From: Streptacidiphilus sp. ASG 303
GTDB taxonomy: Bacteria > Actinomycetota > Actinomycetes > Streptomycetales > Streptomycetaceae
Assembly: GCF_020991365.1 (NCBI RefSeq)
Contig: NZ_JAJLRA010000022.1
Span: 1-64,000 of the forward strand
Direction: 5' to 3'
Length of the DNA: 64,000 bases
Below the pieces are notes generated by a model. The model was not told the DNA's origin and searched no databases. It was given only the letters and a program-made list of their open reading frames with translations. Below are positions 1-64,000 of the stretch, piece after piece. A program made the position numbers and the translations under genes. How positions within the stretch are numbered: position 1 is the stretch's first letter; each line of letters begins with the position of its first letter.

Positions 1-412
1 GCACCCCGACCTGGGGCAGGAACGCCACGTCCGGCGCGGCGCCGCCCTGCACCTTGCTGCCCAGGAACGCCGAGACGTTGTCGCCGGTGGGCACGTAGGT
101 CGCCGTCGCGCCGGTGCGCTTCGCGAAATCGTCCAGCACCTTCTTGAACGTCGCCTGCTCCGGACCGGTCCAGATCGCGGCCACGGAGAGGCTCTTCCCG
201 TGCAGGTCGGGGAGGCCGAGCGAGGACGACGGCGCCGTCCCGGCGGCACTGGGGGCGCCGCTCCCCCCGGTGCCTCCCCCGCCGCCGCCGCTGCTGCAGC
301 CGGCCGCCGTGAGCGCCAGGGCCGTGGCGGCCGTGACCGCCAGCACGGTTCGGGTGCGGCCCCCGGTACGGCCTCTGGCGCGGCCGGCGTGCGGACGAAT
401 CGTTCGGTTCAT
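1..412 (-). CDS. ABC transporter substrate-binding lipoprotein, 3' end outside window
   Basis: Only the first 137 codons are present, because the gene runs off the left edge. The N-terminus is Arg-rich, then has a hydrophobic stretch ending in a lipobox-like TAAGCS (Cys about residue 39), so it is probably an exported lipoprotein. A Gly/Ser linker follows, then a mature start (KSLSVAAIWTGPEQATF) typical of extracellular sugar-type solute-binding proteins, with a GDNVSAFLGSKVQGG segment. The ATG at 412-410 gives the complete signal peptide. By family knowledge it should deliver a small solute to an ABC permease, but the ligand cannot be told and the permease genes are not in view. The substrate-binding call is good; sugar specificity is inference. 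Confidence 0.8.
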   Translation of the reverse strand, partial: MNRTIRPHAGRARGRTGGRTRTVLAVTAATALALTAAGCSSGGGGGGTGGSGAPSAAGTAPSSSLGLPDLHGKSLSVAAIWTGPEQATFKKVLDDFAKRTGATATYVPTGDNVSAFLGSKVQGGAAPDVAFLPQVGV

Positions 413-810
413 GACAGGCTCCTCCCGTGGCCCGTACCGCGGCAGCGCGCGGCCGACGGGAGTGGCGTCGGCACTGACGCGCGGGAGCGGCGCGGACCGT
501 CGCGTCCCCGCACGGTCCTACGCCGGGGCCGGGGCCGTCGCAAGGGCGCGCACGGGGGCTCGCGCCCTCCGTGACCCGAACGTGACGCCCGGCCCCAGGG
601 GCCGTGCGCACCCGACCTACCCCGCCGCGGCGGGATCATGCCCCTGCGGCGGCCCGCCCGCTCCGCCGCCCGCTCCACCGGCCCGCGCCGCCCGCCCGTG
701 CCGTCCACCCGCGCCGCCCGGAAGGCGGGCTGACGGGACGTCTGCCCTCGCCGGCGCCCGGCAGGGGGGCGCCGGCGGGGGCGGACGGCCGTGGCTGCGG
801 GCCGCGGAGG
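413..810. other. 398-nt intergenic region
   Basis: Lies upstream of the minus-strand lipoprotein gene and downstream of the minus-strand FHA/ATPase gene, so it should hold the lipoprotein promoter. Reading frames here are Arg/Pro/Gly-rich products of high GC and do not look coding. I see no clear terminator or operator. Confidence 0.5.
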
Positions 811-3801
811 TCAGACCAGCGGCGGTGCCGCCGCGGCGCCGAGGGAGTCCGCCGCGCGCTGGAGGGCGCTCGCCAGCAGGGCCAGGTCCGTCGGACCGTT
901 GCCCAGCTCGCGGACCGGCCGCCGGCCGGGCGGCGCCCCCGCCTGGGACCAGTCCAGCGCCACCACGGTCGGCCGCAGCGTGGCCGTGCGCGGGATGCGC
1001 CCGCTCACCCGGGCCCCCTGGAACGCCGTCACCCTGCCGTCGGGCAGGCGCAGGTAGCCGCGGCCGGGGGTGTCCTCCCCGAGCGCCGCCGCGTCCTCCA
1101 CGTGCACCAGCAGCCGGGAGAGGTCCGGGTCGTCGGTGCGCAGCGCGATCCGCAGCAGGGCCGCCTCGTCCACCTCCGTGCCCGCGGTCCGCTCCGGGCG
1201 GCCGGTGGAGACCGCCAGGTGCACGCCGAGCCGCCCGCCGCGCACCGCGACGGCGGCCAGCGCCCGGCCCAGTGCCGCGCGTGCCCGCGCGGACGGGTCG
1301 GCGGTTGCCCGTCCGGCCCCCTCCCCGCCGACCAGGGCGTCGACGTCGTCCACCACCACCAGCAGGCGGCCGGTCGGGGCCTGGGCCAGGGCGGCGGGTG
1401 CGCCGGCGCCGTTCGGGGCGCCCGCGGACGCGGCCACCGCCCGCACCGGCCCGGCCGCCGTCCGGACGGCGGCCCGGTCCCGCTCGCGGCCGAGCCCCGC
1501 GCCCGCGCCCGTGCCCGTGCCCGGTCCCGTGCCGGGGTCGCGGCCGTCCGGGGCGGTCCGCTGCGGCACCAGCCGCACACCGCCGGCCGGGCGGCCCGCC
1601 CCGGCGGCCCGCAGCATCCCGTCCGCGTACCAGGCGCCGAAGTCCCTCCCCCGGAGCAGCTCCTCGCGCCGGTCCAGCTCCGCCAGCAGCGCCTCGGCCG
1701 CCTCGGCCGTGCGGACCGGGTCGACGTCGGCGCCCAGGTAGGTGGAGACGTGCGGCAGGTCGGTGCAGGCGTACAGCCCCAGCGCCGGGTCGGCGGGCTC
1801 CCGGCCCTCGACGACCACGACCGACAGCCGGTCGGGCCGCTCGGCCACGGCCAGCGACGCGACCAGGGTGCGCAGCAGCTCCGTCTTGCCCGAGCCGGGG
1901 GCGCCGCCGACCAGCAGGTGGGGGCCGCCGGAGAGCCCGGGGCCGAGCAGTTCGCGGTCGGCGAGGTCCACGGCGCACCGGCCGTCGCGGGCGGTGCCCA
2001 GGACGGCGGGGGCCGGGCCGGCGGTCGCAGGCGGCTCGGCCCAGCGTCCGGAGATCTTGGCGGGGGTGACCATGTCCAGGTCGAGCAGGTCCAGCAGCCG
2101 CAGCGCGGCGGGCAGCGGGCCGCGCGCGGCGGGTGCGGACTCCCGCAGCGGGGCCAGCGCCCGGGCCAGCCGCTCGGCCCAGGCGGCGGAGACGGCGTCC
2201 AGCGCCACCCCGTCGACGGTCTCGCGCCGCGGCCCGGCCGCTCCCCGCACCGGCCGCTCCACCCGCAGCAGGGTGCCGACCTCGCCGCTCACGACGGCGG
2301 TCGCGCCCAGGCCCGGCGGCAGCCCCCCGGCCTCCTCGGCCAGGGCGAGCACGTGCACCCCGGCGGCCGCGCCCCGGGCGGCCAGCAGGGCGGCGTCCCG
2401 CCGGGCCGCGTCCGAGCCGGGGTCGCCGTCCAGCACCAGCACCGCGGCGGGGCCGCCGTGCCGTACGGGCCCGTCGAGGCGGGACGCCAGCTCGGCGAGG
2501 CGGGCGGCGGCCTGGGCGGCGTCCAGCCCCACCAGCAGCCGGCACTCCTGGCCCTGCGACGGCCGCAGGTGCGGCAGCCAGAACGCCCAGGACCACTCCT
2601 CGGTGCGGGCCTCCGCCGGGCGCCCCGGATCGGCGCTGACCAGGACGATCTCCAGAGCCGAGGGGGAGTGGAGGGCGGCCAGGCGGGCGACGGCGGCGCG
2701 CGCCAGCCCGGCGAGCCGGGGCCGCGGGCCGGCCAGGCCCAGGCTGCCGGCCGCCCGCAGGTCCACGGTGACGGGCACGGCGGGGAGCACCCCGCCGTGG
2801 TCGGCGGGGCGGTCGGCGGTGCCGAGCCGCAGCGCGAGGAAGCCGGGGTGGGCCGGCCCGCGCTCCCACAGCAGCGGGCCGCGGTCCAGGGCGGCGAGCA
2901 GCAGCGCGGCGGGGTCGGGCTGCCGGGCCCGCAGGGCGGCCGCCTCGCGGGTGCGGGCCCGCGCCCGCTCCTGGGCGGCGGCCCGGCCGGCGGTGCGGGC
3001 CTCCTCCGCCGCGCCGCGGCCGCCGCGGCGCAGGGTGTCGCCGATCCGCCGCAGGCCGCGGCCGCGGGCCGGCTCGGGGTCCGGATCCGGTGCGGCGGCG
3101 GGGGCCTGCGGCGGGGCGCCCGGTGCGGCCGGGGGCCGGTGCGGCGGCGGTGGGGCGAGCTGCAGGTGCCCCTGGCCGTCGGGGGTGGCCGGGCGCAGGG
3201 CCTCCGCGAGCGGTGTGCGCGCCGCCAGGACCAGGGAGGACTCGCCGACCCGCAGCAGGCCGCCGACGGGCACGGGCACCGGCTCGGCGCCCACGGGCGC
3301 GCCGTCCAGGGTGGTGCCGTTGGTGGAGCCGGGGTCCGCGGCGGTGACCCAGCCGTCGGGGGAGACGTGCAGCTCCAGGTGGAGGCGGGAGACGTCGGGG
3401 TCGTCCAGGGGCACGTCGGCCTCGCCGGAGCGGCCCACCCGGACCCGGCCGGGGTGCAGCAGGTGCACCCCGCCGGCGTCGGGGCCCCCGGCGACCCGCA
3501 GCTCGGCGGCGGCCGGGCCGCCCTCCGCGCCGTGGCCGGCGGCGGGCCCGTCGACGGAGAGGACGGCGCCGTCGACCAGCGGGGGGCTGCCCAGCGGGGT
3601 GCGCTCGTCGAGCCGCTGCGGGCCCGCGTACAGGTGCACGTGGGTGGCGGTGCGGCCGCCGCGCACCCCGACCGCGCCCGCCAGCGCCCCGGCGACCGCG
3701 CCGAGGGTGGTGCCCGCCGGCGCGGTGACGAGCACATCGGCCGCGGGCCCGTCCGTGGACGGCCCGCCGCGCGGCCGGAGGACGGTCAGCCGGATCTGCA
3801 T
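811..3801 (-). CDS. FHA-domain EssC/FtsK-like ATPase, soluble
   Basis: 996 residues. An FHA domain lies at about 115-195 (VRVGRSGEADV, then SRLHLELHV and DPGSTNGTTLDG, the phosphothreonine-binding signature). A Pro/Ala linker and an Arg/Ala-rich helix follow, then a stretch like EssC/EccC motors of type VII secretion (LLWERGPAHPGFLALRLG; AALHSPSALEIVLVSAD; WLPHLRPSQGQ). One P-loop (GGAPGSGKTE, about 631-640) and one Walker B (LLVVVDDVDAL, about 812) are present, with a Gly/Thr/Ala-rich insertion between them. Unlike EssC there are no membrane segments and only one convincing ATPase domain. It has a good RBS (gaaggga). It is divergent from two Ser/Thr kinases, whose phosphorylated forms or targets the FHA domain may bind (inference). 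Confidence 0.8.
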   Translation of the reverse strand: MQIRLTVLRPRGGPSTDGPAADVLVTAPAGTTLGAVAGALAGAVGVRGGRTATHVHLYAGPQRLDERTPLGSPPLVDGAVLSVDGPAAGHGAEGGPAAAELRVAGGPDAGGVHLLHPGRVRVGRSGEADVPLDDPDVSRLHLELHVSPDGWVTAADPGSTNGTTLDGAPVGAEPVPVPVGGLLRVGESSLVLAARTPLAEALRPATPDGQGHLQLAPPPPHRPPAAPGAPPQAPAAAPDPDPEPARGRGLRRIGDTLRRGGRGAAEEARTAGRAAAQERARARTREAAALRARQPDPAALLLAALDRGPLLWERGPAHPGFLALRLGTADRPADHGGVLPAVPVTVDLRAAGSLGLAGPRPRLAGLARAAVARLAALHSPSALEIVLVSADPGRPAEARTEEWSWAFWLPHLRPSQGQECRLLVGLDAAQAAARLAELASRLDGPVRHGGPAAVLVLDGDPGSDAARRDAALLAARGAAAGVHVLALAEEAGGLPPGLGATAVVSGEVGTLLRVERPVRGAAGPRRETVDGVALDAVSAAWAERLARALAPLRESAPAARGPLPAALRLLDLLDLDMVTPAKISGRWAEPPATAGPAPAVLGTARDGRCAVDLADRELLGPGLSGGPHLLVGGAPGSGKTELLRTLVASLAVAERPDRLSVVVVEGREPADPALGLYACTDLPHVSTYLGADVDPVRTAEAAEALLAELDRREELLRGRDFGAWYADGMLRAAGAGRPAGGVRLVPQRTAPDGRDPGTGPGTGTGAGAGLGRERDRAAVRTAAGPVRAVAASAGAPNGAGAPAALAQAPTGRLLVVVDDVDALVGGEGAGRATADPSARARAALGRALAAVAVRGGRLGVHLAVSTGRPERTAGTEVDEAALLRIALRTDDPDLSRLLVHVEDAAALGEDTPGRGYLRLPDGRVTAFQGARVSGRIPRTATLRPTVVALDWSQAGAPPGRRPVRELGNGPTDLALLASALQRAADSLGAAAAPPLV

Positions 3802-4365
3802 GTCGTCCGCGGTCCCTTCTGGTCGTGCGGCGCTGCCCCGTCGGCACGGCGCAGGCCCTCATGACCGCCCGGGCGGGGTCCGTGGGCCGGGCCGCCGCCC
3901 GCCGCGGTGCGGCGGTGCGGAGCGGCGCCTCCAACGGGCTGCTCCCGCACGGGTGGTGGCAGCATCCTCCCACCCGCCACGGACAGTACGCGGCCGGTAC
4001 CGGATTTGATGATCTTGCGACCATTCTCACGCGGTGCTTCACGTGCTGTTCGAGACGCCGGCGGTCCGGGGGGCCTCCTGTTCGAGGACCGGCGCCCCGG
4101 GGCGGTGGCGCCGGGGTGCGCCCCGGGGGGACGGCCGGACTTTCCCCCGGCGCACGTCAACCGGAACGCGCCCCCGTGCGTCCTGGTACCCGGGCGGGCG
4201 CGCGACCGGACCGGCCCGGCGGCCTTCCCGGGGCGCCGGGGAGAACGGCCCGGTCCCGGCCTTCCCGCGGCGTCGGACACGGTTAGAGTTGCCGGGAACA
4301 CGGGCCGCCTCCGCACTCGCCGAGTGCGCCGGCCCCGCGGAGTCGGCACGGCGAGGAGCGCACCA
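3802..4365. promoter_or_regulatory. Divergent promoter region, FHA-ATPase / pkaA
   Basis: 564 nt between the divergent FHA-ATPase and first kinase genes. For the kinase a -10-like TAGAGT lies at 4284-4289, about 75 nt before the GTG start, with only a weak -35 17 nt upstream. A relatively AT-rich patch at about 4003-4040 may serve the minus-strand promoter. I could not fix exact sites. Frames across the gap look non-coding. Confidence 0.35.
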
Positions 4366-6312
<1,947 letters not shown>

Positions 6313-6439
6313 CCGCGGGCGTCGATATTGACGCTTTGTCGACTTACGCCCGGTCAACCGCGCCGCGGCGCGACCCGGGCGGCGGTTCTCCGCGTACTTT
6401 GGTCGCTGACGCACCGAACCCTCGGCTCACGGAGCAGCA

Positions 6440-8677
6440 TTGGCACGCAAGATCGGCAGCCGGTACACCGTCCACCAGGTGATCGGCCGGGGATCCGCAG
6501 GCACCGTGTGGCTCGGCGAGGGCCCGGACGGGCCCGTCGCCGTCAAGCTGCTGCGCGAGGACCTGGCCTCCGACCAGGTCCTCGTCGGCCGCTTCGTCCA
6601 GGAGCGGACCGCGCTCACCAGCCTCGACCACCCCCGGGTCGTCGGCATCCGCGACCTCGTCGTGGACGGCAGCGACCTCGCCCTGGTCATGGAGCTCGTC
6701 CACGGCACCGACCTGCGCTCCCGGCTGGAGCGCGACGGGGTCCTCGCCCCGCAGGCCGCCGTCGCGATCGCCGCCGACGTCGCCGACGCCCTCGCGGTCG
6801 CCCACGCCGCCGGGATCGTCCACCGCGACGTCAAGCCGGAGAACGTCCTCCTCGACCTCGCCTCCTCGCCCGGCCCCGGCGGCGCCCCCCGCGCCAAGCT
6901 CACCGACTTCGGCATCGCCCGGCTCGTCGACGCCCCCCGCCGCACCCGGGCCACCCGGATCATCGGCACCCCCGACTACCTCGCCCCCGAGATCATCGAG
7001 GGCCTGGAGCCGCGCGCCGCCGTCGACATCTACGCCCTGGCCACCGTCCTGTACGAGCTGCTGGCCGGCTTCACCCCCTTCGGCGGCGGCCACACCGGCG
7101 CGGTGCTGCGCCGCCACGTCACCGAGACCGTCCCGCCGCTGCCCGGCCTGCCGGACGGCCTGTGGCGGATCATCGCCGAGTGCCTGTCCAAGGCCCCGGC
7201 CTCCCGGCTGCGGGCCACCGAGATGGCCGACCGGCTCCGCGAGCAGCTGCCCTCCCTCGCCGGACTGCCCCCGCTGGCCGTCGCCTCGCCCGGCGGCGAC
7301 CCCGCGGACGCCGCCCCGGCCGAGGAGGCCGCGCCCGAGGCCGAGCCGCCCGCCGCCCGGCCCCGGCGGCGCGGCGCCGCCGTCCCCCTGGTCCCCGGCC
7401 CGCAGCCCGACTCCACCCGCGACACCCACACCTCGCTGCGCCGCCCCAGCGCCGACGAGCTGGCCTCCTTCGCCGCCGCCTCGCGGGCCGAGCGCGAGCG
7501 CCGCGGCGCGGCGGGCGCGGCTCCCGGCCGGGCCCGCAGCCACCGCGGCCACCCCGCCGGACCCGGCTCCGTCGTGATGCGCCGCCGCCGGCTGCTGGCC
7601 GCGGTGGTCGCCGTCCTGGTGGCGGCCGGGGCGGTCGGCGCCTACGCGGCCCTCTCCGGCGGCGGCGACGACGGGAACGGAGCGGGACGGCCCGGTACCG
7701 GGGCCACGGCCACCGGCGCCGCCGCCCCGAACAACGACTCCGGCCAGGGCCGCCGCGGTCCCGGCCTGCCCACCGCGCCCGCGGCTGCCGGCGCCTCCGA
7801 CGCCGGCTCCGGGGACGAGACCGCGGACCTGCCCCGGTGGGCGTCCTGGCAGACCGTCCCGGCCCCGCCGGCCCCGCTGACCGGGGGCGTGCGGGCGGTG
7901 CGGGTCGACGGCTTCACCTTCGCCTTCGCCACCGACCGCGACGGCGGCGTCCGGTACATCACCCGGGGCGGCAGCAGCTTCGGCGGCTGGCGGCTCCTCA
8001 CCGGCATCCACGTCACCGGCGACCCCGCGCCGGTGGCCATGTCCGACGGCCGGATCGTGCTCTTCGCCCTGGGCACGGACCGGCTGCTCTACCAGCGCAC
8101 CTACGCGGGCGGCGGCTGGTCCCCGTGGATCCAGTTCGACGGCCGCACCCGGCTCGACTCGCCCCCCGCGGCCGCCGCCGACGACTCCGACGACCGGATC
8201 GACCTGGTCGCCAGGATCGGCTCCGACCTGGCCACCGCCTCCTACGTGCACCGCACCTGGAGCGCCTGGGCCACCGTGCCGACCGCCGGGCGGATCACCG
8301 GGACCCCCGGGCTGGCCGCCGGCCGCGCCGGGCGGCTGGACGCCTTCGTCGTGCGGGCCGCCGACTCGGCCGTGCTCCGGGTCACCGCGCTGCGCGGCGC
8401 CTGGCACCCCGCCGAGCCCGTGCCGGGCCTCGGCGGCGGGGAGCGCGCCGAACCGGCCGTCGCCGACGACGGCGGCCTGTACGTCTTCGGCCGCGGCACG
8501 TCGGGCGGCCTCGCCGTCGCGGCCTCGCACTCCGGCGGGCGGGCCTGGCGCACCGGCGCCGTCCCGGGCCCCGGCGCGGCCGGGCGGTACGCCCCCGGCC
8601 CCGTCGCGGAGGGCGGGCGGATCGGCCTGTTCGCCCGCACCGGGAAGGGCACCCTGCGGTACGTCCGCACGGTCTGA
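6440..8677 (+). CDS. pkaB: Ser/Thr protein kinase with external sensor domain (PkaB-like)
   Basis: 745 residues from a TTG start (weak ggag upstream). Kinase domain about 4-265: GRGSAGTVW, Lys36 in [17 protein letters not shown] with Asp130, DFGIARL, and a DYLAPE activation-segment end. A juxtamembrane Ala/Pro/Arg region leads to one membrane helix at about 379-404. The external part (about 405-745) has a Gly/Thr/Ala linker, then repeated Trp/Gly-rich units ([41 protein letters not shown]) that look like a PLL/tectonin-type beta-propeller. That would make it a receptor kinase sensing a cell-wall or sugar ligand (inference). It sits between pkaA and prfB. All catalytic residues are present. 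Confidence 0.9.
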
Positions 8678-8769
8678 CCACCGCGGCGCCCCGGCGCGCC
8701 CCGCCCCTGCCGGGCCGCCCCCGCGGACCCGGCCGGGGTGGTCGGCGGCCGGTTCGGCCGCGGAGCCAT

Positions 8770-8775
8770 TACGCT
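8770..8775 (+). promoter_or_regulatory. -10 box of a probable leaderless prfB promoter
   Basis: TACGCT ends 6 nt before the GTG start of prfB. Transcription would begin at or next to the start codon. No Shine-Dalgarno is placed correctly and the -35 is weak. Confidence 0.45.
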
Positions 8776-8781
8776 GGGGGC

Positions 8782-9891
<1,110 letters not shown>

Positions 9892-9945
9892 CCGAGGCCT
9901 CCCGCCCGGTCGAGGGCGGTGGGCCGGTGCGGGCGGTGGACGTGG

Positions 9946-9979
9946 CGAAGGCCCCGGGGCGGATGCCCCGGGGCCTTCG
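9946..9979. terminator. prfB terminator
   Basis: Perfect 15-bp inverted repeat (arms 9946-9960 and 9965-9979, starting cgaaggccccgggg) with a 4-nt loop. It lies between convergent prfB and the zinc-ribbon gene and could stop transcription in both directions. Confidence 0.85.
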
Positions 9980-10030
9980 GCGTGCACGGGAGGGGGACGC
10001 CCGGCGGGCGTCGGCGGGGGTCGGGCGGGC

Positions 10031-10225
10031 TCAGGCGAAGGCGTGCCGCGCCACGACCAGGACGGCGATCATCGCCGCCAGCAGGGCGACCAGGGTCGCG
10101 GGGGAGACGGCCGCGAACGGGTTCTGCTGCTGCTGCAGCCGTGCGCGGTTGGCCCGGCACACCGGGCACCGCCCCTCGCTCACCGGTCCCGCGCAGTTGG
10201 CGCACACCAGACGGTCGCATGTCAT
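10031..10225 (-). CDS. Small zinc-ribbon membrane protein
   Basis: 64 residues. The N-terminal half has two Cys pairs (CANC, CPVC) that can form a zinc ribbon, then a Gln run (QQQQ) and one C-terminal membrane helix ([15 protein letters not shown]). A strong RBS (gaggagga) precedes the ATG, which supports a real gene despite the size. Convergent with prfB and divergent from ftsE. Function unknown; the architecture suggests a small membrane-tethered metal-binding peptide. Confidence 0.75.
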
Positions 10226-10571
10226 GCGATCTCCTCCTCATCCTGCCAACGCGCCGGGCAGCCGGTTCTGTTCCCTGTCTTCCCCGGAGACGGCTGGGAG
10301 GACCCTTCGGTTCACCCCCTCCACTGTGCCAGGTTCCGGCGCCCGGAGCCCCCCTGCCCCGCACCTTCCGGGGGCGGGCGCCGGGGGCGTGCGCCGCACG
10401 GCCCGCAGGCCTGCGGGGCAAAGGCGGTTTTCCTCCCTTTTTGACCGTGAACTCCCCCACCTTTGCCTCGGCCGCGCCTGCACTCACCCGCGCCGTTCGC
10501 GTATGGTCCACCACCGGGGGAGCGGTGGACGCCGCTCCTGTCCTCCTAGACTGGCGAACCGTGATGCAGCC
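10226..10571. promoter_or_regulatory. Divergent promoter region with ftsE promoter
   Basis: 346 nt. For ftsE a plausible promoter is GTGGAC (10525-10530), 16-nt spacer, TAGACT (10547-10552). Transcription would start near 10560, about 12 nt before the GTG start. The other side carries the RBS of the zinc-ribbon gene. No coding frame looks convincing. Confidence 0.5.
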
Positions 10572-11261
10572 GTGATCAGATTCGACAACGTCTCCAAGAC
10601 CTACCCGAAGCAGAACCGACCGGCCCTGGACAACGTCTCCCTGGAGATCGAGAAGGGCGAGTTCGTCTTCCTCGTCGGGTCGTCCGGCTCCGGGAAGTCC
10701 ACCTTCCTGCGGCTGATCCTCCGCGAGGAGCGTCCGAGCCAGGGCGACGTCCACGTGCTCGGCAAGGACCTGGGGAAGCTCTCCAACTGGAAGGTCCCCC
10801 ACATGCGGCGTCAACTCGGCACCGTGTTCCAGGACTTCCGCCTGCTGCCGAACAAGACGGTGGCTCAGAACGTGGCCTTCGCCCTGGAGGTCATCGGCAA
10901 GCCCAAGGGCGCCATCCGCAAGGTGGTGCCCGAGGTCCTCGACCTGGTCGGCCTGGCCGGCAAGGAGGACCGCATGCCGGGCGAGCTCTCCGGCGGCGAG
11001 CAGCAGCGCGTGGCCATCGCCCGCGCCTTCGTGAACCGGCCCATGCTGCTGATCGCGGACGAGCCCACGGGCAACCTCGACCCGCAGAACTCGGTCGGCA
11101 TCATGAAGCTGCTCGACCGCATCAACCGGACCGGCACCACCGTGCTCATGGCCACCCACGACCAGGCCATCGTCGACCAGATGCGCAAGCGCGTCATCGA
11201 GCTGGACAAGGGCCACCTGGTCCGCGACCAGTCGCGCGGCGTGTACGGCTACCAGCACTGA
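10572..11261 (+). CDS. ftsE: Cell division ATP-binding protein FtsE
   Basis: 229 residues, the usual FtsE length. ABC ATPase: Walker [10 protein letters not shown] (about 36-43), Q-loop in TVFQDFRLL, signature [14 protein letters not shown] (about 139-152), Walker [14 protein letters not shown]-loop MATHD. With FtsX it forms the cytoplasmic ATPase of the complex that controls peptidoglycan hydrolases at division or growth sites. The GTG start gives [12 protein letters not shown]. It is 21 nt upstream of ftsX in the same operon. The leader would be short. Confidence 0.97.
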
Positions 11262-11282
11262 CCGCAAGCAGCAAAGGACATC

Positions 11283-12191
11283 ATGAGAGCCCAGTTCGTC
11301 GTCTCGGAGATCGGTGTAGGACTCCGACGCAACCTGACGATGACCATCGCGGTCGTGGTGAGTGTGGCGCTCTCGCTCGCCCTCGCGGGTGCGAGCCTCC
11401 TCGTCCGCGACCAGGTCGACTCCATGAAGGGGTACTGGTACGACAAGGTGCAGGTCGCGGTGTACCTCTGCAACAAGGGGGACGCCAAGACCTACGCCTC
11501 CTGCGCGGGCGGCGCCGCCACCGACCAGCAGAAGGCCCAGATCAAGGCCGACCTGGAGAAGCTCCCGGTCGTCGAGAAGGTCATCTTCGAGAACCGGCAG
11601 GGCGCCTACCAGCACTGGAAGGAGATGAACCCGGACAACCCCCTCGCCAAGGTCGTCGGCGCGGAGGGCCTGCCCGAGTCCTACCAGGTCAAGCTGAAGA
11701 ACCCCGAGCAGTACGACGTCATCGCCAGCGCCTTCGCCGGCAAGGCCGGCGTGCAGTCCGTCTCCGACCAGCGCCGCATCCTCGACAACCTCTTCGGGCT
11801 GCTCAACGGCCTGCAGACGGTGGCCTTCGGGGTGATGTCGCTGATGGTCTGCGTGGCGCTGCTGCTGATCGTGAACACCGTCCGGGTGTCCGCCTTCAGC
11901 CGGCGCCGGGAGACGGGCATCATGCGCCTGGTCGGCGCCTCCAACTTCTACGTGCAGATGCCGTTCATCGCGGAGGCGGCGTTCGCCGCGCTGCTCGGTG
12001 CGGGCCTGGCCTCCGGCCTGCTGCTCCTGGGCAACGTCTTCGTGCACTCCTGGCTGCAGCAGCGCGTGCAGTTCATCCACTTCATCGGCCTGCCCGAGGT
12101 CATGCGGGTCATCCCGCTGCTGGTGGTGATCGGCATGGCGATGGCCGCGGTCGCCGCGTTCTTCACCCTGCGGAAGTACCTGAAGGTCTGA
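11283..12191 (+). CDS. ftsX: Cell division permease-like protein FtsX
   Basis: 302 residues. N-terminal membrane helix (about 20-42, MTIAVVVSVALSLALAGASL), then an external domain (about 43-175) with two Cys (YLCNKG, ASCAGG) that may form a disulfide, then three more helices in the FtsX/MacB permease region (about 177-200, 228-255, 275-297). It couples FtsE ATP hydrolysis to an external wall hydrolase partner. RBS aaagga lies 6 nt upstream. The downstream PDZ/S41 protease is preceded by a terminator, so the operon probably ends here. Confidence 0.96.
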   Translation: MRAQFVVSEIGVGLRRNLTMTIAVVVSVALSLALAGASLLVRDQVDSMKGYWYDKVQVAVYLCNKGDAKTYASCAGGAATDQQKAQIKADLEKLPVVEKVIFENRQGAYQHWKEMNPDNPLAKVVGAEGLPESYQVKLKNPEQYDVIASAFAGKAGVQSVSDQRRILDNLFGLLNGLQTVAFGVMSLMVCVALLLIVNTVRVSAFSRRRETGIMRLVGASNFYVQMPFIAEAAFAALLGAGLASGLLLLGNVFVHSWLQQRVQFIHFIGLPEVMRVIPLLVVIGMAMAAVAAFFTLRKYLKV

Positions 12192-12230
12192 CCCCCGGGG
12201 GTTCACCCCCGCACCCGCCCCAGGCGCCCC

Positions 12231-12270
12231 ACCGGGCCCGGGCCGCCCGTGCCGGCGGTCCGGGCCCGGT
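12231..12270. terminator. ftsX terminator
   Basis: Inverted repeat: 11-bp outer arms accgggcccgg (12231-12241) and ccgggcccggt (12260-12270), extended by one G-T pair and an inner ccgcc/ggcgg stem, loop cgtgcc. It lies 40 nt after the ftsX stop. Confidence 0.7.
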
Positions 12271-12333
12271 CACGTACGGTGACGTTCCCCACCTTCCGTG
12301 ACGCAGTGCCCCGATACGGGCCTTTTCCTGGCC

Positions 12334-12339
12334 TACACT
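12334..12339 (+). promoter_or_regulatory. -10 box of a probable leaderless protease promoter
   Basis: TACACT ends 8 nt before the ATG at 12348. No Shine-Dalgarno is seen. This spacing fits transcription starting at the start codon. Confidence 0.45.
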
Positions 12340-12347
12340 CCAGATCC

Positions 12348-13766
12348 ATGTCCGGTACGTCTCGACGGATGCGCCAGGGGGCCACCCTGTCGCTGGTGTT
12401 CGGCGCGGTGCTCGCCACCGGGGCCGCCACCGGCGCCTGGGGGCAGGCCCCCGGCGGCATCCCCGCCCCCCGCCAGGGGGCCCCGGCGCGCCCCGCCGAC
12501 CCCGTGGGGCTCGCCGGCGGACTCGCCGGGCAGGCCGTCCCGCCCGCGCAGGCGCGCCGCCTGGTCGAGGAGAGCGGCGACCGGTGGGCCGCCTACTACA
12601 GCCCCGAGGAGTACGCGGACTTCTCCCGGAGCCTGGACGGCGAGTACGTCGGCGTCGGCCTGTGGGTGCACCGCGAGCAGGACGGCGGCGTCGCCGTCAC
12701 CCGCGTCGGGCCGGGCACCTCCGCCGACCGCGCGGGCATCCGCCCCGGCGACCGCCTGCTGCGCATCGACGGCGAGCCAGCGGGCGCCATGCCGGTGACC
12801 GAGGTCGTCGCCCGGCTGCGCGGCAGCACCGGTGCCGGCACGGACGCCGACGACACGGACACCGCCGACGGGGCGGGCACCGCCGACGGGACGGGTACCG
12901 CCGGCACGGACGCCGACGACGCGGGCCCTGCCGGTACGGGCACCGCCGGCACGGACACCGCCGACGGCCCGGACGGCGCGGGCCGCCACGGCGGCGCGGA
13001 CGCCGCGGCGGGGCGGGCCAGCCGCCAGGACCCGGCCGGCCGCAGCGCCGACCTCGCCGCCCCCGCCGGACGCCGGGTGGGCTCCACCGTCACCCTGGCC
13101 GTGCGGCGCGGCGACGCGCCCGTCCGCGAGGTCGTCCTGCGCCGGACGTTACTGGCCGCCCACGACGTCGCGGTCGACCACCCGGGGCCCGGCGTCACCC
13201 GCATCGCCGTCCACGCCTTCACCTCCGGCGTCGGCGACGAGGTCGTCGCCGCCGTCCGCCGCGCCGCGGCCCGGCCGGCCCGCGACGGCGGGGGCCTCCT
13301 CCTCGACCTGCGGGGCAACTCCGGCGGCCTGGTGGCCGAGGCGGTCAGGGCCGCCTCCGCCTTCCTGGACGGCGGCCCCGTCGGCACCTACCGGGTCCGC
13401 GGCAGCGACCGCGACCTCGTCGCGGAGTCCGGCGGCGACACCCGCACCCCGCTGGTCGTGCTGGTCGACGGCGGCACCATGAGCGCCGCCGAACTCCTCA
13501 CCGGCGCCCTCCAGGACCGCTGCCGCGCCGTGGTCGTCGGGTCCCGCACCTTCGGAAAGGGCACCGTGCAGGAGCCCAGCCGGCTGGCCGACGGCTCCGT
13601 CCTGGAGCTCACCGTCGGCCGCTGGTACACCCCCGGCGGCCGCTCCCCCGACGGCACCGGCATCGAGCCCGACGTCTCCGTCCCCGCCGGCGAGGGGCCG
13701 GGCCGGGCCGACGAGCTGGCGCTCGCCGTCCTCTCCGGCCTCGGCGGCCCGGGGGGCCGCCGGTAG
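12348..13766 (+). CDS. PDZ/S41 C-terminal processing protease (CtpA-like), exported
   Basis: 472 residues. The N-terminal hydrophobic signal or anchor ([20 protein letters not shown]) places it outside the membrane. A PDZ domain begins at [15 protein letters not shown], with [14 protein letters not shown] Thr/Ala/Asp/Gly-rich insertion of about 80 residues (about 161-242) interrupts it before the last PDZ strand ([14 protein letters not shown]). The S41 peptidase follows with nucleophile Ser379 (TMSAAELL) and general base Lys404 (TFGKGTVQ). The ATG at 12348 is preferred because a -10 box sits 8 nt before it; the frame is open further upstream. It lies between ftsEX and smpB, as in other streptomycetes. 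Substrates unknown. Confidence 0.9.
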
Positions 13767-13851
13767 CGGGCCCGGTGGCGGCCGACCCCGCCGCAGGCCC
13801 GGTGGCGGCGGACCCGGCGGTAATGGACTCCCGTCCGGCCCCGCCGGATGC

Positions 13852-13857
13852 GACAAT
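13852..13857 (+). promoter_or_regulatory. -10 box upstream of smpB
   Basis: GACAAT ends 9 nt before the smpB ATG and no Shine-Dalgarno is present, so the transcript would be leaderless or nearly so. Confidence 0.4.
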
Positions 13858-13866
13858 GTGCGCGCT

Positions 13867-14343
13867 ATGGCAAAGGAAAAGGGACACAAGCTCGTCGCGC
13901 AGAACAAGCGCGCCCGGCACGAGTACACCATCCTCGACACCTACGAGTGCGGGATGGTCCTCACCGGCACCGAGGTGAAGTCGCTCCGCGAGGGCAGGGC
14001 GAACCTCACCGACGGGTACGCCTACATCAGCGGCCACGAGGCGTGGGTCGACAACCTCTTCATCCCCGAGTACACCCAGGGGACGTGGACCAACCACGCG
14101 GCGCGCCGCAAGCGCAAGCTGCTGCTGCACCGCGACGAGATCCGCAAGCTGGAGGCGAAGACGAAGGAGACCGGCCACACGCTGGTCCCGCTGTCACTCT
14201 ACTTCAAGGACGGCCGGGCCAAGCTGGAGGTCGCGGTCGCGGTCGGCAAGAAGCTGTACGACAAGCGGCAGGCGCTGCGCGAGAAGCAGGACAAGCGCGA
14301 GGCCGCCCGCGCCGTCGCCCGCGCCAACCGGCGCACCGGCTGA
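13867..14343 (+). CDS. smpB: SsrA-binding protein SmpB
   Basis: 158 residues. It binds tmRNA and brings it to stalled ribosomes for trans-translation. Family motifs: [31 protein letters not shown], and a basic tail ([21 protein letters not shown]). The ATG at 13867 gives the standard [15 protein letters not shown] start; an in-frame GTG at 13858 is less likely. Its RNA partner ssrA lies 164 nt downstream on the same strand with its own promoter. Confidence 0.97.
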
Positions 14344-14422
14344 CGGCGGCGCCGCACCGCCGTCCGCGCCCCCGGCCTGCGGGGGAGCGCCGGGCGCGGC
14401 CCGCCGCCGGCGGGGAATGCGC

Positions 14423-14451
14423 TGGACCCCTCCGGCGTTGACCCGTACGAT
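14423..14451 (+). promoter_or_regulatory. ssrA promoter
   Basis: TGGACC (14423-14428), exactly 17 nt, TACGAT (14446-14451): a good vegetative-type promoter. Transcription would start near 14458, giving about 50 nt of precursor before the mature tmRNA 5' end. Confidence 0.65.
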
Positions 14452-14507
14452 GGCAGTGCGCCGGAGGTCCCGCGAGGGTCCGCCGGAGCTCTTTGAGAAG
14501 TCAACAT

Positions 14508-14878
14508 GGGGGTGATCGGTTTCGACTGGGGATGTCGAAACAGGGGAAGCGAGCCGAGGAACGCGGCAATGATCTCGTTAACCATCTGCCGCAAACAAAT
14601 AATCGCCAACACCAAGCGCGATTCCTTCGCCCTCGCTGCCTGAGCAGCGAGCCTGAAGGTGTCAGACCGGGTCTGTTCCCGCCCCGGATCCTGGCATCAG
14701 CTAGGGAACTCACCGTTCTTCCCGGTCGCGGGGTAGTTCGGGACAACAAACAGTGACTGAGCCCGTCGGCAGCTTGTCCGTGTGACTGCCGGGGCTGAGA
14801 AAAGCACAGCGGACTGCGCTCGGAGAAGCCCTGAATCAACTCCACAGGACCCGGGTTCGATTCCCGGCACCTCCACCA
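14508..14878 (+). ncRNA. ssrA: tmRNA (SsrA)
   Basis: 371 nt. The 5' end gggggtgatcggtttcgact and the 3' end with cacctcc plus encoded CCA form the tRNA-like acceptor stem with one G-U pair. The T-arm (gggttcgattccc) is present. The tag frame starts at the resume codon GCC (14605) and reads ANTKRDSFALAA before TGA at 14641-14643. It ends in the usual FALAA degron but is shorter than the S. coelicolor tag I remember (ANTKRDSSQQAFALAA). It works with SmpB to rescue stalled ribosomes and mark the peptide for proteolysis. Short frames overlapping it are not genes. Confidence 0.97.
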
Positions 14879-14887
14879 CACCCATGT

Positions 14888-14928
14888 ACGCGAAGGCCGC
14901 CGTCCGCTCCGGACGGCGGCCTTCGCGT
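14888..14928 (+). terminator. ssrA terminator
   Basis: Perfect 19-bp inverted repeat (14888-14906 and 14910-14928) with a 3-nt ctc loop, starting 10 nt after the tmRNA CCA end. Confidence 0.9.
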
Positions 14929-15095
14929 GTCCCGGGGCCGCCGCGCGCTTTTCCCCGCGCGCCCGGCTCACAGGCGGTGCGGGCGGCGGGTGAACGGACG
15001 GTTCCGCAGGCTTCACACGCCGCCACGGGCCCGAAACGGCGGGCTCCTAGCGTCGGAGCGTCGGAGGACGCCCAGGACGCACACGGGAGACGCTC

Positions 15096-16535
15096 ATGAC
15101 CACGGGCACGGGCACGAGTACGGACACAGGGGCGGGCGCGGGCGCCGCGGGCACGCCGGCGGCGCGCCGCGGCGGCCGCCGGATCCAGGAGTGGGACCCG
15201 GAGGACGAGGCGTTCTGGGAGCGCACCGGGCGGCGCACCGCCCACCGCAACCTGGCCTTCTCCATCCTCTCCGAGCACATCGGCTTCTCCGTCTGGAGCC
15301 TGTGGTCGGTGATGGTCCTCTTCATGGGGCCCGCCTACCACGTCGACCCGGCGGGCAAGTTCTTCCTGGTCGCGGTGCCCACCCTGGTCGGCTCCTTCGT
15401 GCGGATCCCGTACACCTTCGCGGTGGCCCGCTTCGGAGGCCGCACCTGGACGGTCGTCTCCGCGCTGCTGCTGCTCCTGCCGGCCGGCGCCGCCGCCCTG
15501 GTGATGGAGCCCGGCACCCCGTACACCGTCTTCCTGCTGGTGGGCGCGCTCACCGGCCTCGGCGGCGGCAACTTCGCCTCCTCCATGACCAACATCAACG
15601 CCTTCTTCCCGCTGCGCCGCAAGGGCTGGGCGCTCGGCCTGAACGCGGGCGGCGGCAACATCGGCGTCCCGGTCGTCCAGCTGGTCGCCCTCGCGGTGAT
15701 CGCGACCGCAGGGGCCGGGCACCCCCGCATCGTGCTGGGGGTCTACATCCCGCTGATCGTGGTCGCCGCCGTCTGCGCCGCGCTCTTCATGGACGACCTG
15801 GCCCCCGTCAGGGCCGACACCGGCGCCCTCCGCGAGGTGGTCCGGGAGCGGCACACCTGGATCATGTCGGTGCTCTACGTCGGCACCTTCGGCTCCTTCA
15901 TCGGCTTCAGCTTCGCCTTCGGCCTGGTGCTGCAGAACCAGTTCGGCCGCACCCCGCTGGAGGCCGCCCAGCTCACCTTCGTCGGCCCGCTGCTCGGGTC
16001 GCTGGTCCGCCCGGTCGGCGGCCGGCTGGCCGACCGCCGGGGCGGCGCCCGGGTCACCTTCTGGACCTTCGGGGCGATGGCCGCCGCGGCCGGCACGGTG
16101 CTGTACGCCTCCTCGGTGAGGTCGCTGCCGGTCTTCCTGGCGGGCTTCACCGGCCTCTTCGTCTTCTCCGGGATCGGCAACGGCTCGACGTACCGGATGA
16201 TCCCCGGCATCTTCCGGGCCGAGGCCGACGCCCGCGCCCTCGCCGACGGCGGTACCGCCGCGCAGGCCGCCGCCCGGGCCCGCCGCCTGTCCGGGGCGGC
16301 GATCGGGGTGATCGGCGCGGTCGGCGCCCTCGGCGGCCTCCTCATCAACCTCGCCTTCCGGCAGTCCTTCCTCACGGAGGGGACCGGCTCCCCGGCGTTC
16401 GCGTCCTTCCTCGCCGCCTACGCCGTCTGCTCCGCCCTCACCTGGGCGGTCTACCTCCGCAGGCCGGCCGCCTCCCCGGCGCCCGCCGCAGGGGAGGGGG
16501 CCGACCCGGCGCGCCCCGCCCTCGCCGAGGTCTGA
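15096..16535 (+). CDS. narK: Nitrate/nitrite MFS transporter (NarK family)
   Basis: 479 residues with about 12 membrane helices. The nitrate-transporter signatures are clear: a Gly-rich LGGGNFASSMTNINAFFP in helix 5, and GLNAGGGNIGVP. FVGPLLGSLVRPVGGRLADR follows, and a second signature-like FSGIGNGSTYRMIPGIF lies near helix 11. RBS gggaga precedes the ATG. The next gene encodes NnaR, the HemD-like regulator of nitrate/nitrite assimilation, which supports this role. Uptake versus nitrite export cannot be decided from sequence. A terminator follows at 16624-16658. Confidence 0.92.
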   Translation: MTTGTGTSTDTGAGAGAAGTPAARRGGRRIQEWDPEDEAFWERTGRRTAHRNLAFSILSEHIGFSVWSLWSVMVLFMGPAYHVDPAGKFFLVAVPTLVGSFVRIPYTFAVARFGGRTWTVVSALLLLLPAGAAALVMEPGTPYTVFLLVGALTGLGGGNFASSMTNINAFFPLRRKGWALGLNAGGGNIGVPVVQLVALAVIATAGAGHPRIVLGVYIPLIVVAAVCAALFMDDLAPVRADTGALREVVRERHTWIMSVLYVGTFGSFIGFSFAFGLVLQNQFGRTPLEAAQLTFVGPLLGSLVRPVGGRLADRRGGARVTFWTFGAMAAAAGTVLYASSVRSLPVFLAGFTGLFVFSGIGNGSTYRMIPGIFRAEADARALADGGTAAQAAARARRLSGAAIGVIGAVGALGGLLINLAFRQSFLTEGTGSPAFASFLAAYAVCSALTWAVYLRRPAASPAPAAGEGADPARPALAEV

Positions 16536-16623
16536 GAGGGCCCCCGCCCCGGGGCACCGGGCCACGGACCCCGCGGCCCACGGACCCCGGGGCCGCGGCC
16601 CGCCGGGGCGCGTCCCCGCCCGC

Positions 16624-16658
16624 GGCCCGTACGGCGGACCCCTCCCGCCGTACGGGCC
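16624..16658. terminator. narK terminator
   Basis: Perfect 14-bp inverted repeat (ggcccgtacggcgg at 16624-16637 and its complement at 16645-16658) with a 7-nt loop. Confidence 0.75.
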
Positions 16659-16809
16659 CCGCCCGGGCGCAGCGGTGAAACAGCCGTGAAACCACGGCGA
16701 CCCGCCCGCGACACCGACGCGGGGCACGATGCGCGCAGGCCCACCGCCGGAAGACCGCCGTTCCTGAGGCGTACGACCGCCAGGGACCCGTACCGATGGG
16801 AAAGCCCCG

Positions 16810-18057
16810 ATGCCCGGTCGCCCACCGCCGCCCCCCGCCGACGAGGCGCGCCCGGCCGTCCCGCCGCTCGCCGGGTTCACCGTCGGGGTCACCGCCGCCC
16901 GGCGCGCCGACGAGCTGGCCGCCCTCCTCCAGCGCCGGGGCGCCGCCGTCCTGCGGGGGCCGGCGCTGCAGATCGTCCCGCTCCCCGACGACGCCCGGCT
17001 GCTCGCCGCCACCCGGGACCTGGTCGACGACCCGCCCGACGTGGTGGTCGCCACCACCGGCATCGGCTTCCGCGGCTGGATCGAGGCCGCCGACGGCTGG
17101 GGCCTCGGCGACGGCCTGCTGGACCGGCTCGGCCGGGCCGAGCTGCTGGCCCGCGGCCCCAAGGCCCGCGGCGCCATCCGCGCCGCGGGCCTGCGCGAGG
17201 AGTGGTCGCCCTCCTCGGAGTCCTCCGTCGAGGTGCTGGAGCGGCTGCTGGCGGAGGGCGTCGACGGCCGGCGCATCGCCGTGCAGCTGCACGGCGCCCC
17301 GCTCCCCGACCTGGCCGCGTCGCTGCGGGCGGCCGGCGCCGAGGTGGTCGACGTCCCCGTGTACCGCTGGGAGCCGCCCGCCGACCCGGCGCCGCTGGAC
17401 CGGCTGCTCGACGCCTGCTGCGCCGGCGCCCTCGACGCCGTCACCTTCACGAGCGCGCCCGCCGTCCTCGGCCTGCTCGACCGGGCCCGGGAGCGGGGCC
17501 TCACCGCCGGGCTGCTGCACGCGCTGCGCCGCGACGTCCTCCCGGCCTGCGTCGGACCGGTCACCGCGGCCCCGCTGGACGCCCTGGACGTGCCCGCCGT
17601 GCGGCCGGGGCGGATGCGGCTCGGCGCCATGGTGCAGACCCTGGCCGCCGAGCTGCCCGCCCGCGCCCGCCGGCTCTCCGCCGCCGGGCACCGCCTGGAG
17701 CTGCGCGGCCGGGCCGCCCTGGTCGACGGCGTGCTGCGCCCCGTCCCGCCCGCCGGCATGGCCCTGCTGCGCGTCCTCGCCCGGCGGCCCGGCTGGGTCG
17801 TGCCCCGGGCCGAGCTGCTGCGCGCCCTGCCCGGCGCGGGCGGCGACGAGCACGCCGTGGAGACCGCCGTCGCCCGGCTCCGGGCGGCCCTGGGCGTGCC
17901 CGGGATCGTGGCCACGGTGGTCAAGCGCGGCTACCGGCTGGCGGTCGACCCGGTCGCCGACCCGGGGGAGACGGGGGAGGCGTGCGGGCCGGGCGGAGGC
18001 AAGTACGCCGGGTCCGCGCCCGCCGTCACCGGTCCGCGCCCGGCACACCGCCCCTGA
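16810..18057 (+). CDS. nnaR: HemD-like/winged-helix regulator NnaR
   Basis: 415 residues. The N-terminal two thirds resemble uroporphyrinogen-III synthase (FTVGVTAARRADELAALLQ; VVVATTGIGFRGWIEAADGW; VDVPVYRWEPP; DAVTFTSAPAV). The C-terminal about 90 residues form an OmpR-type winged helix (LELRGRAALVDG, MALLRVLARRPGWVVPRAELL, VETAVARLRAALG, VVKRGYRLAV). In S. coelicolor this architecture is NnaR, a co-activator of nitrate/nitrite assimilation genes with GlnR, rather than a haem enzyme. Its position next to narK supports that. The ATG at 16810 has ggga upstream. Confidence 0.88.
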   Translation: MPGRPPPPPADEARPAVPPLAGFTVGVTAARRADELAALLQRRGAAVLRGPALQIVPLPDDARLLAATRDLVDDPPDVVVATTGIGFRGWIEAADGWGLGDGLLDRLGRAELLARGPKARGAIRAAGLREEWSPSSESSVEVLERLLAEGVDGRRIAVQLHGAPLPDLAASLRAAGAEVVDVPVYRWEPPADPAPLDRLLDACCAGALDAVTFTSAPAVLGLLDRARERGLTAGLLHALRRDVLPACVGPVTAAPLDALDVPAVRPGRMRLGAMVQTLAAELPARARRLSAAGHRLELRGRAALVDGVLRPVPPAGMALLRVLARRPGWVVPRAELLRALPGAGGDEHAVETAVARLRAALGVPGIVATVVKRGYRLAVDPVADPGETGEACGPGGGKYAGSAPAVTGPRPAHRP

Positions 18058-18288
18058 CCCGGGCCCGGCGCGCCCGACCTGTGCGCGCCCGGCGCACGGC
18101 GGGTCCTGGCCGCCGCCCGTACGCCCCCCGCTCCTCCCTCGGAAGCCGTCGCAGGCCCCCGTGAGCCCCCCGCGAGCCGCGGCGCCCGTCCCCGGGCCCC
18201 CGCCTCCGTCCGCCTGCTGGCCCGGCGCGCCTCCGTCGGGCACGCTGGACGGGAGGGACCACCGGCGGGCGGAAGGACGCGGTGAGCC

Positions 18289-18879
18289 ATGGCGGCGTCG
18301 TCGTACGGACTGCGGTTCGACACCGGCCGGACCTGCCTCGACCTGCTCACCACCGCCGGCCGCGGACCGGGACCCGGGCCCGCCGACCTGCTGGGCAGCG
18401 CGGCGGGCCTCGCCCGGTGGCTGGTCGGCGCCGGGCTCGTGCCGCGCGGCGACCCGCCCCTCGCGGTCGACGACCGCTGGCTGGAGCGGTTCACCGCCCT
18501 GCGCGCCCTGCTGCACCGCATGGTGCACGCCGCCCTCGACGGCCGCACCGACCCCGCCGACGTGGAGCGCCTCAACGTCCTGTGCCTGCCCCCCACGCCC
18601 GTCCCCCGGCTCGTGCTGGGGCCGCACGGGGAGCCGGTGCGGCGCCTCGCCGCGCCGGCCGGCTGCGGCGGGCTGCTCTCCGCGGTCGCCCGCGACGCGG
18701 CGGACCTCCTCACGGACCCGGCGACGGTGGCGCGGCTGCGGCAGTGCGAGGGCGAGGGCTGCGACCTGGTGTACGTGGACACCTCCCGCGGCCACCGCCG
18801 CCGCTGGTGCTCCGGCGCGGCCTGCGGCAACCGCGAGCGGGTCGCCCGCCACCGGCGGCGCGCCCTGGGGCCCGCCTGA
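18289..18879 (+). CDS. CGNR zinc-finger (ABATE-domain) protein
   Basis: 196 residues. The N-terminal part (FDTGRTCLDLLTTAGR; LARWLVGAGLVP; ALRALLHRMVHAALDG) matches the ABATE helical domain. The C-terminus carries the CGNR finger: Cys pairs in CEGEGCDLVYVD and WCSGAACGNRERVARHRRR. Such proteins are probable DNA- or RNA-binding regulators with no firmly established target. The RBS is weak (ggacgcggtgagcc). It stands alone between nnaR and helR; the 231 nt upstream show no clear site. Confidence 0.8.
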   Translation: MAASSYGLRFDTGRTCLDLLTTAGRGPGPGPADLLGSAAGLARWLVGAGLVPRGDPPLAVDDRWLERFTALRALLHRMVHAALDGRTDPADVERLNVLCLPPTPVPRLVLGPHGEPVRRLAAPAGCGGLLSAVARDAADLLTDPATVARLRQCEGEGCDLVYVDTSRGHRRRWCSGAACGNRERVARHRRRALGPA

Positions 18880-19000
18880 CCGCTCCCGCCCGCCGCACGC
18901 CGTCCGCCCGCCGCCCGTCCCCCCGGCACGGACCCGCCCGCCGCACACGCCCCGGCGGGCCGCGGCCGGGCCCGGTGCGGTGTCGGGCCCCTGCGCGGCG

Positions 19001-19006
19001 TAAGAT
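19001..19006 (+). promoter_or_regulatory. -10 box upstream of helR
   Basis: TAAGAT is a near-consensus -10. A start near 19013 would leave a leader of about 135 nt before the TTG at 19148. The leader includes a 7-bp inverted repeat (cgtccgc/gcggacg). No rifamycin-associated element was recognised by eye in 18880-19147. Confidence 0.4.
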
Positions 19007-19147
19007 CTTCCGTCCGCTGCTTCCGCACCCGGCGGACGAACGGGGGGAATCCGGGCGGTCGGCCGCGCGTTGACCACCCGGCGCGGCACCGCCGCACACC
19101 ACCATCGGCACAGCACAGTCCGCAGGACGCGTACGACAGGGGGCTCC

Positions 19148-21517
19148 TTGGGCGCGCACGGCACAGCCCGGCACACCACCACGACCGTCGACACGACCGC
19201 CCGCACGGCCGCACCCGGGGCCGCCGGCACGGACCCGGCCGCGGCCGCGACCCCGGCCGCCCCGCACGAGACCGTCCGCGACCGCGAGATCGCGGAGGAG
19301 CAGCGGCACCTCGACGTGGTCTACCGCCGGCTGGAGGAGAAGCTCGCCGAGGCCGAGTACCTGCTGGAGGACGCGGCGAAGCGGGTCCAGGTCGGCACGC
19401 CCGGCGCCCTCGCCGAGCGCGACGCCCAGGTGTACCGCGCGGGCGCCCACCTGCACCGGCTCAACAGCGAGTTCGAGGACTTCCTCTTCGGGCGGATCGA
19501 CCTCCAGCAGGCCGACCGGCCCGAGGAGCACGGCATCCCCTCCCAGACCCCGCTGGACCCCGACGACCCGGCCATCGCCGAGACCCTGCACATCGGCCGC
19601 CTCGGCGTGCTCGACGCCGAGTACGGCCCGCTGGTGATCGACTGGCGGGCCCCCGCCGCCGCGCCGTTCTACCGGGCCACCCCCCGGGAGCCCGGCCGGG
19701 TGGTGCGCCGCCGCGTCATCCGCTCCAAGGGCCGCCGCGTCATCGGGGTCGAGGACGACCTGCTCCGCCCCGACCTGCCCACCGACCTCGCCGTCGTCGG
19801 CGACGGCGCGCTCATGGCGGCGCTGGGCCGGGCCCGCTCGCACACCATGCGGGACATCGTCTCCTCCATCCAGCGCGAGCAGGACGAGGTCATCCGCGCC
19901 CCCGCCGCGGGCGCCACCCTGGTCACCGGCGGCCCGGGCACCGGCAAGACCGCCGTCGCCCTGCACCGCGCCGCGTACCTCCTCTACCAGGACCGCCGCC
20001 GCTACGCGGGCGGCATCCTCGTCGTCAGCCCCACCCCGCTGCTGGTCTCCTACACCGAGGGCGTCCTGCCGTCGCTCGGCGAGGAGGGGCAGGTCGCGAT
20101 CCGGGCGGTCGGCAGCCTGGTGGACGGGGTCGAGGCCACCACCTACGACACCCCGGAGGCCGCCCGCATCAAGGGCTCCTCCCGGATGGTGCCGCTGCTG
20201 CGCCGCGCCGCCCGCGCCGCCCTCGACGGCCCGGCGACCCCGTCCGAGCTGCGCGTGGTCGCGCTCGGCGAGGTGCTGCGGCTGGACGCCGCCCGGCTGC
20301 GGGACGTCCGCCGCACCGTCCTCGGCGGCACCACCCCGGTCAACCTGCTGCGCCCCCGCGCCCGCCGGCTGCTGCTGGACGCCCTGTGGTCGGAGGCCAC
20401 CCGGCACCGGCCGAAGCCCGCCGACCGGGCCGAGCGGGAGCGCCGGCAGGAGGAGCGGGAGTCCTTCGACGAGTACGTCGCCGACCTGGACTCCTTCCAG
20501 GACTTCCTCGCCGCCTGGTGGCCCGACCTCACCCCGCGGCGGGTCCTCGCGGTGCTGCGCAGCACCCGCACCCTGGGGCGGCTCGCCCGGCGCCTGCTCT
20601 CCCCGGAGGAGGTCCGGGTCCTCGCGGCCTCCTGGCGGCACCTCGCCGACGACGGGACCGGCGCGCTCTCCGCGCACGACGCCGCCCTCGCCGACGAGCT
20701 GCGGCTGCTGCTCGGCGAGCCCGCCCGGCCGCGGGTCCGCGAGGCCGACCCCCTGGACCAGCTCACCGGCCTGGACGAGGTCACCACCCAGGCCGACCGC
20801 ATGTCCCGCTCCCGGTCCCGCCGCGAGGGGCCGGCGGAGCGCACCGAGTACGCCCACGTCATCGTCGACGAGGCGCAGGACCTCACGCCCATGCAGTGGC
20901 GGATGGTCGGCCGCCGGGCCCGGTACGCGACCTGGACCATCGTGGGCGACCCTGCGCAGTCCTCCTGGCCGAGCCCGGAGGAGGCCCGGGAGGCGATGGA
21001 CGAGGTGCTGGGCGGCAAGCCGCGCCGCCGCCACACCCTCACCACCAACTACCGCAACCCGGCCGAGATCGCGGAGGTCGCCGCGCGGGTGCTGGCGCTG
21101 GCCGCGCCGGGCACGCCGTCGCCGGAGGCCGTCCGCTCGACCGGCGTGGCGCCGCGCTTCACGGCGGCGGGCGGCGCGGACGGTGCGTTCGCGGCCGCGG
21201 CCCGCGCCGAGGTGGAGCGGCTGCTCGCCGAGGTGGACGGCACGGTCGCGGTGGTGGTCCCGATGGACCGGCGGGCCGAGGCGGCGGCCTGGATCGAGGG
21301 TCTGGGCGACCGCGCCGTGGCGCTGGGCAGCCTGGAGGCCAAGGGCCTGGAGTACGACGCGACGGTGGTGGCCGACCCGACGGGCATCGCGGGGGAGTCC
21401 GAGGCCGGGCTGCGGGTGCTGTACGTGGCGCTGACCCGCGCCACCCAGCGGCTCACCGTGCTGTCGGGGCCGGACGACCTGCCCGACAGCGAGGGCGTGC
21501 CGGCGCTGCTGCGCTGA
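19148..21517 (+). CDS. helR: HelR-like RNA polymerase recycling motor (UvrD-fold ATPase)
   Basis: 789 residues from TTG 19148, chosen because aggggg lies 5 nt upstream; an in-frame TTG at 19070 would add 26 residues. An N-terminal coiled coil (EIAEEQRHLDVVYRRLEEKL, EFEDFLFGRIDLQ) is typical of HelD/HelR. Superfamily I motor motifs follow: Walker A VTGGPGTGKTAVALHRAAYLL (Gly/Lys about 260-268), VVSPTPLLVSYTEGVLPSLGE, Walker B VIVDEAQDLTPMQWRM (about 570), TIVGDPAQS, TTNYRNPAEI, VLYVALTRATQRL. HelR in Streptomyces displaces rifamycin from RNA polymerase and frees stalled enzyme. Assignment to HelR rather than another HelD is from architecture and position next to malic enzyme. Confidence 0.87.
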   Translation: MGAHGTARHTTTTVDTTARTAAPGAAGTDPAAAATPAAPHETVRDREIAEEQRHLDVVYRRLEEKLAEAEYLLEDAAKRVQVGTPGALAERDAQVYRAGAHLHRLNSEFEDFLFGRIDLQQADRPEEHGIPSQTPLDPDDPAIAETLHIGRLGVLDAEYGPLVIDWRAPAAAPFYRATPREPGRVVRRRVIRSKGRRVIGVEDDLLRPDLPTDLAVVGDGALMAALGRARSHTMRDIVSSIQREQDEVIRAPAAGATLVTGGPGTGKTAVALHRAAYLLYQDRRRYAGGILVVSPTPLLVSYTEGVLPSLGEEGQVAIRAVGSLVDGVEATTYDTPEAARIKGSSRMVPLLRRAARAALDGPATPSELRVVALGEVLRLDAARLRDVRRTVLGGTTPVNLLRPRARRLLLDALWSEATRHRPKPADRAERERRQEERESFDEYVADLDSFQDFLAAWWPDLTPRRVLAVLRSTRTLGRLARRLLSPEEVRVLAASWRHLADDGTGALSAHDAALADELRLLLGEPARPRVREADPLDQLTGLDEVTTQADRMSRSRSRREGPAERTEYAHVIVDEAQDLTPMQWRMVGRRARYATWTIVGDPAQSSWPSPEEAREAMDEVLGGKPRRRHTLTTNYRNPAEIAEVAARVLALAAPGTPSPEAVRSTGVAPRFTAAGGADGAFAAAARAEVERLLAEVDGTVAVVVPMDRRAEAAAWIEGLGDRAVALGSLEAKGLEYDATVVADPTGIAGESEAGLRVLYVALTRATQRLTVLSGPDDLPDSEGVPALLR

Positions 21518-21957
21518 GGCGCCCGCCGCGCCGGGCCGCCGTCCGCGGGTGTCGTCCGCGGGGGCTGCGGGGAGGGGCGGGGAGAGCACGGAGGCCGGGT
21601 CCCCGAGGGGACCCGGCCTCCGCCTGGTCTGCGACACCGACCCGCCATGCTCGCCTCGCGGCAAGTGGTCGCTCGAAGCGACTAAGGTTGGGCCCGGGGG
21701 CTTGGATCGGGCCGGTGCCGTATCCAGACTAACCCATGGGCCCCGGAGGCCATTCCCGTCGCGCGGGATTTTCCGGGGAACCCCCGTTCGGGGCAGCGGG
21801 GAGGGGCCGTCCGCGCGACGCCCGGCGCACCCGTCCGTCCCGCCGCCCGTCCCGGTGTTCGAGACCGTATTTACGGCTACCCGCCGGTAGGTGGCAGCAT
21901 CGGATCCCTGAACAGCACAGACGGTGTGCGAAGCGAGTGCAGGGAAGAAGGACGTCG
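21518..21957. promoter_or_regulatory. Intergenic region with malic enzyme promoter
   Basis: 440 nt. It holds the helR terminator (21590-21621), a 15-nt inverted repeat gtcgct-cga-agcgac (21668-21682) that could be an operator, and a promoter candidate TTGGAT (21702-21707), 17 nt, CAGACT (21725-21730). That would leave a leader of about 220 nt before the ATG. I see no coding frame that is convincing. Confidence 0.4.
21590..21621. terminator. helR terminator
   Basis: Perfect 15-bp inverted repeat (21590-21604 and 21607-21621, ggaggccgggtcccc and complement) with a very short loop, about 70 nt after the helR stop. Confidence 0.8.
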
Positions 21958-23436
21958 ATGGCGACGGTGCCGAGCGTGTCGAATTCGATCACTGTGCGGA
22001 TGGAGCTGCCCGCCCGGGGCAACGCCGTGAGCATGATCACCACCGCCGTGGAGTCCTCCGGCGGATCGGTCACCGGCCTCGACGTCACGGCCTCCGGCCA
22101 CGAGCGCCTGCGCATCGACGTCACCGTCGCCGCCTCCTCGGTCGCCCACGGCGAGGAGATCGTCGAGAAGCTGCGCGCCATCGACGGCGTCGCCATCGGC
22201 AAGGTCTCCGACCGGACCTTCCTCATGCACCTCGGCGGCAAGATCGAGATGTCCGCCAAGCACCCCATCCGCAACCGCGACGACCTCTCCATGATCTACA
22301 CCCCCGGCGTCGCCCGGGTCTGCATGGCGATCGCCGAGAACCCCGAGGACGCCCGCCGCCTCACCATCAAGCGCAACACCGTCGCCGTCGTCACCGACGG
22401 CTCCGCGGTGCTGGGCCTCGGCAACATCGGCCCCAAGGCCGCGCTGCCCGTCATGGAGGGCAAGGCCGCCCTCTTCAAGCGGTTCGCCGGCATCGACGCC
22501 TGGCCGCTCTGCCTGGACACCCAGGACACCGACCAGATCGTGGAGATCGTCAAGGCCATCGCCCCGGGCTTCGCGGGCATCAACCTGGAGGACATCTCCG
22601 CCCCCCGCTGCTTCGAGATCGAGGCCCGGCTGCGCGAGGCCCTGGACATCCCGGTCTTCCACGACGACCAGCACGGCACCGCCATCGTCGTGCTCGCCGC
22701 CCTCACCAACGCGCTGCGCGTCGTGGGCAAGGAGATCTCGCAGGTCCGCGTGGTGATGTCGGGCGCCGGTGCCGCCGGCACCGCCATCCTCAAGCTGCTG
22801 CTCGCGGCCGGCGTGGAGCACGCCGTTGTCGCCGACGTGCACGGCGTCGTCCACACCGGCCGCGGCGACCTCGGCGAGGTCGCCGACGGCACGGCCCTGC
22901 GCTGGATCGCCGAGCACACCAACCCCGAGGGCATCACCGGCACCCTCAAGGACGCGGTGCGCGGCGCGGACGTCTTCATCGGCGTCTCCGCCCCCAACGT
23001 GCTGGACGGCGACGACGTCGCCGCGATGGCCGACGACGCGGTGGTCTTCGCCCTGGCCAACCCCGACCCCGAGGTGGACCCGGCCGTCGCCCGGCAGACC
23101 GCCGCGGTGGTCGCCACCGGCCGCAGCGACTTCCCCAACCAGATCAACAACGTGCTGGTCTTCCCCGGCGTCTTCCGCGGCCTGCTCGACGCGCAGAGCC
23201 GCAACGTCAACACCGAGATGATGCTGGCCGCCGCGCGGGCGCTCGCCGCCACCGTCCAGGAGGACCAGCTCAACGCCAACTACATCATCCCCAGCGTCTT
23301 CCACCCGGACGTCGCCAAGACGGTCGCCGCCGCCGTCCGGGAGGCCGCCCTGGCCACCGGCAGCGCCCCGGCGCACGTCCCGGCGGGCACCGTCGGCATC
23401 ACCGAGGGCGGCGACGGGACCCACCCGGTCCTCTGA
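21958..23436 (+). CDS. NAD(P)-dependent malic enzyme with N-terminal ACT domain
   Basis: 492 residues. It decarboxylates malate to pyruvate, linking the TCA cycle with precursor supply. An ACT-like regulatory domain occupies about 8-85 (SITVRMELPARGNAVSMITTAV). The malic enzyme core follows: IYTPGVARVC, KRNTVAVVTDGSAVLGLGNIGP, metal-site region GINLEDISAPRCFEIE, VFHDDQHGTAIV, nucleotide fold VVMSGAGAAGTAI, and FPNQINNVLVFPGVFRG. The ATG with gaagaagga upstream begins directly at the ACT domain. NAD versus NADP preference cannot be read safely. A clear terminator follows. Confidence 0.94.
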   Translation: MATVPSVSNSITVRMELPARGNAVSMITTAVESSGGSVTGLDVTASGHERLRIDVTVAASSVAHGEEIVEKLRAIDGVAIGKVSDRTFLMHLGGKIEMSAKHPIRNRDDLSMIYTPGVARVCMAIAENPEDARRLTIKRNTVAVVTDGSAVLGLGNIGPKAALPVMEGKAALFKRFAGIDAWPLCLDTQDTDQIVEIVKAIAPGFAGINLEDISAPRCFEIEARLREALDIPVFHDDQHGTAIVVLAALTNALRVVGKEISQVRVVMSGAGAAGTAILKLLLAAGVEHAVVADVHGVVHTGRGDLGEVADGTALRWIAEHTNPEGITGTLKDAVRGADVFIGVSAPNVLDGDDVAAMADDAVVFALANPDPEVDPAVARQTAAVVATGRSDFPNQINNVLVFPGVFRGLLDAQSRNVNTEMMLAAARALAATVQEDQLNANYIIPSVFHPDVAKTVAAAVREAALATGSAPAHVPAGTVGITEGGDGTHPVL

Positions 23437-23476
23437 CCGCCGCCCCCGCACCCGCGCCCGCCGGGGCCCGCGGGGC

Positions 23477-23507
23477 GCCCCTGCCCTTGCGACACAAGGG
23501 CAGGGGC
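23477..23507 (+). terminator. Malic enzyme terminator
   Basis: Perfect 13-bp stem gcccctgcccttg/caagggcaggggc (23477-23489, 23495-23507), 5-nt loop, followed by a T-containing tail (ctgtttggggtt). Confidence 0.85.
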
Positions 23508-23890
23508 CTGTTTGGGGTTGTCGGTGCCAGGGCGTACGGTAGCCCTGCACCGGTGAGACGTGCCGGACACGTGCGGAAACGTCCGACACGCCCCGGAACG
23601 TCCCCCAGGTGCCCGGCGAGAGTCCGCCGAGCGCCCTCCCGGCCTCGGACGGCGCGGACGGCCCCGTCACCGCTCCGGCGGGCGGCGCTGTCCGTGTGAC
23701 CCTCCCGGGTGCCGGATTGGCTTTCTCGGTGCTGGTGGGGGCAGGATTCGTTACCGGGCAGGCGGTGGAAGCGGCTTGGGACAGCGGAGCCGGACCCCTG
23801 CCCGCCGCAACGTGCGGAGCGGCTGCCGGACCGGACCCCGCTTGCCGGGCCCTCCGGGAGCCGCCACGCGATCAGACCACAGGAGTACAC
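23508..23890. other. 383-nt region upstream of hupA
   Basis: The frame of hupA is open through most of this gap, but the predicted extension is Pro/Ala/Gly-rich and unlike HU, so I treat it as non-coding leader and promoter DNA. A mildly AT-rich patch (about 23715-23755) may hold the promoter. No exact site could be fixed. Confidence 0.45.
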
Positions 23891-24172
23891 ATGAACCGCA
23901 GTGAGCTGGTGGCCGCGCTCTCCGAGCGCGCCGAGGTGACGCGCAAGGACGCGGACGCCGTCCTGGCCGCCTTCGCCGAGGTCGTCGGCGACATCGTCGC
24001 CAAGGGCGACGAGAAGGTCACCATCCCCGGCTTCCTGACCTTCGAGCGCACCCACCGCGCGGCGCGCACCGCCCGCAACCCGCAGACCGGCGACCCGATC
24101 CAGATCCCGGCCGGCTACAGCGTGAAGGTCTCCGCCGGTTCCAAGCTGAAGGCCTCCGCCTCCGGCAAGTGA
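23891..24172 (+). CDS. hupA: DNA-binding protein HU (HupA)
   Basis: 93 residues, standard length for the short actinobacterial HU. It is a dimeric nucleoid protein that bends DNA. The whole fold is seen: MNRSELVAALSERAEVTRKDADAVL (helices), KVTIPGFLTFERTHRAARTARNPQTGDPIQIPA (beta arm with the Pro-containing tip), and VKVSAGSKLK at the end. It lacks the Lys/Ala-rich tail of the second Streptomyces HU (HupS). RBS aggag lies 6 nt before the ATG. Two terminator-type hairpins follow. Confidence 0.97.
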   Translation: MNRSELVAALSERAEVTRKDADAVLAAFAEVVGDIVAKGDEKVTIPGFLTFERTHRAARTARNPQTGDPIQIPAGYSVKVSAGSKLKASASGK

Positions 24173-24173
24173 A

Positions 24174-24197
24174 CCGGCAGGGCCCGCGCCCTGCCGG
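24174..24197 (+). terminator. hupA terminator, first hairpin
   Basis: Perfect 10-bp stem ccggcagggc/gccctgccgg, 4-nt loop, starting 2 nt after the hupA stop codon. Confidence 0.75.
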
Positions 24198-24209
24198 ACC
24201 ACGCACCAC

Positions 24210-24261
24210 CCCGGGGCCGGGGCGGGCGGCTCTCCACGAGGCCGCCCGCCCCGGCCCCGGG
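24210..24261. terminator. Second, 21-bp hairpin between convergent genes
   Basis: Perfect 21-bp inverted repeat (24210-24230 and 24241-24261) with a 10-nt loop tctccacgag. It lies between hupA and the convergent membrane-protein gene and probably acts in both directions. Confidence 0.8.
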
Positions 24262-24347
24262 CGTTCCCGGGCCGTTGCGGGGCCCGGCCGCACGGCTGCC
24301 CCGCCCCACGCCGCCCGGCCCCGCCCGCCGGCCCCGCGCCGCCCCGC

Positions 24348-25082
24348 TCAGCCCCGGGGCGTGCCGCCCAGCCAGTCCTCCAGCCGCCGGCGCACCCCGC
24401 CCCACCGCGCGTCGTGCCTCGCCTGCCGGGCGGCGGCCCGCTCCCGCTTGCGCTCCGACCGGTACAGGCGGCGCGCCCACGGCGAGTCCACCCGGGCCAG
24501 CCGCACCGCGCCCACCAGGGCGACCACCGGCACCAGCACGCCGATCACCCCCAGCCGGTACTTCCCCTTCGCCAGCGCGGCCACGACGAAGAGGAAGTTG
24601 ACCGCCACCGTCGACACCAGCGACGCCCGGTCGGCCCGCTCCGCCTGCCCCACCTCGTCCACCCCCAGCGGAACCGCCCCGAGCAGCACCACCCCCACGG
24701 CCGCGGCGGTCAGCACCACCATCTCCACGGAGCGGCGGCCCTCCTCGGTCCAGTAGACGTCCTGCAGGTGCAGCACCAGCGCGAACTCGTCCATGACCAG
24801 CCCCGCGCCCACGCCGAACACCACCCCTGCCGCGGCCTTCCCCGCCCCCTGGCCCGGCGCCGCCACGGCCGCGAACCCGCCCGCCACCGCCAGCAGGATC
24901 CCCGGCACCACGTGGTGGATGTGGACGCCTCCGCTGCTGACGTTGCGGAAGGGGCCGCGCCCGGCCCGGATCAGCCGGGTGACGGTGCGGGTGGCCAGGA
25001 AGGTCAGCACGAACGCCAGCAGGCAGAGCAGCAGCGGCAGCTTGCCCGGCTCGACGATGTTCCGGTACCACCAGTGGCCCAT
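24348..25082 (-). CDS. Conserved integral membrane protein, unknown function
   Basis: 244 residues with about six membrane helices (LPLLLCLLAFVLTFLA near the start; IHHVVPGILLAVAGGFAAVA; GVVFGVGAGLVMDEFALVLH; VVLTAAAVGVVLLGAV; STVAVNFLFVVAALAKG; LGVIGVLVPVVALVGAV) and a basic C-terminal tail (LYRSERKRERAAARQARHDARW). His pairs in GVHIHHV and acidic residues in MDEFAL and DVYWTEEGRRS could bind a ligand or metal. The ATG at 25082 is chosen over an upstream start because ggaggtg precedes it. I recognise the type (a conserved actinobacterial membrane family) but no function. Confidence 0.85.
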   Translation of the reverse strand: MGHWWYRNIVEPGKLPLLLCLLAFVLTFLATRTVTRLIRAGRGPFRNVSSGGVHIHHVVPGILLAVAGGFAAVAAPGQGAGKAAAGVVFGVGAGLVMDEFALVLHLQDVYWTEEGRRSVEMVVLTAAAVGVVLLGAVPLGVDEVGQAERADRASLVSTVAVNFLFVVAALAKGKYRLGVIGVLVPVVALVGAVRLARVDSPWARRLYRSERKRERAAARQARHDARWGGVRRRLEDWLGGTPRG

Positions 25083-25323
25083 GCCCACCCACCTCCGGCG
25101 GCGGCCGGGCGGCGTCCCGCGGCGGTCCGGGCCGGCAGCCCCCACCCCAGGCTAGGCCGTGCCGGGCCGTGCGCGCCGGTCAGGCGCACGCGGGACCCTC
25201 CCGCCCGCCGACGGGCGGCAACGGCCCGGCACGGCCCGGCCCCGGACCGCCCCGGGTCGCGCGTCCGGCGCCCCCGGGGTGTACTCCGGAGTGAGGAGCA
25301 GCCACCGACGACGGGACGGGCCC

Positions 25324-26871
25324 ATGGACGTCCACCACCCCGAGGCCCCGGGGACCCCCGACGCGCCCGGGGTCCCCGATGCCCCCCGGACCCCCGGACC
25401 GGCCCTCCCCAAGCCGCCGGAGGTCTTCGACCGCGACGCCGAGTGGGCGGCGCTGGCGGACTTCGCCCGCGACCCGCGGCCCGGCTCGACCCTCGGCGTC
25501 GTCTCCGGCCGGTCCCGGCAGGGCAAGACCTTCCTCCTCGAAGCCCTCACCCGGGCGGCGGACGGCTTCTACTTCGCCGCCCAGGAGGCCGCCGAGTCCG
25601 AGTCCCTGCAGCGCCTCGCCGACGAGCTCGCCCGGCACACCGGCGCCGCCCGGCCCGCCCGCTGGACCGGCTGGGACGACGCCCTCGACGCCCTGCTCGC
25701 CCTCGGCGCCGACCGGCCCGTCCCGGTCGTGCTCGACGAGTTCCCCCACCTGGTCCGGCAGAGCCCCGCGCTGCCCTCCACCGTGCTGCGCGCCTGGACC
25801 CGCGACCACGACGGGCAGCGGCGCGGCCGCGCCCGGCTGCTGCTGAGCGGCAGCGCCCTGTCCGTGATGAACCGCCTGTTCAGCGCCACCTCGCCGCTGC
25901 ACGGCCTGGCCGCCCTGCGGCTCTCCGTCGGCCCGCTCGGCTTCCGCCGGGCCGCCCGCCTCTGGGGCGCCGACGACCCGCACCTCGCGGTCCTGCTCCA
26001 CTCCGTCGTCGGCGGCACCCCCGCCTACCGGTACGCCTACGTCCGCGACGACGCGCCCGCCGGCCCCGGCGACTTCGACGCCTGGGTCGTCCGGACGGTC
26101 CTCGACCCGCGCGTCCCGCTCTTCCACGAGGCCGCGCACCTCGTCGAGGAGGAGCCCGCCCTCACCGACCGGGCCGTCTGCCACTCGGTGCTCGCCGCCG
26201 TCGCCGCCGGCTGCACCGGCCGCGGCGACGTCGCCGTCCGCCTCGGCCTGCGGCTGGAGGACGTCTCCCACGCCCTGGTGCCGCTCCAGGACTGCGGCCT
26301 GCTGGAGGCCGTGCCGGACGCCTTCCAGCCGCACCGGGTCCACCTGTGCATCGCGGAGCCGCTGCTGGCCTTCGAGCACGCCGTCCTGCGGCCCCACCGC
26401 TCGCGGCTGGAGCAGGAGCCCGCGGCGCGGGTGTGGGCGGAACTGCGCGGCACCTTCCGCACGCGGGTCGTCGGCCCCCACTTCACCCGGATCTGCCGCG
26501 AGTGGGTCCTGGACCACGCCGGCCCCGGCACCTTCCCGGGCGAGCCGGCCGCCGCCGGACCGGGCACCGCCGCGGACTCCGGCCGCGACGGCGCCGCCCT
26601 CGCCGTCGACCTCGCCGTCCGCGGCCCCGCCGGACGCCGCCCCGGCGCCCTGCTCTCCGTCGGCACCACCGCCTGGGACCGCCCGCTGGACCTCCCCGAC
26701 CTCGCCCACCTGCGCCGCGCCCTGGACCTGCTCGCCGCCCGGGGCGAGGACACCTCCCGCACCCTGCCCGCCCTCTACGGCGCGGCCGGCTTCACCCCGG
26801 CCCTGGAGGCCGCCGCCGCCCGCGGCGAGGCCCTGCTCGTCGATCCGGACCGGCTCTACCACGGGTCGTGA
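25324..26871 (+). CDS. AAA ATPase with DUF234-like C-terminus (archaeal ATPase type)
   Basis: 515 residues. After a Pro/Ala/Asp N-terminus, the ATPase core starts at FDRDAEWAALADFA: Walker A SGRSRQGKTFLL (Lys68), Walker B VPVVLDEFPHLV, sensor-like LLLSGSALSVMN, then a winged-helix region (CTGRGDVAVRLGLRLEDVSHALVPL). The C-terminal domain resembles the PD-(D/E)XK-like DUF234 fold, but where I expect a GEAKW-like motif it reads GTTAW (447-451), so nuclease residues seem lost. RBS is weak and the ATG starts after GC-rich DNA. It is monocistronic. The role of such ATPases is not established. Confidence 0.82.
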   Translation: MDVHHPEAPGTPDAPGVPDAPRTPGPALPKPPEVFDRDAEWAALADFARDPRPGSTLGVVSGRSRQGKTFLLEALTRAADGFYFAAQEAAESESLQRLADELARHTGAARPARWTGWDDALDALLALGADRPVPVVLDEFPHLVRQSPALPSTVLRAWTRDHDGQRRGRARLLLSGSALSVMNRLFSATSPLHGLAALRLSVGPLGFRRAARLWGADDPHLAVLLHSVVGGTPAYRYAYVRDDAPAGPGDFDAWVVRTVLDPRVPLFHEAAHLVEEEPALTDRAVCHSVLAAVAAGCTGRGDVAVRLGLRLEDVSHALVPLQDCGLLEAVPDAFQPHRVHLCIAEPLLAFEHAVLRPHRSRLEQEPAARVWAELRGTFRTRVVGPHFTRICREWVLDHAGPGTFPGEPAAAGPGTAADSGRDGAALAVDLAVRGPAGRRPGALLSVGTTAWDRPLDLPDLAHLRRALDLLAARGEDTSRTLPALYGAAGFTPALEAAAARGEALLVDPDRLYHGS

Positions 26872-26956
26872 GACCGGTCGGGGCCGTCCCGCGGGCCGGG
26901 AGCACCCGGGCCCCGAGGCCCCGCGGGCCGGGGCGCGCCGCGCGCCGGGCCGGGGC

Positions 26957-27577
26957 CTACCCCTGGCCCGGCGGCTCCCGCCGCGCCGCCCCCTTCGGCT
27001 GCCGCCACTGGTTCGCGCGGCGCCCGACCGCCGCCTCCGCCACGGTCTCCCGGACCCGGGCCGCCCGGGTGGCCTCCCGTTTCGCGGTGCCGATCCACTC
27101 CAGGACCGCCCGCCGGGCCGAGCGGGGGAAGGCGTCCCAGTGGCGGCGCGCGTCGGGCGCGGCGTCCAGGGCGGCGCGCAGGTCATCGGGCTCCACCAGG
27201 TCCTCGACCCGGTCCAGGGCCGTCCAGGAGCCGTCGGCCCGGGCGGCGGCGACCGCGGCGAGCCCCGCCTCCGCCATGAGCCCCTGCGCGGTGAGGCGCT
27301 CCGCACGCTCCCGGTTCAGCCGCGACCAGCGGCTCCCCGGCCTGCGGGGGGTGACGAGCAGCCTGGTCCGGGAGTCGTCGACGCGCCGGGGCACGCTGTC
27401 GACCCAGCCGAAGCAGAGCGCCTCCTCGACCAGGTCGCCGTACGGGACCCGGGGGTGCCCGCTCCCGGCCTTCCAGGTGACCGCCCAGACGCCGGGGGTG
27501 TCCGCGTGGTGGGCCGACAGCCAGGCCCGCCACTCCTCCCGGGACTCCACCTGCACCCTCGCGTACGCCTCGCTCAC
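26957..27577 (-). CDS. YdeI/OmpD-associated family protein
   Basis: 206 residues. Family pattern: SREEWRAWLSAHHADTPGVW, KAGSGHPRVPYGDLVEEALCFGWVDS, RRPGSRWSRLNRERAERL, and a C-terminal RRAVLEWIGTAKREATRAARVRETV. YdeI-like proteins have been linked to resistance to cationic peptides and bacteriocins, but the mechanism is not defined. The GTG start overlaps the stop of the upstream TetR gene by 4 nt (GTGA), so the two are translationally coupled and this is probably the regulator's co-target. Confidence 0.87.
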   Translation of the reverse strand: MSEAYARVQVESREEWRAWLSAHHADTPGVWAVTWKAGSGHPRVPYGDLVEEALCFGWVDSVPRRVDDSRTRLLVTPRRPGSRWSRLNRERAERLTAQGLMAEAGLAAVAAARADGSWTALDRVEDLVEPDDLRAALDAAPDARRHWDAFPRSARRAVLEWIGTAKREATRAARVRETVAEAAVGRRANQWRQPKGAARREPPGQG

Positions 27578-28248
27578 GGCGCCCCTCCGTCCTCGTCCCG
27601 GTCCTCCCCGGCCCCGCCCCCCGCAGGCCCGCCGCGTGCCGCCCCGCCCCCCGCGGCGCCGTTGGCCGCCTCGTCGACGAGCCGCCGGGCCAGCCGCAGC
27701 CCTTCGGCGGCCGGGCCGTCCGGTCCCAGGTGGGCGGCGCTGGTGTACGCGCCGTCGACCAGGACCGCCAGCCGGTCGCCCAGCACCCGGCCGCGGGGAC
27801 CCCCGCACACCCGCACCGACAGCTCCGCCAGCCGCCGGCGCAGCTCCGCGCGGTAGTCGCGGGCCGCCCGGCGCGCGGGGTGGGCGGCGTCGCCGTACTC
27901 GACGCCCGCGTTGTGGAAGGGGCAGCCGCGGAACCCGGGGCGGCGCAGGTCCTCCTCGACGGCGTCCAGCACCCGGTGCAGCGCCGCGGCCGGGTCGGCG
28001 TCCGGCCCGGACCCGGCGTCGACCAGGGCGAGGATCTCCCCGGCCAGGCGGCCGAGGTAGGCGCCGACCAGGTCGTCCTTGGTGGGGTAGAGCCGGTACA
28101 CGGTCGCCTTGCCCAGCCCGGTGTCGCGCACCAGCTCGTCCATGCCGACCTCGTGGACGCCGCGGGCGTAGAACAGGCGCGCCGCGCTGTCGAGGACGAT
28201 CCGCTCCCGCTCCTCGCGGGAGCGGCGGGTCCTGCCTTCCGTCATCAT
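27574..28248 (-). CDS. TetR-family transcriptional regulator
   Basis: 224 residues. The N-terminal helix-turn-helix is clear (RERIVLDSAARLFYARGVHEVGMDELVRDTGLGKATVYRLYPTKDDLV). The ligand-binding part includes a Cys in FRGCPFHNAGVEY, and the C-terminus is a Gly/Ala-rich tail. Two adjacent ATG codons (28248, 28245) are possible starts. It is divergent from an SDR gene across only 41 nt that hold a palindrome (28260-28273), so it probably represses both the SDR and its own operon with the YdeI-like gene (inference). Confidence 0.92.
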   Translation of the reverse strand: MMTEGRTRRSREERERIVLDSAARLFYARGVHEVGMDELVRDTGLGKATVYRLYPTKDDLVGAYLGRLAGEILALVDAGSGPDADPAAALHRVLDAVEEDLRRPGFRGCPFHNAGVEYGDAAHPARRAARDYRAELRRRLAELSVRVCGGPRGRVLGDRLAVLVDGAYTSAAHLGPDGPAAEGLRLARRLVDEAANGAAGGGAARGGPAGGGAGEDRDEDGGAP

Positions 28249-28259
28249 GGGACCATGGT

Positions 28260-28273
28260 ACGGACCGATCCGT
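28260..28273. promoter_or_regulatory. Candidate TetR operator
   Basis: acggaccgatccgt: an imperfect 14-nt palindrome (6 of 7 pairs) inside the 41-nt gap between the divergent TetR and SDR genes. Confidence 0.45.
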
Positions 28274-28289
28274 CACAAAGGGAGACGCC

Positions 28290-29018
<729 letters not shown>

Positions 29019-29090
29019 CCTGCCCACCGGGCGTGCGCGCCGTTCCGGCGGGCACGGCGCCGAGCGGTCCCCCGCCGGGCCCCGACGACA

Positions 29091-29131
29091 CGCGGCCGGG
29101 CCCCGGACGGCGTGTCCGGGGCCCGGCCGCG
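29091..29131. terminator. Bidirectional terminator between SDR and murA
   Basis: Perfect 18-bp inverted repeat (29091-29108 and 29114-29131), 5-nt loop, between two convergent genes. Confidence 0.85.
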
Positions 29132-29162
29132 GCGTGCGTGCGGGGCGTGCGTGCGGGGCGGG

Positions 29163-30503
29163 TCAGACCGCGGCGGCCGCCTCGGCCGGGGTCTCGACCT
29201 TGGCGCCCAGCGCGCGGAGCTTCTCCATGAAGTTCTCGTAGCCGCGGTTGATCAGGCTGATGCCGTGGACGGTGGAGGTGCCCTCGGCGGCGAGCGCGGC
29301 GATCAGGTACGAGAAGCCGCCGCGCAGGTCGGGGATGACCAGGTCGGCGCCCTGCAGCCGGCTCGGGCCCGAGACGACGGCGGAGTGCTGGAAGTTGCGG
29401 CGGCCGAAGCGGCAGGGGGTGCCGCCCAGGCACTCGCGGTAGAGCTGGATGTGGGCGCCCATCTTGTTGAGCGCCGAGGTGAAGCCCAGCCGCGACTCGT
29501 ACACCGTCTCGTGGACGATCGACAGGCCCGTGGCCTGGGTGAGCGCGACGACCAGCGGCTGCTGCCAGTCGGTCTGGAAGCCGGGGTGGACGTCGGTCTC
29601 CAGGGCGATCGCGTTGAGCTCGCCGCCGGGGTGCCAGAAGCGGATGCCGTCGTCGTCGACCTCGAAGGCCCCGCCGACCTTCCGGAAGGTGTTGAGGAAG
29701 GTCATCATCTCCAGCTGGCGGGCGCCGCGGACGTAGACGTCGCCGTGGGTGGCGAGGGCGGCGCAGGCCCAGGAGGCGGACTCCAGGCGGTCCGGCAGGG
29801 CGCGGTGGTTGTACCCGCCGAGGCGGTCCACGCCGGTGATGAGGATGGTGCGGTCGGTGCCCATGGAGATGATGGCGCCCATCTTCTGCAGCACGCAGAT
29901 GAGGTCGACGATCTCCGGCTCGATCGCGGCGTTGCTCAGCTCGGTGATGCCCTCGGCCAGGACGGCCGTGAGCAGCACCTGCTCGGTGGCGCCGACCGAC
30001 GGGTACGGCAGGCGGATCTTGGTGCCGCGCAGGCGCTGCGGGGCGGTGAGGTAGAGGCCCTCGGCGTTCTTCTCCACCACGGCGCCGAACTGGCGCAGCA
30101 CGTCCAGGTGGAAGTCGACCGGCCGGTCGCCGATGTGGCAGCCGCCCAGGCCCGGGATGAAGGCGTGGCCCAGGCGGTGCAGCAGCGGGCCGCAGAAGAG
30201 GATCGGGATGCGCGACGAGCCGGCGTGGGCGTCGATGTCGGCGACGTTGGCGCTCTCCACGTGCGAGGGGTCGAGGATCAGCTCGCCCTCCTCCTCGCCC
30301 TGGCGGACGGTGACCCCGTGCAGCTGCAGCAGGCCGCGGACGACCTTGACGTCCCGGATGTCGGGGACGTTGCGCAGGCGGCTGGGCTCGTGCCCGAGGA
30401 GGGCGGCGACCATGGCCTTCGGCACGAGGTTCTTCGCGCCGCGGACACGGATCTCGCCCTCGAGCGGGGTGCCGCCGTGGACAAGCAGGACGTCGTCGGT
30501 CAT
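29163..30503 (-). CDS. murA: UDP-N-acetylglucosamine 1-carboxyvinyltransferase
   Basis: 446 residues, full length. It catalyses the first committed step of peptidoglycan synthesis (enolpyruvyl transfer to UDP-GlcNAc) in the cytoplasm. Motifs: GGTPLEGEIRVRGAKNLVPKAM, GGCHIGDRPVDFHLDVLRQFGA with the active-site Cys (about 120) that fosfomycin attacks, ATEQVLLTAVLAEG, and GFQTDWQQPLVVALTQATG. The Cys form predicts fosfomycin sensitivity of this enzyme. The ATG at 30503 gives the usual MTDDVLLVHGG start; the frame stays open upstream but is not protein-like. Streptomyces often has a second murA elsewhere. Confidence 0.96.
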   Translation of the reverse strand: MTDDVLLVHGGTPLEGEIRVRGAKNLVPKAMVAALLGHEPSRLRNVPDIRDVKVVRGLLQLHGVTVRQGEEEGELILDPSHVESANVADIDAHAGSSRIPILFCGPLLHRLGHAFIPGLGGCHIGDRPVDFHLDVLRQFGAVVEKNAEGLYLTAPQRLRGTKIRLPYPSVGATEQVLLTAVLAEGITELSNAAIEPEIVDLICVLQKMGAIISMGTDRTILITGVDRLGGYNHRALPDRLESASWACAALATHGDVYVRGARQLEMMTFLNTFRKVGGAFEVDDDGIRFWHPGGELNAIALETDVHPGFQTDWQQPLVVALTQATGLSIVHETVYESRLGFTSALNKMGAHIQLYRECLGGTPCRFGRRNFQHSAVVSGPSRLQGADLVIPDLRGGFSYLIAALAAEGTSTVHGISLINRGYENFMEKLRALGAKVETPAEAAAAV

Positions 30504-30819
30504 GTCTCTCGCATTCCCGGGTGTGCGGTCGGTGCGGGGTGATGCTCGCACGGAGGGGCGGCGGGCGGGGAGGTGCCGCCCTCGGCGGGGAGGGCGCCCG
30601 CGGCTCAGGCCGGGCCCTCCGCTTCCTGAAGATGGTAATGGCCGTCCGGCCGGTTCCCCTGTGGCGAGGACGGTCTGGGGGGCGGTTGAAACCCGCCGGA
30701 CGGACGGATCGGATGTGAGGTATGTCACTCCGGCCCGTCCGCGGGGAGTCCGACCGGCCGCACCTACCCCCGGCCGCGTCGGCTATCCGTGCGGCGGTCC
30801 CATGCGGGATCATGGGTCC
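30504..30819. promoter_or_regulatory. Divergent murA / YqgE promoter region
   Basis: 316 nt between divergent genes. It includes a mildly AT-rich patch (about 30625-30665, on the murA side) and a second near 30705-30735. Specific -35/-10 pairs could not be assigned with confidence. No coding frame. Confidence 0.4.
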
Positions 30820-31389
30820 ATGACCGAGGTCTCCTCGCTCACCGGGCGGCTGCTCGTCGCGGCGCCCGCGCTGACCGACCCCAACTTCGAGCGGGCCGTG
30901 GTGCTCCTCCTCGACCACGACGAGGAGGGGTCGCTGGGGGTCGTCCTGAACCGGCCCACCACGGTCGACGTCTCCGCCGTCCTGGAGCCCTGGGCGGAGC
31001 TCGCGGGCGATCCCCCCGTGGTCTTCCAGGGGGGACCGGTGTCGCTGGACTCCGCCCTGGCGATCGCCGTGGTCCCGGGCGAGCCCGCCGAGGAGGACCC
31101 CCTGGGCTGGCGGCGGGTGCACGGCGCCATCGGCCTGGTGGACCTGGAGGCGCCGCCCGAGCTGCTGGCCGCCGAACTGGGGTCGCTGCGGGTCTTCGCG
31201 GGCTACGCCGGCTGGTCCCCGGGCCAGCTGGAGGACGAGCTGGCCGAGGGCGCCTGGTACGTGGTGGAGTGCGAGCCCGGCGACGTCTCCTGCCCCGAGC
31301 CGGACCAGCTCTGGCGCTCGGTCCTGCGCCGCCAGCGCGGCGAGCTGGCCATGATGGCCACCTATCCGGACGACCCGACGATGAACTGA
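30820..31389 (+). CDS. YqgE/AlgH (DUF179) family protein
   Basis: 189 residues. Family pattern: LTGRLLVAAPALTDPNFERAVVLLLDH, GSLGVVLNRPT, VFQGGPVSLDSALAI, RVFAGYAGWSPGQLEDELAEGAWYVVE, LWRSVLRRQ. It is a conserved cytoplasmic protein of unknown biochemical role (AlgH was linked to alginate regulation in Pseudomonas). The ATG at 30820 gives MTEVSSLTGRL; an in-frame ATG at 30802 is possible. No strong RBS is seen. Confidence 0.93.
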   Translation: MTEVSSLTGRLLVAAPALTDPNFERAVVLLLDHDEEGSLGVVLNRPTTVDVSAVLEPWAELAGDPPVVFQGGPVSLDSALAIAVVPGEPAEEDPLGWRRVHGAIGLVDLEAPPELLAAELGSLRVFAGYAGWSPGQLEDELAEGAWYVVECEPGDVSCPEPDQLWRSVLRRQRGELAMMATYPDDPTMN

Positions 31390-31550
31390 GCGGCCGCCCC
31401 GGGGCCGCACCGGCCGGCACCCGCCCCGCGCGGTCCGCGCCCCCCGCCTCGGCGCCCTTCCCGGGCCCCGTCCCGGAACCCTCCCCGGAACTCCCCCGGA
31501 TCCGCCCGCGACCGGCCCGGCGGCCTGGCGGCGACCCCGGGTGCGGCACC

Positions 31551-31556
31551 TAGACT
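31551..31556 (+). promoter_or_regulatory. -10 box of a probable leaderless DUF3039 promoter
   Basis: TAGACT ends 8 nt before the ATG at 31565. No Shine-Dalgarno is present. Confidence 0.5.
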
Positions 31557-31564
31557 TGGGTCGT

Positions 31565-31861
31565 ATGAGCACTCTCGAGCCCGAGCGCGGCCACGGCACC
31601 GGCACCCTCGTCGAGCCGACCCCCCAGGTGTCCAACGGGGACGGCGACCACGAGCGCTTCGCGCACTACGTCCAGAAGGACAAGATCATGGAGAGCGCGC
31701 TCTCCGGTTCGCCGGTGGTCGCGCTCTGCGGCAAGGTCTGGGTCCCGGGCCGCGACCCGAAGAAGTACCCGGTCTGCCCGATGTGCAAGGAGATCTTCGA
31801 GTCGATGCCGCTCGGCGGCGGCGACAAGGACAAGGGCGGCAAGGGCGGCGGCAAGGGCTGA
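31565..31861 (+). CDS. DUF3039 protein, small putative zinc-binding
   Basis: 98 residues. The conserved core is HERFAHYVQKDKIMESALSGSPVVALCGKVWVPGRDPKKYPVCPMCKEIFE. His in ERFAHY plus Cys in ALCGK and the CPMC pair could bind zinc. The tail is Gly/Lys/Asp-rich (GGGDKDKGGKGGGKG). It is a small, actinobacteria-wide family without known function. The ATG is supported by the -10 box 8 nt upstream. Confidence 0.9.
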   Translation: MSTLEPERGHGTGTLVEPTPQVSNGDGDHERFAHYVQKDKIMESALSGSPVVALCGKVWVPGRDPKKYPVCPMCKEIFESMPLGGGDKDKGGKGGGKG

Positions 31862-31905
31862 CGGTCCGCCCTGCCGTCCGGTGCCCCGCGGGGCAGGATG
31901 GCCGT

Positions 31906-33303
31906 ATGGACCTGCTACCCGACCCGCTCGACGCCCACCGGTACGGGGACGGCCAGTGCATCGCCCTCGGGCCCGGCACCGCGCTGTCGGCCGGGCCGGG
32001 CGCCGGGCGGGCCGAGCGGTGGCTGCGCGCCGAGCTGGGCGCGGCCACCGGCCTCCCGCTCCTCCCGCCGGAGGCGGCGTCCGGCGGGTCCGGCGGGCCC
32101 GCCCACGCGGTCAGGCTCGCCGTCCACCCGCTGGTCACCGAGGAGCTGGGACCGGAGGGCTACCAGGTCATGGTGTCGCCCAACGGGGCCGACGTCTTCG
32201 GCGGCGGCCCCGCCGGGGTCTTCTGGGGCGCCCAGACCCTGCGGCAGCTCCTCGGCCCGGACGCCTACCGGCGCGCCCCGCTGGCCGGCCGCTCCTGGCA
32301 CCTGCCCATCTGCCGCATCCAGGACGCGCCCCGCTTCGCCCGGCGCGGCCTGCTGCTCGACGCCGCCCGCCGCTTCCTGCCCCGGCGCGACGTGCTGCGG
32401 TACCTCGACCTGATGGCCGCCCACAAGCTCAACGTGCTCCGGCTCCGCCTCCACCCCGACGCCGTCGCCGCCCCGGCCGAGGGGGCCCCGGCCGGCCCCG
32501 GCGGGGCCCGCGACGGCGTGCCGCACGGAGGCCTGCCGCACGGAGGCCCGGCGCACGGAGGCCGCTACAGCCGTGACGACCTCCGTGAGATCGCCGCGTA
32601 CGCCGCCGAGCGGCAGATCGCCGTCGTCCCTGGCATCGGCCTGCCCGGGACCGGCCCCCCGGGGGCGGACGGGGGCGGCGCGCCCGCCGGGGGGCCCGGA
32701 CCCGGCCCCGCCGCGGAGGCGCTGGAGGAGGTCCGGGAGGTCTTCGGGCACCCCGCCGCCCCCGGCGGCGGGAGCCCCCCGCCCGGGGACGGCGGGTCGT
32801 GGCCGGACGGGGAGGGCGGCGCGGTCCCGGTGCGGTCCGCGGCCGAGGCCGCCGCGGCGGCCGCCGCCGGGCGCGACGTGGTGGTGTGCCCGGAGCAGGC
32901 GCGCCTCGACCGCCCGCGGTCCGGCGCCCGCGACGCGCCCGGGACGGCGGACCGCGTGCTGACGGTCGCCGACGTCTACCGACTCGAACCGGTCCCGCCG
33001 GGGCTGCGCGCCGACCCGGAGGCCGCCCGGCGCGTCGTCGGCGTGCGGGCCGAGCTGTGGAACGAGGCGGCCGGGGACGCCCGCGACCTGGACCGCCTCC
33101 TCTTCCCCCGCCTCGCGGCCTTCGCCGAGGTCGCCTGGTCCCAGCTGCCGGCCGACCCCGCCGAGCGCGACCTCGACGGCTTCGGGCGGCGCCTGGCGGT
33201 CCACCTGGCCCGCCTGGACGCGATGGGCGTGGAGTGCCTGCCGCCCGGGGGCCCGCACGCGTGGCGGCACCGGCCCGGGGAGGCGGGCCGCCCGGCCGTC
33301 TGA
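31906..33303 (+). CDS. GH20 beta-N-acetylhexosaminidase-like protein, catalytic motifs missing
   Basis: 465 residues. It keeps the framework of Streptomyces family GH20 enzymes: N-terminal GH20b-type region (GYQVMVSPNGADVFGGGPAGVFWGAQTLRQLL, PICRIQDAPRFARRGLLLD), DVLRYLDLMAAHKLNVLRLRLH, YSRDDLREIAAYAAERQIAVVP, VVVCPEQ, ELWNEA, FPRLAAFAEVAWSQLP. The expected DDQGW after LRLRLH (H183) is replaced by PDAV; the VPEIDxPGHS strand reads VPGIGLPG; the HxGGDE region is gone, replaced by Gly/Pro/Ala-rich sequence (about 235-320). The frame is intact. It is probably not an active hexosaminidase. A -10-like CAGGAT lies 6 nt before the ATG. Confidence 0.8.
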   Translation: MDLLPDPLDAHRYGDGQCIALGPGTALSAGPGAGRAERWLRAELGAATGLPLLPPEAASGGSGGPAHAVRLAVHPLVTEELGPEGYQVMVSPNGADVFGGGPAGVFWGAQTLRQLLGPDAYRRAPLAGRSWHLPICRIQDAPRFARRGLLLDAARRFLPRRDVLRYLDLMAAHKLNVLRLRLHPDAVAAPAEGAPAGPGGARDGVPHGGLPHGGPAHGGRYSRDDLREIAAYAAERQIAVVPGIGLPGTGPPGADGGGAPAGGPGPGPAAEALEEVREVFGHPAAPGGGSPPPGDGGSWPDGEGGAVPVRSAAEAAAAAAAGRDVVVCPEQARLDRPRSGARDAPGTADRVLTVADVYRLEPVPPGLRADPEAARRVVGVRAELWNEAAGDARDLDRLLFPRLAAFAEVAWSQLPADPAERDLDGFGRRLAVHLARLDAMGVECLPPGGPHAWRHRPGEAGRPAV

Positions 33304-33635
33304 CGCGGGGGCCCGGGGCCGCCGCCCGCCCCCCGGGACCGCCCAGGGGGCCGGGGGTCCGCGGCCGACCGGCCGTCAACCGGCGCGCCGCCCGCCCGGG
33401 GAACCTCCGCCGCGGCCCGTCCGTCAGGACGGGTGTGGTCGCCGGCGTGCCCGGTCCGCCCGGCTTGGGGGGCTTTGGTGCGCGGGCGTGCGCCGGGCGC
33501 GGAGGAGCGCCCCCGCACCCCGTCAATGATCACCGTGCATTGTGTGCCAGAGTTGCCCCGCCCGGAGGGTTTGCACGTACCGTACGGGCGGGGAAGGGGC
33601 GGCTTCGTGAGCGAGCAGAGCGCGGTGAGGACAGG
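33304..33635. promoter_or_regulatory. Region upstream of the molybdenum hydroxylase operon
   Basis: 332 nt. The first part is GC-rich and featureless. A less GC-rich stretch at about 33525-33600 (containing aatgatcaccgtgcattgtg and gtttgcacgtaccgtacggg) is the likely promoter area of the operon. No exact sites assigned. Confidence 0.4.
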
Positions 33636-34544
33636 GTGAACCGGACCATCATGCTGCCGGCCACGCTGGAGGAGGCCGTCGAGGCGCTGGCCGCCGCGCC
33701 GGCCGCCGTCCCGGTCGCCGGCGGCACCGACCTCATGGGCGCCGTCAACGCCGGGCTGCTCCGCCCGCCCGCCCTCGTCGGCCTCGGCCGGATCAGCGAA
33801 CTGCGCGGCTGGCGCTACGAGGACGGCGGCACCGCGGTCCTCGGCGCCGGGCTCACCCACGCCCGCATGGGCCGCCCCGACTTCGCCGCCCTCATCCCCG
33901 GCCTCGCCGACGCCGCCCGCACCGCCGGCCCCCCGCAGATCCGCAACTCCGGCACCCTCGGCGGCAACATCGCCACCGCCGACCCGGCCGGCGACACCCT
34001 CCCCGTGCTCGCCGCCCTGGAGGCCGCCGTCACCCTGACCGGCCCCGCCGGCTCCCGCGAGGTCCCGGTCAGCCACCTGCTCACCGGCCTCGACCCCATG
34101 CGCCCGGGCGAACTCCTCGGCTGGGTGCGGGTGCCGCTGCTGCACGCCCCGCAGGTCTACCTCAAGGCCACCGGCCGCAGCGGGCCCGCCCGCGCCGCCG
34201 CCTCGGTCGCCCTCGTCCTCGACCCGGCCCGCCGCGCCGTCCGCTGCGCGGTGGGCGCCGTCGCCCCGGTGCCGCTGCGGCCGCTGGAGGCCGAGGCGTG
34301 GGTCTCCACCTGCATCGACTGGGACGGCGAGCGCGGCATCGACCCGGCCGCCCTCACCGCCTTCGGCGAGTACGTCGCGGGCGCCTGCGTGCCCGACCCG
34401 CAGGCCCTGGCCGACCCCGGCGGCCCCGCCCCCGGGGCGGGCGACGGACCGGCCCCCGCCGGGGGGCCGCCCGCCGCGGCCCAGCGGCTCCGGCGTACGG
34501 TGGCGGTTCTGGCCCGACGTGCACTGGGGAGGGCGCTCAAGTGA
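33636..34544 (+). CDS. FAD-binding subunit of a molybdenum hydroxylase (CoxM/XdhB-like)
   Basis: 302 residues. It would carry electrons through FAD in a three-subunit xanthine dehydrogenase/aldehyde oxidase-type enzyme. FAD motifs are intact: VPVAGGTDLMGAVNAG near the N-terminus and IRNSGTLGGNIATADPAGD. The C-terminal part (ARAAASVALVLD) fits the CoxM domain. The GTG start at 33636 has gaggacag upstream. Its stop overlaps the next gene's GTG by 4 nt (GTGA), so the operon is translationally coupled. The tail is Pro/Ala/Gly-rich. Confidence 0.9.
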   Translation: MNRTIMLPATLEEAVEALAAAPAAVPVAGGTDLMGAVNAGLLRPPALVGLGRISELRGWRYEDGGTAVLGAGLTHARMGRPDFAALIPGLADAARTAGPPQIRNSGTLGGNIATADPAGDTLPVLAALEAAVTLTGPAGSREVPVSHLLTGLDPMRPGELLGWVRVPLLHAPQVYLKATGRSGPARAAASVALVLDPARRAVRCAVGAVAPVPLRPLEAEAWVSTCIDWDGERGIDPAALTAFGEYVAGACVPDPQALADPGGPAPGAGDGPAPAGGPPAAAQRLRRTVAVLARRALGRALK

Positions 34545-35872
34545 CGGACCACCCGACCCCGGACGGCGGGCAGGACACCGACGCGGCGCAGGGGTACGGC
34601 ACGCCCGCCCCCGGCGGCCCGTACGACGGCGCCCCCCCGTTCGGTGACGCCCCGTTCGCCGACGCCCCCTACGGCGACACCCCGTACGGCGACACCCCCT
34701 ACGCGGCGGAGGAGCCGGGCGCGGAGGAGCACGGCGGGCACGGCACGCCCGCGTACGGGACGCCGGTGGGGGGCGCGGAGCGGCCCTGCGCCTCGTACAC
34801 GCTGCGGGTCAACGGCGCCGACCGCCCGGTGGCCGACGCCTGGATCGGCGAGAGCCTGCTCTTCGTGCTGCGCGAGCGGCTGGGCCTGGCCGGCGCCAAG
34901 GACGGCTGCGAGCAGGGCGAGTGCGGTGCCTGCTCGGTGCAGGTGGACGGCCAGCTGGTGGCCTCCTGCCTCGTGCCCGCGGCCCTCGCCGCGGGCGGCG
35001 ACATCCAGACCGTCGAGGGGCTCGTCGACGACGGCGTGCCCTCCGACGTGCAGCGGGCGCTGGCGGAGAGCGGCGCCGTGCAGTGCGGCTACTGCGTGCC
35101 GGGCCTCGCCATGGCCGTCCACGACCTGCTGCAGCGCAACCACCGGCCGAGCGACGTGGAGGCCCGGGAGGCGCTCTGCGGCAACCTGTGCCGCTGCACC
35201 GGCTACCAGGGCGTCCTGCGGGCCGTCCGCACGGTCGCCGGGGAGCGCGCCGCGGCCGCCGCCGAGCCGGAGCACACCGCCCCCGCGTCCGAGGCGCCCG
35301 CGCAGGCCGACGGCGGCCCGGCCGCCCCCGCGCCGGCGGACCCGGCCCCGGCCGCCCCCGCGGCCGACGCCCCCGATGTCCCCGCGGCCCCCCTTCCGGA
35401 CCCCGGCGCCGAGCCGCCCGTGTACGCGGACGTCCCCCACCCGGGGTTCGAGCCCGCCCCCGGCGGCCCGGCCGCCGCCCCGCCGCCCCCTGCCGAGGTC
35501 GACCCCCTCTTCGGCCCCCTCGACGCCGTCCTGGAGGCCGCCGCGGCCCCGCAGGCCGGCGAGCCCGCCCCCGCCGCCTACGGCACCTACGCGCCCGACC
35601 CCTACGGCACGGGCGTCTACGCCGAGGAGCCGTACGCCGGCGCCTACCACCCCGACCCCTACCGGCAGAGCCACGGCGCGGACACCGCCCCCGTGCCCGA
35701 CCTCTACACGCCGGACGGCCAGGCGGCCTACGATCCCGCGCACGGGCTGGGACCGCAGTACGGCGCGCACCCCGACCACGGGACGCCGCCGTACGGCACC
35801 CCCGCCCCCGACGGCAGCCTCCCCCGGCCCCCGGCCGGGGGGACCCCCACTCCCCAGGATGACCGCGCATGA
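34541..35872 (+). CDS. [2Fe-2S] subunit of a molybdenum hydroxylase with long added tails
   Basis: 443 residues, although CoxS-type subunits are usually about 160. The core (about 83-235) is intact: plant-type ferredoxin cysteines in GCEQGECGACSV with a fourth Cys in VASCLV, and the helical [2Fe-2S] domain CGYCVPG ... CGNLCRCTGYQGV. An N-terminal tail of about 80 residues contains Tyr/Gly/Asp/Pro repeats (YGDTPYGDTPYA). The C-terminal tail of about 200 residues is Pro/Ala-rich with many Tyr (YGTYAPDPYGTGVYAEEPY). Both tails look disordered. It overlaps neighbours by 4 nt at each end (GTGA, ATGA). Confidence 0.9.
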   Translation: MTDHPTPDGGQDTDAAQGYGTPAPGGPYDGAPPFGDAPFADAPYGDTPYGDTPYAAEEPGAEEHGGHGTPAYGTPVGGAERPCASYTLRVNGADRPVADAWIGESLLFVLRERLGLAGAKDGCEQGECGACSVQVDGQLVASCLVPAALAAGGDIQTVEGLVDDGVPSDVQRALAESGAVQCGYCVPGLAMAVHDLLQRNHRPSDVEAREALCGNLCRCTGYQGVLRAVRTVAGERAAAAAEPEHTAPASEAPAQADGGPAAPAPADPAPAAPAADAPDVPAAPLPDPGAEPPVYADVPHPGFEPAPGGPAAAPPPPAEVDPLFGPLDAVLEAAAAPQAGEPAPAAYGTYAPDPYGTGVYAEEPYAGAYHPDPYRQSHGADTAPVPDLYTPDGQAAYDPAHGLGPQYGAHPDHGTPPYGTPAPDGSLPRPPAGGTPTPQDDRA

Positions 35873-38292
35873 CCGCCCCCACCGACACCGCGTCCGGCGC
35901 CCCGGGCGCCGGACCCGCCCCCGAGCCCGGCAGCGCGGCCGGCGGCGTCCTCGGAAACGTGTTCGGAGCCCCGGCCGCCCCGGCCGAGCCCGCGGCCGGC
36001 GCCGCGGCGGAGGAGGCCGCCCCGGAGCCGGAGCCGTTCGGCCTCGGCAGCTCCCCGGTCCGCCAGGACGCCCTGCCCAAGGCCCTGGGCGTCTACCCCT
36101 ACGCCGCCGACCTGTGGGCCGAGGGGCTGCTCTGGGGCGCCGTGCTGCGCTCCCCGCACCCGCACGCCCGCATCGTCTCCGTCGACGCCTCGGCCGCCCT
36201 GGCCCTGCCCGGCGTGCACGCCGTGGTGACCGCCGCCGACCTGCCGTCCGACCACGGGGGCCGCGCCGCCGGGGCCCCGCACGGCCCGGTGATCGCCGAC
36301 CGGCCGGTGCTCGCCGCCGAGGTCGTCCGCCACCAGGGCGAGCCGGTCGCCGCCGTCGCCGCCGACCACCCCGACACCGCCCGGCTGGCCGCGGCCGCCG
36401 TCGCCGTCGAGTACGAGGTGCTGGAGCCGGTCACCGACCCGGAGAAGTCCTTCCACGCCGGTCCGCTGCACCCGGACGGCAACCTCTTCCGCCACCTGCC
36501 GCTGCGCTTCGGCGACCCGGACGCCGTCGGCGACGTGGTGGTGGAGGGCCTGTACCAGGTCGGCCGCCAGGACCCCGCGCCGATCGGCGCCGAGGCGGGC
36601 CTGGCCGTGCCCCGCCCCGACGGCGGCGTGGAGCTGCACGTCGCCTCCACCAACCCGCACGGCGACCGCGACCGCGCCGCCGCCTGCCTGGGCCTGGAGC
36701 CCGACCGGGTGCGGCTGGTCGTCACCGGCGTGCCCGGCGCCACCGCCGACCGCGAGGACCTCTCCTTCCAGGTCACCCTGGCCCTGCTGGCGCTGCGCAC
36801 CGGACGCCCGGTCAAGATGGCGCTCGGCCGCGAGGATTCCTTCCACGCCCACGCCCACCGCCACCCGGCGCTGCTGCGCTACCGCCACCACGCCGACTCC
36901 CTCGGCCACCTGGTCAAGGTGGAGGCGCAGATCCTGCTGGACGGCGGCGCCTACGCCGACGTCTCCAGCGAGGCGCTGGCCGCGGCCGCCGCCTTCTCCG
37001 CCGGGCCCTACGTCGTCCCCCACGTCTTCGTCGACGCCTGGGCCGTGCGCACCAACAACCCGCCCGCCGGCCGCATGCGCGGCGAGGGCGCGCTCCAGGC
37101 GTGCTTCGCCTACGAGTCCCAGCTCGACAAGCTCGCCGCCAAGCTGGGCGTGGACCCGCTGGAGATCCGCCGCCGCAACGCCATGGCCACCGGCGACCTG
37201 ATGCCCACCGGACAGGCCGTCACCTGCCCCGCCCCCGTGGGCGCGCTGCTGGACGCGGTCGCCGCCGAGCCGCTGCCGCCGCTCCCGGTGGACGAGCCCG
37301 ACACCGAGTGGCTGCTGCCGGGCGGCCCGCACGGCGCCGGCGACCCGGCCGCGGTGCGCCGCGGCATCGGCTACGCCGTGGGCATGGTGCACATGCTGGG
37401 CGCCGAGGGCGCCGACGAGGTCTCCACCGCCACCGTCCGCGTGAGCGGCGAGCAGGCCACCGTGATCTGCGCCGCCGTCGACGCGGGCCAGGGCTTCGCC
37501 ACGCTGGCCCGGCAGGTCGTGCAGGACGTGCTGGGCGTCACCGACGTGTGGATCGCGCCCGTCGACACCGACCAGCCCGCCGCCGGGCCCACCGCCCGCG
37601 GCCGCCAGACCTGGGTGTCGGGCGGCGCGGTGGAGAAGGCCGCCCTGATGGTCCGCCACCAGCTGCTCCAGCCCATCGCGGCCAACTTCGGCATGTCCCC
37701 GGAGCTGCTCCAGATCGCCGACGGCAAGATCACCTCGTACGACGGGGTGCTCGGCATGCCGGTCTCCGAGGCGCTGGAGGGCAAGGAGCTCTGGGCCACC
37801 GCCCAGTGCCGCCCCCACCCCACCGAGCCCCTGGACGACGCGGGGCAGGGCGACGCCTTCGTCTCCGTCGCCTTCTGCGCGATGCGGGCCGTGGTCGACG
37901 TGGACATCGAGCTGGGCGCGGTCCGCGTGGTCGACGTGACGGTGGCCCAGGACGTGGGCCGGGCGCTGAACCCGCGCCAGATCGAGGCCCGGATCGAGGC
38001 CGGGGTCACCCAGGGCGTGGGCCTGGCGCTCCTGGAGGAGCTGCAGGCCGAGGACGGCCGCCTGGTCAACCCGTCCTTCACCGGCTACCGGCTGCCGACC
38101 GCGCTGGACACCCCCGAGGTGCGGATCGCGGCGCTGCTGGAGGAGCGCGACGTGGTGGCGAGCTTCGGGGCCAAGGCGGTCGGGGCTGCACCCGCCGTGG
38201 TCGCCCCGGCCGCCGTGGCCGCCGCCGTCCGTGCTGCCACGGGACGGCCCGTCACCCGCCTTCCTGTCCGGCCGCAGGACGCCGTCGTCTGA
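35869..38292 (+). CDS. Molybdopterin-binding subunit of a molybdenum hydroxylase, altered active site
   Basis: 807 residues. Family fold: KALGVYPYAADLWAEGLLWGAVLRSPHPHARI (hammerhead domain), AEVVRHQGEPVAAVAA, AGRMRGEGALQACFAYESQLDKLA, and DAGQGFATLARQVVQDVLGV. The key active-site elements depart from the family: the GGAFG-type loop reads PGATA (289-293); the TQ-type segment reads ASTNPHGDRD; and the C-terminal KAVGE, whose Glu is the catalytic base in xanthine dehydrogenase-type enzymes, reads KAVGA (Ala773). An Ala/Pro-rich N-terminal extension of about 65 residues is added. The substrate is unknown, and activity of the usual kind is doubtful. No XdhC-like maturation gene is adjacent. Confidence 0.88.
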   Translation: MTAPTDTASGAPGAGPAPEPGSAAGGVLGNVFGAPAAPAEPAAGAAAEEAAPEPEPFGLGSSPVRQDALPKALGVYPYAADLWAEGLLWGAVLRSPHPHARIVSVDASAALALPGVHAVVTAADLPSDHGGRAAGAPHGPVIADRPVLAAEVVRHQGEPVAAVAADHPDTARLAAAAVAVEYEVLEPVTDPEKSFHAGPLHPDGNLFRHLPLRFGDPDAVGDVVVEGLYQVGRQDPAPIGAEAGLAVPRPDGGVELHVASTNPHGDRDRAAACLGLEPDRVRLVVTGVPGATADREDLSFQVTLALLALRTGRPVKMALGREDSFHAHAHRHPALLRYRHHADSLGHLVKVEAQILLDGGAYADVSSEALAAAAAFSAGPYVVPHVFVDAWAVRTNNPPAGRMRGEGALQACFAYESQLDKLAAKLGVDPLEIRRRNAMATGDLMPTGQAVTCPAPVGALLDAVAAEPLPPLPVDEPDTEWLLPGGPHGAGDPAAVRRGIGYAVGMVHMLGAEGADEVSTATVRVSGEQATVICAAVDAGQGFATLARQVVQDVLGVTDVWIAPVDTDQPAAGPTARGRQTWVSGGAVEKAALMVRHQLLQPIAANFGMSPELLQIADGKITSYDGVLGMPVSEALEGKELWATAQCRPHPTEPLDDAGQGDAFVSVAFCAMRAVVDVDIELGAVRVVDVTVAQDVGRALNPRQIEARIEAGVTQGVGLALLEELQAEDGRLVNPSFTGYRLPTALDTPEVRIAALLEERDVVASFGAKAVGAAPAVVAPAAVAAAVRAATGRPVTRLPVRPQDAVV

Positions 38293-38428
38293 CCGTTGCG
38301 CCGGCCGACCTGCGGGACTGTCGTTTCACCACACCGTTGCCCGTACGTACGCGGCCGGACCCGCACCGGTTCGACGGCGGCCCGGCGGGCCGGCCGCGTC
38401 CGCCCTCCGCGCCCGCCCCGCGCCCGGC

Positions 38429-39337
38429 TCACCCGCCCGCGACGAACCCCGCCACCAGCCGCCGGAAGGCCTCCGGCTCGTCCACCCACGGGTAGTGGCC
38501 GCAGCCGGGCAGGGTGGTGTGGCGGGCGTCGGGGAACTGGGCCGCCACCACCCCGCCCGCCGCGACCCCGCTCGCGCCGTCCCGGTCGCCGGTCACCACC
38601 AGCACCGGGACCGCGAGGCCGCCCAGGGCGTCGGTGACCGCGCGCCGCGCCGCGTCGTCGACGCCCTGCCAGAAGGCGGCCCGCGGCACCGGGTGCAGCT
38701 GGTCCCCCTCGGCGGCGGCGTGCGCCTGCTGGCGGGGCCCCCAGTGCCCGTACGTCCCCGGCGCGACCCGCGTCAGCAGCCGCTTGATCTCGGCGAGCTC
38801 GTGCGCGGTCGCCAGCTTCTCCAGGGCCGCCACCGCCTCCGGGTACCAGGGCTCGTCCGACCGGCTGTGGAAGATCTCCTGCGCGTCGGCGGTCGGGCGG
38901 TCCTGCAGCCGGGTGCCGGGGGTGACCAGGACGAGGCGGCTCAGCCGCTCCGGGTGCCGGGCGGCGTAGGCCTGCGCGACCACGGCGGCGGCGGAGTGGC
39001 CGAGCAGGGCGATCCGCTCCAGGCCCAGGTGCGCCCGCAGCGCCTCGACGTCCTCGGCCAGCCGGGGGAAGGAGTAGCCGGCCGGGTCGACGCCGACCTG
39101 GGACTCGCCGGTGCCCCGCAGGTCGGGCACGACCAGCGTCAGCGCCCGGTCCAGTCCGCCGAGGTCCTCCAGGTAGGCGGCGTCCCGCCCGGGGCCGCCC
39201 GCCAGGCACACCAGGACCGGCGCGGCGCCCCCGCCGCCGTCCCCCGTGCCGCCGTGCGGGCCGTCGTCGGGCCCGGGGCCCAGCACGCGGTAGGCGAGGG
39301 AGGTGCCGTCGTACGACGCGTAGCGCTCCGTGGTCAT
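38429..39337 (-). CDS. Alpha/beta hydrolase (proline iminopeptidase-like)
   Basis: 302 residues. Alpha/beta-hydrolase fold with oxyanion region LVCLAGGPGRDAAYLEDLGG (as in HGGPG of iminopeptidases), PDLRGTGES, nucleophile Ser115 in LLGHSAAAVVAQAYA, late Asp in VTGDRDGA and His in LPGCGHYPWVDEP. The ATG at 39337 has gagg upstream. A Gly/Asp-rich loop (about 25-37) is inserted before the oxyanion segment. Convergent with the molybdenum operon. Substrate unknown. Confidence 0.88.
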   Translation of the reverse strand: MTTERYASYDGTSLAYRVLGPGPDDGPHGGTGDGGGGAAPVLVCLAGGPGRDAAYLEDLGGLDRALTLVVPDLRGTGESQVGVDPAGYSFPRLAEDVEALRAHLGLERIALLGHSAAAVVAQAYAARHPERLSRLVLVTPGTRLQDRPTADAQEIFHSRSDEPWYPEAVAALEKLATAHELAEIKRLLTRVAPGTYGHWGPRQQAHAAAEGDQLHPVPRAAFWQGVDDAARRAVTDALGGLAVPVLVVTGDRDGASGVAAGGVVAAQFPDARHTTLPGCGHYPWVDEPEAFRRLVAGFVAGG

Positions 39338-39460
39338 GGGACCTCGTCTTCCCCGCCCGTCCCGGTCCGACGCGGCCCGGGGGACCAGGACCGCGGACCG
39401 ACAGCCGACCGGACCAAAGGTCAGGAGCAAAAGGTGCAGTGAGGCCTTACCCTTTTCCCC

Positions 39461-41020
39461 ATGACCACCGCCTCCTCCCCGCGCACCGGACGCCGACCCG
39501 ACGACCCCTCCGGCGGCCCCGGCACAGCGGCGGAACCGGAGGCGGAGGCCGGCGGGGTGCTCTCCGGCCCCTACCGGGCCCTCACCCTCGGCATCGTCTC
39601 CGTGGTCCTGCTGATCGCCTTCGAGGCCACGGCCGTCAACACCGCCATGCCGGTCGCCGCGCAGCACCTGCACGGCCTCGGCCTGTACGCCCTCGCCTTC
39701 TCCGGCTTCTTCACCACGAGCCTGCTCGCCATGGTGGTGTCGGGGGAGTGGTGCGACCGGCGCGGCCCCATGGCGCCGCTCTTCACCGGCATCGCCGTCT
39801 TCGCCGCCGGGCTGCTGGTCGCCGGCACCGCCGTCGGCATGTGGCCCTTCGTGGCCGGCCGCGCGGTGCAGGGCCTCGGCGCCGGACTGGTGATCGTCGC
39901 CCTGTACGTGGTGGTCGGCCGCGCCTACCCCGAGCGGTTGCGGCCCTCGGTCTTCGCGGCCTTCTCGGCCTCCTGGGTGCTGCCCTCGATCGTCGGCCCG
40001 GCGGTCGCCGGCACCGTCACCGAGAACCTCGGGTGGCGCTGGGTCTTCCTCGCCATCCCCGTGCTCGTGCTGCTGCCGCTCGCCGTGATGGGCCCGGCGC
40101 TGCGCCGCGCCGAGCGGGCCGAGCGGGAGCGCGGCGACGCGCCCCCGCCCTCCTGGGACCTCGACCGCCGCCGCATCCGCCTCGCCCTCGCCGTCTCGGT
40201 CGGCGCCGGGCTGCTCCAGTACGCCGGACAGCGCCTAGACGCGCTCGCACTGCTGCCCGCCGCCGCGGGCGCCGCGCTGCTCCTGCCCGCCGTGACCCGG
40301 CTGCTGCCGCCCGGCACCCTGCGGGCGGCCCGCGGGCTGCCCACCGTGATCCTGATGCGCGGCGTGGCGGCGGGGGCGTTCTTCGCGGCCGAGGCGTTCA
40401 TCCCGCTCATGCTGGTCACCGAGCGGCACCTGACGCCGACCCTGGCCGGGCTCTCCCTCACCAGCGGCGGCCTGACCTGGGCGCTGGGCTCCTGGCTGCA
40501 GGGCCGCCCCGCCGCCCAGCGGCACCGCCACGCGATGATCCGGGCCGGGTTCGCGCTGACCGCGGCCGCCATCGCCGGAGCCGCCCTGGCCCTGGTCCCG
40601 GCGGTGCCGCCGGCGGTGGTCGCCGCCGCCTGGGCGGTGGGCGGCATCGGCATGGGGATGGCGGTCTCGTCGATCAGCGTCCTCATGATGAGCCTGTCCG
40701 CCCCGGACGAGGCGGGCGCCAACTCGGCCTCCCTCCAGGTCTGCGACGCCCTCGGCAACATCCTGCTGGTCGGCCTCGCCGGGGTGCTCTTCTCCGCGCT
40801 CGGCGGCGCCGCCCAGGCCGCCGCGACCGCCGGGGGCGCGGGGGCGGGCACGGGCAGCACCGGCGGCTTCGCCGTGGTGTTCGCCGTGATGACGGCGGTC
40901 GCGCTGCTCGGCGCGGCGCTCTCCGGCCGCACCCGCCCGGCGGCCGCCCGTACGGTGCCCGGCACGCCCGCCGGTGCGCCGGCGGAGCCGCCGCCCCCGG
41001 AGGCGCCCGACGGGGTGTGA
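39461..41020 (+). CDS. MFS drug-type exporter
   Basis: 519 residues with about 14 hydrophobic segments, as in the DHA2-type MFS family. Seen: LIAFEATAVNTAMPVAAQHLHG (helix 1 region), SGEWCDRRGPMAPLF (motif A-like loop), AGRAVQGLGAGLVIVALYVVVGRAYPERLR, SWVLPSIVGPAVAGTVTENLGWRWVF (motif C-like). DHA2 exporters pump hydrophobic or cationic compounds with protons; the substrate here is unknown. The ATG start has no strong RBS. The upstream gene is divergent (123 nt), and no regulator gene is attached. Confidence 0.9.
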   Translation: MTTASSPRTGRRPDDPSGGPGTAAEPEAEAGGVLSGPYRALTLGIVSVVLLIAFEATAVNTAMPVAAQHLHGLGLYALAFSGFFTTSLLAMVVSGEWCDRRGPMAPLFTGIAVFAAGLLVAGTAVGMWPFVAGRAVQGLGAGLVIVALYVVVGRAYPERLRPSVFAAFSASWVLPSIVGPAVAGTVTENLGWRWVFLAIPVLVLLPLAVMGPALRRAERAERERGDAPPPSWDLDRRRIRLALAVSVGAGLLQYAGQRLDALALLPAAAGAALLLPAVTRLLPPGTLRAARGLPTVILMRGVAAGAFFAAEAFIPLMLVTERHLTPTLAGLSLTSGGLTWALGSWLQGRPAAQRHRHAMIRAGFALTAAAIAGAALALVPAVPPAVVAAAWAVGGIGMGMAVSSISVLMMSLSAPDEAGANSASLQVCDALGNILLVGLAGVLFSALGGAAQAAATAGGAGAGTGSTGGFAVVFAVMTAVALLGAALSGRTRPAAARTVPGTPAGAPAEPPPPEAPDGV

Positions 41021-41046
41021 CGGGCACCCGACGCCCGCGGGGCCGG

Positions 41047-41052
41047 TAGTCT
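41047..41052 (+). promoter_or_regulatory. -10 box upstream of the helicase gene
   Basis: TAGTCT ends 7 nt before a TTG (41060) that is in frame with the helicase. Either the transcript is leaderless from that TTG or it has a 70-nt leader before the GTG at 41132. Confidence 0.4.
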
Positions 41053-41131
41053 TGGCGGGTTGTCCGACGACAGACCGGCTGGGTGTTGCGCCTCTGACCT
41101 GGGGCGATGCCCGACGAACCCCTCGGAGACC

Positions 41132-42916
41132 GTGAGTACCGCGACCACTTCCCACCACCTCTCCCCGGCCTTCCCCGGACGCGCCCCGTGGGGCACGGCG
41201 GGGAAGCTCCGCGCCTGGCAGCAGGGGGCCCTGGACAAGTACGTCGAGACCCAGCCGCGCGACTTCCTCGCGGTCGCGACGCCCGGCGCCGGCAAGACGA
41301 CGTTCGCGCTGACGCTGGCGTCGTACCTGCTCCACAACCACCTGGTGCAGCAGGTGACGGTGGTCGCCCCGACCGAGCACCTGAAGAAGCAGTGGGCCGA
41401 GGCGGCGGCGCGGATAGGGATCCGGCTCGACCCGGCGTACTCCTCCGGACCGCTCTCCCGGGACTACCACGGCATCGTCGTCACCTACGCGGGCGTCGGC
41501 GTCAACCCGATGCTGCACCGCAACCGCACCGAGGGCCGCAAGACCCTGGTGATCATGGACGAGATCCACCACGCGGGCGACAGCAAGTCCTGGGGCGAGG
41601 CGTGCTTCGAGGCGTTCGAGCCCGCCACCCGGCGACTCGCCCTCACCGGCACGCCCTTCCGCTCGGACACCAACCCCATCCCGTTCGTCAGCTACGAGGC
41701 GGGCTCCGACGGCATCCGCAAGAGCGTCGCCGACTACACCTACGGCTACGGGCACGCCCTCGCCGACCACGTCGTGCGGCCGGTGATCTTCCTCTCCTAC
41801 AGCGGCAACATGCGCTGGCGCACCAAGGCCGGCGACGAGGTCGAGGCGCGGCTCGGCGAGCCCATGACCAAGGACGCCATCGCCCAGGCCTGGCGCACCG
41901 CCCTGTCCCCGCAGGGCGAGTGGATGCCCAACGTGCTGCGCGCCGCCGACCGGCGCCTCACCGAGGTCCGCAAGGCCGTCCCCGACGCGGGCGGCCTCGT
42001 CATCGCCTCCGACCAGACCGCCGCCCGCGCCTACGCCAAGATGATCCGCGAGCTCACCGGCCACCGCGCCACCCTCGTCCTCTCCGACGAGGCCGAGGCG
42101 TCCCAGCGGATCTCCGACTTCGCGGAGAGCGACGACCGGTGGATGGTCGCCGTCCGCATGGTCTCCGAGGGCGTCGACGTGCCCCGGCTCGCGGTCGGCG
42201 TGTACGCCACCTCCATCTCCACGCCGCTCTTCTTCGCCCAGGCCGTCGGCCGCTTCGTCCGCGCCCGCAAGCGCGGCGAGACCGCGTCGGTCTTCCTGCC
42301 GTCGGTGCCGATGCTGCTGGGCTTCGCCAACGAGATGGAGCTGCAGCGCGACCACGTCCTGGACCGGCCCAAGAAGGAGAGCGAGGGGCTCTTCGACGAG
42401 GAGGACGCCCTCGTCGCCCAGGCCAACCAGGCCAAGGACGAGCCGGACGGCCAGCAGGAGGGGTTCTCCTTCGAGGCGCTGGAGTCGGACGCGGTCTTCG
42501 ACCGGGTGCTGTACAACAGCATGGAGTTCGGCATGCAGGCCCACCCCGGGAGCGAGGAGGAGGAGGAGTACCTCGGCATCCCCGGCCTGCTGGAGCCCGA
42601 CCAGGTCCAGATGCTGCTGCAGAAGCGGCAGCACCGGCAGATCCAGCGCAGCAAGGCGAAGCCGGCCGAGGAGGCCGACCTCCTGGAGGTGCCCGCCGAG
42701 AACCGGCCCGTCGTCACCCACCAGGAGCTGCGCGAGCTGCGCAAGGAGCTCAACACCCTGGTCGCCGCCTGGCACCACCGCACCGGCCAGCCGCACGGCA
42801 CCATCCACAACGAGCTGCGGCGGGTGTGCGGCGGGCCGCTGACGGCGCAGGCGACGGCCGGCCAGCTCAAGGGGCGCATCGCCAAGATCCGCGAGTGGGC
42901 CTCCGCCGCGCGGTGA
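41132..42916 (+). CDS. DEAD/DEAH-box superfamily II helicase
   Basis: 594 residues from GTG 41132 (ggag 6 nt upstream); an in-frame TTG at 41060 would add 24 residues. Helicase motifs: LRAWQQGALDKYV (Q-like), ATPGAGKTTFALTLASYLL (I), VVAPTEHLKKQW (Ia), VIMDEIHHAGDSKSWG (II, DEIH), LALTGTPFRSD (III), and the C-terminal motor AVRMVSEGVDVPRLAVGVYAT and FFAQAVGRFVRAR (V, VI). Acidic and basic C-terminal regions follow (GSEEEEEYLG; QKRQHRQIQRSKAK). This resembles actinobacterial DEAD/DEAH helicases related to the type III restriction/RecQ-like group, without a nuclease domain. Its exact role is unknown. Confidence 0.9.
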   Translation: MSTATTSHHLSPAFPGRAPWGTAGKLRAWQQGALDKYVETQPRDFLAVATPGAGKTTFALTLASYLLHNHLVQQVTVVAPTEHLKKQWAEAAARIGIRLDPAYSSGPLSRDYHGIVVTYAGVGVNPMLHRNRTEGRKTLVIMDEIHHAGDSKSWGEACFEAFEPATRRLALTGTPFRSDTNPIPFVSYEAGSDGIRKSVADYTYGYGHALADHVVRPVIFLSYSGNMRWRTKAGDEVEARLGEPMTKDAIAQAWRTALSPQGEWMPNVLRAADRRLTEVRKAVPDAGGLVIASDQTAARAYAKMIRELTGHRATLVLSDEAEASQRISDFAESDDRWMVAVRMVSEGVDVPRLAVGVYATSISTPLFFAQAVGRFVRARKRGETASVFLPSVPMLLGFANEMELQRDHVLDRPKKESEGLFDEEDALVAQANQAKDEPDGQQEGFSFEALESDAVFDRVLYNSMEFGMQAHPGSEEEEEYLGIPGLLEPDQVQMLLQKRQHRQIQRSKAKPAEEADLLEVPAENRPVVTHQELRELRKELNTLVAAWHHRTGQPHGTIHNELRRVCGGPLTAQATAGQLKGRIAKIREWASAAR

Positions 42917-43131
42917 CCGGCGGCGCGGCCGGGGGCGGGGCCGGTGACGGGGCCGGGCGCGCGGCGGGGCGCCCGTGTGCGGGACTGTGCGGAACCGGGG
43001 GAGAAACGGTGGAGACAGCCGATCCGATGATCGGCTAGTGTGCCGGTCGCCGCCACGCGGCACGACCCTTCCCGGAGCCCGGACCCGCGTCCGGTACTCC
43101 GTGCTGCCCACCCCGAGGAGACCAGAACCCC

Positions 43132-43398
43132 GTGTCCCACCCCACCGCCCCCGGCGCCCCCCAGCCCGTCGACGCCAACGGCCGCCCGCTCTCCGACAAG
43201 TCGAAGATCGTCGCGGGCGTGCTGCAGCTCTTCCTGGGCGGCTTCGGAGTGGGCCGCTTCTACACCGGCCACGTGGGCATGGGCATCGCCCAGCTGCTCA
43301 CCTGCGGCGGGCTCGGCGTCTGGGCGCTGATCGACGGTGTCCTCTTCCTCGTCAGCAACGACCGCACCGACGCCCAGGGCCGCGTGCTGCGCGGCTGA
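43132..43398 (+). CDS. TM2-domain membrane protein
   Basis: 88 residues. After a Pro/Ala start, the TM2 pattern is clear: KIVAGVLQLFLGGFGVGRFYTGHVGMGIAQLLTCGGLGVWALIDGVLFLV, two helices with a short turn. RBS gaggag lies 11 nt before the GTG. The next gene (DUF2752) starts 4 nt after the stop, so the two form an operon. The biochemical function of this family is not known. Confidence 0.93.
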   Translation: MSHPTAPGAPQPVDANGRPLSDKSKIVAGVLQLFLGGFGVGRFYTGHVGMGIAQLLTCGGLGVWALIDGVLFLVSNDRTDAQGRVLRG

Positions 43399-43402
43399 CC
43401 CG

Positions 43403-43840
43403 GTGTCCGGCACCTCCGCGCCCCCTCCCGGCCCGCCGGGCGGGGGGCGCCCCCGAGCGGCCCGGCGGCCCCACCCCGCCGCCGGGCCGCTCGGCGTGCT
43501 CGCCGCCGCCGCGGCCGGTGCGGCGTACCTCTGGAACCGCGACCCCCACCGCCCCGGGCAGCTCCTGCCGCCCTGCCCCTGGCACCTCGTCACCGGCCTG
43601 CTGTGCCCCGGCTGCGGCGGCACCCGGATGGCCTACGACCTGATGCACGGCCACGGTGCCGCCGCCTGGCACGACAACGCCGCGCTGCTGGCCGCCCTGC
43701 CGGCGGTCGCCCTCCTGTACGGGCGGTGGCTCGGGCACGGCCTGCGCGGGCGCCGGTACCGGCCGCGGCTCGGCCGCACCGGCACTCTCGCCGTCCTGGG
43801 CGCCGCGGCCGCCTGGACGGTCCTCCGCAACCTGCTGTGA
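43403..43840 (+). CDS. DUF2752 membrane protein
   Basis: 145 residues from GTG 43403, 4 nt after the TM2 stop. The family signature CPWHLVTGLLCPGCGGTRMAYDLMHG carries a CPGCGG pair, followed by helices (AALLAALPAVALLYG; TLAVLGAAAAWTVLRNLL) and one N-terminal helix (LGVLAAAAAGAAYLW). TM2 and DUF2752 genes are commonly paired in actinobacteria. Function unknown; the Cys pair may be redox- or metal-active (inference). A hairpin terminator follows. Confidence 0.9.
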   Translation: MSGTSAPPPGPPGGGRPRAARRPHPAAGPLGVLAAAAAGAAYLWNRDPHRPGQLLPPCPWHLVTGLLCPGCGGTRMAYDLMHGHGAAAWHDNAALLAALPAVALLYGRWLGHGLRGRRYRPRLGRTGTLAVLGAAAAWTVLRNLL

Positions 43841-44196
43841 CCCCGGTCCCCGGCGGACCGGGCCCCCGGGGACCCGCCTCCCGCGGACCGTGCCGCCGCC
43901 CGCCGCCTGTCCGGACTCCGGACCCCGGGCCGTCCCAGGACACGGAAAGGTCTCGGTGACCGGACGTTTCGACCGGGATGTCCGTGATGGAACCGCTGCG
44001 GTGTCACGATCATGACCGAATTTTGGACAACCACTTCCGCTGAGTGCTTCCGGCTCACTACCTTTCGTGCACGCTTCCACGGGGGAAGCGCCGCGGGGCC
44101 GACGACGCCGACGACGCCGTCGCCTGCCCCTGCGCGTCCGAACGGAGCCTGTCCCTCCGTCGGGACCGGTGACCGCCGCGGAAAGGAACGAGCGTC
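43841..44196. promoter_or_regulatory. Region upstream of the IclR gene
   Basis: 356 nt. It begins with a terminator (43845-43874). An AT-richer segment (about 43945-44075) stands out from its surroundings and holds an imperfect 14-nt palindrome gtcacgatcatgac (44003-44016, 6 of 7 pairs), a candidate operator for the IclR-type regulator. No coding frame. Confidence 0.45.
43845..43874 (+). terminator. DUF2752 terminator
   Basis: 9-bp inverted repeat ggtccccgg/ccggggacc (43845-43853, 43866-43874), 12-nt loop, 4 nt after the DUF2752 stop. Confidence 0.55.
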
Positions 44197-44847
44197 GTGA
44201 CCGCCGAGACCTCCCAGACCCTCGACAGGGGCGTCAGAGTCCTCAAGCTCCTCGCCGACTCCGAGCGCGGCCTGACCGTGACCGAGCTGGCCGGCCGACT
44301 CAGCGTCAACCGCACCGTGGTCTACCGGCTCCTCGCCACCCTGGAGCAGCACGGCCTCGTCCGCCGCGACATCGGCGGCCGCGCCCGTGTCGGCCTCGGC
44401 GTGCTGCGGCTCGCCCACCGCGTACACCCCCTGCTGCGCGAGGCCGCACTGCCCGCCCTGCGCAGCCTCGCCGAGGACCTCGGCGCCACCGCCCACCTCA
44501 CCCTCGTCGACGGCAGCGAGGCGCTCGCCGTCGCCGTCGTCGAGCCCAGCTGGACCGACTTCCACGTCGCGTACCGCACCGGCCTGCGCCACGCCCTCGA
44601 CGACAGCGCCGCCGGCCGCGCCATCCTCGCCGCCCGCGCCACCGGCAACGGGCACCGGCCCGACCCGGGGTTCGTCATCACCCGGGCCGAGGAGCAGTCC
44701 GGCGCCTGCGGTGCGGCCGCCGCCCTGGTGGGGCTCAGCGGCATCGAGGGCAGCGTCGGCGTGGTCATGCTGAGCGGGCTCGTCCCCGAGCGCGTCGGCC
44801 CGCGCGTCGTCGAGGCCGCCACCGAGGTCGCGGACGCCCTGCGCTGA
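44197..44847 (+). CDS. IclR-family transcriptional regulator
   Basis: 216 residues. N-terminal winged helix (QTLDRGVRVLKLLADSERGLTVTELAGRLSVNRTVVYRLLATLEQHGLVRRD) and a reduced IclR effector domain (LRSLAEDLGATAHLTLVDGSEALAVAVVEP, YRTGLRHALDDSAAGRAILAA, GIEGSVGVVMLSG). It is shorter than the usual 250 or so residues; the central effector region is trimmed. GTG start with aaagga upstream. No obvious target gene is adjacent. Autoregulation through the upstream palindrome is possible. Confidence 0.92.
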   Translation: MTAETSQTLDRGVRVLKLLADSERGLTVTELAGRLSVNRTVVYRLLATLEQHGLVRRDIGGRARVGLGVLRLAHRVHPLLREAALPALRSLAEDLGATAHLTLVDGSEALAVAVVEPSWTDFHVAYRTGLRHALDDSAAGRAILAARATGNGHRPDPGFVITRAEEQSGACGAAAALVGLSGIEGSVGVVMLSGLVPERVGPRVVEAATEVADALR

Positions 44848-44964
44848 GGCCCCGGGCCGCCCCCGGGCCGTCCCCCACCGCCGCGGGCCGCACCGGGCCC
44901 CGGACCGGCGCCGGCCCCCGCGGGGCCGCCCGCACCGGGCCCCCGGCCCGCAGGGTGCCGGCCC

Positions 44965-45022
44965 GCCCGGGGTGCGCCCGGCCGTCCGCCCGGGGTGCGC
45001 CCGGCCGCCTGCCCGGCCGTCC
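44965..45022. repeat. 23-bp tandem repeat, 2.5 copies
   Basis: Two copies of a 23-bp unit beginning gcccggggtgcgcccggccg (44965-44987, 44988-45010) and a partial third copy in the 250-nt gap before the Lon-like protease gene. Confidence 0.7.
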
Positions 45023-45097
45023 GGCCGGCCGCCGGGCCCCGCCGTGACCGGCGGGCCGGGCGGTCCGCGTGCACACTCCCGCGCCGGCTGTGTTTTG

Positions 45098-45901
45098 ATG
45101 CCGGACGTGCCTGCCGCCCTGCCCTCCCCCCGCGTCCGTGCCCTCGCCCTCTGCGCCCTGCTGCTCGCCGCGCTGTACGCCGTCGCGGCGCTCGCCCCGC
45201 TGCCGTACACGATCATGCAGCCCGGCATCACCGCCGACACCCTCGGCCGGTACCGGGGCAAGCAGGTGATCACCATCACCGGCGCCCCCGTGCGCAGCAC
45301 CAGCGGGCAGCTCCGCATGACCACGATCGCCGCCACCGCGCCGGGCGAGGAGATCAGTCTCACCGACGCCCTCGCCGCGTGGCCCGACCCGGCCCGCGCC
45401 GTGGTGCCCAGCGAGGCCGTCTACCCCTCCGGCCGCTCCACCGAGGAGGTGGAGAAGCAGAACACCGCCGACATGCGGCAGTCCCAGGACGCGGCCACCG
45501 CCGTGGCCCTGCGCCACCTGCACCTGGCACCCGGCCGGGTGAAGGTCTCCCTCGACCTCGCCGACGTCGGCGGCCCCAGCGCCGGCCTGCTCTTCACCCT
45601 CGGCATCATCGACAGGCTCGACGGCGACGGCCACGGCGGCGACCTCACCGGCGGCCGGGTGGTCGCGGGCACCGGCACCATCGACGAGGCCGGCCGGGTC
45701 GGACCCGTCGGCGGGGTGGCGCTGAAGACCCGGGCCGCCGCCCGCGACGGCGCCACCGTCTTCCTCGTCCCGCGCGCCGAGTGCTCCGACGCCAAGGTGG
45801 ACACCCCGAAGGGGCTGCGGCTGGTCCCGGTCGACACCCTGGACGGCGCCCTGAAGGCCCTCGCGGCGCTGCGGAACGGCGGCCCCGTCCCTTCCTGCTG
45901 A
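45098..45901 (+). CDS. Membrane-anchored Lon-like (S16) serine protease
   Basis: 267 residues. One N-terminal membrane helix (VRALALCALLLAALYAVAAL) places the rest outside. The Lon proteolytic domain occupies about the last 130 residues, with the Ser-Lys dyad Ser161 (DVGGPSAGLLFTLG) and Lys210 (GGVALKTRAA). Compared with YlbL-type proteases it keeps the N-terminal helix and Lon domain but I see no PDZ domain. The ATG at 45098 is chosen; a TTG and a GTG nearby are alternatives. Substrate unknown. It is upstream of and convergent with the Lrp regulator. Confidence 0.88.
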   Translation: MPDVPAALPSPRVRALALCALLLAALYAVAALAPLPYTIMQPGITADTLGRYRGKQVITITGAPVRSTSGQLRMTTIAATAPGEEISLTDALAAWPDPARAVVPSEAVYPSGRSTEEVEKQNTADMRQSQDAATAVALRHLHLAPGRVKVSLDLADVGGPSAGLLFTLGIIDRLDGDGHGGDLTGGRVVAGTGTIDEAGRVGPVGGVALKTRAAARDGATVFLVPRAECSDAKVDTPKGLRLVPVDTLDGALKALAALRNGGPVPSC

Positions 45902-45940
45902 CCCTCCGGCGCCTTCCTCCGGCCCCCGGCCCTCCCGCCC

Positions 45941-46420
45941 TCAGCCGGTGCCGGACGCCTGCGCCACCAGCGGCAGCACCCGGTACGGCACCGGGTTCTC
46001 CAGGGCGATCGCCGTGGAGGCGCGCATGATGCCGTCGAACCCCACGACCCGGTCGATCACCCGCTGGAGGTCGGCGTTCGAGCGGGCCACGATCCGGCAG
46101 AGCATGTCCCCCTGCCCGGTGATGGTGTGCAGCTCCAGCACCTCCGGCACCGACGCCAGGTGGGCCCGGATCGCCCGGCCCTGCCCCTGGGCGATCTCCA
46201 GCGTCGCGAACGCCGTCACCGGGTAGCCCAGCGCCGCCGGCTCCAGCTCCGGGCCGAAACCGCGGATCACCCCCCGGGCCCGCAGCCGGTCCAGCCGCGC
46301 CTGCACGGTGCCGCGGGCCACGCCGAGCCGCCGGGAGCACTCCAGCACCCCGATCCGGGGCTCCTCGGCGAGCAGGGTGATGAGGCGGCCGTCGAGGCCG
46401 TCCAGGGGGGTGTCGTCCAC
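45941..46420 (-). CDS. Lrp/AsnC-family transcriptional regulator
   Basis: 159 residues. N-terminal helix-turn-helix (LDGLDGRLITLLAEEPRIGVLECSRRLGVARGTVQARLDRLRARGVI) and RAM ligand-binding domain (VTAFATLEIAQGQGRAIRAHL, HTITGQGDMLCRIVARSNADLQRVIDRVVG). The GTG start has gggag 5 nt upstream. Divergent from hpd, the usual arrangement in streptomycetes, so it probably controls tyrosine catabolism in response to an aromatic amino acid or its keto acid (inference). Palindromes in the shared gap are candidate binding sites. Confidence 0.93.
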   Translation of the reverse strand: MDDTPLDGLDGRLITLLAEEPRIGVLECSRRLGVARGTVQARLDRLRARGVIRGFGPELEPAALGYPVTAFATLEIAQGQGRAIRAHLASVPEVLELHTITGQGDMLCRIVARSNADLQRVIDRVVGFDGIMRASTAIALENPVPYRVLPLVAQASGTG

Positions 46421-46442
46421 GGCGTCTCCCGTCGGTGCGCAA

Positions 46443-47746
<1,304 letters not shown>

Positions 47747-47893
47747 CCGGCTGCTCGCGCGCGAGCGACCGGAGTCGGCGCGGCGACCTCTGGCCGGCTG
47801 CTCGCGCGCGAGCGACCGGAGTCGGCGCGGCGACCTCTGGCCGGCTGCTCGCGCGCGAGCGACCGGAGTCGGCGCGGCGACCTCTGGCCGGCC
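47747..47893. repeat. 47-bp tandem repeat after hpd
   Basis: Copies begin at 47747, 47794 and 47841, and a fourth, diverged partial copy begins at 47888; the period is exactly 47 bp. Each full unit contains the 14-nt palindrome gctcgcgcgcgagc and ends cgcggcgacctctgg. The last hpd codons (gcgcgag ... cgcggcaacctctag) resemble the second half of the unit, so the array seems to derive from the gene's 3' end. No spacers, so not CRISPR. The hairpins could act as terminators. Confidence 0.9.
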
Positions 47894-48038
47894 GTTCGGG
47901 CGTGAGCGGCCTGCGGCGGGGCCCGGCGGAACACCGCCGGGCCCCGCCGCCCACCCGGGGGGCTTGTCCGGACCCGCCGTGCACGGAAGAGTGGATCTCC
48001 GGGACACCCACGCACCGCGCCCGGGAGGCGACGCACCC

Positions 48039-49403
48039 ATGAGCGACCTGGTCGAACTGCTCCTCGAGGGCCTTCCGCCCGACGCCGTCGCCACCGACCC
48101 CGACGTCACCGCCGCCTACCGCCGCGACATGGCGGGCTTCTGCGACGCCGGCGCACCCGCCGTCGTCGTCCACCCCGCCACCGTCGAGCAGGTGCAGCAC
48201 GTGATGCGCACCGCGACCCGGCTGCGGGTGCCCGTCGTCCCGCAGGGCGCCCGCACCGGCCTGTCCGGCGCGGCCAACGCCGTCGACGGCTGCATCGTCC
48301 TCTCCCTCACGAAGATGGACCGCATCCTCGACATCGACCCCGTCGACCGCACGGCCACCGTCGAGCCGGGCGTCGTCAACGCCGTCCTCTCCCGCGCCGT
48401 CGCCGCGCACGGCCTCGCCTACCCGCCGGACCCCTCCAGCTGGGAGTCGTGCACGATCGGCGGCAACATCGGCACCGGCTCCGGCGGCCTGTGCTGCGTG
48501 AAGTACGGCGTCACCGCCGAGTACGTCCTCGGCCTGGACGTCGTCCTCGCCGACGGGCGCCTGCTGCGCACCGGCCGCCGCACCGCCAAGGGCGTCGCAG
48601 GCTACGACCTGACCCGCCTCTTCGTCGGCGCCGAGGGCACCCTCGGGATCGTCGTCCGGGCGGTCCTCGCGCTGCGGCCCGCCCCGGCGCCGCAGCTCGT
48701 CCTGGCCGCCGAGTTCCCCTCCACCGCGTCCGCCTGCGACGCGGTCTGCGCGGTGATGGCCTCCGGGCACACCCCGTCGCTGATGGAGCTGATGGACCGC
48801 ACGACCGTACGGGCCGTCAACGCCATGACCCGGATGGGCCTGCCGGAGACCACCGAGGCGCTGCTGCTGGTCGCGTTCGACACCCCGGACCCGGCCGCCG
48901 ACCTCGACGCGGTCGGGGAGCTGTGCCGGGCGGCGGGCGCCACCGAGGTCGTGCCGGCCGCCGACGCCGCCGAGTCGGACCTGCTGCTGGAGGCCCGCCG
49001 CCAGGCGCTGCCCGCCATGGAGAGGCTCGGCACCACCATGATCGACGACGTGGCCGTGCCCCGCTCCCGGCTCGCGGAGATGATCGACGGCGTCGCCGCG
49101 ATCGCCGACCGCCACGGCCTGACCATCGGCGTCTGCGCCCACGCAGGGGACGGCAACACCCACCCCGTGGTCGTCTTCGACGCCGCCGACCCGGCCGAGG
49201 CCGCCCGCGCCCGGGAGTCCTTCGACGCCATCATGGCCCTCGGCCTGGAGCTGGGCGGCACCATCACCGGGGAGCACGGCGTCGGCCTGCTGAAGAAGGA
49301 GTGGCTGGCCCGCGAGCTGGGCCCGGTCGGCCTGGAGCTCCAGCGCGGCATCCGCTCCGTCTTCGACCCGCTCGGCCTGCTCAACCCCGGCAAGGTCGTC
49401 TGA
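48039..49403 (+). CDS. FAD-linked oxidase, GlcD/D-lactate dehydrogenase type
   Basis: 454 residues. VAO-type FAD domain: AVVVHPATVEQVQHVMRTA, VVPQGARTGLSGAANAVDG, TVEPGVVNAVLSRAV, PPDPSSWESCTIGGNIGTGSGGLCCVKYGVT, LFVGAEGTLGIVVRAVLAL. The C-terminal FAD-oxidase domain contains CAHAGDGNTHPVV and the conserved ITGEHGVGLLKKEWLARELG. Likely substrate is a 2-hydroxy acid such as glycolate or D-lactate (family knowledge). RBS gggagg lies upstream of the ATG. It follows hpd on the same strand but is separated by the repeat array. Confidence 0.92.
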   Translation: MSDLVELLLEGLPPDAVATDPDVTAAYRRDMAGFCDAGAPAVVVHPATVEQVQHVMRTATRLRVPVVPQGARTGLSGAANAVDGCIVLSLTKMDRILDIDPVDRTATVEPGVVNAVLSRAVAAHGLAYPPDPSSWESCTIGGNIGTGSGGLCCVKYGVTAEYVLGLDVVLADGRLLRTGRRTAKGVAGYDLTRLFVGAEGTLGIVVRAVLALRPAPAPQLVLAAEFPSTASACDAVCAVMASGHTPSLMELMDRTTVRAVNAMTRMGLPETTEALLLVAFDTPDPAADLDAVGELCRAAGATEVVPAADAAESDLLLEARRQALPAMERLGTTMIDDVAVPRSRLAEMIDGVAAIADRHGLTIGVCAHAGDGNTHPVVVFDAADPAEAARARESFDAIMALGLELGGTITGEHGVGLLKKEWLARELGPVGLELQRGIRSVFDPLGLLNPGKVV

Positions 49404-49487
49404 CGCCCCGCCGGCCGGGCCGGCGAGGCGGGACGGGCCGGCCGGGACACCCGGGGCGTCCGGGACACCCGGGGGACCGACGGGCCG

Positions 49488-50087
49488 TCACCCCTCCACG
49501 GTCTGCACCGCCGGCGGGTGGCCGTTCCAGGTGACGAAGACCGAGTCGGTGACGCCGTCCCGGGAGAAGTCCACCCGCAGCCACCCGTCGCCGTGCCACA
49601 CCTGCATCTCCCACCCCGGCTCGGGCGCCGCCGACACCAGCTCCGCCGAGTCGGGGTGGAACTCCACCGCCACCCGCCCGCCGTCCACCGACACGCTCCG
49701 CACGTCGCCGCCGGGCACCCCCGGGGAGGCGCCCCCCGCGGACGGCGGGGCGCCCGGCCGCCGCGGGCCGGGCACCCTCCCCGCCCGTCCGAGCGAGGGG
49801 GAGGAGCGCGCCTGCGGTGTCCGCGACGGCTGCGGCGCCCGCGCCGTGGCGGGCCCCAGCTCGCCCTCCGGCAGCCGGGTCGACGACGCGTCAGGACCGT
49901 CCGGGGCGCCGGGCGCCGGGACGGCCGGGGTCCGCGGCGGGTCGAACGCGCCGTCCGACAGCACCGCGTGCACACCGAGCCAGGACAGCGACACCGCCGC
50001 GCCGGTGGCCGCCGCCCACGCGCCGGTCTGCAGGATCCCTCTCCGCACCGTCGCAATACTGCCGTATCGCGAGCCTCGCGATGTCAT
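49488..50087 (-). CDS. Exported or membrane-anchored protein, unknown function
   Basis: 199 residues. A short basic N-terminus (MTSRGSRYGSIATVRR) precedes one hydrophobic segment (TGAWAAATGAAVSLSWLGVHAVL), then a long Pro/Ala/Ser/Gly linker. A compact C-terminal domain of about 75 residues (VRSVSVDGGRVAVEFHPDSAEL, GWEMQVWHGDGWLRVDFSRDGVTDSVFVTWNG) looks beta-rich. I do not recognise the family. It is divergent from a two-component system across 36 nt, so it may be its target or share its control (inference). Confidence 0.8.
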   Translation of the reverse strand: MTSRGSRYGSIATVRRGILQTGAWAAATGAAVSLSWLGVHAVLSDGAFDPPRTPAVPAPGAPDGPDASSTRLPEGELGPATARAPQPSRTPQARSSPSLGRAGRVPGPRRPGAPPSAGGASPGVPGGDVRSVSVDGGRVAVEFHPDSAELVSAAPEPGWEMQVWHGDGWLRVDFSRDGVTDSVFVTWNGHPPAVQTVEG

Positions 50088-50123
50088 GCACGCGAATCAC
50101 CCGTATGGCGTACGGTGCGGGCC

Positions 50124-50860
<737 letters not shown>

Positions 50861-50864
<4 letters not shown>

Positions 50865-52300
50865 GATGGGCCCTGGTGAAGGCCGCCATCGCCGGCACCA
50901 CCATGGTGGCGCTCGCCTTCCTCATCCCGCTGGGCCTGATGGTCCGTGAGACGGCCCGCGACCGGGCGTTCGCCGCGGCCGAGCGGCAGGCCGCCGCGCT
51001 CGGCCCCGCGCTCGCCATCACCACCGACCGCGAGGCCCTCCAGCGCGCCGTCGCCTCCACCCAGGCCGGGGCCGACCGCCGCGTCGCCGTCCACATCCCC
51101 CCGCCCAGCGGCACGGTCGCCCCGCAGGCGCTCTCCACCGTCGGCACCGCCCGCGCGGCCGAGGGCGACCTGGCCACCGCGATCCGCCGCGGCCGCTCCT
51201 TCACCGTCCGGGTGCCCGGCGGGTTCACCCTCCTCCAGCCCATCGCGGTCGACATCAACCGCAAGGCCGTCGTGGAGGTGTTCGTCCCCGAGGACGACCT
51301 CACCCGCGGCGTCGCCACCGCCTGGATCGTCCTCAGCCTCGTCGCGCTCGCCCTGGTCGCCATCTCCGTCGCCGTCGCCGACCGGATGGGCGCCCGCATC
51401 GTCTCCTCCGCCCGCCGCCTGGCCGCCGCCGCCCGCTCGCTCGGCTCCGGCAACCTCGCCGTGCGGGTGCCGGTGGAGGGCCGCCGCGCCGAGGGCACCC
51501 CGCAGGAGCTGCGGGAGGCCGCCGTCGCCTTCAACGCCATGGCCGACCGCGTCGTCCACCTCCTCGCCGCCGAGCGGGAGATGGCCGCCGACCTCTCCCA
51601 CCGCCTGCGCACCCCCCTCACGGTGCTGCGGCTCAACGCCGCCTCCCTGGGCGAGGGCGACGCCGCCGAGGCCACCCGGCACGCCGTCGCCCAGCTGGAG
51701 CGCGAGGTCGACCAGATCATCCGCGCCGCCCGGCGCACCGTCGACGACCAGCCCGCCGTCTCGGTGGGCTGCGACGCGGCCGAGGTCATCCGCGAGCGGG
51801 TCGGCTTCTGGTCCGCGCTCGCCGAGGACGAGGGCCGCGCCTGGCAGCTCGCCGGGGCCGACGCCCCCGCCGCGGTCCCCGTGCAGCGCGGCGACTTCGC
51901 CGCCGCCGTCGACGCGCTCCTCGGCAACGTCTTCCGGCACACCAAGGAGGGCACCGCCTTCTCCGTCGACGTGCACACCGGCGACGAGGCCGTCATCCTC
52001 ATGGTCTCCGACGCCGGACCCGGCATCGCCGACCCCGAGGCCGCGCTCCGCCGCGGCGAGGGGCAGGGCGGCGAGGGCTCCACCGGCCTGGGGCTCGACA
52101 TCGTGCGCAAGATGGCCGAGGCCACCGGCGGCGACATGGCCGTGGGACGGTCCGCCCTGCTCGGCGGCACCGAGATCCGGCTGCGGCTCCGTACCCGCGC
52201 CGAGGCCCGCACCGAGGGCCTCAGCCGCCGCCTGGCCCGCGCCCGCCGCCCCGCCTCCCGCCGCCGCGGCGGCGGCGCCCGGGCCGCCTCCCGCCGCTGA
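50861..52300 (+). CDS. Sensor histidine kinase
   Basis: 479 residues. Two membrane helices (about 8-30, AIAGTTMVALAFLIPLGLMV; about 150-172, AWIVLSLVALALVAISVAVA) enclose an external sensor of about 115 residues. HAMP region (ARRLAAAARSLGSGNLAVRVPV) follows. Phospho-acceptor His247 is in DLSHRLRTPLTVLRLNA; N-box in ALLGNVFRHTKEG; G1 VSDAGPGI; G2 GSTGLGLDIVRKM. The tail is Arg/Ala-rich. Coupled to the response regulator by a 4-nt overlap, so they form one system. The signal is unknown. Confidence 0.95.
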
Positions 52301-52609
52301 CCCGTCCGCACCGGCCCGGCCCGCGCGGACCCGTACCGGACCCGCACCGGGTCCGCCGGCCCGCGCCGGCCCCCGCCCGCCCGCCGGCCCCCGCCCGCCC
52401 GCAGGCCGGGGCCCGCGGGTACCGGCACCCCGTTCCGGTGCCCGCCCGCCCCGTCCGGCGCCGTGTGCGTCCCGCCGCCCCGGGGCAGGCGCCCCCGGAC
52501 GTGCCCCGGAACCGGGCCGCGGGGCCTGTCCGTCCTCCCCACGGGCCCCGGGGTGCGCCGGAGCCATCGGGTAGGGTCGCGGGGTTCGACGTGGGAACGG
52601 AGTACGGAC
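52301..52609. other. 309-nt GC-rich intergenic region
   Basis: Contains a short direct repeat (gcccccgcccgcccg twice, about 52370-52400) and, near its end, a -10-like TAGGGT (52572-52577) about 33 nt before the next gene. No strong terminator for the kinase gene was found. Confidence 0.4.
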
Positions 52610-53962
52610 GTGGCAGTGGTGGAGCAGGAACGGCCGGCAGGGACGGCCGGAGCGGGACGTGCGGGCGGTGGTCCGGCGTTCGTCCGGGCGCTGCGCGAGG
52701 CGCCGCGCCGCCCCACACTGGCCGCCGCGGCCGCCGCGGCGCTCTCCCTGGCGCTGTACGCCGTGGTGCGGCACCTCGTCGGCACCTCCATGATCGACAT
52801 GCTGGTCTACCGGGCGGAGGGCCGGGCCGTGCTCGACGGCACGGACCTCTACACCATCCGCGTCTCCGAGTGGGACCTGCCCGCCACCTACCCGCCGTTC
52901 GCCGCGATGCTCTTCGTGCCGACGGCGTGGGCGGGCGTCGGCCTGCTGCGCCTCCTCGTCACCGGCGGCAACGTCCTCCTCCTCGGCACCGCCGCCTGGC
53001 TCTCCTGCCGGCTGGCCGGCTGGCCGCGCCGCGAGCTGCGCCCGGCCGCCGTCCTGCTCACCACCGGCTTCGGCGTGTGGCTGGAGCCCGTCTGGACCAC
53101 CCTGCGCTACGGGCAGGTCAACCTCGCCCTGCTCTGCCTGATCCTGTGGGACCTCACCCGGTCCGACGCCGGCCGCGCCAAGGGCGTCGGCATCGGCATC
53201 GCCGCCGGCATCAAGCTCACCCCCGGCCTCTTCGCCGTGTACCTGCTGCTCACCGGCCGGGTCCGGGCCGCCTTCACCGCCTTCGGCGCCTACCTCGCCA
53301 CCGTCGCGATCGGCTGGACCGCCCTCCCCGCGGCCTCCCACGGCTTCTGGACCACCTACCTCTTCGACTCCAGCCGGGTCGGCAAGACCGAGATCGTCGA
53401 CAACCAGTCCGTGCGCGGCGCCGTCGCCCGCCTCCTGCACACCGCCGAGCCCGGCACCGCGGGCCTCGCGGCCGGCGCCGCGGCGGCGGTCCTCGGCCTC
53501 GCCGTCGCCGTGTGGGCGGGGCGCAGCGCGCCGCACCTGCCGCGCGCCGAGGCCTGGGGCGTCGTCTGCACCGCGGTCACCGCCCTGCTGGTCTCCCCGA
53601 TCAGCTGGACCCACCACTGGGTGTGGTGCGTGCCGCTCGCCGTCCTGCTCGGCGCCGAGGCCGCCCACGAGAGGTCCCGGCCGGAGGCCGTCCGCAGGCT
53701 CCGGTGGCGCCCGATCCTGGGCGTCGTCCTCCTCGGCTTCTGCTCCTACGGCATGTGGCTGGTGCCGCACCACGGGCCGCGCGACCTGTACCTGCCGGTC
53801 TGGCAGCAGGTCCCGGCCGCCCTCTACCCGCTGCTCGGCCTCGCCGTGCTCGCCCTCGCGGCGGCCCGCGTCCGCAGCCGCCGGGCCGCCCTGCGCCGCA
53901 CCCCGGCGACGCTGCCCGCCCAGCGGCCGGGCGTGCGCCGCGAGACCGCCCCCGTCCGCTGA
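52610..53962 (+). CDS. GT87-type polyprenol-phosphate-mannose-dependent glycosyltransferase
   Basis: 450 residues with about 10 membrane helices. Hallmarks of the GT87/DUF2029 mannosyltransferase family: an early acidic loop VGTSMIDMLVYRAEGRAVLDGTDLY, then LPATYPPFAAMLFVP, LRYGQVNLALLCLILWDL, GIAAGIKLTPGLFAVYLLL, DNQSVRGAVARLL, and VSPISWTHHWVWCVPL. Such C-type transferases use polyprenyl-phosphate mannose at the outer face of the membrane. The GTG at 52610 has ggag 7 nt upstream. The acceptor glycan is unknown. Confidence 0.88.
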   Translation: MAVVEQERPAGTAGAGRAGGGPAFVRALREAPRRPTLAAAAAAALSLALYAVVRHLVGTSMIDMLVYRAEGRAVLDGTDLYTIRVSEWDLPATYPPFAAMLFVPTAWAGVGLLRLLVTGGNVLLLGTAAWLSCRLAGWPRRELRPAAVLLTTGFGVWLEPVWTTLRYGQVNLALLCLILWDLTRSDAGRAKGVGIGIAAGIKLTPGLFAVYLLLTGRVRAAFTAFGAYLATVAIGWTALPAASHGFWTTYLFDSSRVGKTEIVDNQSVRGAVARLLHTAEPGTAGLAAGAAAAVLGLAVAVWAGRSAPHLPRAEAWGVVCTAVTALLVSPISWTHHWVWCVPLAVLLGAEAAHERSRPEAVRRLRWRPILGVVLLGFCSYGMWLVPHHGPRDLYLPVWQQVPAALYPLLGLAVLALAAARVRSRRAALRRTPATLPAQRPGVRRETAPVR

Positions 53963-54001
53963 CGGCGGCGCGGCCGGGGCCTGGCCGCCGCACGTCGCAC
54001 C

Positions 54002-54026
54002 CCGGGGCCCGTCCCGCGGGCCCCGG
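54002..54026. terminator. Terminator between GT87 gene and ssgG
   Basis: Perfect 10-bp inverted repeat ccggggcccg/cgggccccgg (54002-54011, 54017-54026), 5-nt loop, between convergent genes. Confidence 0.75.
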
Positions 54027-54038
54027 CCGTCCCGCAGG

Positions 54039-54446
54039 TCAGGCCAGCAGCTGCGCCAGCCCCGTGTCGAGGTCCAGCGTGTCGCCCTCGCTGCCGGGCG
54101 GCACCAGCCGGTGCGTGCGCTCCAGCCACGCCGTGACCGCCGCCAGCGGCGCCTCCAGCAGCGCGTCGCCCGCCGGGGAGCTCAGCCCCATGTTGAGCAC
54201 CCCCCGCCCGTCGGCGCGGCCCGGCCACACCCGGACGTCGCCCTGCCCGCACGGCCGGAAGGTCCCCTCGGCCAGCAGCTCCCGGGCGAACACCCAGGTC
54301 ACCGGGGTCTCCGAGCCGAGGTGGAAGGTGATGTGGACGGCGTAGGGGTCGTGCGCGCCGTACGACAGGCGGGCGGGCACGGGGACACTCCGCTCGGGCG
54401 AGAGCACGAGGTTCAGCTCGAGCTCGTGCTCGACCAAGGTCTCCAT
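54039..54446 (-). CDS. ssgG: SsgA-like sporulation/cell division protein, probably SsgG
   Basis: 135 residues, normal for the SsgA-like family, which is limited to morphologically complex actinomycetes. Pattern: LELNLVLSPERSVPVPARLSYGAHDPYAVHITFHLG, VTWVFARELLAEGTFRPCGQGDVRVWP, VLNMGLSSPAGDALLEAPLAAVTAWLERT. These proteins guide septum placement and spore wall assembly. The symbol ssgG rests mainly on its position near hpd and the M6 protease as I recall the S. coelicolor map, so it is less certain than the family. RBS agaggaag lies upstream of the ATG. Confidence 0.88.
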   Translation of the reverse strand: METLVEHELELNLVLSPERSVPVPARLSYGAHDPYAVHITFHLGSETPVTWVFARELLAEGTFRPCGQGDVRVWPGRADGRGVLNMGLSSPAGDALLEAPLAAVTAWLERTHRLVPPGSEGDTLDLDTGLAQLLA

Positions 54447-54836
54447 GGGGTGACTTCCTCTCTGCACCGGAGCCTCCCGGCGGCATGACGCGTCTGCCCC
54501 GCCACCGGTCCGTGATACGTGAGAGCCCCCGGACGGAGCACTCTTACACGCCTTCCGCCGTCCGGTACCTCCCCCGTCCGGCGGGACCGCGCCGGACGGC
54601 CGCCGTCCACCGGGGGCGCGGCGGGCCCCCCGACCGGGTCTTCCTTCGGCAACGACCCCACCGGGAGGCGTGCGGGTACTACGCTTTGTCACTGCTCGGG
54701 TGCGTCCCGTACCGATGCGTGCCCGGGCGGTCCCCGCGCCCCGTCGCCGCCGCCCTCGAACCCGCGGCGGGGGGAGGGCGTACCAGGAGCGGGGCCACCA
54801 CCCGACAGCCAGAGCGGACCACGGGACAGGGGACAG
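54447..54836. promoter_or_regulatory. Divergent ssgG / RDD promoter region
   Basis: 390 nt. A less GC-rich stretch near 54508-54550 probably serves ssgG. Another (tactacgctttgtcactg, about 54677-54695), with a TACGCT -10 candidate, probably serves the RDD gene with a leader of about 150 nt. The frame of the RDD gene is open through part of this region but is not protein-like. Confidence 0.4.
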
Positions 54837-56936
54837 ATGACGGACCGACCCTCTTCCGGCACCACGGCCGGGGCGCCCGTGCCCGGCTACTACCCGGACC
54901 CGTCCATCCCCGGCTTCGTCCGCTACTGGGACGGGCACGGCTGGGCCCCGGGCACCACCCGGCCGGCGCCCCGGCCGGGGGAGGTCCTCGCCCCGCCCCG
55001 CGTGGTGGCGCGGCGGCAGGCGCCGACGGCGCGGCCCGTCCCGCCCCCGGCGGTCCCCGGCGGGACGGAGGGCGGGGCCGCGCAGGAGGACGCCCCGTCC
55101 GCCGCGGAGCCCCCGGCCGCCGCGGAGCCGCGTGGCGGCTCGGAGCCCCGGGACGGCGCTGCATCCCCGGCCGCCGCCGAGCCCCCCGGCCCGGGGGAGT
55201 CCGCGGACCCCCCGACGGCCGAGGGGGCGGCGGCGTCCTCCGGCCCTCGGGCGGCCTCCGCGGCCGGTCCCGCCGCCGGGCGGACCGCCCTGCCGCCCGT
55301 CCCCGCCCGCGGCTGGGCCGGACCGGCCCGGCTCGACGAGTCCGGCCCGGTCTTCTTCGACGAGACCACCGGCGGCACGTCGTTCACGACCGGCCCCGGC
55401 ACCGGGCCCGTCCCGGCCGCGCTCCCGTCGGGCGCCCCGGCCTCGCCGTTCCCGGCCCACGACCGCAAGCAGAGCCCCTGGGCGACCCCCGCCCACCCCG
55501 TCGTCCGCCGCCCGGCCCCCGTGCAGGTCCAGGAGCCGGGGCCCGCACCGGCCGACGCCCCCCGGTCCGGCACCCCCGGGGCCGGCGTCCCGGAGGCCGC
55601 GGCACCCCCCGTCGTCCGGCCCGCGCCGCCGGAGGCGTCCCCCGCCGCGGCGGCCCCGGCGTCCCCGACCCCGGCGCCCCCGGCCGCGGACACCCCCCGG
55701 CCCCGGGCCGCCACCCCCGAGCCGTCCCCGGCCCCCGGCGGCCCCGCCCGGCACGACACCGCAGCCGCGGCCGCAGCCGCGCCCCCGACCCCGGCCGGAG
55801 CGGCGGCCCCCGCCGCCGACCGGGCCGAACCGGGGCCCCCGGCCGGTGCGCAGGGCTCCCCGGAGGGGCGGGACGCCCGGTCCGGCTGGCAGGCGGACGC
55901 GCTGAGACAGCGCGGACTGATGGAGTCCGAGGCGGCGCCCCGGTGGGTCTCCTGGGGGGTCGCCGACGCCGGGGCCGGCCGTCCTGCCGCCCCCCGGACC
56001 GAGGACGCGTCGGCCGCCGCCGCTGCCCCCGCCGCGCCGGGGAAGTCCGCATCCGGCCGGGCCGGGGCGTCCGCCGGGACCGACGCGCCCGCACCCGCGG
56101 CGTCCGCGAACCCGACCGCCCCGGCGCCGGGGAAGCCCGCCACCGGCAGCGCCGGCGCTGCCGACCGGCCTTCCCCCGCCGCGCCCCGCGACCGCTCCTC
56201 CGGCACCCGCTCCTCCGGCACCCGGTCCTCCGCCGTCCCGGCCCCCGCTCCCGCCCCCGCACCCGCTCCCGCCGACCAGGCGACCCGGACGAGGATCCCC
56301 ACCCGTGACGCCGCCCCCCGCCCCTCCGACGCCGCGCCGCCGAAGGCCCCCGGGACCCCTGCCGCCGACGCGGCGCCGGCCGCCCCGCGCCCCGCCCTGT
56401 CGCAGGCCGCGGCCCGCCGCCAGGCGGCCGCCGCGGAGCGCCGCAGGGGCCGGCCGGCCGGGTACGCCAGGCGCCTGTGCGCCCGCGCGGTCGACACCCT
56501 CGTCGTCGCGGCCCTCGCCGCCGCCGTGGGCATCCCGCTGGCGTCCTCCGCCGTGCACCACCTGCAGGAGAAGATCGACGCCGCCAAGGCGTCCGGCCGG
56601 TCCGTGCGGGTGTGGCTGATCGACCCGACGGTGCTCGGCAAGGCGGGCCTGTTCCTGCTGGTGGTCCTCTGCATCGGCTTCCTCTACGAGGCCGTCCCCA
56701 CGGCCCGCTGGGGCCGCACTCCGGGCAAGCGCCTGCTGCGGGTGCGGGTGCTGGACACGGAGTCCCGCCGGCCTCCGGGCCTCGGCGCCTCGGTGCGCCG
56801 GTGGCTGGTGCAGCAGCTGCTGGGCGCGGTGCTGCTCGGCGGTTTCCTGGACTCGCTGTGGTGCCTCTTCGACCGGCCGCTCCGCCAGTGCTGGCACGAC
56901 AAGGCGGGCGGGACCTTCGTCGCGGCGGACGACTGA
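54837..56936 (+). CDS. DUF2510-RDD membrane protein with long disordered linker
   Basis: 699 residues. An N-terminal DUF2510 module (PGYYPDPSIPGFVRYWDGHGWAPGT, about 17-42) is followed by about 490 residues of Ala/Pro/Gly/Ser-rich low-complexity sequence, then a C-terminal RDD domain (about 540-699): AGYARRLCARAVDTLVVAALAAAVGIPLA, GLFLLVVLCIGFLYEAVPTARWGRTPGKRLLRVRVLD, QQLLGAVLLGGFLDSLWCLFDRPLRQCWHDKAGGTFV. The RDD domain has about three helices. ATG with aggggac upstream. A second RDD gene follows 76 nt later, so an operon is likely. RDD proteins are of uncertain function (some proposed as transporters). Confidence 0.9.
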   Translation: MTDRPSSGTTAGAPVPGYYPDPSIPGFVRYWDGHGWAPGTTRPAPRPGEVLAPPRVVARRQAPTARPVPPPAVPGGTEGGAAQEDAPSAAEPPAAAEPRGGSEPRDGAASPAAAEPPGPGESADPPTAEGAAASSGPRAASAAGPAAGRTALPPVPARGWAGPARLDESGPVFFDETTGGTSFTTGPGTGPVPAALPSGAPASPFPAHDRKQSPWATPAHPVVRRPAPVQVQEPGPAPADAPRSGTPGAGVPEAAAPPVVRPAPPEASPAAAAPASPTPAPPAADTPRPRAATPEPSPAPGGPARHDTAAAAAAAPPTPAGAAAPAADRAEPGPPAGAQGSPEGRDARSGWQADALRQRGLMESEAAPRWVSWGVADAGAGRPAAPRTEDASAAAAAPAAPGKSASGRAGASAGTDAPAPAASANPTAPAPGKPATGSAGAADRPSPAAPRDRSSGTRSSGTRSSAVPAPAPAPAPAPADQATRTRIPTRDAAPRPSDAAPPKAPGTPAADAAPAAPRPALSQAAARRQAAAAERRRGRPAGYARRLCARAVDTLVVAALAAAVGIPLASSAVHHLQEKIDAAKASGRSVRVWLIDPTVLGKAGLFLLVVLCIGFLYEAVPTARWGRTPGKRLLRVRVLDTESRRPPGLGASVRRWLVQQLLGAVLLGGFLDSLWCLFDRPLRQCWHDKAGGTFVAADD

Positions 56937-57012
56937 GACCCGTTGACCCGCTTGGCCGTATCGGCGCGTCCGTGTCCGGATGGCGGCGTTCCCCCGGTGT
57001 TCTACTCGGACC

Positions 57013-57723
57013 ATGAGCACCCAGGAGCCGCCCGGACCGGGCCCCGAGCAGGAGGGCTCCGGCCCGCCGTCGTTCGACAAGCAGCCGCCCCCGCCCGGCG
57101 CCGCGCCCCCGCCGCCCCCGGGCGGCGAGCCCCGGTACGGGCAGCAGCCCCCGCCGGGCGGCCAGCCCCCGCCGGGGCAGTGGCCCCCGCAGGGCCAGGG
57201 GTCCCCCTACGGCCAGGCGCCGCCCCCGCCCCACGGCCAGGCCCCGCCCTACGGCCAGGCCCCGCCCTACGGCGAGCCCGGCGGCGGCCCGGTGCCGGGG
57301 ATGCCGCCGCTCGGCAACCGCGGCAGGCGGCTGCTGGCCCGCATCATCGACGCCGTCCTGGTGAGCGCCGTCTGCGGCCTGCTCTTCGGATGGTTCTTCG
57401 ACTGGGGCACCCGGAGCGGCGAGGTGGCCCTCTCCCTCGTCTTCGGCCTCGTCTACTGGGTCTACGAGAGCCTGATGCTGTCGCGCGACGGCCAGACGCT
57501 GGGCAAGAAGGCGGTCAAGGTGCGGGTGGCCCGGCTCGCGGACGGCGCCGTGCCCACCCCGGGGGAGGCGTGGGGCAGGGCGGCCGTCTACACCCTGCCC
57601 TCGATGCTGTGCTGCGGCCTGTGGGTGGTCGTCGACGGAGGACTGTGCCTCTTCGACCAGCCCTACCGGCAGTGCGTGCACGACAAGGCGGTGCGGACCG
57701 TGGTGGTCTCCACCGCCCCGTGA
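57013..57723 (+). CDS. RDD-family membrane protein, Pro-rich N-terminus
   Basis: 236 residues. The first 100 residues are Pro/Gly/Gln/Tyr repeats (GQAPPYGQAPPYGEPGG), likely disordered. The RDD domain follows: GNRGRRLLARIIDAVLVSAVCGLLFGWFF, VALSLVFGLVYWVYESLMLSRDGQTLGKKAVKVRVARL, LPSMLCCGLWVVVDGGLCLFDQPYRQCVHDKAVRTVVV. The ATG at 57013 gives MSTQEPPGPG. It is a shorter paralogue of the upstream protein without the DUF2510 module. Function unknown. Confidence 0.9.
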   Translation: MSTQEPPGPGPEQEGSGPPSFDKQPPPPGAAPPPPPGGEPRYGQQPPPGGQPPPGQWPPQGQGSPYGQAPPPPHGQAPPYGQAPPYGEPGGGPVPGMPPLGNRGRRLLARIIDAVLVSAVCGLLFGWFFDWGTRSGEVALSLVFGLVYWVYESLMLSRDGQTLGKKAVKVRVARLADGAVPTPGEAWGRAAVYTLPSMLCCGLWVVVDGGLCLFDQPYRQCVHDKAVRTVVVSTAP

Positions 57724-57928
57724 GCCGGCGGCCCGGCGGCCCTGCGGTCCGACCGCCCGGCGGTGCGCCGGTGCGGTCCGCCCGGCCCTGCGGCGGACCG
57801 TTGACGTGTCGACATGGCGCTTTCACGTCTTGACGCCCTGTCGGCTTCGTGCAGGACCGCGGGTGCGCAGGTCCTCCGGGCGTCCGCGCCGCGCCGGGCC
57901 CGGTGTCCGGAGCCCGTCCGGCCGTGCC

Positions 57929-58225
57929 TCAGCGGCGCCCGGGTGACGGTTCGGCGTACTCGCGCTCCGCGGCGGCCGGGATCCGCCGGCCCGGTACGCC
58001 GTGTGCTGCGCCGGGCACGGCGCCGGGGGCGACGTCCCGGCTGTCCCGGGGGGCGCGGCCGGGGACGAGGAGCGCGGTGGCGAGGGTGCCCAGGGCGAGT
58101 CCGAAGACCACCAGGACGGTGACGGCGGGGACGCTGTCGGCGCCGGACACGGCGAGCAGCACCGCGGTGGCGGAGACGACGGCGAGGGTTCCCCAGCAGA
58201 TCTGGGCGGGGGTGGGGCGGGGCAT
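57929..58225 (-). CDS. Small membrane protein, unknown function
   Basis: 98 residues with two membrane helices (QICWGTLAVVSATAVLLAVSG; VPAVTVLVVFGLALGTLATALLV) and a Pro/Ala/Arg-rich tail. RBS aagga lies 9 nt before the ATG, which supports it. Convergent with the RDD genes and divergent from the M6 protease gene. I do not recognise a family. Confidence 0.7.
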   Translation of the reverse strand: MPRPTPAQICWGTLAVVSATAVLLAVSGADSVPAVTVLVVFGLALGTLATALLVPGRAPRDSRDVAPGAVPGAAHGVPGRRIPAAAEREYAEPSPGRR

Positions 58226-58655
58226 GGCGGTTCCGTCCTTCGCATCGGGGGTGTGCGGGGCGGGGTGGGATCGGCCGGCTCCCCGCCCGTGCCTCCCGTG
58301 CGCGTGCTGCGCGATGCGCGGACGGCGGTCGGGACGTCAGCAGATCCGCTGTGCAGATACCCGGTGCATGTGCTGGTGAGACCAGACTAACCCCCGCGGA
58401 GGGGTGCACGGGGGGCGCACGGGCTCACCTCCCGGTGGACGGACTGTGGCAGTCGTCACGCAAAGGGCGCATCCGTGACGTGCCGTCAGGGGCGCACGCG
58501 GGCGCGGACCCTAAAGCCAAAGTCATGTGCGGGTCAAGGTCTTTCTTTTGTCGTACCGGTCCGATCAAATGTCCTCCACTTGGTACTCACTGGTTCACTG
58601 GGCGGCCACCGCCAGACTCCAGGGACCAGGCAGTCATGGGGAGGACGTCACCACG
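58226..58655. promoter_or_regulatory. Upstream region of the secreted protease gene
   Basis: 430 nt between divergent genes. The last 170 nt are clearly less GC-rich than the surroundings (for example aagtcatgtg, ctttcttttgtcg, atcaaatgtcctccacttgg), which suggests a regulated promoter and leader for the protease gene. I could not pin a -35/-10 pair. Frames here are not convincing. Confidence 0.45.
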
Positions 58656-61031
58656 TTGAAGACGACCAAGAGAGCCGTCGCGGGTACCGCGACCGCGGCG
58701 CTCATAGCCGCGCTCGCCGCTGCGGCGCTGCCCGGCACGGCCTCCGCCGCCGGTCAGGACGCCGCCCCGGTGAGCCACGACCCGGCCGACACCCAGGTCC
58801 AGAAGGTCGACCACGACCTGCCCGGCCCGATGGGCGTCAAGCAGCAGGCCGAGCGCAAGGCCGCCCTGGAGAAGGTCCTCGACGGCACCGCCAAGGTCGA
58901 GAACCGCAACGGCAGCGAGACCGTGAAGCTCGCCCGGGACAAGTACGTCGAGCTCGGCCGTGAGCGCACGGACAAGATCTTCACCATCCTGGTCGAGTTC
59001 GGCGACCAGGTGGACAACACCACCATGTACGACCCCGACGGCAGCGGGCCCAAGCCCGCCGTCGTCAAGTACGGCGGCCAGCCCGGCCCGGCGCACAACA
59101 CGATCGCCGCCCCGGACCGCACGAAGGACAACTCCACGGACTGGCTGCCGGACTACAACCAGCAGCACTACCAGGACATGTACTTCAGCAAGACCGGCGA
59201 CTCGCTCAAGACCTACTACGAGAAGCAGTCCTCGGGCCGCTACTCGGTCGACGGCGACGTCACCGACTGGGTCAAGGTCCCGTGGAACGAGGCCCGCTAC
59301 GGCAGCGACTACTGCGGCGCGCACGTCTGCGCCAACGCGCAGCAGCTGATCCGTGACGGCGTCAACACCTGGGTCGCCGACCAGCAGGCGAAGGGCCGCA
59401 CCACCGCCGACATCAAGGCCGAGCTCGCGTCCTACGACCAGTGGGACCGGTACGACTACGACGGCGACGGCAACTTCAACGAGCCCGACGGCTACATCGA
59501 CCACTTCCAGATCGTGCACGCCGGCGAGGACCAGTCGGCGGGCGGCGGCGCCCAGGGCACCGACGCCCTGTGGGCCCACCGCTCGTACGCCTACGCCACC
59601 GGCCAGGGCACCTCGGGCCCCGACTTCAACAAGCTCGGCGGCACCCAGGCCGGCGACACCGGCATCTGGGTCGGCGACTACACGATGCAGCCGGAGAACG
59701 GCGGCCTCGGCGTCTTCGCCCACGAGTACGGCCACGACCTGGGCCTGCCCGACCTGTACGACACGGTCGGCCCGCAGGACAACTCGATCGGCTTCTGGTC
59801 CCTGATGTCCTCCGGCTCCTGGATGGGCAAGGGCCAGGACGCCATCGGCGACCTGCCGGACGACATGGACGTGTGGAGCAAGCTGCAGCTCGGCTGGCTC
59901 AAGTACGACACCGCCAAGGTCGGCGAGTCCAGCCGCCACCGCCTCGGCCCGGCGGAGTACAACACCGCCCAGGCCCAGGGCCTCGTCGTCGAGCTCCCCA
60001 AGAAGTCGGTGACCACCGCCATCAACACCCCGGCGGACGGCTCCTACGAGTGGTGGAGCGGCAGCGCGGACGACCTCAACGTCTCGCTGGCCCGTGACGT
60101 CGACCTGACCGGCAAGTCCTCGGCGACCCTCACCGCCAAGGGCTGGTACGACATCGAGCAGGACTACGACTACGGCTACGCCGAGGTCTCCACCGACGGC
60201 GGCGCCAACTGGACCGTCCTCGACGGAACCTTCAACGGCGAGCCGATCCCGCACAACGAGAGCGGCAAGGCCGGCCTCACCGGCAACAAGGCCGTCTGGG
60301 GCGACCTGGCCTACCCGCTGGACGCCTACGCGGGCAAGGCCGTCAAGGTCCGGTTCCACTACGTCACCGACGGCGGCCTGCACTACAAGGGCCTCGCCCT
60401 CGACGACATCGCGGTGACCGCCGACGGCTCCACCGTCTTCAGCGACGGCGTGGAGAACGGCGACAACGGCTGGGCGGCCGACGGCTTCCAGCGCATCACC
60501 GGGTCCGTCACCAACGAGTACCCGCAGTACTACCTGGCCGAGAACCGGCAGTACGTGTCCTACGACACCACGCTGAAGACCGGCCCGTACAACTTCGGCT
60601 TCGCCTCGAAGCCGGACTGGGTGGAGCACTACCCGTACCAGAACGGCCTCGTCGTCTGGTACTGGGACGGCTCGCAGACCGACAACAACGTCAGCGACCA
60701 CCCCGGCAAGGGCCTCGTCCTCCCGGTCGACGCCCACGCCAAGCCCCTCCACTGGGCCGACGGCGCCCTCATGCGCCCGCGCATGCAGAGCTACGACTCC
60801 GCCTTCGGCCTGGACAAGACCGACTCCCTGACCCTGCACAGGGCCGACGCGGCCACCACCGTCCCGTCCCAGAAGGGCGTCCCGGTCTTCAACGACCACA
60901 CGGGCACCTACTGGTACGCCGACAACCCGTACAGCAGCGTTCAGGTGCCGGACACCAAGACCAGCATCGAGGTCGTGTACGAGAGCCCCGACAAGCTCGA
61001 GTCCGTCGTCCGCGTGAAGCCGGTCAAGTAA
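58656..61031 (+). CDS. Secreted M6 (immune inhibitor A-like) metalloprotease
   Basis: 791 residues. Signal peptide: basic start (LKTTKRAVAG), hydrophobic core (TATAALIAALAAAALPG) and an Ala-rich cleavage site (TASAAG). A propeptide-like region follows, then the M6 catalytic domain with zinc motif HEYGHDLGLPD (His356, Glu357, His360). Next is a carbohydrate-binding-like beta domain (GYAEVSTDGGANWTVLDG; VRFHYVTDGGLHYKGLALDDI), typical of immune inhibitor A proteases. The TTG start at 58656 is chosen because it opens the signal peptide, with ggggagg 11 nt upstream. It is probably expressed during development or nutrient limitation (inference). Confidence 0.92.
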   Translation: MKTTKRAVAGTATAALIAALAAAALPGTASAAGQDAAPVSHDPADTQVQKVDHDLPGPMGVKQQAERKAALEKVLDGTAKVENRNGSETVKLARDKYVELGRERTDKIFTILVEFGDQVDNTTMYDPDGSGPKPAVVKYGGQPGPAHNTIAAPDRTKDNSTDWLPDYNQQHYQDMYFSKTGDSLKTYYEKQSSGRYSVDGDVTDWVKVPWNEARYGSDYCGAHVCANAQQLIRDGVNTWVADQQAKGRTTADIKAELASYDQWDRYDYDGDGNFNEPDGYIDHFQIVHAGEDQSAGGGAQGTDALWAHRSYAYATGQGTSGPDFNKLGGTQAGDTGIWVGDYTMQPENGGLGVFAHEYGHDLGLPDLYDTVGPQDNSIGFWSLMSSGSWMGKGQDAIGDLPDDMDVWSKLQLGWLKYDTAKVGESSRHRLGPAEYNTAQAQGLVVELPKKSVTTAINTPADGSYEWWSGSADDLNVSLARDVDLTGKSSATLTAKGWYDIEQDYDYGYAEVSTDGGANWTVLDGTFNGEPIPHNESGKAGLTGNKAVWGDLAYPLDAYAGKAVKVRFHYVTDGGLHYKGLALDDIAVTADGSTVFSDGVENGDNGWAADGFQRITGSVTNEYPQYYLAENRQYVSYDTTLKTGPYNFGFASKPDWVEHYPYQNGLVVWYWDGSQTDNNVSDHPGKGLVLPVDAHAKPLHWADGALMRPRMQSYDSAFGLDKTDSLTLHRADAATTVPSQKGVPVFNDHTGTYWYADNPYSSVQVPDTKTSIEVVYESPDKLESVVRVKPVK

Positions 61032-61048
61032 CACCCCGCACCACCCGC

Positions 61049-61085
61049 GCCCGGCCCGCCCCGACACGTTCGGGGCGGGCCGGGC
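61049..61085 (+). terminator. M6 protease terminator
   Basis: Perfect 16-bp stem (61049-61064 and 61070-61085), 5-nt loop, followed by ccttt, 17 nt after the stop codon. Confidence 0.88.
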
Positions 61086-61225
61086 CCTTTGCCGGGCCCT
61101 TCTCCGGGCCCTTGGGCCGGGGTCCTCCCCGGCTCCGCCCCGGGCCCCTGTGCCCGGCCCGCCCCGGCGCCCTCCGCCCGCCCCCCGCCCGACCCTCCCG
61201 GGGCCCGGCGGCGGCACCGCCCCGG

Positions 61226-61231
61226 TAGCCT
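61226..61231 (+). promoter_or_regulatory. -10 box of a probable leaderless endonuclease V promoter
   Basis: TAGCCT ends 7 nt before the GTG start at 61239. The ggggt next to the start is too close to serve as a Shine-Dalgarno. Confidence 0.4.
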
Positions 61232-61238
61232 CCCCGGG

Positions 61239-61931
61239 GTGAGCACTCCCGCCGCCCTGCCCCGCACCGAAGCCGAGGCCGTCGCCGAACAGGAGCGGCT
61301 CCGCCCCCTCGTCGACCGCCTCGGCCCCGGCCCCGACCCCGCCGCCGGCGGCACCGTCGCCGGCGTCGACGTCGCCTACGACGACGCACACGACCTCGTC
61401 GCCGCCGCGGCCGTCGTCCTCGACGCCGCCACCCTCGCCGTCGTCGACCGGGCCACCGCCGTCGGCCGCGTCGCCTTCCCCTACGTCCCCGGCCTCCTCG
61501 CCTTCCGCGAACTGCCCGCCGTCCTCGACGCCCTGGACCGCCTCACCGTCCGGCCCGGCCTCGTCGTCTGCGACGGCTACGGCGTCGCCCACCCCCGGCG
61601 CCTCGGCCTCGCCAGCCACCTCGGCCTGCTCACCGGCATCCCCTCCTTCGGCGTCGCCAAGACCCCCTTCACCTTCACCTGCGAGCCCCCCGGACCCCGC
61701 CGGGGCGACCACAGCCCCCTCCTCGACGGCGGCGAGGAGGTCGGCCGCGCCCTGCGCACCCGCGAGGGGGTCAAGCCCGTCTACGTCTCCGTCGGCCACG
61801 GCGTCTCCCTCGACCGCGCCTGCGCCCACACCCTGCGCCTCACCCCCCGCTACCGGCTGCCCGAGACCACCCGCCGGGCCGACTCCCTGTGCCGCCGCGC
61901 CCTGGCCGCCGCCCTGCGGGACGGCTCGTAG
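61239..61931 (+). CDS. nfi: Endonuclease V (deaminated-DNA repair)
   Basis: 230 residues. It cleaves near deoxyinosine and other deaminated bases. Motifs: VAGVDVAYDDAHD with the first catalytic Asp, FPYVPGLLAFRELPAVLDAL with Glu, and VVCDGYGVAHPRRLGLASHLGLLTGIPSFGVAKT with Asp and the His-Pro-Arg wedge region. The C-terminus has KPVYVSVGHGVSLDRA. GTG start, probably leaderless. The stop TAG is also the start of the -10 box of the next gene. Confidence 0.93.
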   Translation: MSTPAALPRTEAEAVAEQERLRPLVDRLGPGPDPAAGGTVAGVDVAYDDAHDLVAAAAVVLDAATLAVVDRATAVGRVAFPYVPGLLAFRELPAVLDALDRLTVRPGLVVCDGYGVAHPRRLGLASHLGLLTGIPSFGVAKTPFTFTCEPPGPRRGDHSPLLDGGEEVGRALRTREGVKPVYVSVGHGVSLDRACAHTLRLTPRYRLPETTRRADSLCRRALAAALRDGS

Positions 61932-61934
61932 AAT
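61929..61934 (+). promoter_or_regulatory. -10 box of the Uma2 gene, overlapping the nfi stop codon
   Basis: TAGAAT is a strong -10. Its TAG is the stop codon of the upstream gene. Transcription would start about 20 nt before the ATG at 61962. Confidence 0.5.
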
Positions 61935-61961
61935 CGACACACCCGACCTGCGGAGCCCCCC

Positions 61962-62531
61962 ATGGACCCCTCGCTCTACGCGCGCCTCCGGGCCATCGCC
62001 GACGAGCTGCCCGTGACCCCGCCCGTCTGGGCCGTGGAGATCGGCGCCGAGGGCATCGTCATGATGATGAGCCCGGTCAAGCGGCACGAGCTCATCACCT
62101 TCCGTCTGGGGCGCCAGCTCAACGACCAGCTCGCCCGGACCCGCCCCGGCGTGATCGCCCACAGCGGTCCGCAGATCGAGTCGGTACCGCTGGGCCGGAT
62201 GCGCCGTCCCGACCTCGTCGTCCTCCCGGAGGCCGTCCTGGAAGAGGAGGACGCCTTCGTCGACCCTGCCGACGTGCTCCTGGTGGCGGAGGTCGTCTCC
62301 GCGTCCAACCCCGACAACGACTACACGCAGAAGACCCGCGACTACCCCGCCATGGGCATCCCCCTCTACCTCATCGTGGACCCCCGCAAGGGCACCCTCT
62401 CCGTCCTCTCCGACCCCGGCCCCGGCCCCGACGGGCAGCCCCGCTACCGGGCCCGCCACGACCACGTCTTCGGTGACCACGTCCCGGTCGGCCCCTGGAC
62501 CGTCGACACCACCGGCTTCCTGACGTACTGA
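61962..62531 (+). CDS. Uma2-family (DUF820) putative endonuclease
   Basis: 189 residues. The restriction-endonuclease-like fold of the family is seen: VEIGAEGIVMMMSPVKRHELITFRLGRQLND, GPQIESVPLGRMRRPDLVVLPEA with the active-site Asp, VLLVAEVVSASNPDNDYTQKTRDYPAMGIPLYLIVD with catalytic Glu and the Lys of QKTRDY. Such genes are common and often multiple in Streptomyces; their biological role is not established. RBS cggag precedes the ATG. It sits directly behind the DNA-repair nuclease gene. Confidence 0.92.
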   Translation: MDPSLYARLRAIADELPVTPPVWAVEIGAEGIVMMMSPVKRHELITFRLGRQLNDQLARTRPGVIAHSGPQIESVPLGRMRRPDLVVLPEAVLEEEDAFVDPADVLLVAEVVSASNPDNDYTQKTRDYPAMGIPLYLIVDPRKGTLSVLSDPGPGPDGQPRYRARHDHVFGDHVPVGPWTVDTTGFLTY

Positions 62532-62673
62532 CACCTCCGGGAGCCGCCGGCCCGCCCCCTCTCCCCGCCGCCCGGTGCGCAGCCGTCGGGGGCGGTGCCG
62601 CGTTCCCGGACGGACGGCCGTGTGTTAGACATGGATGCGCTGTGTCGCCGGAGGGCCGAGGGGGAGGCAGGCT

Positions 62674-63135
62674 GTGGCCGGTACGGGCTACCAGGTGAAG
62701 ATCGACAACCTGCGGGAGTTCGCCGCCCGGGTGCGCGGGCTGCTCGCCGAGTTCGAGGCCGGCGCGGGCGGGGACCGGGTCCACGCCGGCAGCGGGGTCG
62801 CCGCCTCCAGCTTCGGCCCCTTCCCGGAGGCCCGGAGGCTGGACGAGCGGTACGGCATCATGCGCGACGCGCTCCGCGACGTCCTCGACACGCTCCACCA
62901 GGCCCTCGACGAGGCCCAGCGCAACGCCGAAGCCACGGCCCGCAACTACGAAGAGCAGGAGCACGGTACCGCCGCCGCGATGCGCCGGGCCGCCGCGACC
63001 TCCACGGCCCGCACCTACGAGGGGCGGGAGCGCGGCGCCGCCGCATCCGCCCGCCGCACCGCCGCGGACCCCTCCCCGCCGTCCCAGGACGCGCCGCCGA
63101 CCCCGGCCGAGGCGCAGCAGGGCGGCACGTGGTGA
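62674..63135 (+). CDS. WXG100/EspA-like small helical protein, putative type VII substrate
   Basis: 153 residues from GTG 62674 (ggggagg upstream). Mainly helical: YQVKIDNLREFAARVRGLLAEFEAG, then a turn region (GVAASSFGPFPEA) and a second helix (YGIMRDALRDVLDTLHQALDEAQRNAEATARNY), as in WXG100-superfamily hairpins, though no WxG is present. Two YxxxE sequences occur after the second helix: YEEQE (Tyr92, Glu96) and YEGRE (Tyr115, Glu119), matching the YxxxD/E type VII secretion signal. A Pro/Ala tail follows. It is 21 nt upstream of a WXG gene, so they are probably co-expressed and may pair. Confidence 0.7.
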   Translation: MAGTGYQVKIDNLREFAARVRGLLAEFEAGAGGDRVHAGSGVAASSFGPFPEARRLDERYGIMRDALRDVLDTLHQALDEAQRNAEATARNYEEQEHGTAAAMRRAAATSTARTYEGRERGAAASARRTAADPSPPSQDAPPTPAEAQQGGTW

Positions 63136-63156
63136 CGGGGAACGGAGAGGACCGCC

Positions 63157-64000
63157 ATGGGTGACGCCACCACCGACTTCGACAGCTACAGCCACGGGCA
63201 GCTCAAGGCCATGGTCGACGCCCTCGACCCCGGCGCCGTGATGCGCGCCGCCGACCCCTGGCGGCGCGCCTACGACACCCTCAAGGGCGTCCGCACGGCC
63301 CTGCAGTCCTACGCCGGCCAGGCCACCACCGGTTGGGAGGGCAGGGCCAGCGACGCCTTCCACGCGAACATGGACAGGCTGGCCGACCGCGTCAACAACA
63401 CCGCCGAGTACGCCAACGACACGGCCGTCACCCTGGAGATCGTCTCCGACTCGATCGCCGAGGCCAAGGCCGCCATGCCCGACGAGCCGTCGGGCTGGGA
63501 CAGCGCGACCGACTGGGTGGACGACAAGGTCTCCGGCCTCTTCGGCGCCGACGACGCCGACACCCGGCGGAGCGAGGCCGCCGCCCGCAAGCAGCAGGCC
63601 GTCGCCGTCATGCGCACCCTGGCGCAGCGCTACGAGAACTCGGCCGCGGTCCTGCGACCGCCGAGGGCCGGGGACGACGACGAGGAGGACAACTGGCCTC
63701 CTCCGCCTGACGACCCGACGGGAGCGGGGGCGATCAGCGGCGTCATCATCGGTGCGGGCCTGGGAGGGGCTGCCGGCGCCTCGGGAGGCGGCGGCGCCGA
63801 CGACCGTGCGCGAAGGACTCCTGGTTCGGTGCTGCAGGGCAGCCCCGGGGGAGGTGTCGCGCACGCCGCCCCGGCCACCGACGCGGGCGTCCACGGCGGT
63901 ACGGCGACCTCCCTGCCGCCGGCCGCCGCCTCCCCGGGGCCGGCGGGCGGCGCAGCGGTCGGCACCGGCGGCTCCGTGGGGATCGCGGGAGGCGTCCGGG
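63157..64000 (+). CDS. WXG100-domain protein, truncated by window edge
   Basis: At least 281 codons without a stop; the 3' end lies beyond 64000. The N-terminal domain is a helical hairpin: VMRAADPWRRAYDTLKGVRTALQSYAGQATTG, then WEG (Trp60) in GWEGRASDAFHANMDRLADRVNNTAEYAND, the WxG turn of WXG100/LXG-type proteins. A second helical part (RSEAAARKQQAVAVMRTLAQRYENSA) and a Gly/Ala/Pro-rich linker follow, with a possible short hydrophobic segment (AISGVIIGAGLGGAAGA). The long size suggests a multidomain type VII effector or PPE-like protein. The C-terminal domain, which would decide its job, is not visible. Confidence 0.78.
   Translation, partial: MGDATTDFDSYSHGQLKAMVDALDPGAVMRAADPWRRAYDTLKGVRTALQSYAGQATTGWEGRASDAFHANMDRLADRVNNTAEYANDTAVTLEIVSDSIAEAKAAMPDEPSGWDSATDWVDDKVSGLFGADDADTRRSEAAARKQQAVAVMRTLAQRYENSAAVLRPPRAGDDDEEDNWPPPPDDPTGAGAISGVIIGAGLGGAAGASGGGGADDRARRTPGSVLQGSPGGGVAHAAPATDAGVHGGTATSLPPAAASPGPAGGAAVGTGGSVGIAGGVR

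Follow-up and report, generated by a model that had tools for sequence, protein, structure and literature searches.

An xanthine dehydrogenase-type operon of Streptomycetaceae that has likely lost its molybdenum hydroxylase chemistry

A three-gene operon lies in the window, the 64,000-nucleotide stretch of Streptacidiphilus sp. ASG 303 DNA analysed here. It probably encodes a heterotrimer derived from an xanthine dehydrogenase (XDH)-type molybdenum hydroxylase, in which the large subunit is now a pseudoenzyme and the FAD/[2Fe-2S] redox module is retained. The firm part of this reading is the loss of Mo hydroxylase chemistry, which is highly likely, while the role of the complex as a redox module is put forward tentatively. 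The initial annotation had offered either different chemistry or an inactive scaffold. Both options stand, and lost hydroxylase chemistry is favoured because the replacements are fixed in a clade, purifying selection acts on the gene and the complex is found even in genomes with neither XdhC nor another MoCoBD_1 protein.

The operon and its relatives

The genes run on the forward strand in the order of FAD, FeS and Mo subunits and overlap by 4 bp at each of the two junctions, as tightly coupled as initially annotated. The FAD subunit (33636..34544, 302 aa, FAD_binding_5), with a GTG start at 33636 picked from the sequence, matches Pfam PF00941 (1e-41 on 33600-34544) and carries the AGGTD and GGNIATADPAGD motifs. 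The [2Fe-2S] subunit (34541..35872, 443 aa), whose start at 34541 was also picked from the sequence and overlaps the FAD gene by 4 bp, matches Fer2_2 (8e-26) and Fer2 (1e-4) and has all eight cluster Cys. Both subunits keep their motifs, just as annotated before.

The former Mo subunit, P0001, is an 807-aa putative pseudo-hydroxylase at 35869..38292, exactly where it had been placed, and its reading frame has an ATG start and a GC3 of 0.98. All three of its Pfam domains, Ald_Xan_dh_C, MoCoBD_1 and MoCoBD_2, score above the Pfam cut-offs, and its operon supplies the FAD and two-[2Fe-2S]-cluster partner subunits typical of the xanthine oxidase family. A scan of the locus for promoters and terminators found none, which carries little weight at such G+C. 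Upstream of the operon are a GH20 gene and an EPSP-synthase-family gene. The GH20 protein of the window lacks its catalytic block, and that of a congener retains it.

P0001 matches the PucD-type XDH profile (TIGR03196) over positions 9-755 of 763, but its 629.1 bits fall below the family cut-off of 783.65 bits. Aerobic CO dehydrogenase CoxL (TIGR02416) was rejected at 152 against a cut-off of 991.15 bits, and membership in XdhA was rejected with a score under the cut-off. Three PucD-type paralogues from the same genus (L002, L007 and L008), 48–52% identical to P0001, likewise have FAD and [2Fe-2S] partner genes; unlike P0001, they retain ATQ, GGAFG, RGFG and GAGEAP. XdhC adjoins L002 in the genome of the window.

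The Streptomyces coelicolor protein SCO2940, annotated as a putative xanthine dehydrogenase, is possibly the orthologue of P0001, judging from its annotation and the numbers of its neighbours. These, the GH20 gene SCO2943 and murA SCO2949, would correspond to the genes of the GH20 and EPSP synthase families that lie upstream of the operon here. Such genes are likely to be labelled xanthine dehydrogenase in annotation, like SCO2940.

In the literature searched, SCO2940 is among the proteins with iTRAQ data, listed as a putative oxidoreductase in the TIGR category of xanthine dehydrogenase, putative (PMC3770449). SCO2939 appears there as a sigma-E target and hypothetical protein (PMC6767563), and a xanthine dehydrogenase is named, with no detail, among gene clusters (PMC13118837).

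Replacements in the active site

Three replacements had been proposed in P0001, and all are borne out. Ala773 (codon at 38185..38187, forward strand like the others below) occupies the catalytic Glu position within KAVGAAP by residue reading and by phmmer alignments, which set it on Glu869 of the D. gigas aldehyde oxidoreductase AOR (1sij) and Glu748 of KdhL (7dqx, 6-hydroxypseudooxynicotine dehydrogenase). Both of these enzymes align with P0001 over almost its whole length. In the translation, PGATA stands for GGAFG at 289-293 (36733..36747). Residues 259-265, the Gln loop, are ASTNPHG, with AST against ATQ or STQ, so codons 261-262 (36649..36654) give Thr for Gln and then Asn. At the equivalent sites, the paralogue that this genome also encodes has VATQ, GVGGAFG and GAGEAP. 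A frameshift hiding the Glu was rejected, as family sequence runs on in frame on both sides of the site.

Two further replacements are absent from the initial annotation: Glu406 (37084..37086) for the substrate-stacking Phe, and Arg708 (37990..37992) for a Gln found in 27/27 intact relatives. No catalytic Glu was found elsewhere in the protein; Glu406 is new, at another position, and is kept as a rival base. The literature searched, as far as its accessible text goes, reports no active orthologue of the altered subunit, nor any assay or other experiment on an orthologue.

Residues were counted in 122 distinct core sequences and 27 intact sequences. Dropped before the count were the window copy L001 (P0001 represents it), the fragments L006, L009, L012, L073 and L089, the interrupted L153, the remote xanthine oxidase-family matches L003, L004, L010 and L011, the duplicates L124 and L174 and 15 identical sequences. 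Among the dropped rows, L006 and L153 have Ala at the Glu position. Loci of 14 of the 61 family genomes and 6 of the 14 genomes of lineage f3 were read separately, outside the 122-sequence set.

The GxGE catalytic Glu is lost throughout the core, to Ala in 120 and to Ser in 2 of the 122 rows. The STQ/ATQ Gln, which lies near the apical Mo ligand in the xanthine oxidase family, is Thr in all 122. The GGxFG loop has become PGAxx, with Pro289 in 122/122 and Phe292 replaced. Glu406 and Arg708 are each found in 122/122. Asn262 is specific to the window, the remaining 121 of 122 core sequences having Asp. Phe292, Ser576 and Gln580, invariant or nearly so in the intact relatives, are mostly replaced, Gly293 is retained in 48/122 rows and Ser578 has turned to Gly in 110/122.

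An unlikely alternative is that the protein is still a Mo enzyme of altered chemistry, with Moco on the kept loops and with Asp262 or Glu406, the latter in the place of xanthine oxidase Phe914 close to the metal, as the base. In fact, a number of cofactor-loop residues remain (G540, G542 and R579 in 122/122, R404 in 121/122, Q715 in 120/122 and Q541 in 103/122). The invariance of E406 and the full or near fixation of T261, D262 and P289 are as in a working pocket, and the Kdh loop with the position equivalent to 406 is about 4 Å from Mo (PMC8305194, in the portion available).

However, Phe292, Ser576, Gln580, Gly293, Gln541, Ser578 and Gln708 are changed or variable in the core. Position 406 is also variable (Pro, Ser, Ala, Gly or Phe) in sister lineages likewise without the Glu, and is His in lineage f2, where the catalytic Glu is kept.

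Two enzymes, KdhL and mAOX1, cannot work without the corresponding Glu. KdhL E748A had no detectable activity, and mutating the cofactor-contacting Phe or Arg of Kdh merely lowers activity (PMC8305194). The mAOX1 E1265Q variant is inactive, yet holds 60% Moco (PMC2671166). Hence, the loss of Glu alone does not equal the loss of cofactor.

The pocket may instead have been rebuilt for another ligand or metal, with the complex as a redox-coupled sensor or reductase for that ligand, a reading we consider improbable. It would account for a new charged set of D262, E406, R708 and E710, fixed or almost fixed across the core, and for 63 positions that are at least 98% conserved in the core against less than 60% among the intact relatives. 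However, no known ligand, partner or phenotype speaks for it, and the AlphaFold model, run on 40 sequences, was too poor to use with a mean pLDDT of 53.7.

Spread, selection and cofactor supply

The locus is present in all of the 61 family genomes searched and the catalytic Glu in none of them, the position being Ala in 53, Ser in 1 and Asp in 7. The clade without Glu spans Streptomycetaceae and related lineages. Asp stands at the Glu position in the related lineages g2, g5 and f15 and in ten f3 genomes, so a carboxylate is retained in those lineages, a point against the pseudoenzyme reading.

The ultrafast bootstrap is 100 for the no-Glu clade, for its union with f2 and for that with f2 and f11. 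The nearest complete sequences to the no-Glu lineage in the tree are L182 and L183 of f11 in the same class, which have all the catalytic motifs unlike P0001. From such intact relatives, the tree shows a stepwise loss of the active site, with f11 intact, f2 without the Gln and with the Glu, and g2 and g5 with Asp and GGSxG. The resulting gradation, from intact through loss of the Gln, then Asp and then Ala in place of the Glu, to strongly degenerate, makes it possible to trace how a molybdoenzyme loses its active site.

The P0001 orthologues are under purifying selection, with dN/dS of 0.021–0.148 in 12 pairs. Within the genus of the window, the P0001 lineage has dN/dS of 0.076–0.110 against 0.138–0.204 for the intact XDH paralogue, so selection on the altered subunit is no weaker. 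Loss of the catalytic residues across orthologues, together with conservation of the gene by purifying selection, is the pattern of a pseudoenzyme.

Could the operon be a decaying pseudogene or its differences sequencing error? The GH20 gene has lost its catalytic block in the window, so loss does occur next door. However, all 122 distinct sequences share the main replacements, which rejects strain-specific decay or error, and the low dN/dS (0.02–0.15) and the locus in 61/61 genomes leave this explanation hardly credible.

XdhC-family chaperones are usually needed by this enzyme family, by the accessible text of PMC2997495. Among 12 genomes, the 4 without XdhC are exactly those where the sole MoCoBD_1 protein is the P0001 orthologue, and each of the 8 with XdhC encodes a further MoCoBD_1 protein. 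G042 is the one genome of the 61 that is without XdhC and also the one with a single match to P0001; its copy has Ala in place of the Glu, carries E406 and R708 and keeps all eight Cys. The complex does not follow the usual, not universal, XdhC dependence, by evidence of co-occurrence rather than biochemistry.

This persistence without XdhC argues against altered chemistry, although such a reaction may need no sulfido ligand and hence no XdhC. MoaA is present in 61/61 and 54/54 genomes searched, and a genome without Moco synthesis, sought in both sets via MoaA, was not found. The hosts can thus make molybdopterin and Moco binding is possible, which is on the side of altered chemistry.

The proposed redox module and its possible role

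The eight [2Fe-2S] Cys are retained in every altered row examined, and the iron-sulphur ligands remain, as do most FAD motifs, while the Mo-site residues are replaced. The complex is probably without functional Mo. Since the locus is in every Streptomyces-family genome sampled, a redox or scaffold job is probable instead of the old chemistry.

In the pseudoenzyme reading, the large subunit would no longer bind a functional (sulfurated) Mo cofactor and would serve as a structural cradle with the rebuilt charged pocket of D262, E406 and R708. The FAD/[2Fe-2S] part might be a module that transfers electrons or senses redox state, with NAD(P)H through FAD and [2Fe-2S] to an acceptor as one conceivable path. 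The long FeS extension might recruit a partner or organise the complex.

Taken further, the core gene set of Streptomycetaceae could conceivably hold a Mo-free FAD/[2Fe-2S] complex with a dead large-subunit scaffold, a rebuilt pocket and a disordered FeS arm to a partner, a picture for which we claim less than an even chance. If true, it is a redox machine without a described counterpart. If the pseudoenzyme reading is right, the xanthine dehydrogenase label is wrong for a gene in 61/61 Streptomycetaceae genomes sampled, and the family holds a conserved redox complex. The locus offers a clean test of whether the molybdenum hydroxylase fold can live without Moco.

The FeS extension, which the initial annotation did not mention, nor the lineage-wide spread of the replacements, is a C-terminal low-complexity stretch (35240..35869, forward strand), rich in Pro, Ala, Gly, Asp and Tyr and taken as disordered from its composition. 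It is one-sided, at least 143 aa long and present in 94/94 core loci examined. Its dN/dS is 0.40 against 0.15 in the FeS domain. The g5, f3 and f15 loci looked at have no FeS extension, so it is not strictly tied to the active-site loss.

MFS and/or helicase genes are common neighbours of the core, degenerate f3 and degenerate f15 loci. A related MFS gene also adjoins the intact f11 locus L182, whose FeS subunit is without the extension.

Replaced active-site residues and their spread

The ORF at 35869–38292 (+) is a real gene of 807 codons, third in an operon behind the genes for the FAD subunit (33636–34544, +) and the [2Fe-2S] subunit (34541–35872, +), both with GTG starts picked from the sequence. 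The three genes overlap by 4 bp at each junction, so the tightly coupled operon of the initial annotation stands. The product (P0001) carries the Pfam domains Ald_Xan_dh_C, MoCoBD_1 and MoCoBD_2, and its top NCBIfam family is PucD xanthine dehydrogenase (XDH) at a score below that family's cut-off. The genome lies near Peterkaempfera griseoplana, and the P0001 relative in locus L012 is 96% identical across the 644 aa read.

The three replacements claimed earlier are all borne out. Ala773 is aligned with the catalytic Glu869 of the D. gigas aldehyde oxidoreductase (AOR) and Glu748 of 6-hydroxypseudooxynicotine dehydrogenase (Kdh), PGATA stands for GGAFG, and AST takes the place of the ATQ/STQ motif with its cofactor-contacting TQ. 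A paralogue in the same genome, 48–51% identical to P0001, keeps all three motifs, GGAFG included. Kdh (E748A; PMC8305194) and mouse AOX1 (E1265Q; PMC2671166) each became inactive when this Glu was mutated.

P0001 is matched in all 61 Streptomycetaceae genomes searched, with a best match of at least 66% identity in 54 and of 53–56% in seven, all from two genera (g2 and g5). The locus was read in every genome: 53 have Ala at the Glu position, the seven from g2 and g5 have Asp, and one (G043, locus L144) has Ser. The alignment with orthologues, proposed in the initial annotation, thus finds the Glu in none of the 61, and the active-site change is lineage-wide, not local.

Among 166 distinct aligned sequences, 122 form the core clade, with Ala (120/122) or Ser (2/122) at the Glu position and, invariably, Thr at the Gln position and Pro289. 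When a fixed position is defined by at least 95% within a group, 146 positions are fixed to the identical residue in the core and in 27 intact relatives, and 14 are fixed in both but to different residues. The latter include 261, 262, 289, 406, 537, 708 and 773 within the presumed cofactor loops, where 292, 293, 541, 576 and 580 are (nearly) invariant in the intact relatives and variable in the core. The assignment of the loops to Moco contacts follows the XO and AOR structures as well as the description of Kdh (PMC8305194). Residue 262 (36652–36654) is Asn in the window only and Asp in the other 121 core sequences.

Graded loss across related lineages

The active-site loss is graded across lineages, and the gene neighbours agree with the tree. 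The motifs are intact in lineage f11 (two genomes). In f2, represented by one genome, the Gln is gone and RGHG is present, but GGAFG and the Glu are kept. GGSxG and Asp for Glu are found in g2 and g5, with the Gln retained in g2. In f3, 10 of 14 genomes read GGADT with Asp and four are strongly degenerate; one f15 genome reads WDT. An IQ-TREE analysis of 57 sequences gives ultrafast bootstraps of 100 to the no-Glu clade, to this clade with f2 and to both with f11, and of only 60 and 66 to two nodes within the no-Glu clade.

Downstream of the FAD–FeS–Mo genes, an MFS gene, the same helicase or both are found in many core loci and also in g2, g5, f2, f3 and f15. The MFS gene also lies beside the intact f11 locus L182, not the short L183. 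A missing helicase means little because many loci end before it.

The most degenerate copies, all from f3 (L168, L169, L170 and L215), stop matching at about query residue 753–759, and their C-terminal part is lost or unrecognisable. L168–L170 retain the operon and all cluster cysteines. Elsewhere, an insertion of ~100 aa separates residues 472 and 482 of the L153 large subunit (G016), whose open frame runs to 1104 codons, and L172 (G101) has a second, partial C-terminal copy (residues 648–806, 65% identity) downstream of the full gene.

Kept partner sites and the long arm

The claim that the partner subunits keep all their motifs holds in the window; in related loci it holds for the [2Fe-2S] sites and only in part for FAD. 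All eight cysteines are found in each of the 130 core rows looked at, with certain strains counted twice, and likewise in f2 (1), g2 (3), g5 (4), f3 (8) and f15 (1). The FAD motifs are mostly retained in the core, where AGATD sometimes replaces AGGTD, and are less well kept in g2, g5 and f3. These tallies cover the 12 commonest patterns per group, with 19 core rows lacking FAD coverage.

In all 94 core loci with the three genes (some strains twice), the [2Fe-2S] subunit carries a low-complexity extension of at least 143 aa on exactly one side. Of these extensions, 41 are N-terminal, two of them 143 aa long and the other 39 over 150 aa. The remaining 53 are C-terminal, with two lengths of 926 aa that could reflect misread frames. 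SGE[YF] occurs in 30/39 N-type versus 0/53 C-type extensions, and TPAHG in 38/53 C-type versus 1/39 N-type. Long N-terminal extensions occur in f2 and g2 too. No extension is found in L182, the intact XDH paralogue locus L002, or the g5 (one), f3 (two) and f15 (one) loci looked at; its absence from these last four loci implies that it is not strictly tied to the Glu loss. Within the window's genus, dN/dS of this subunit is 0.15 for the domain and 0.40 for the tail.

In the individual loci looked at, Streptomyces and Actinacidiphila (L061, L045) have the arm at the N-terminus, and the Kitasatospora-like and Streptacidiphilus loci and the window have it at the C-terminus. Arm side and recurring short motifs set, for example, L045, L061, L154 and L157 against L013, L018 and L038.

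Constraint, cofactor supply and possible role

The former Mo subunit has a Nei–Gojobori dN/dS of 0.021–0.148 in 12 close pairs. Within the window's genus it is 0.076–0.110 (three sequences, one a 644-codon fragment) versus 0.138–0.204 for the intact XDH paralogues. Constraint on the former Mo subunit is thus no weaker than on the presumed working XDH.

The initial annotation left open either different chemistry or an inactive scaffold. The simplest account is a predicted pseudoenzyme, in which the Mo hydroxylase chemistry is gone and the fold family, the partners and the electron-carrying cofactor sites are kept, with a long arm in the core. Its strongest competitor is new Mo chemistry that would rely on Glu406, which holds the substrate-stacking Phe position in all 122 core sequences; MoaA in all genomes tested (61/61 and 54/54) implies that the hosts are able to make molybdopterin.

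The Mo maturation factor XdhC is found in 60 of the 61 family genomes and not in G042 (99% complete), the only one with a single match to P0001, whose copy has Ala at the Glu position, Glu406, Arg708 and all eight cysteines. A set of 12 chosen genomes comprised G042, then G091 and G072, picked for their single match to P0001, G069 with two matches, and eight others. Only four of the 12 lack XdhC, namely G042, G091, G072 and G069, and they are exactly those whose sole MoCoBD_1 protein is the P0001-type subunit. The remaining eight have another MoCoBD_1 protein and XdhC. Worked out by hand, this split has a chance of 1/495, and of 1/165 when G042, already known, is left out; the figures apply to chosen genomes, of which two (G069 and G072) belong to the same genus.

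For the predicted pseudoenzyme, a putative redox relay or sensor role is compatible with the kept cofactor sites. No description of an XO-family pseudoenzyme complex in Streptomyces was found in the literature searched, which covered few subscription papers. Judged by annotation and by the surrounding gene order, SCO2940 of S. coelicolor may be the orthologue. One study includes SCO2940 among the genes for which it has protein data from successive growth phases (PMC3770449).

Upstream of the operon, the GH20 gene (31783–33303, +) has lost its HxGGDE catalytic block, either by an internal deletion or by an assembly fault. The block is kept in 68 of 72 GH20 ORFs of related loci and in the congener L194.
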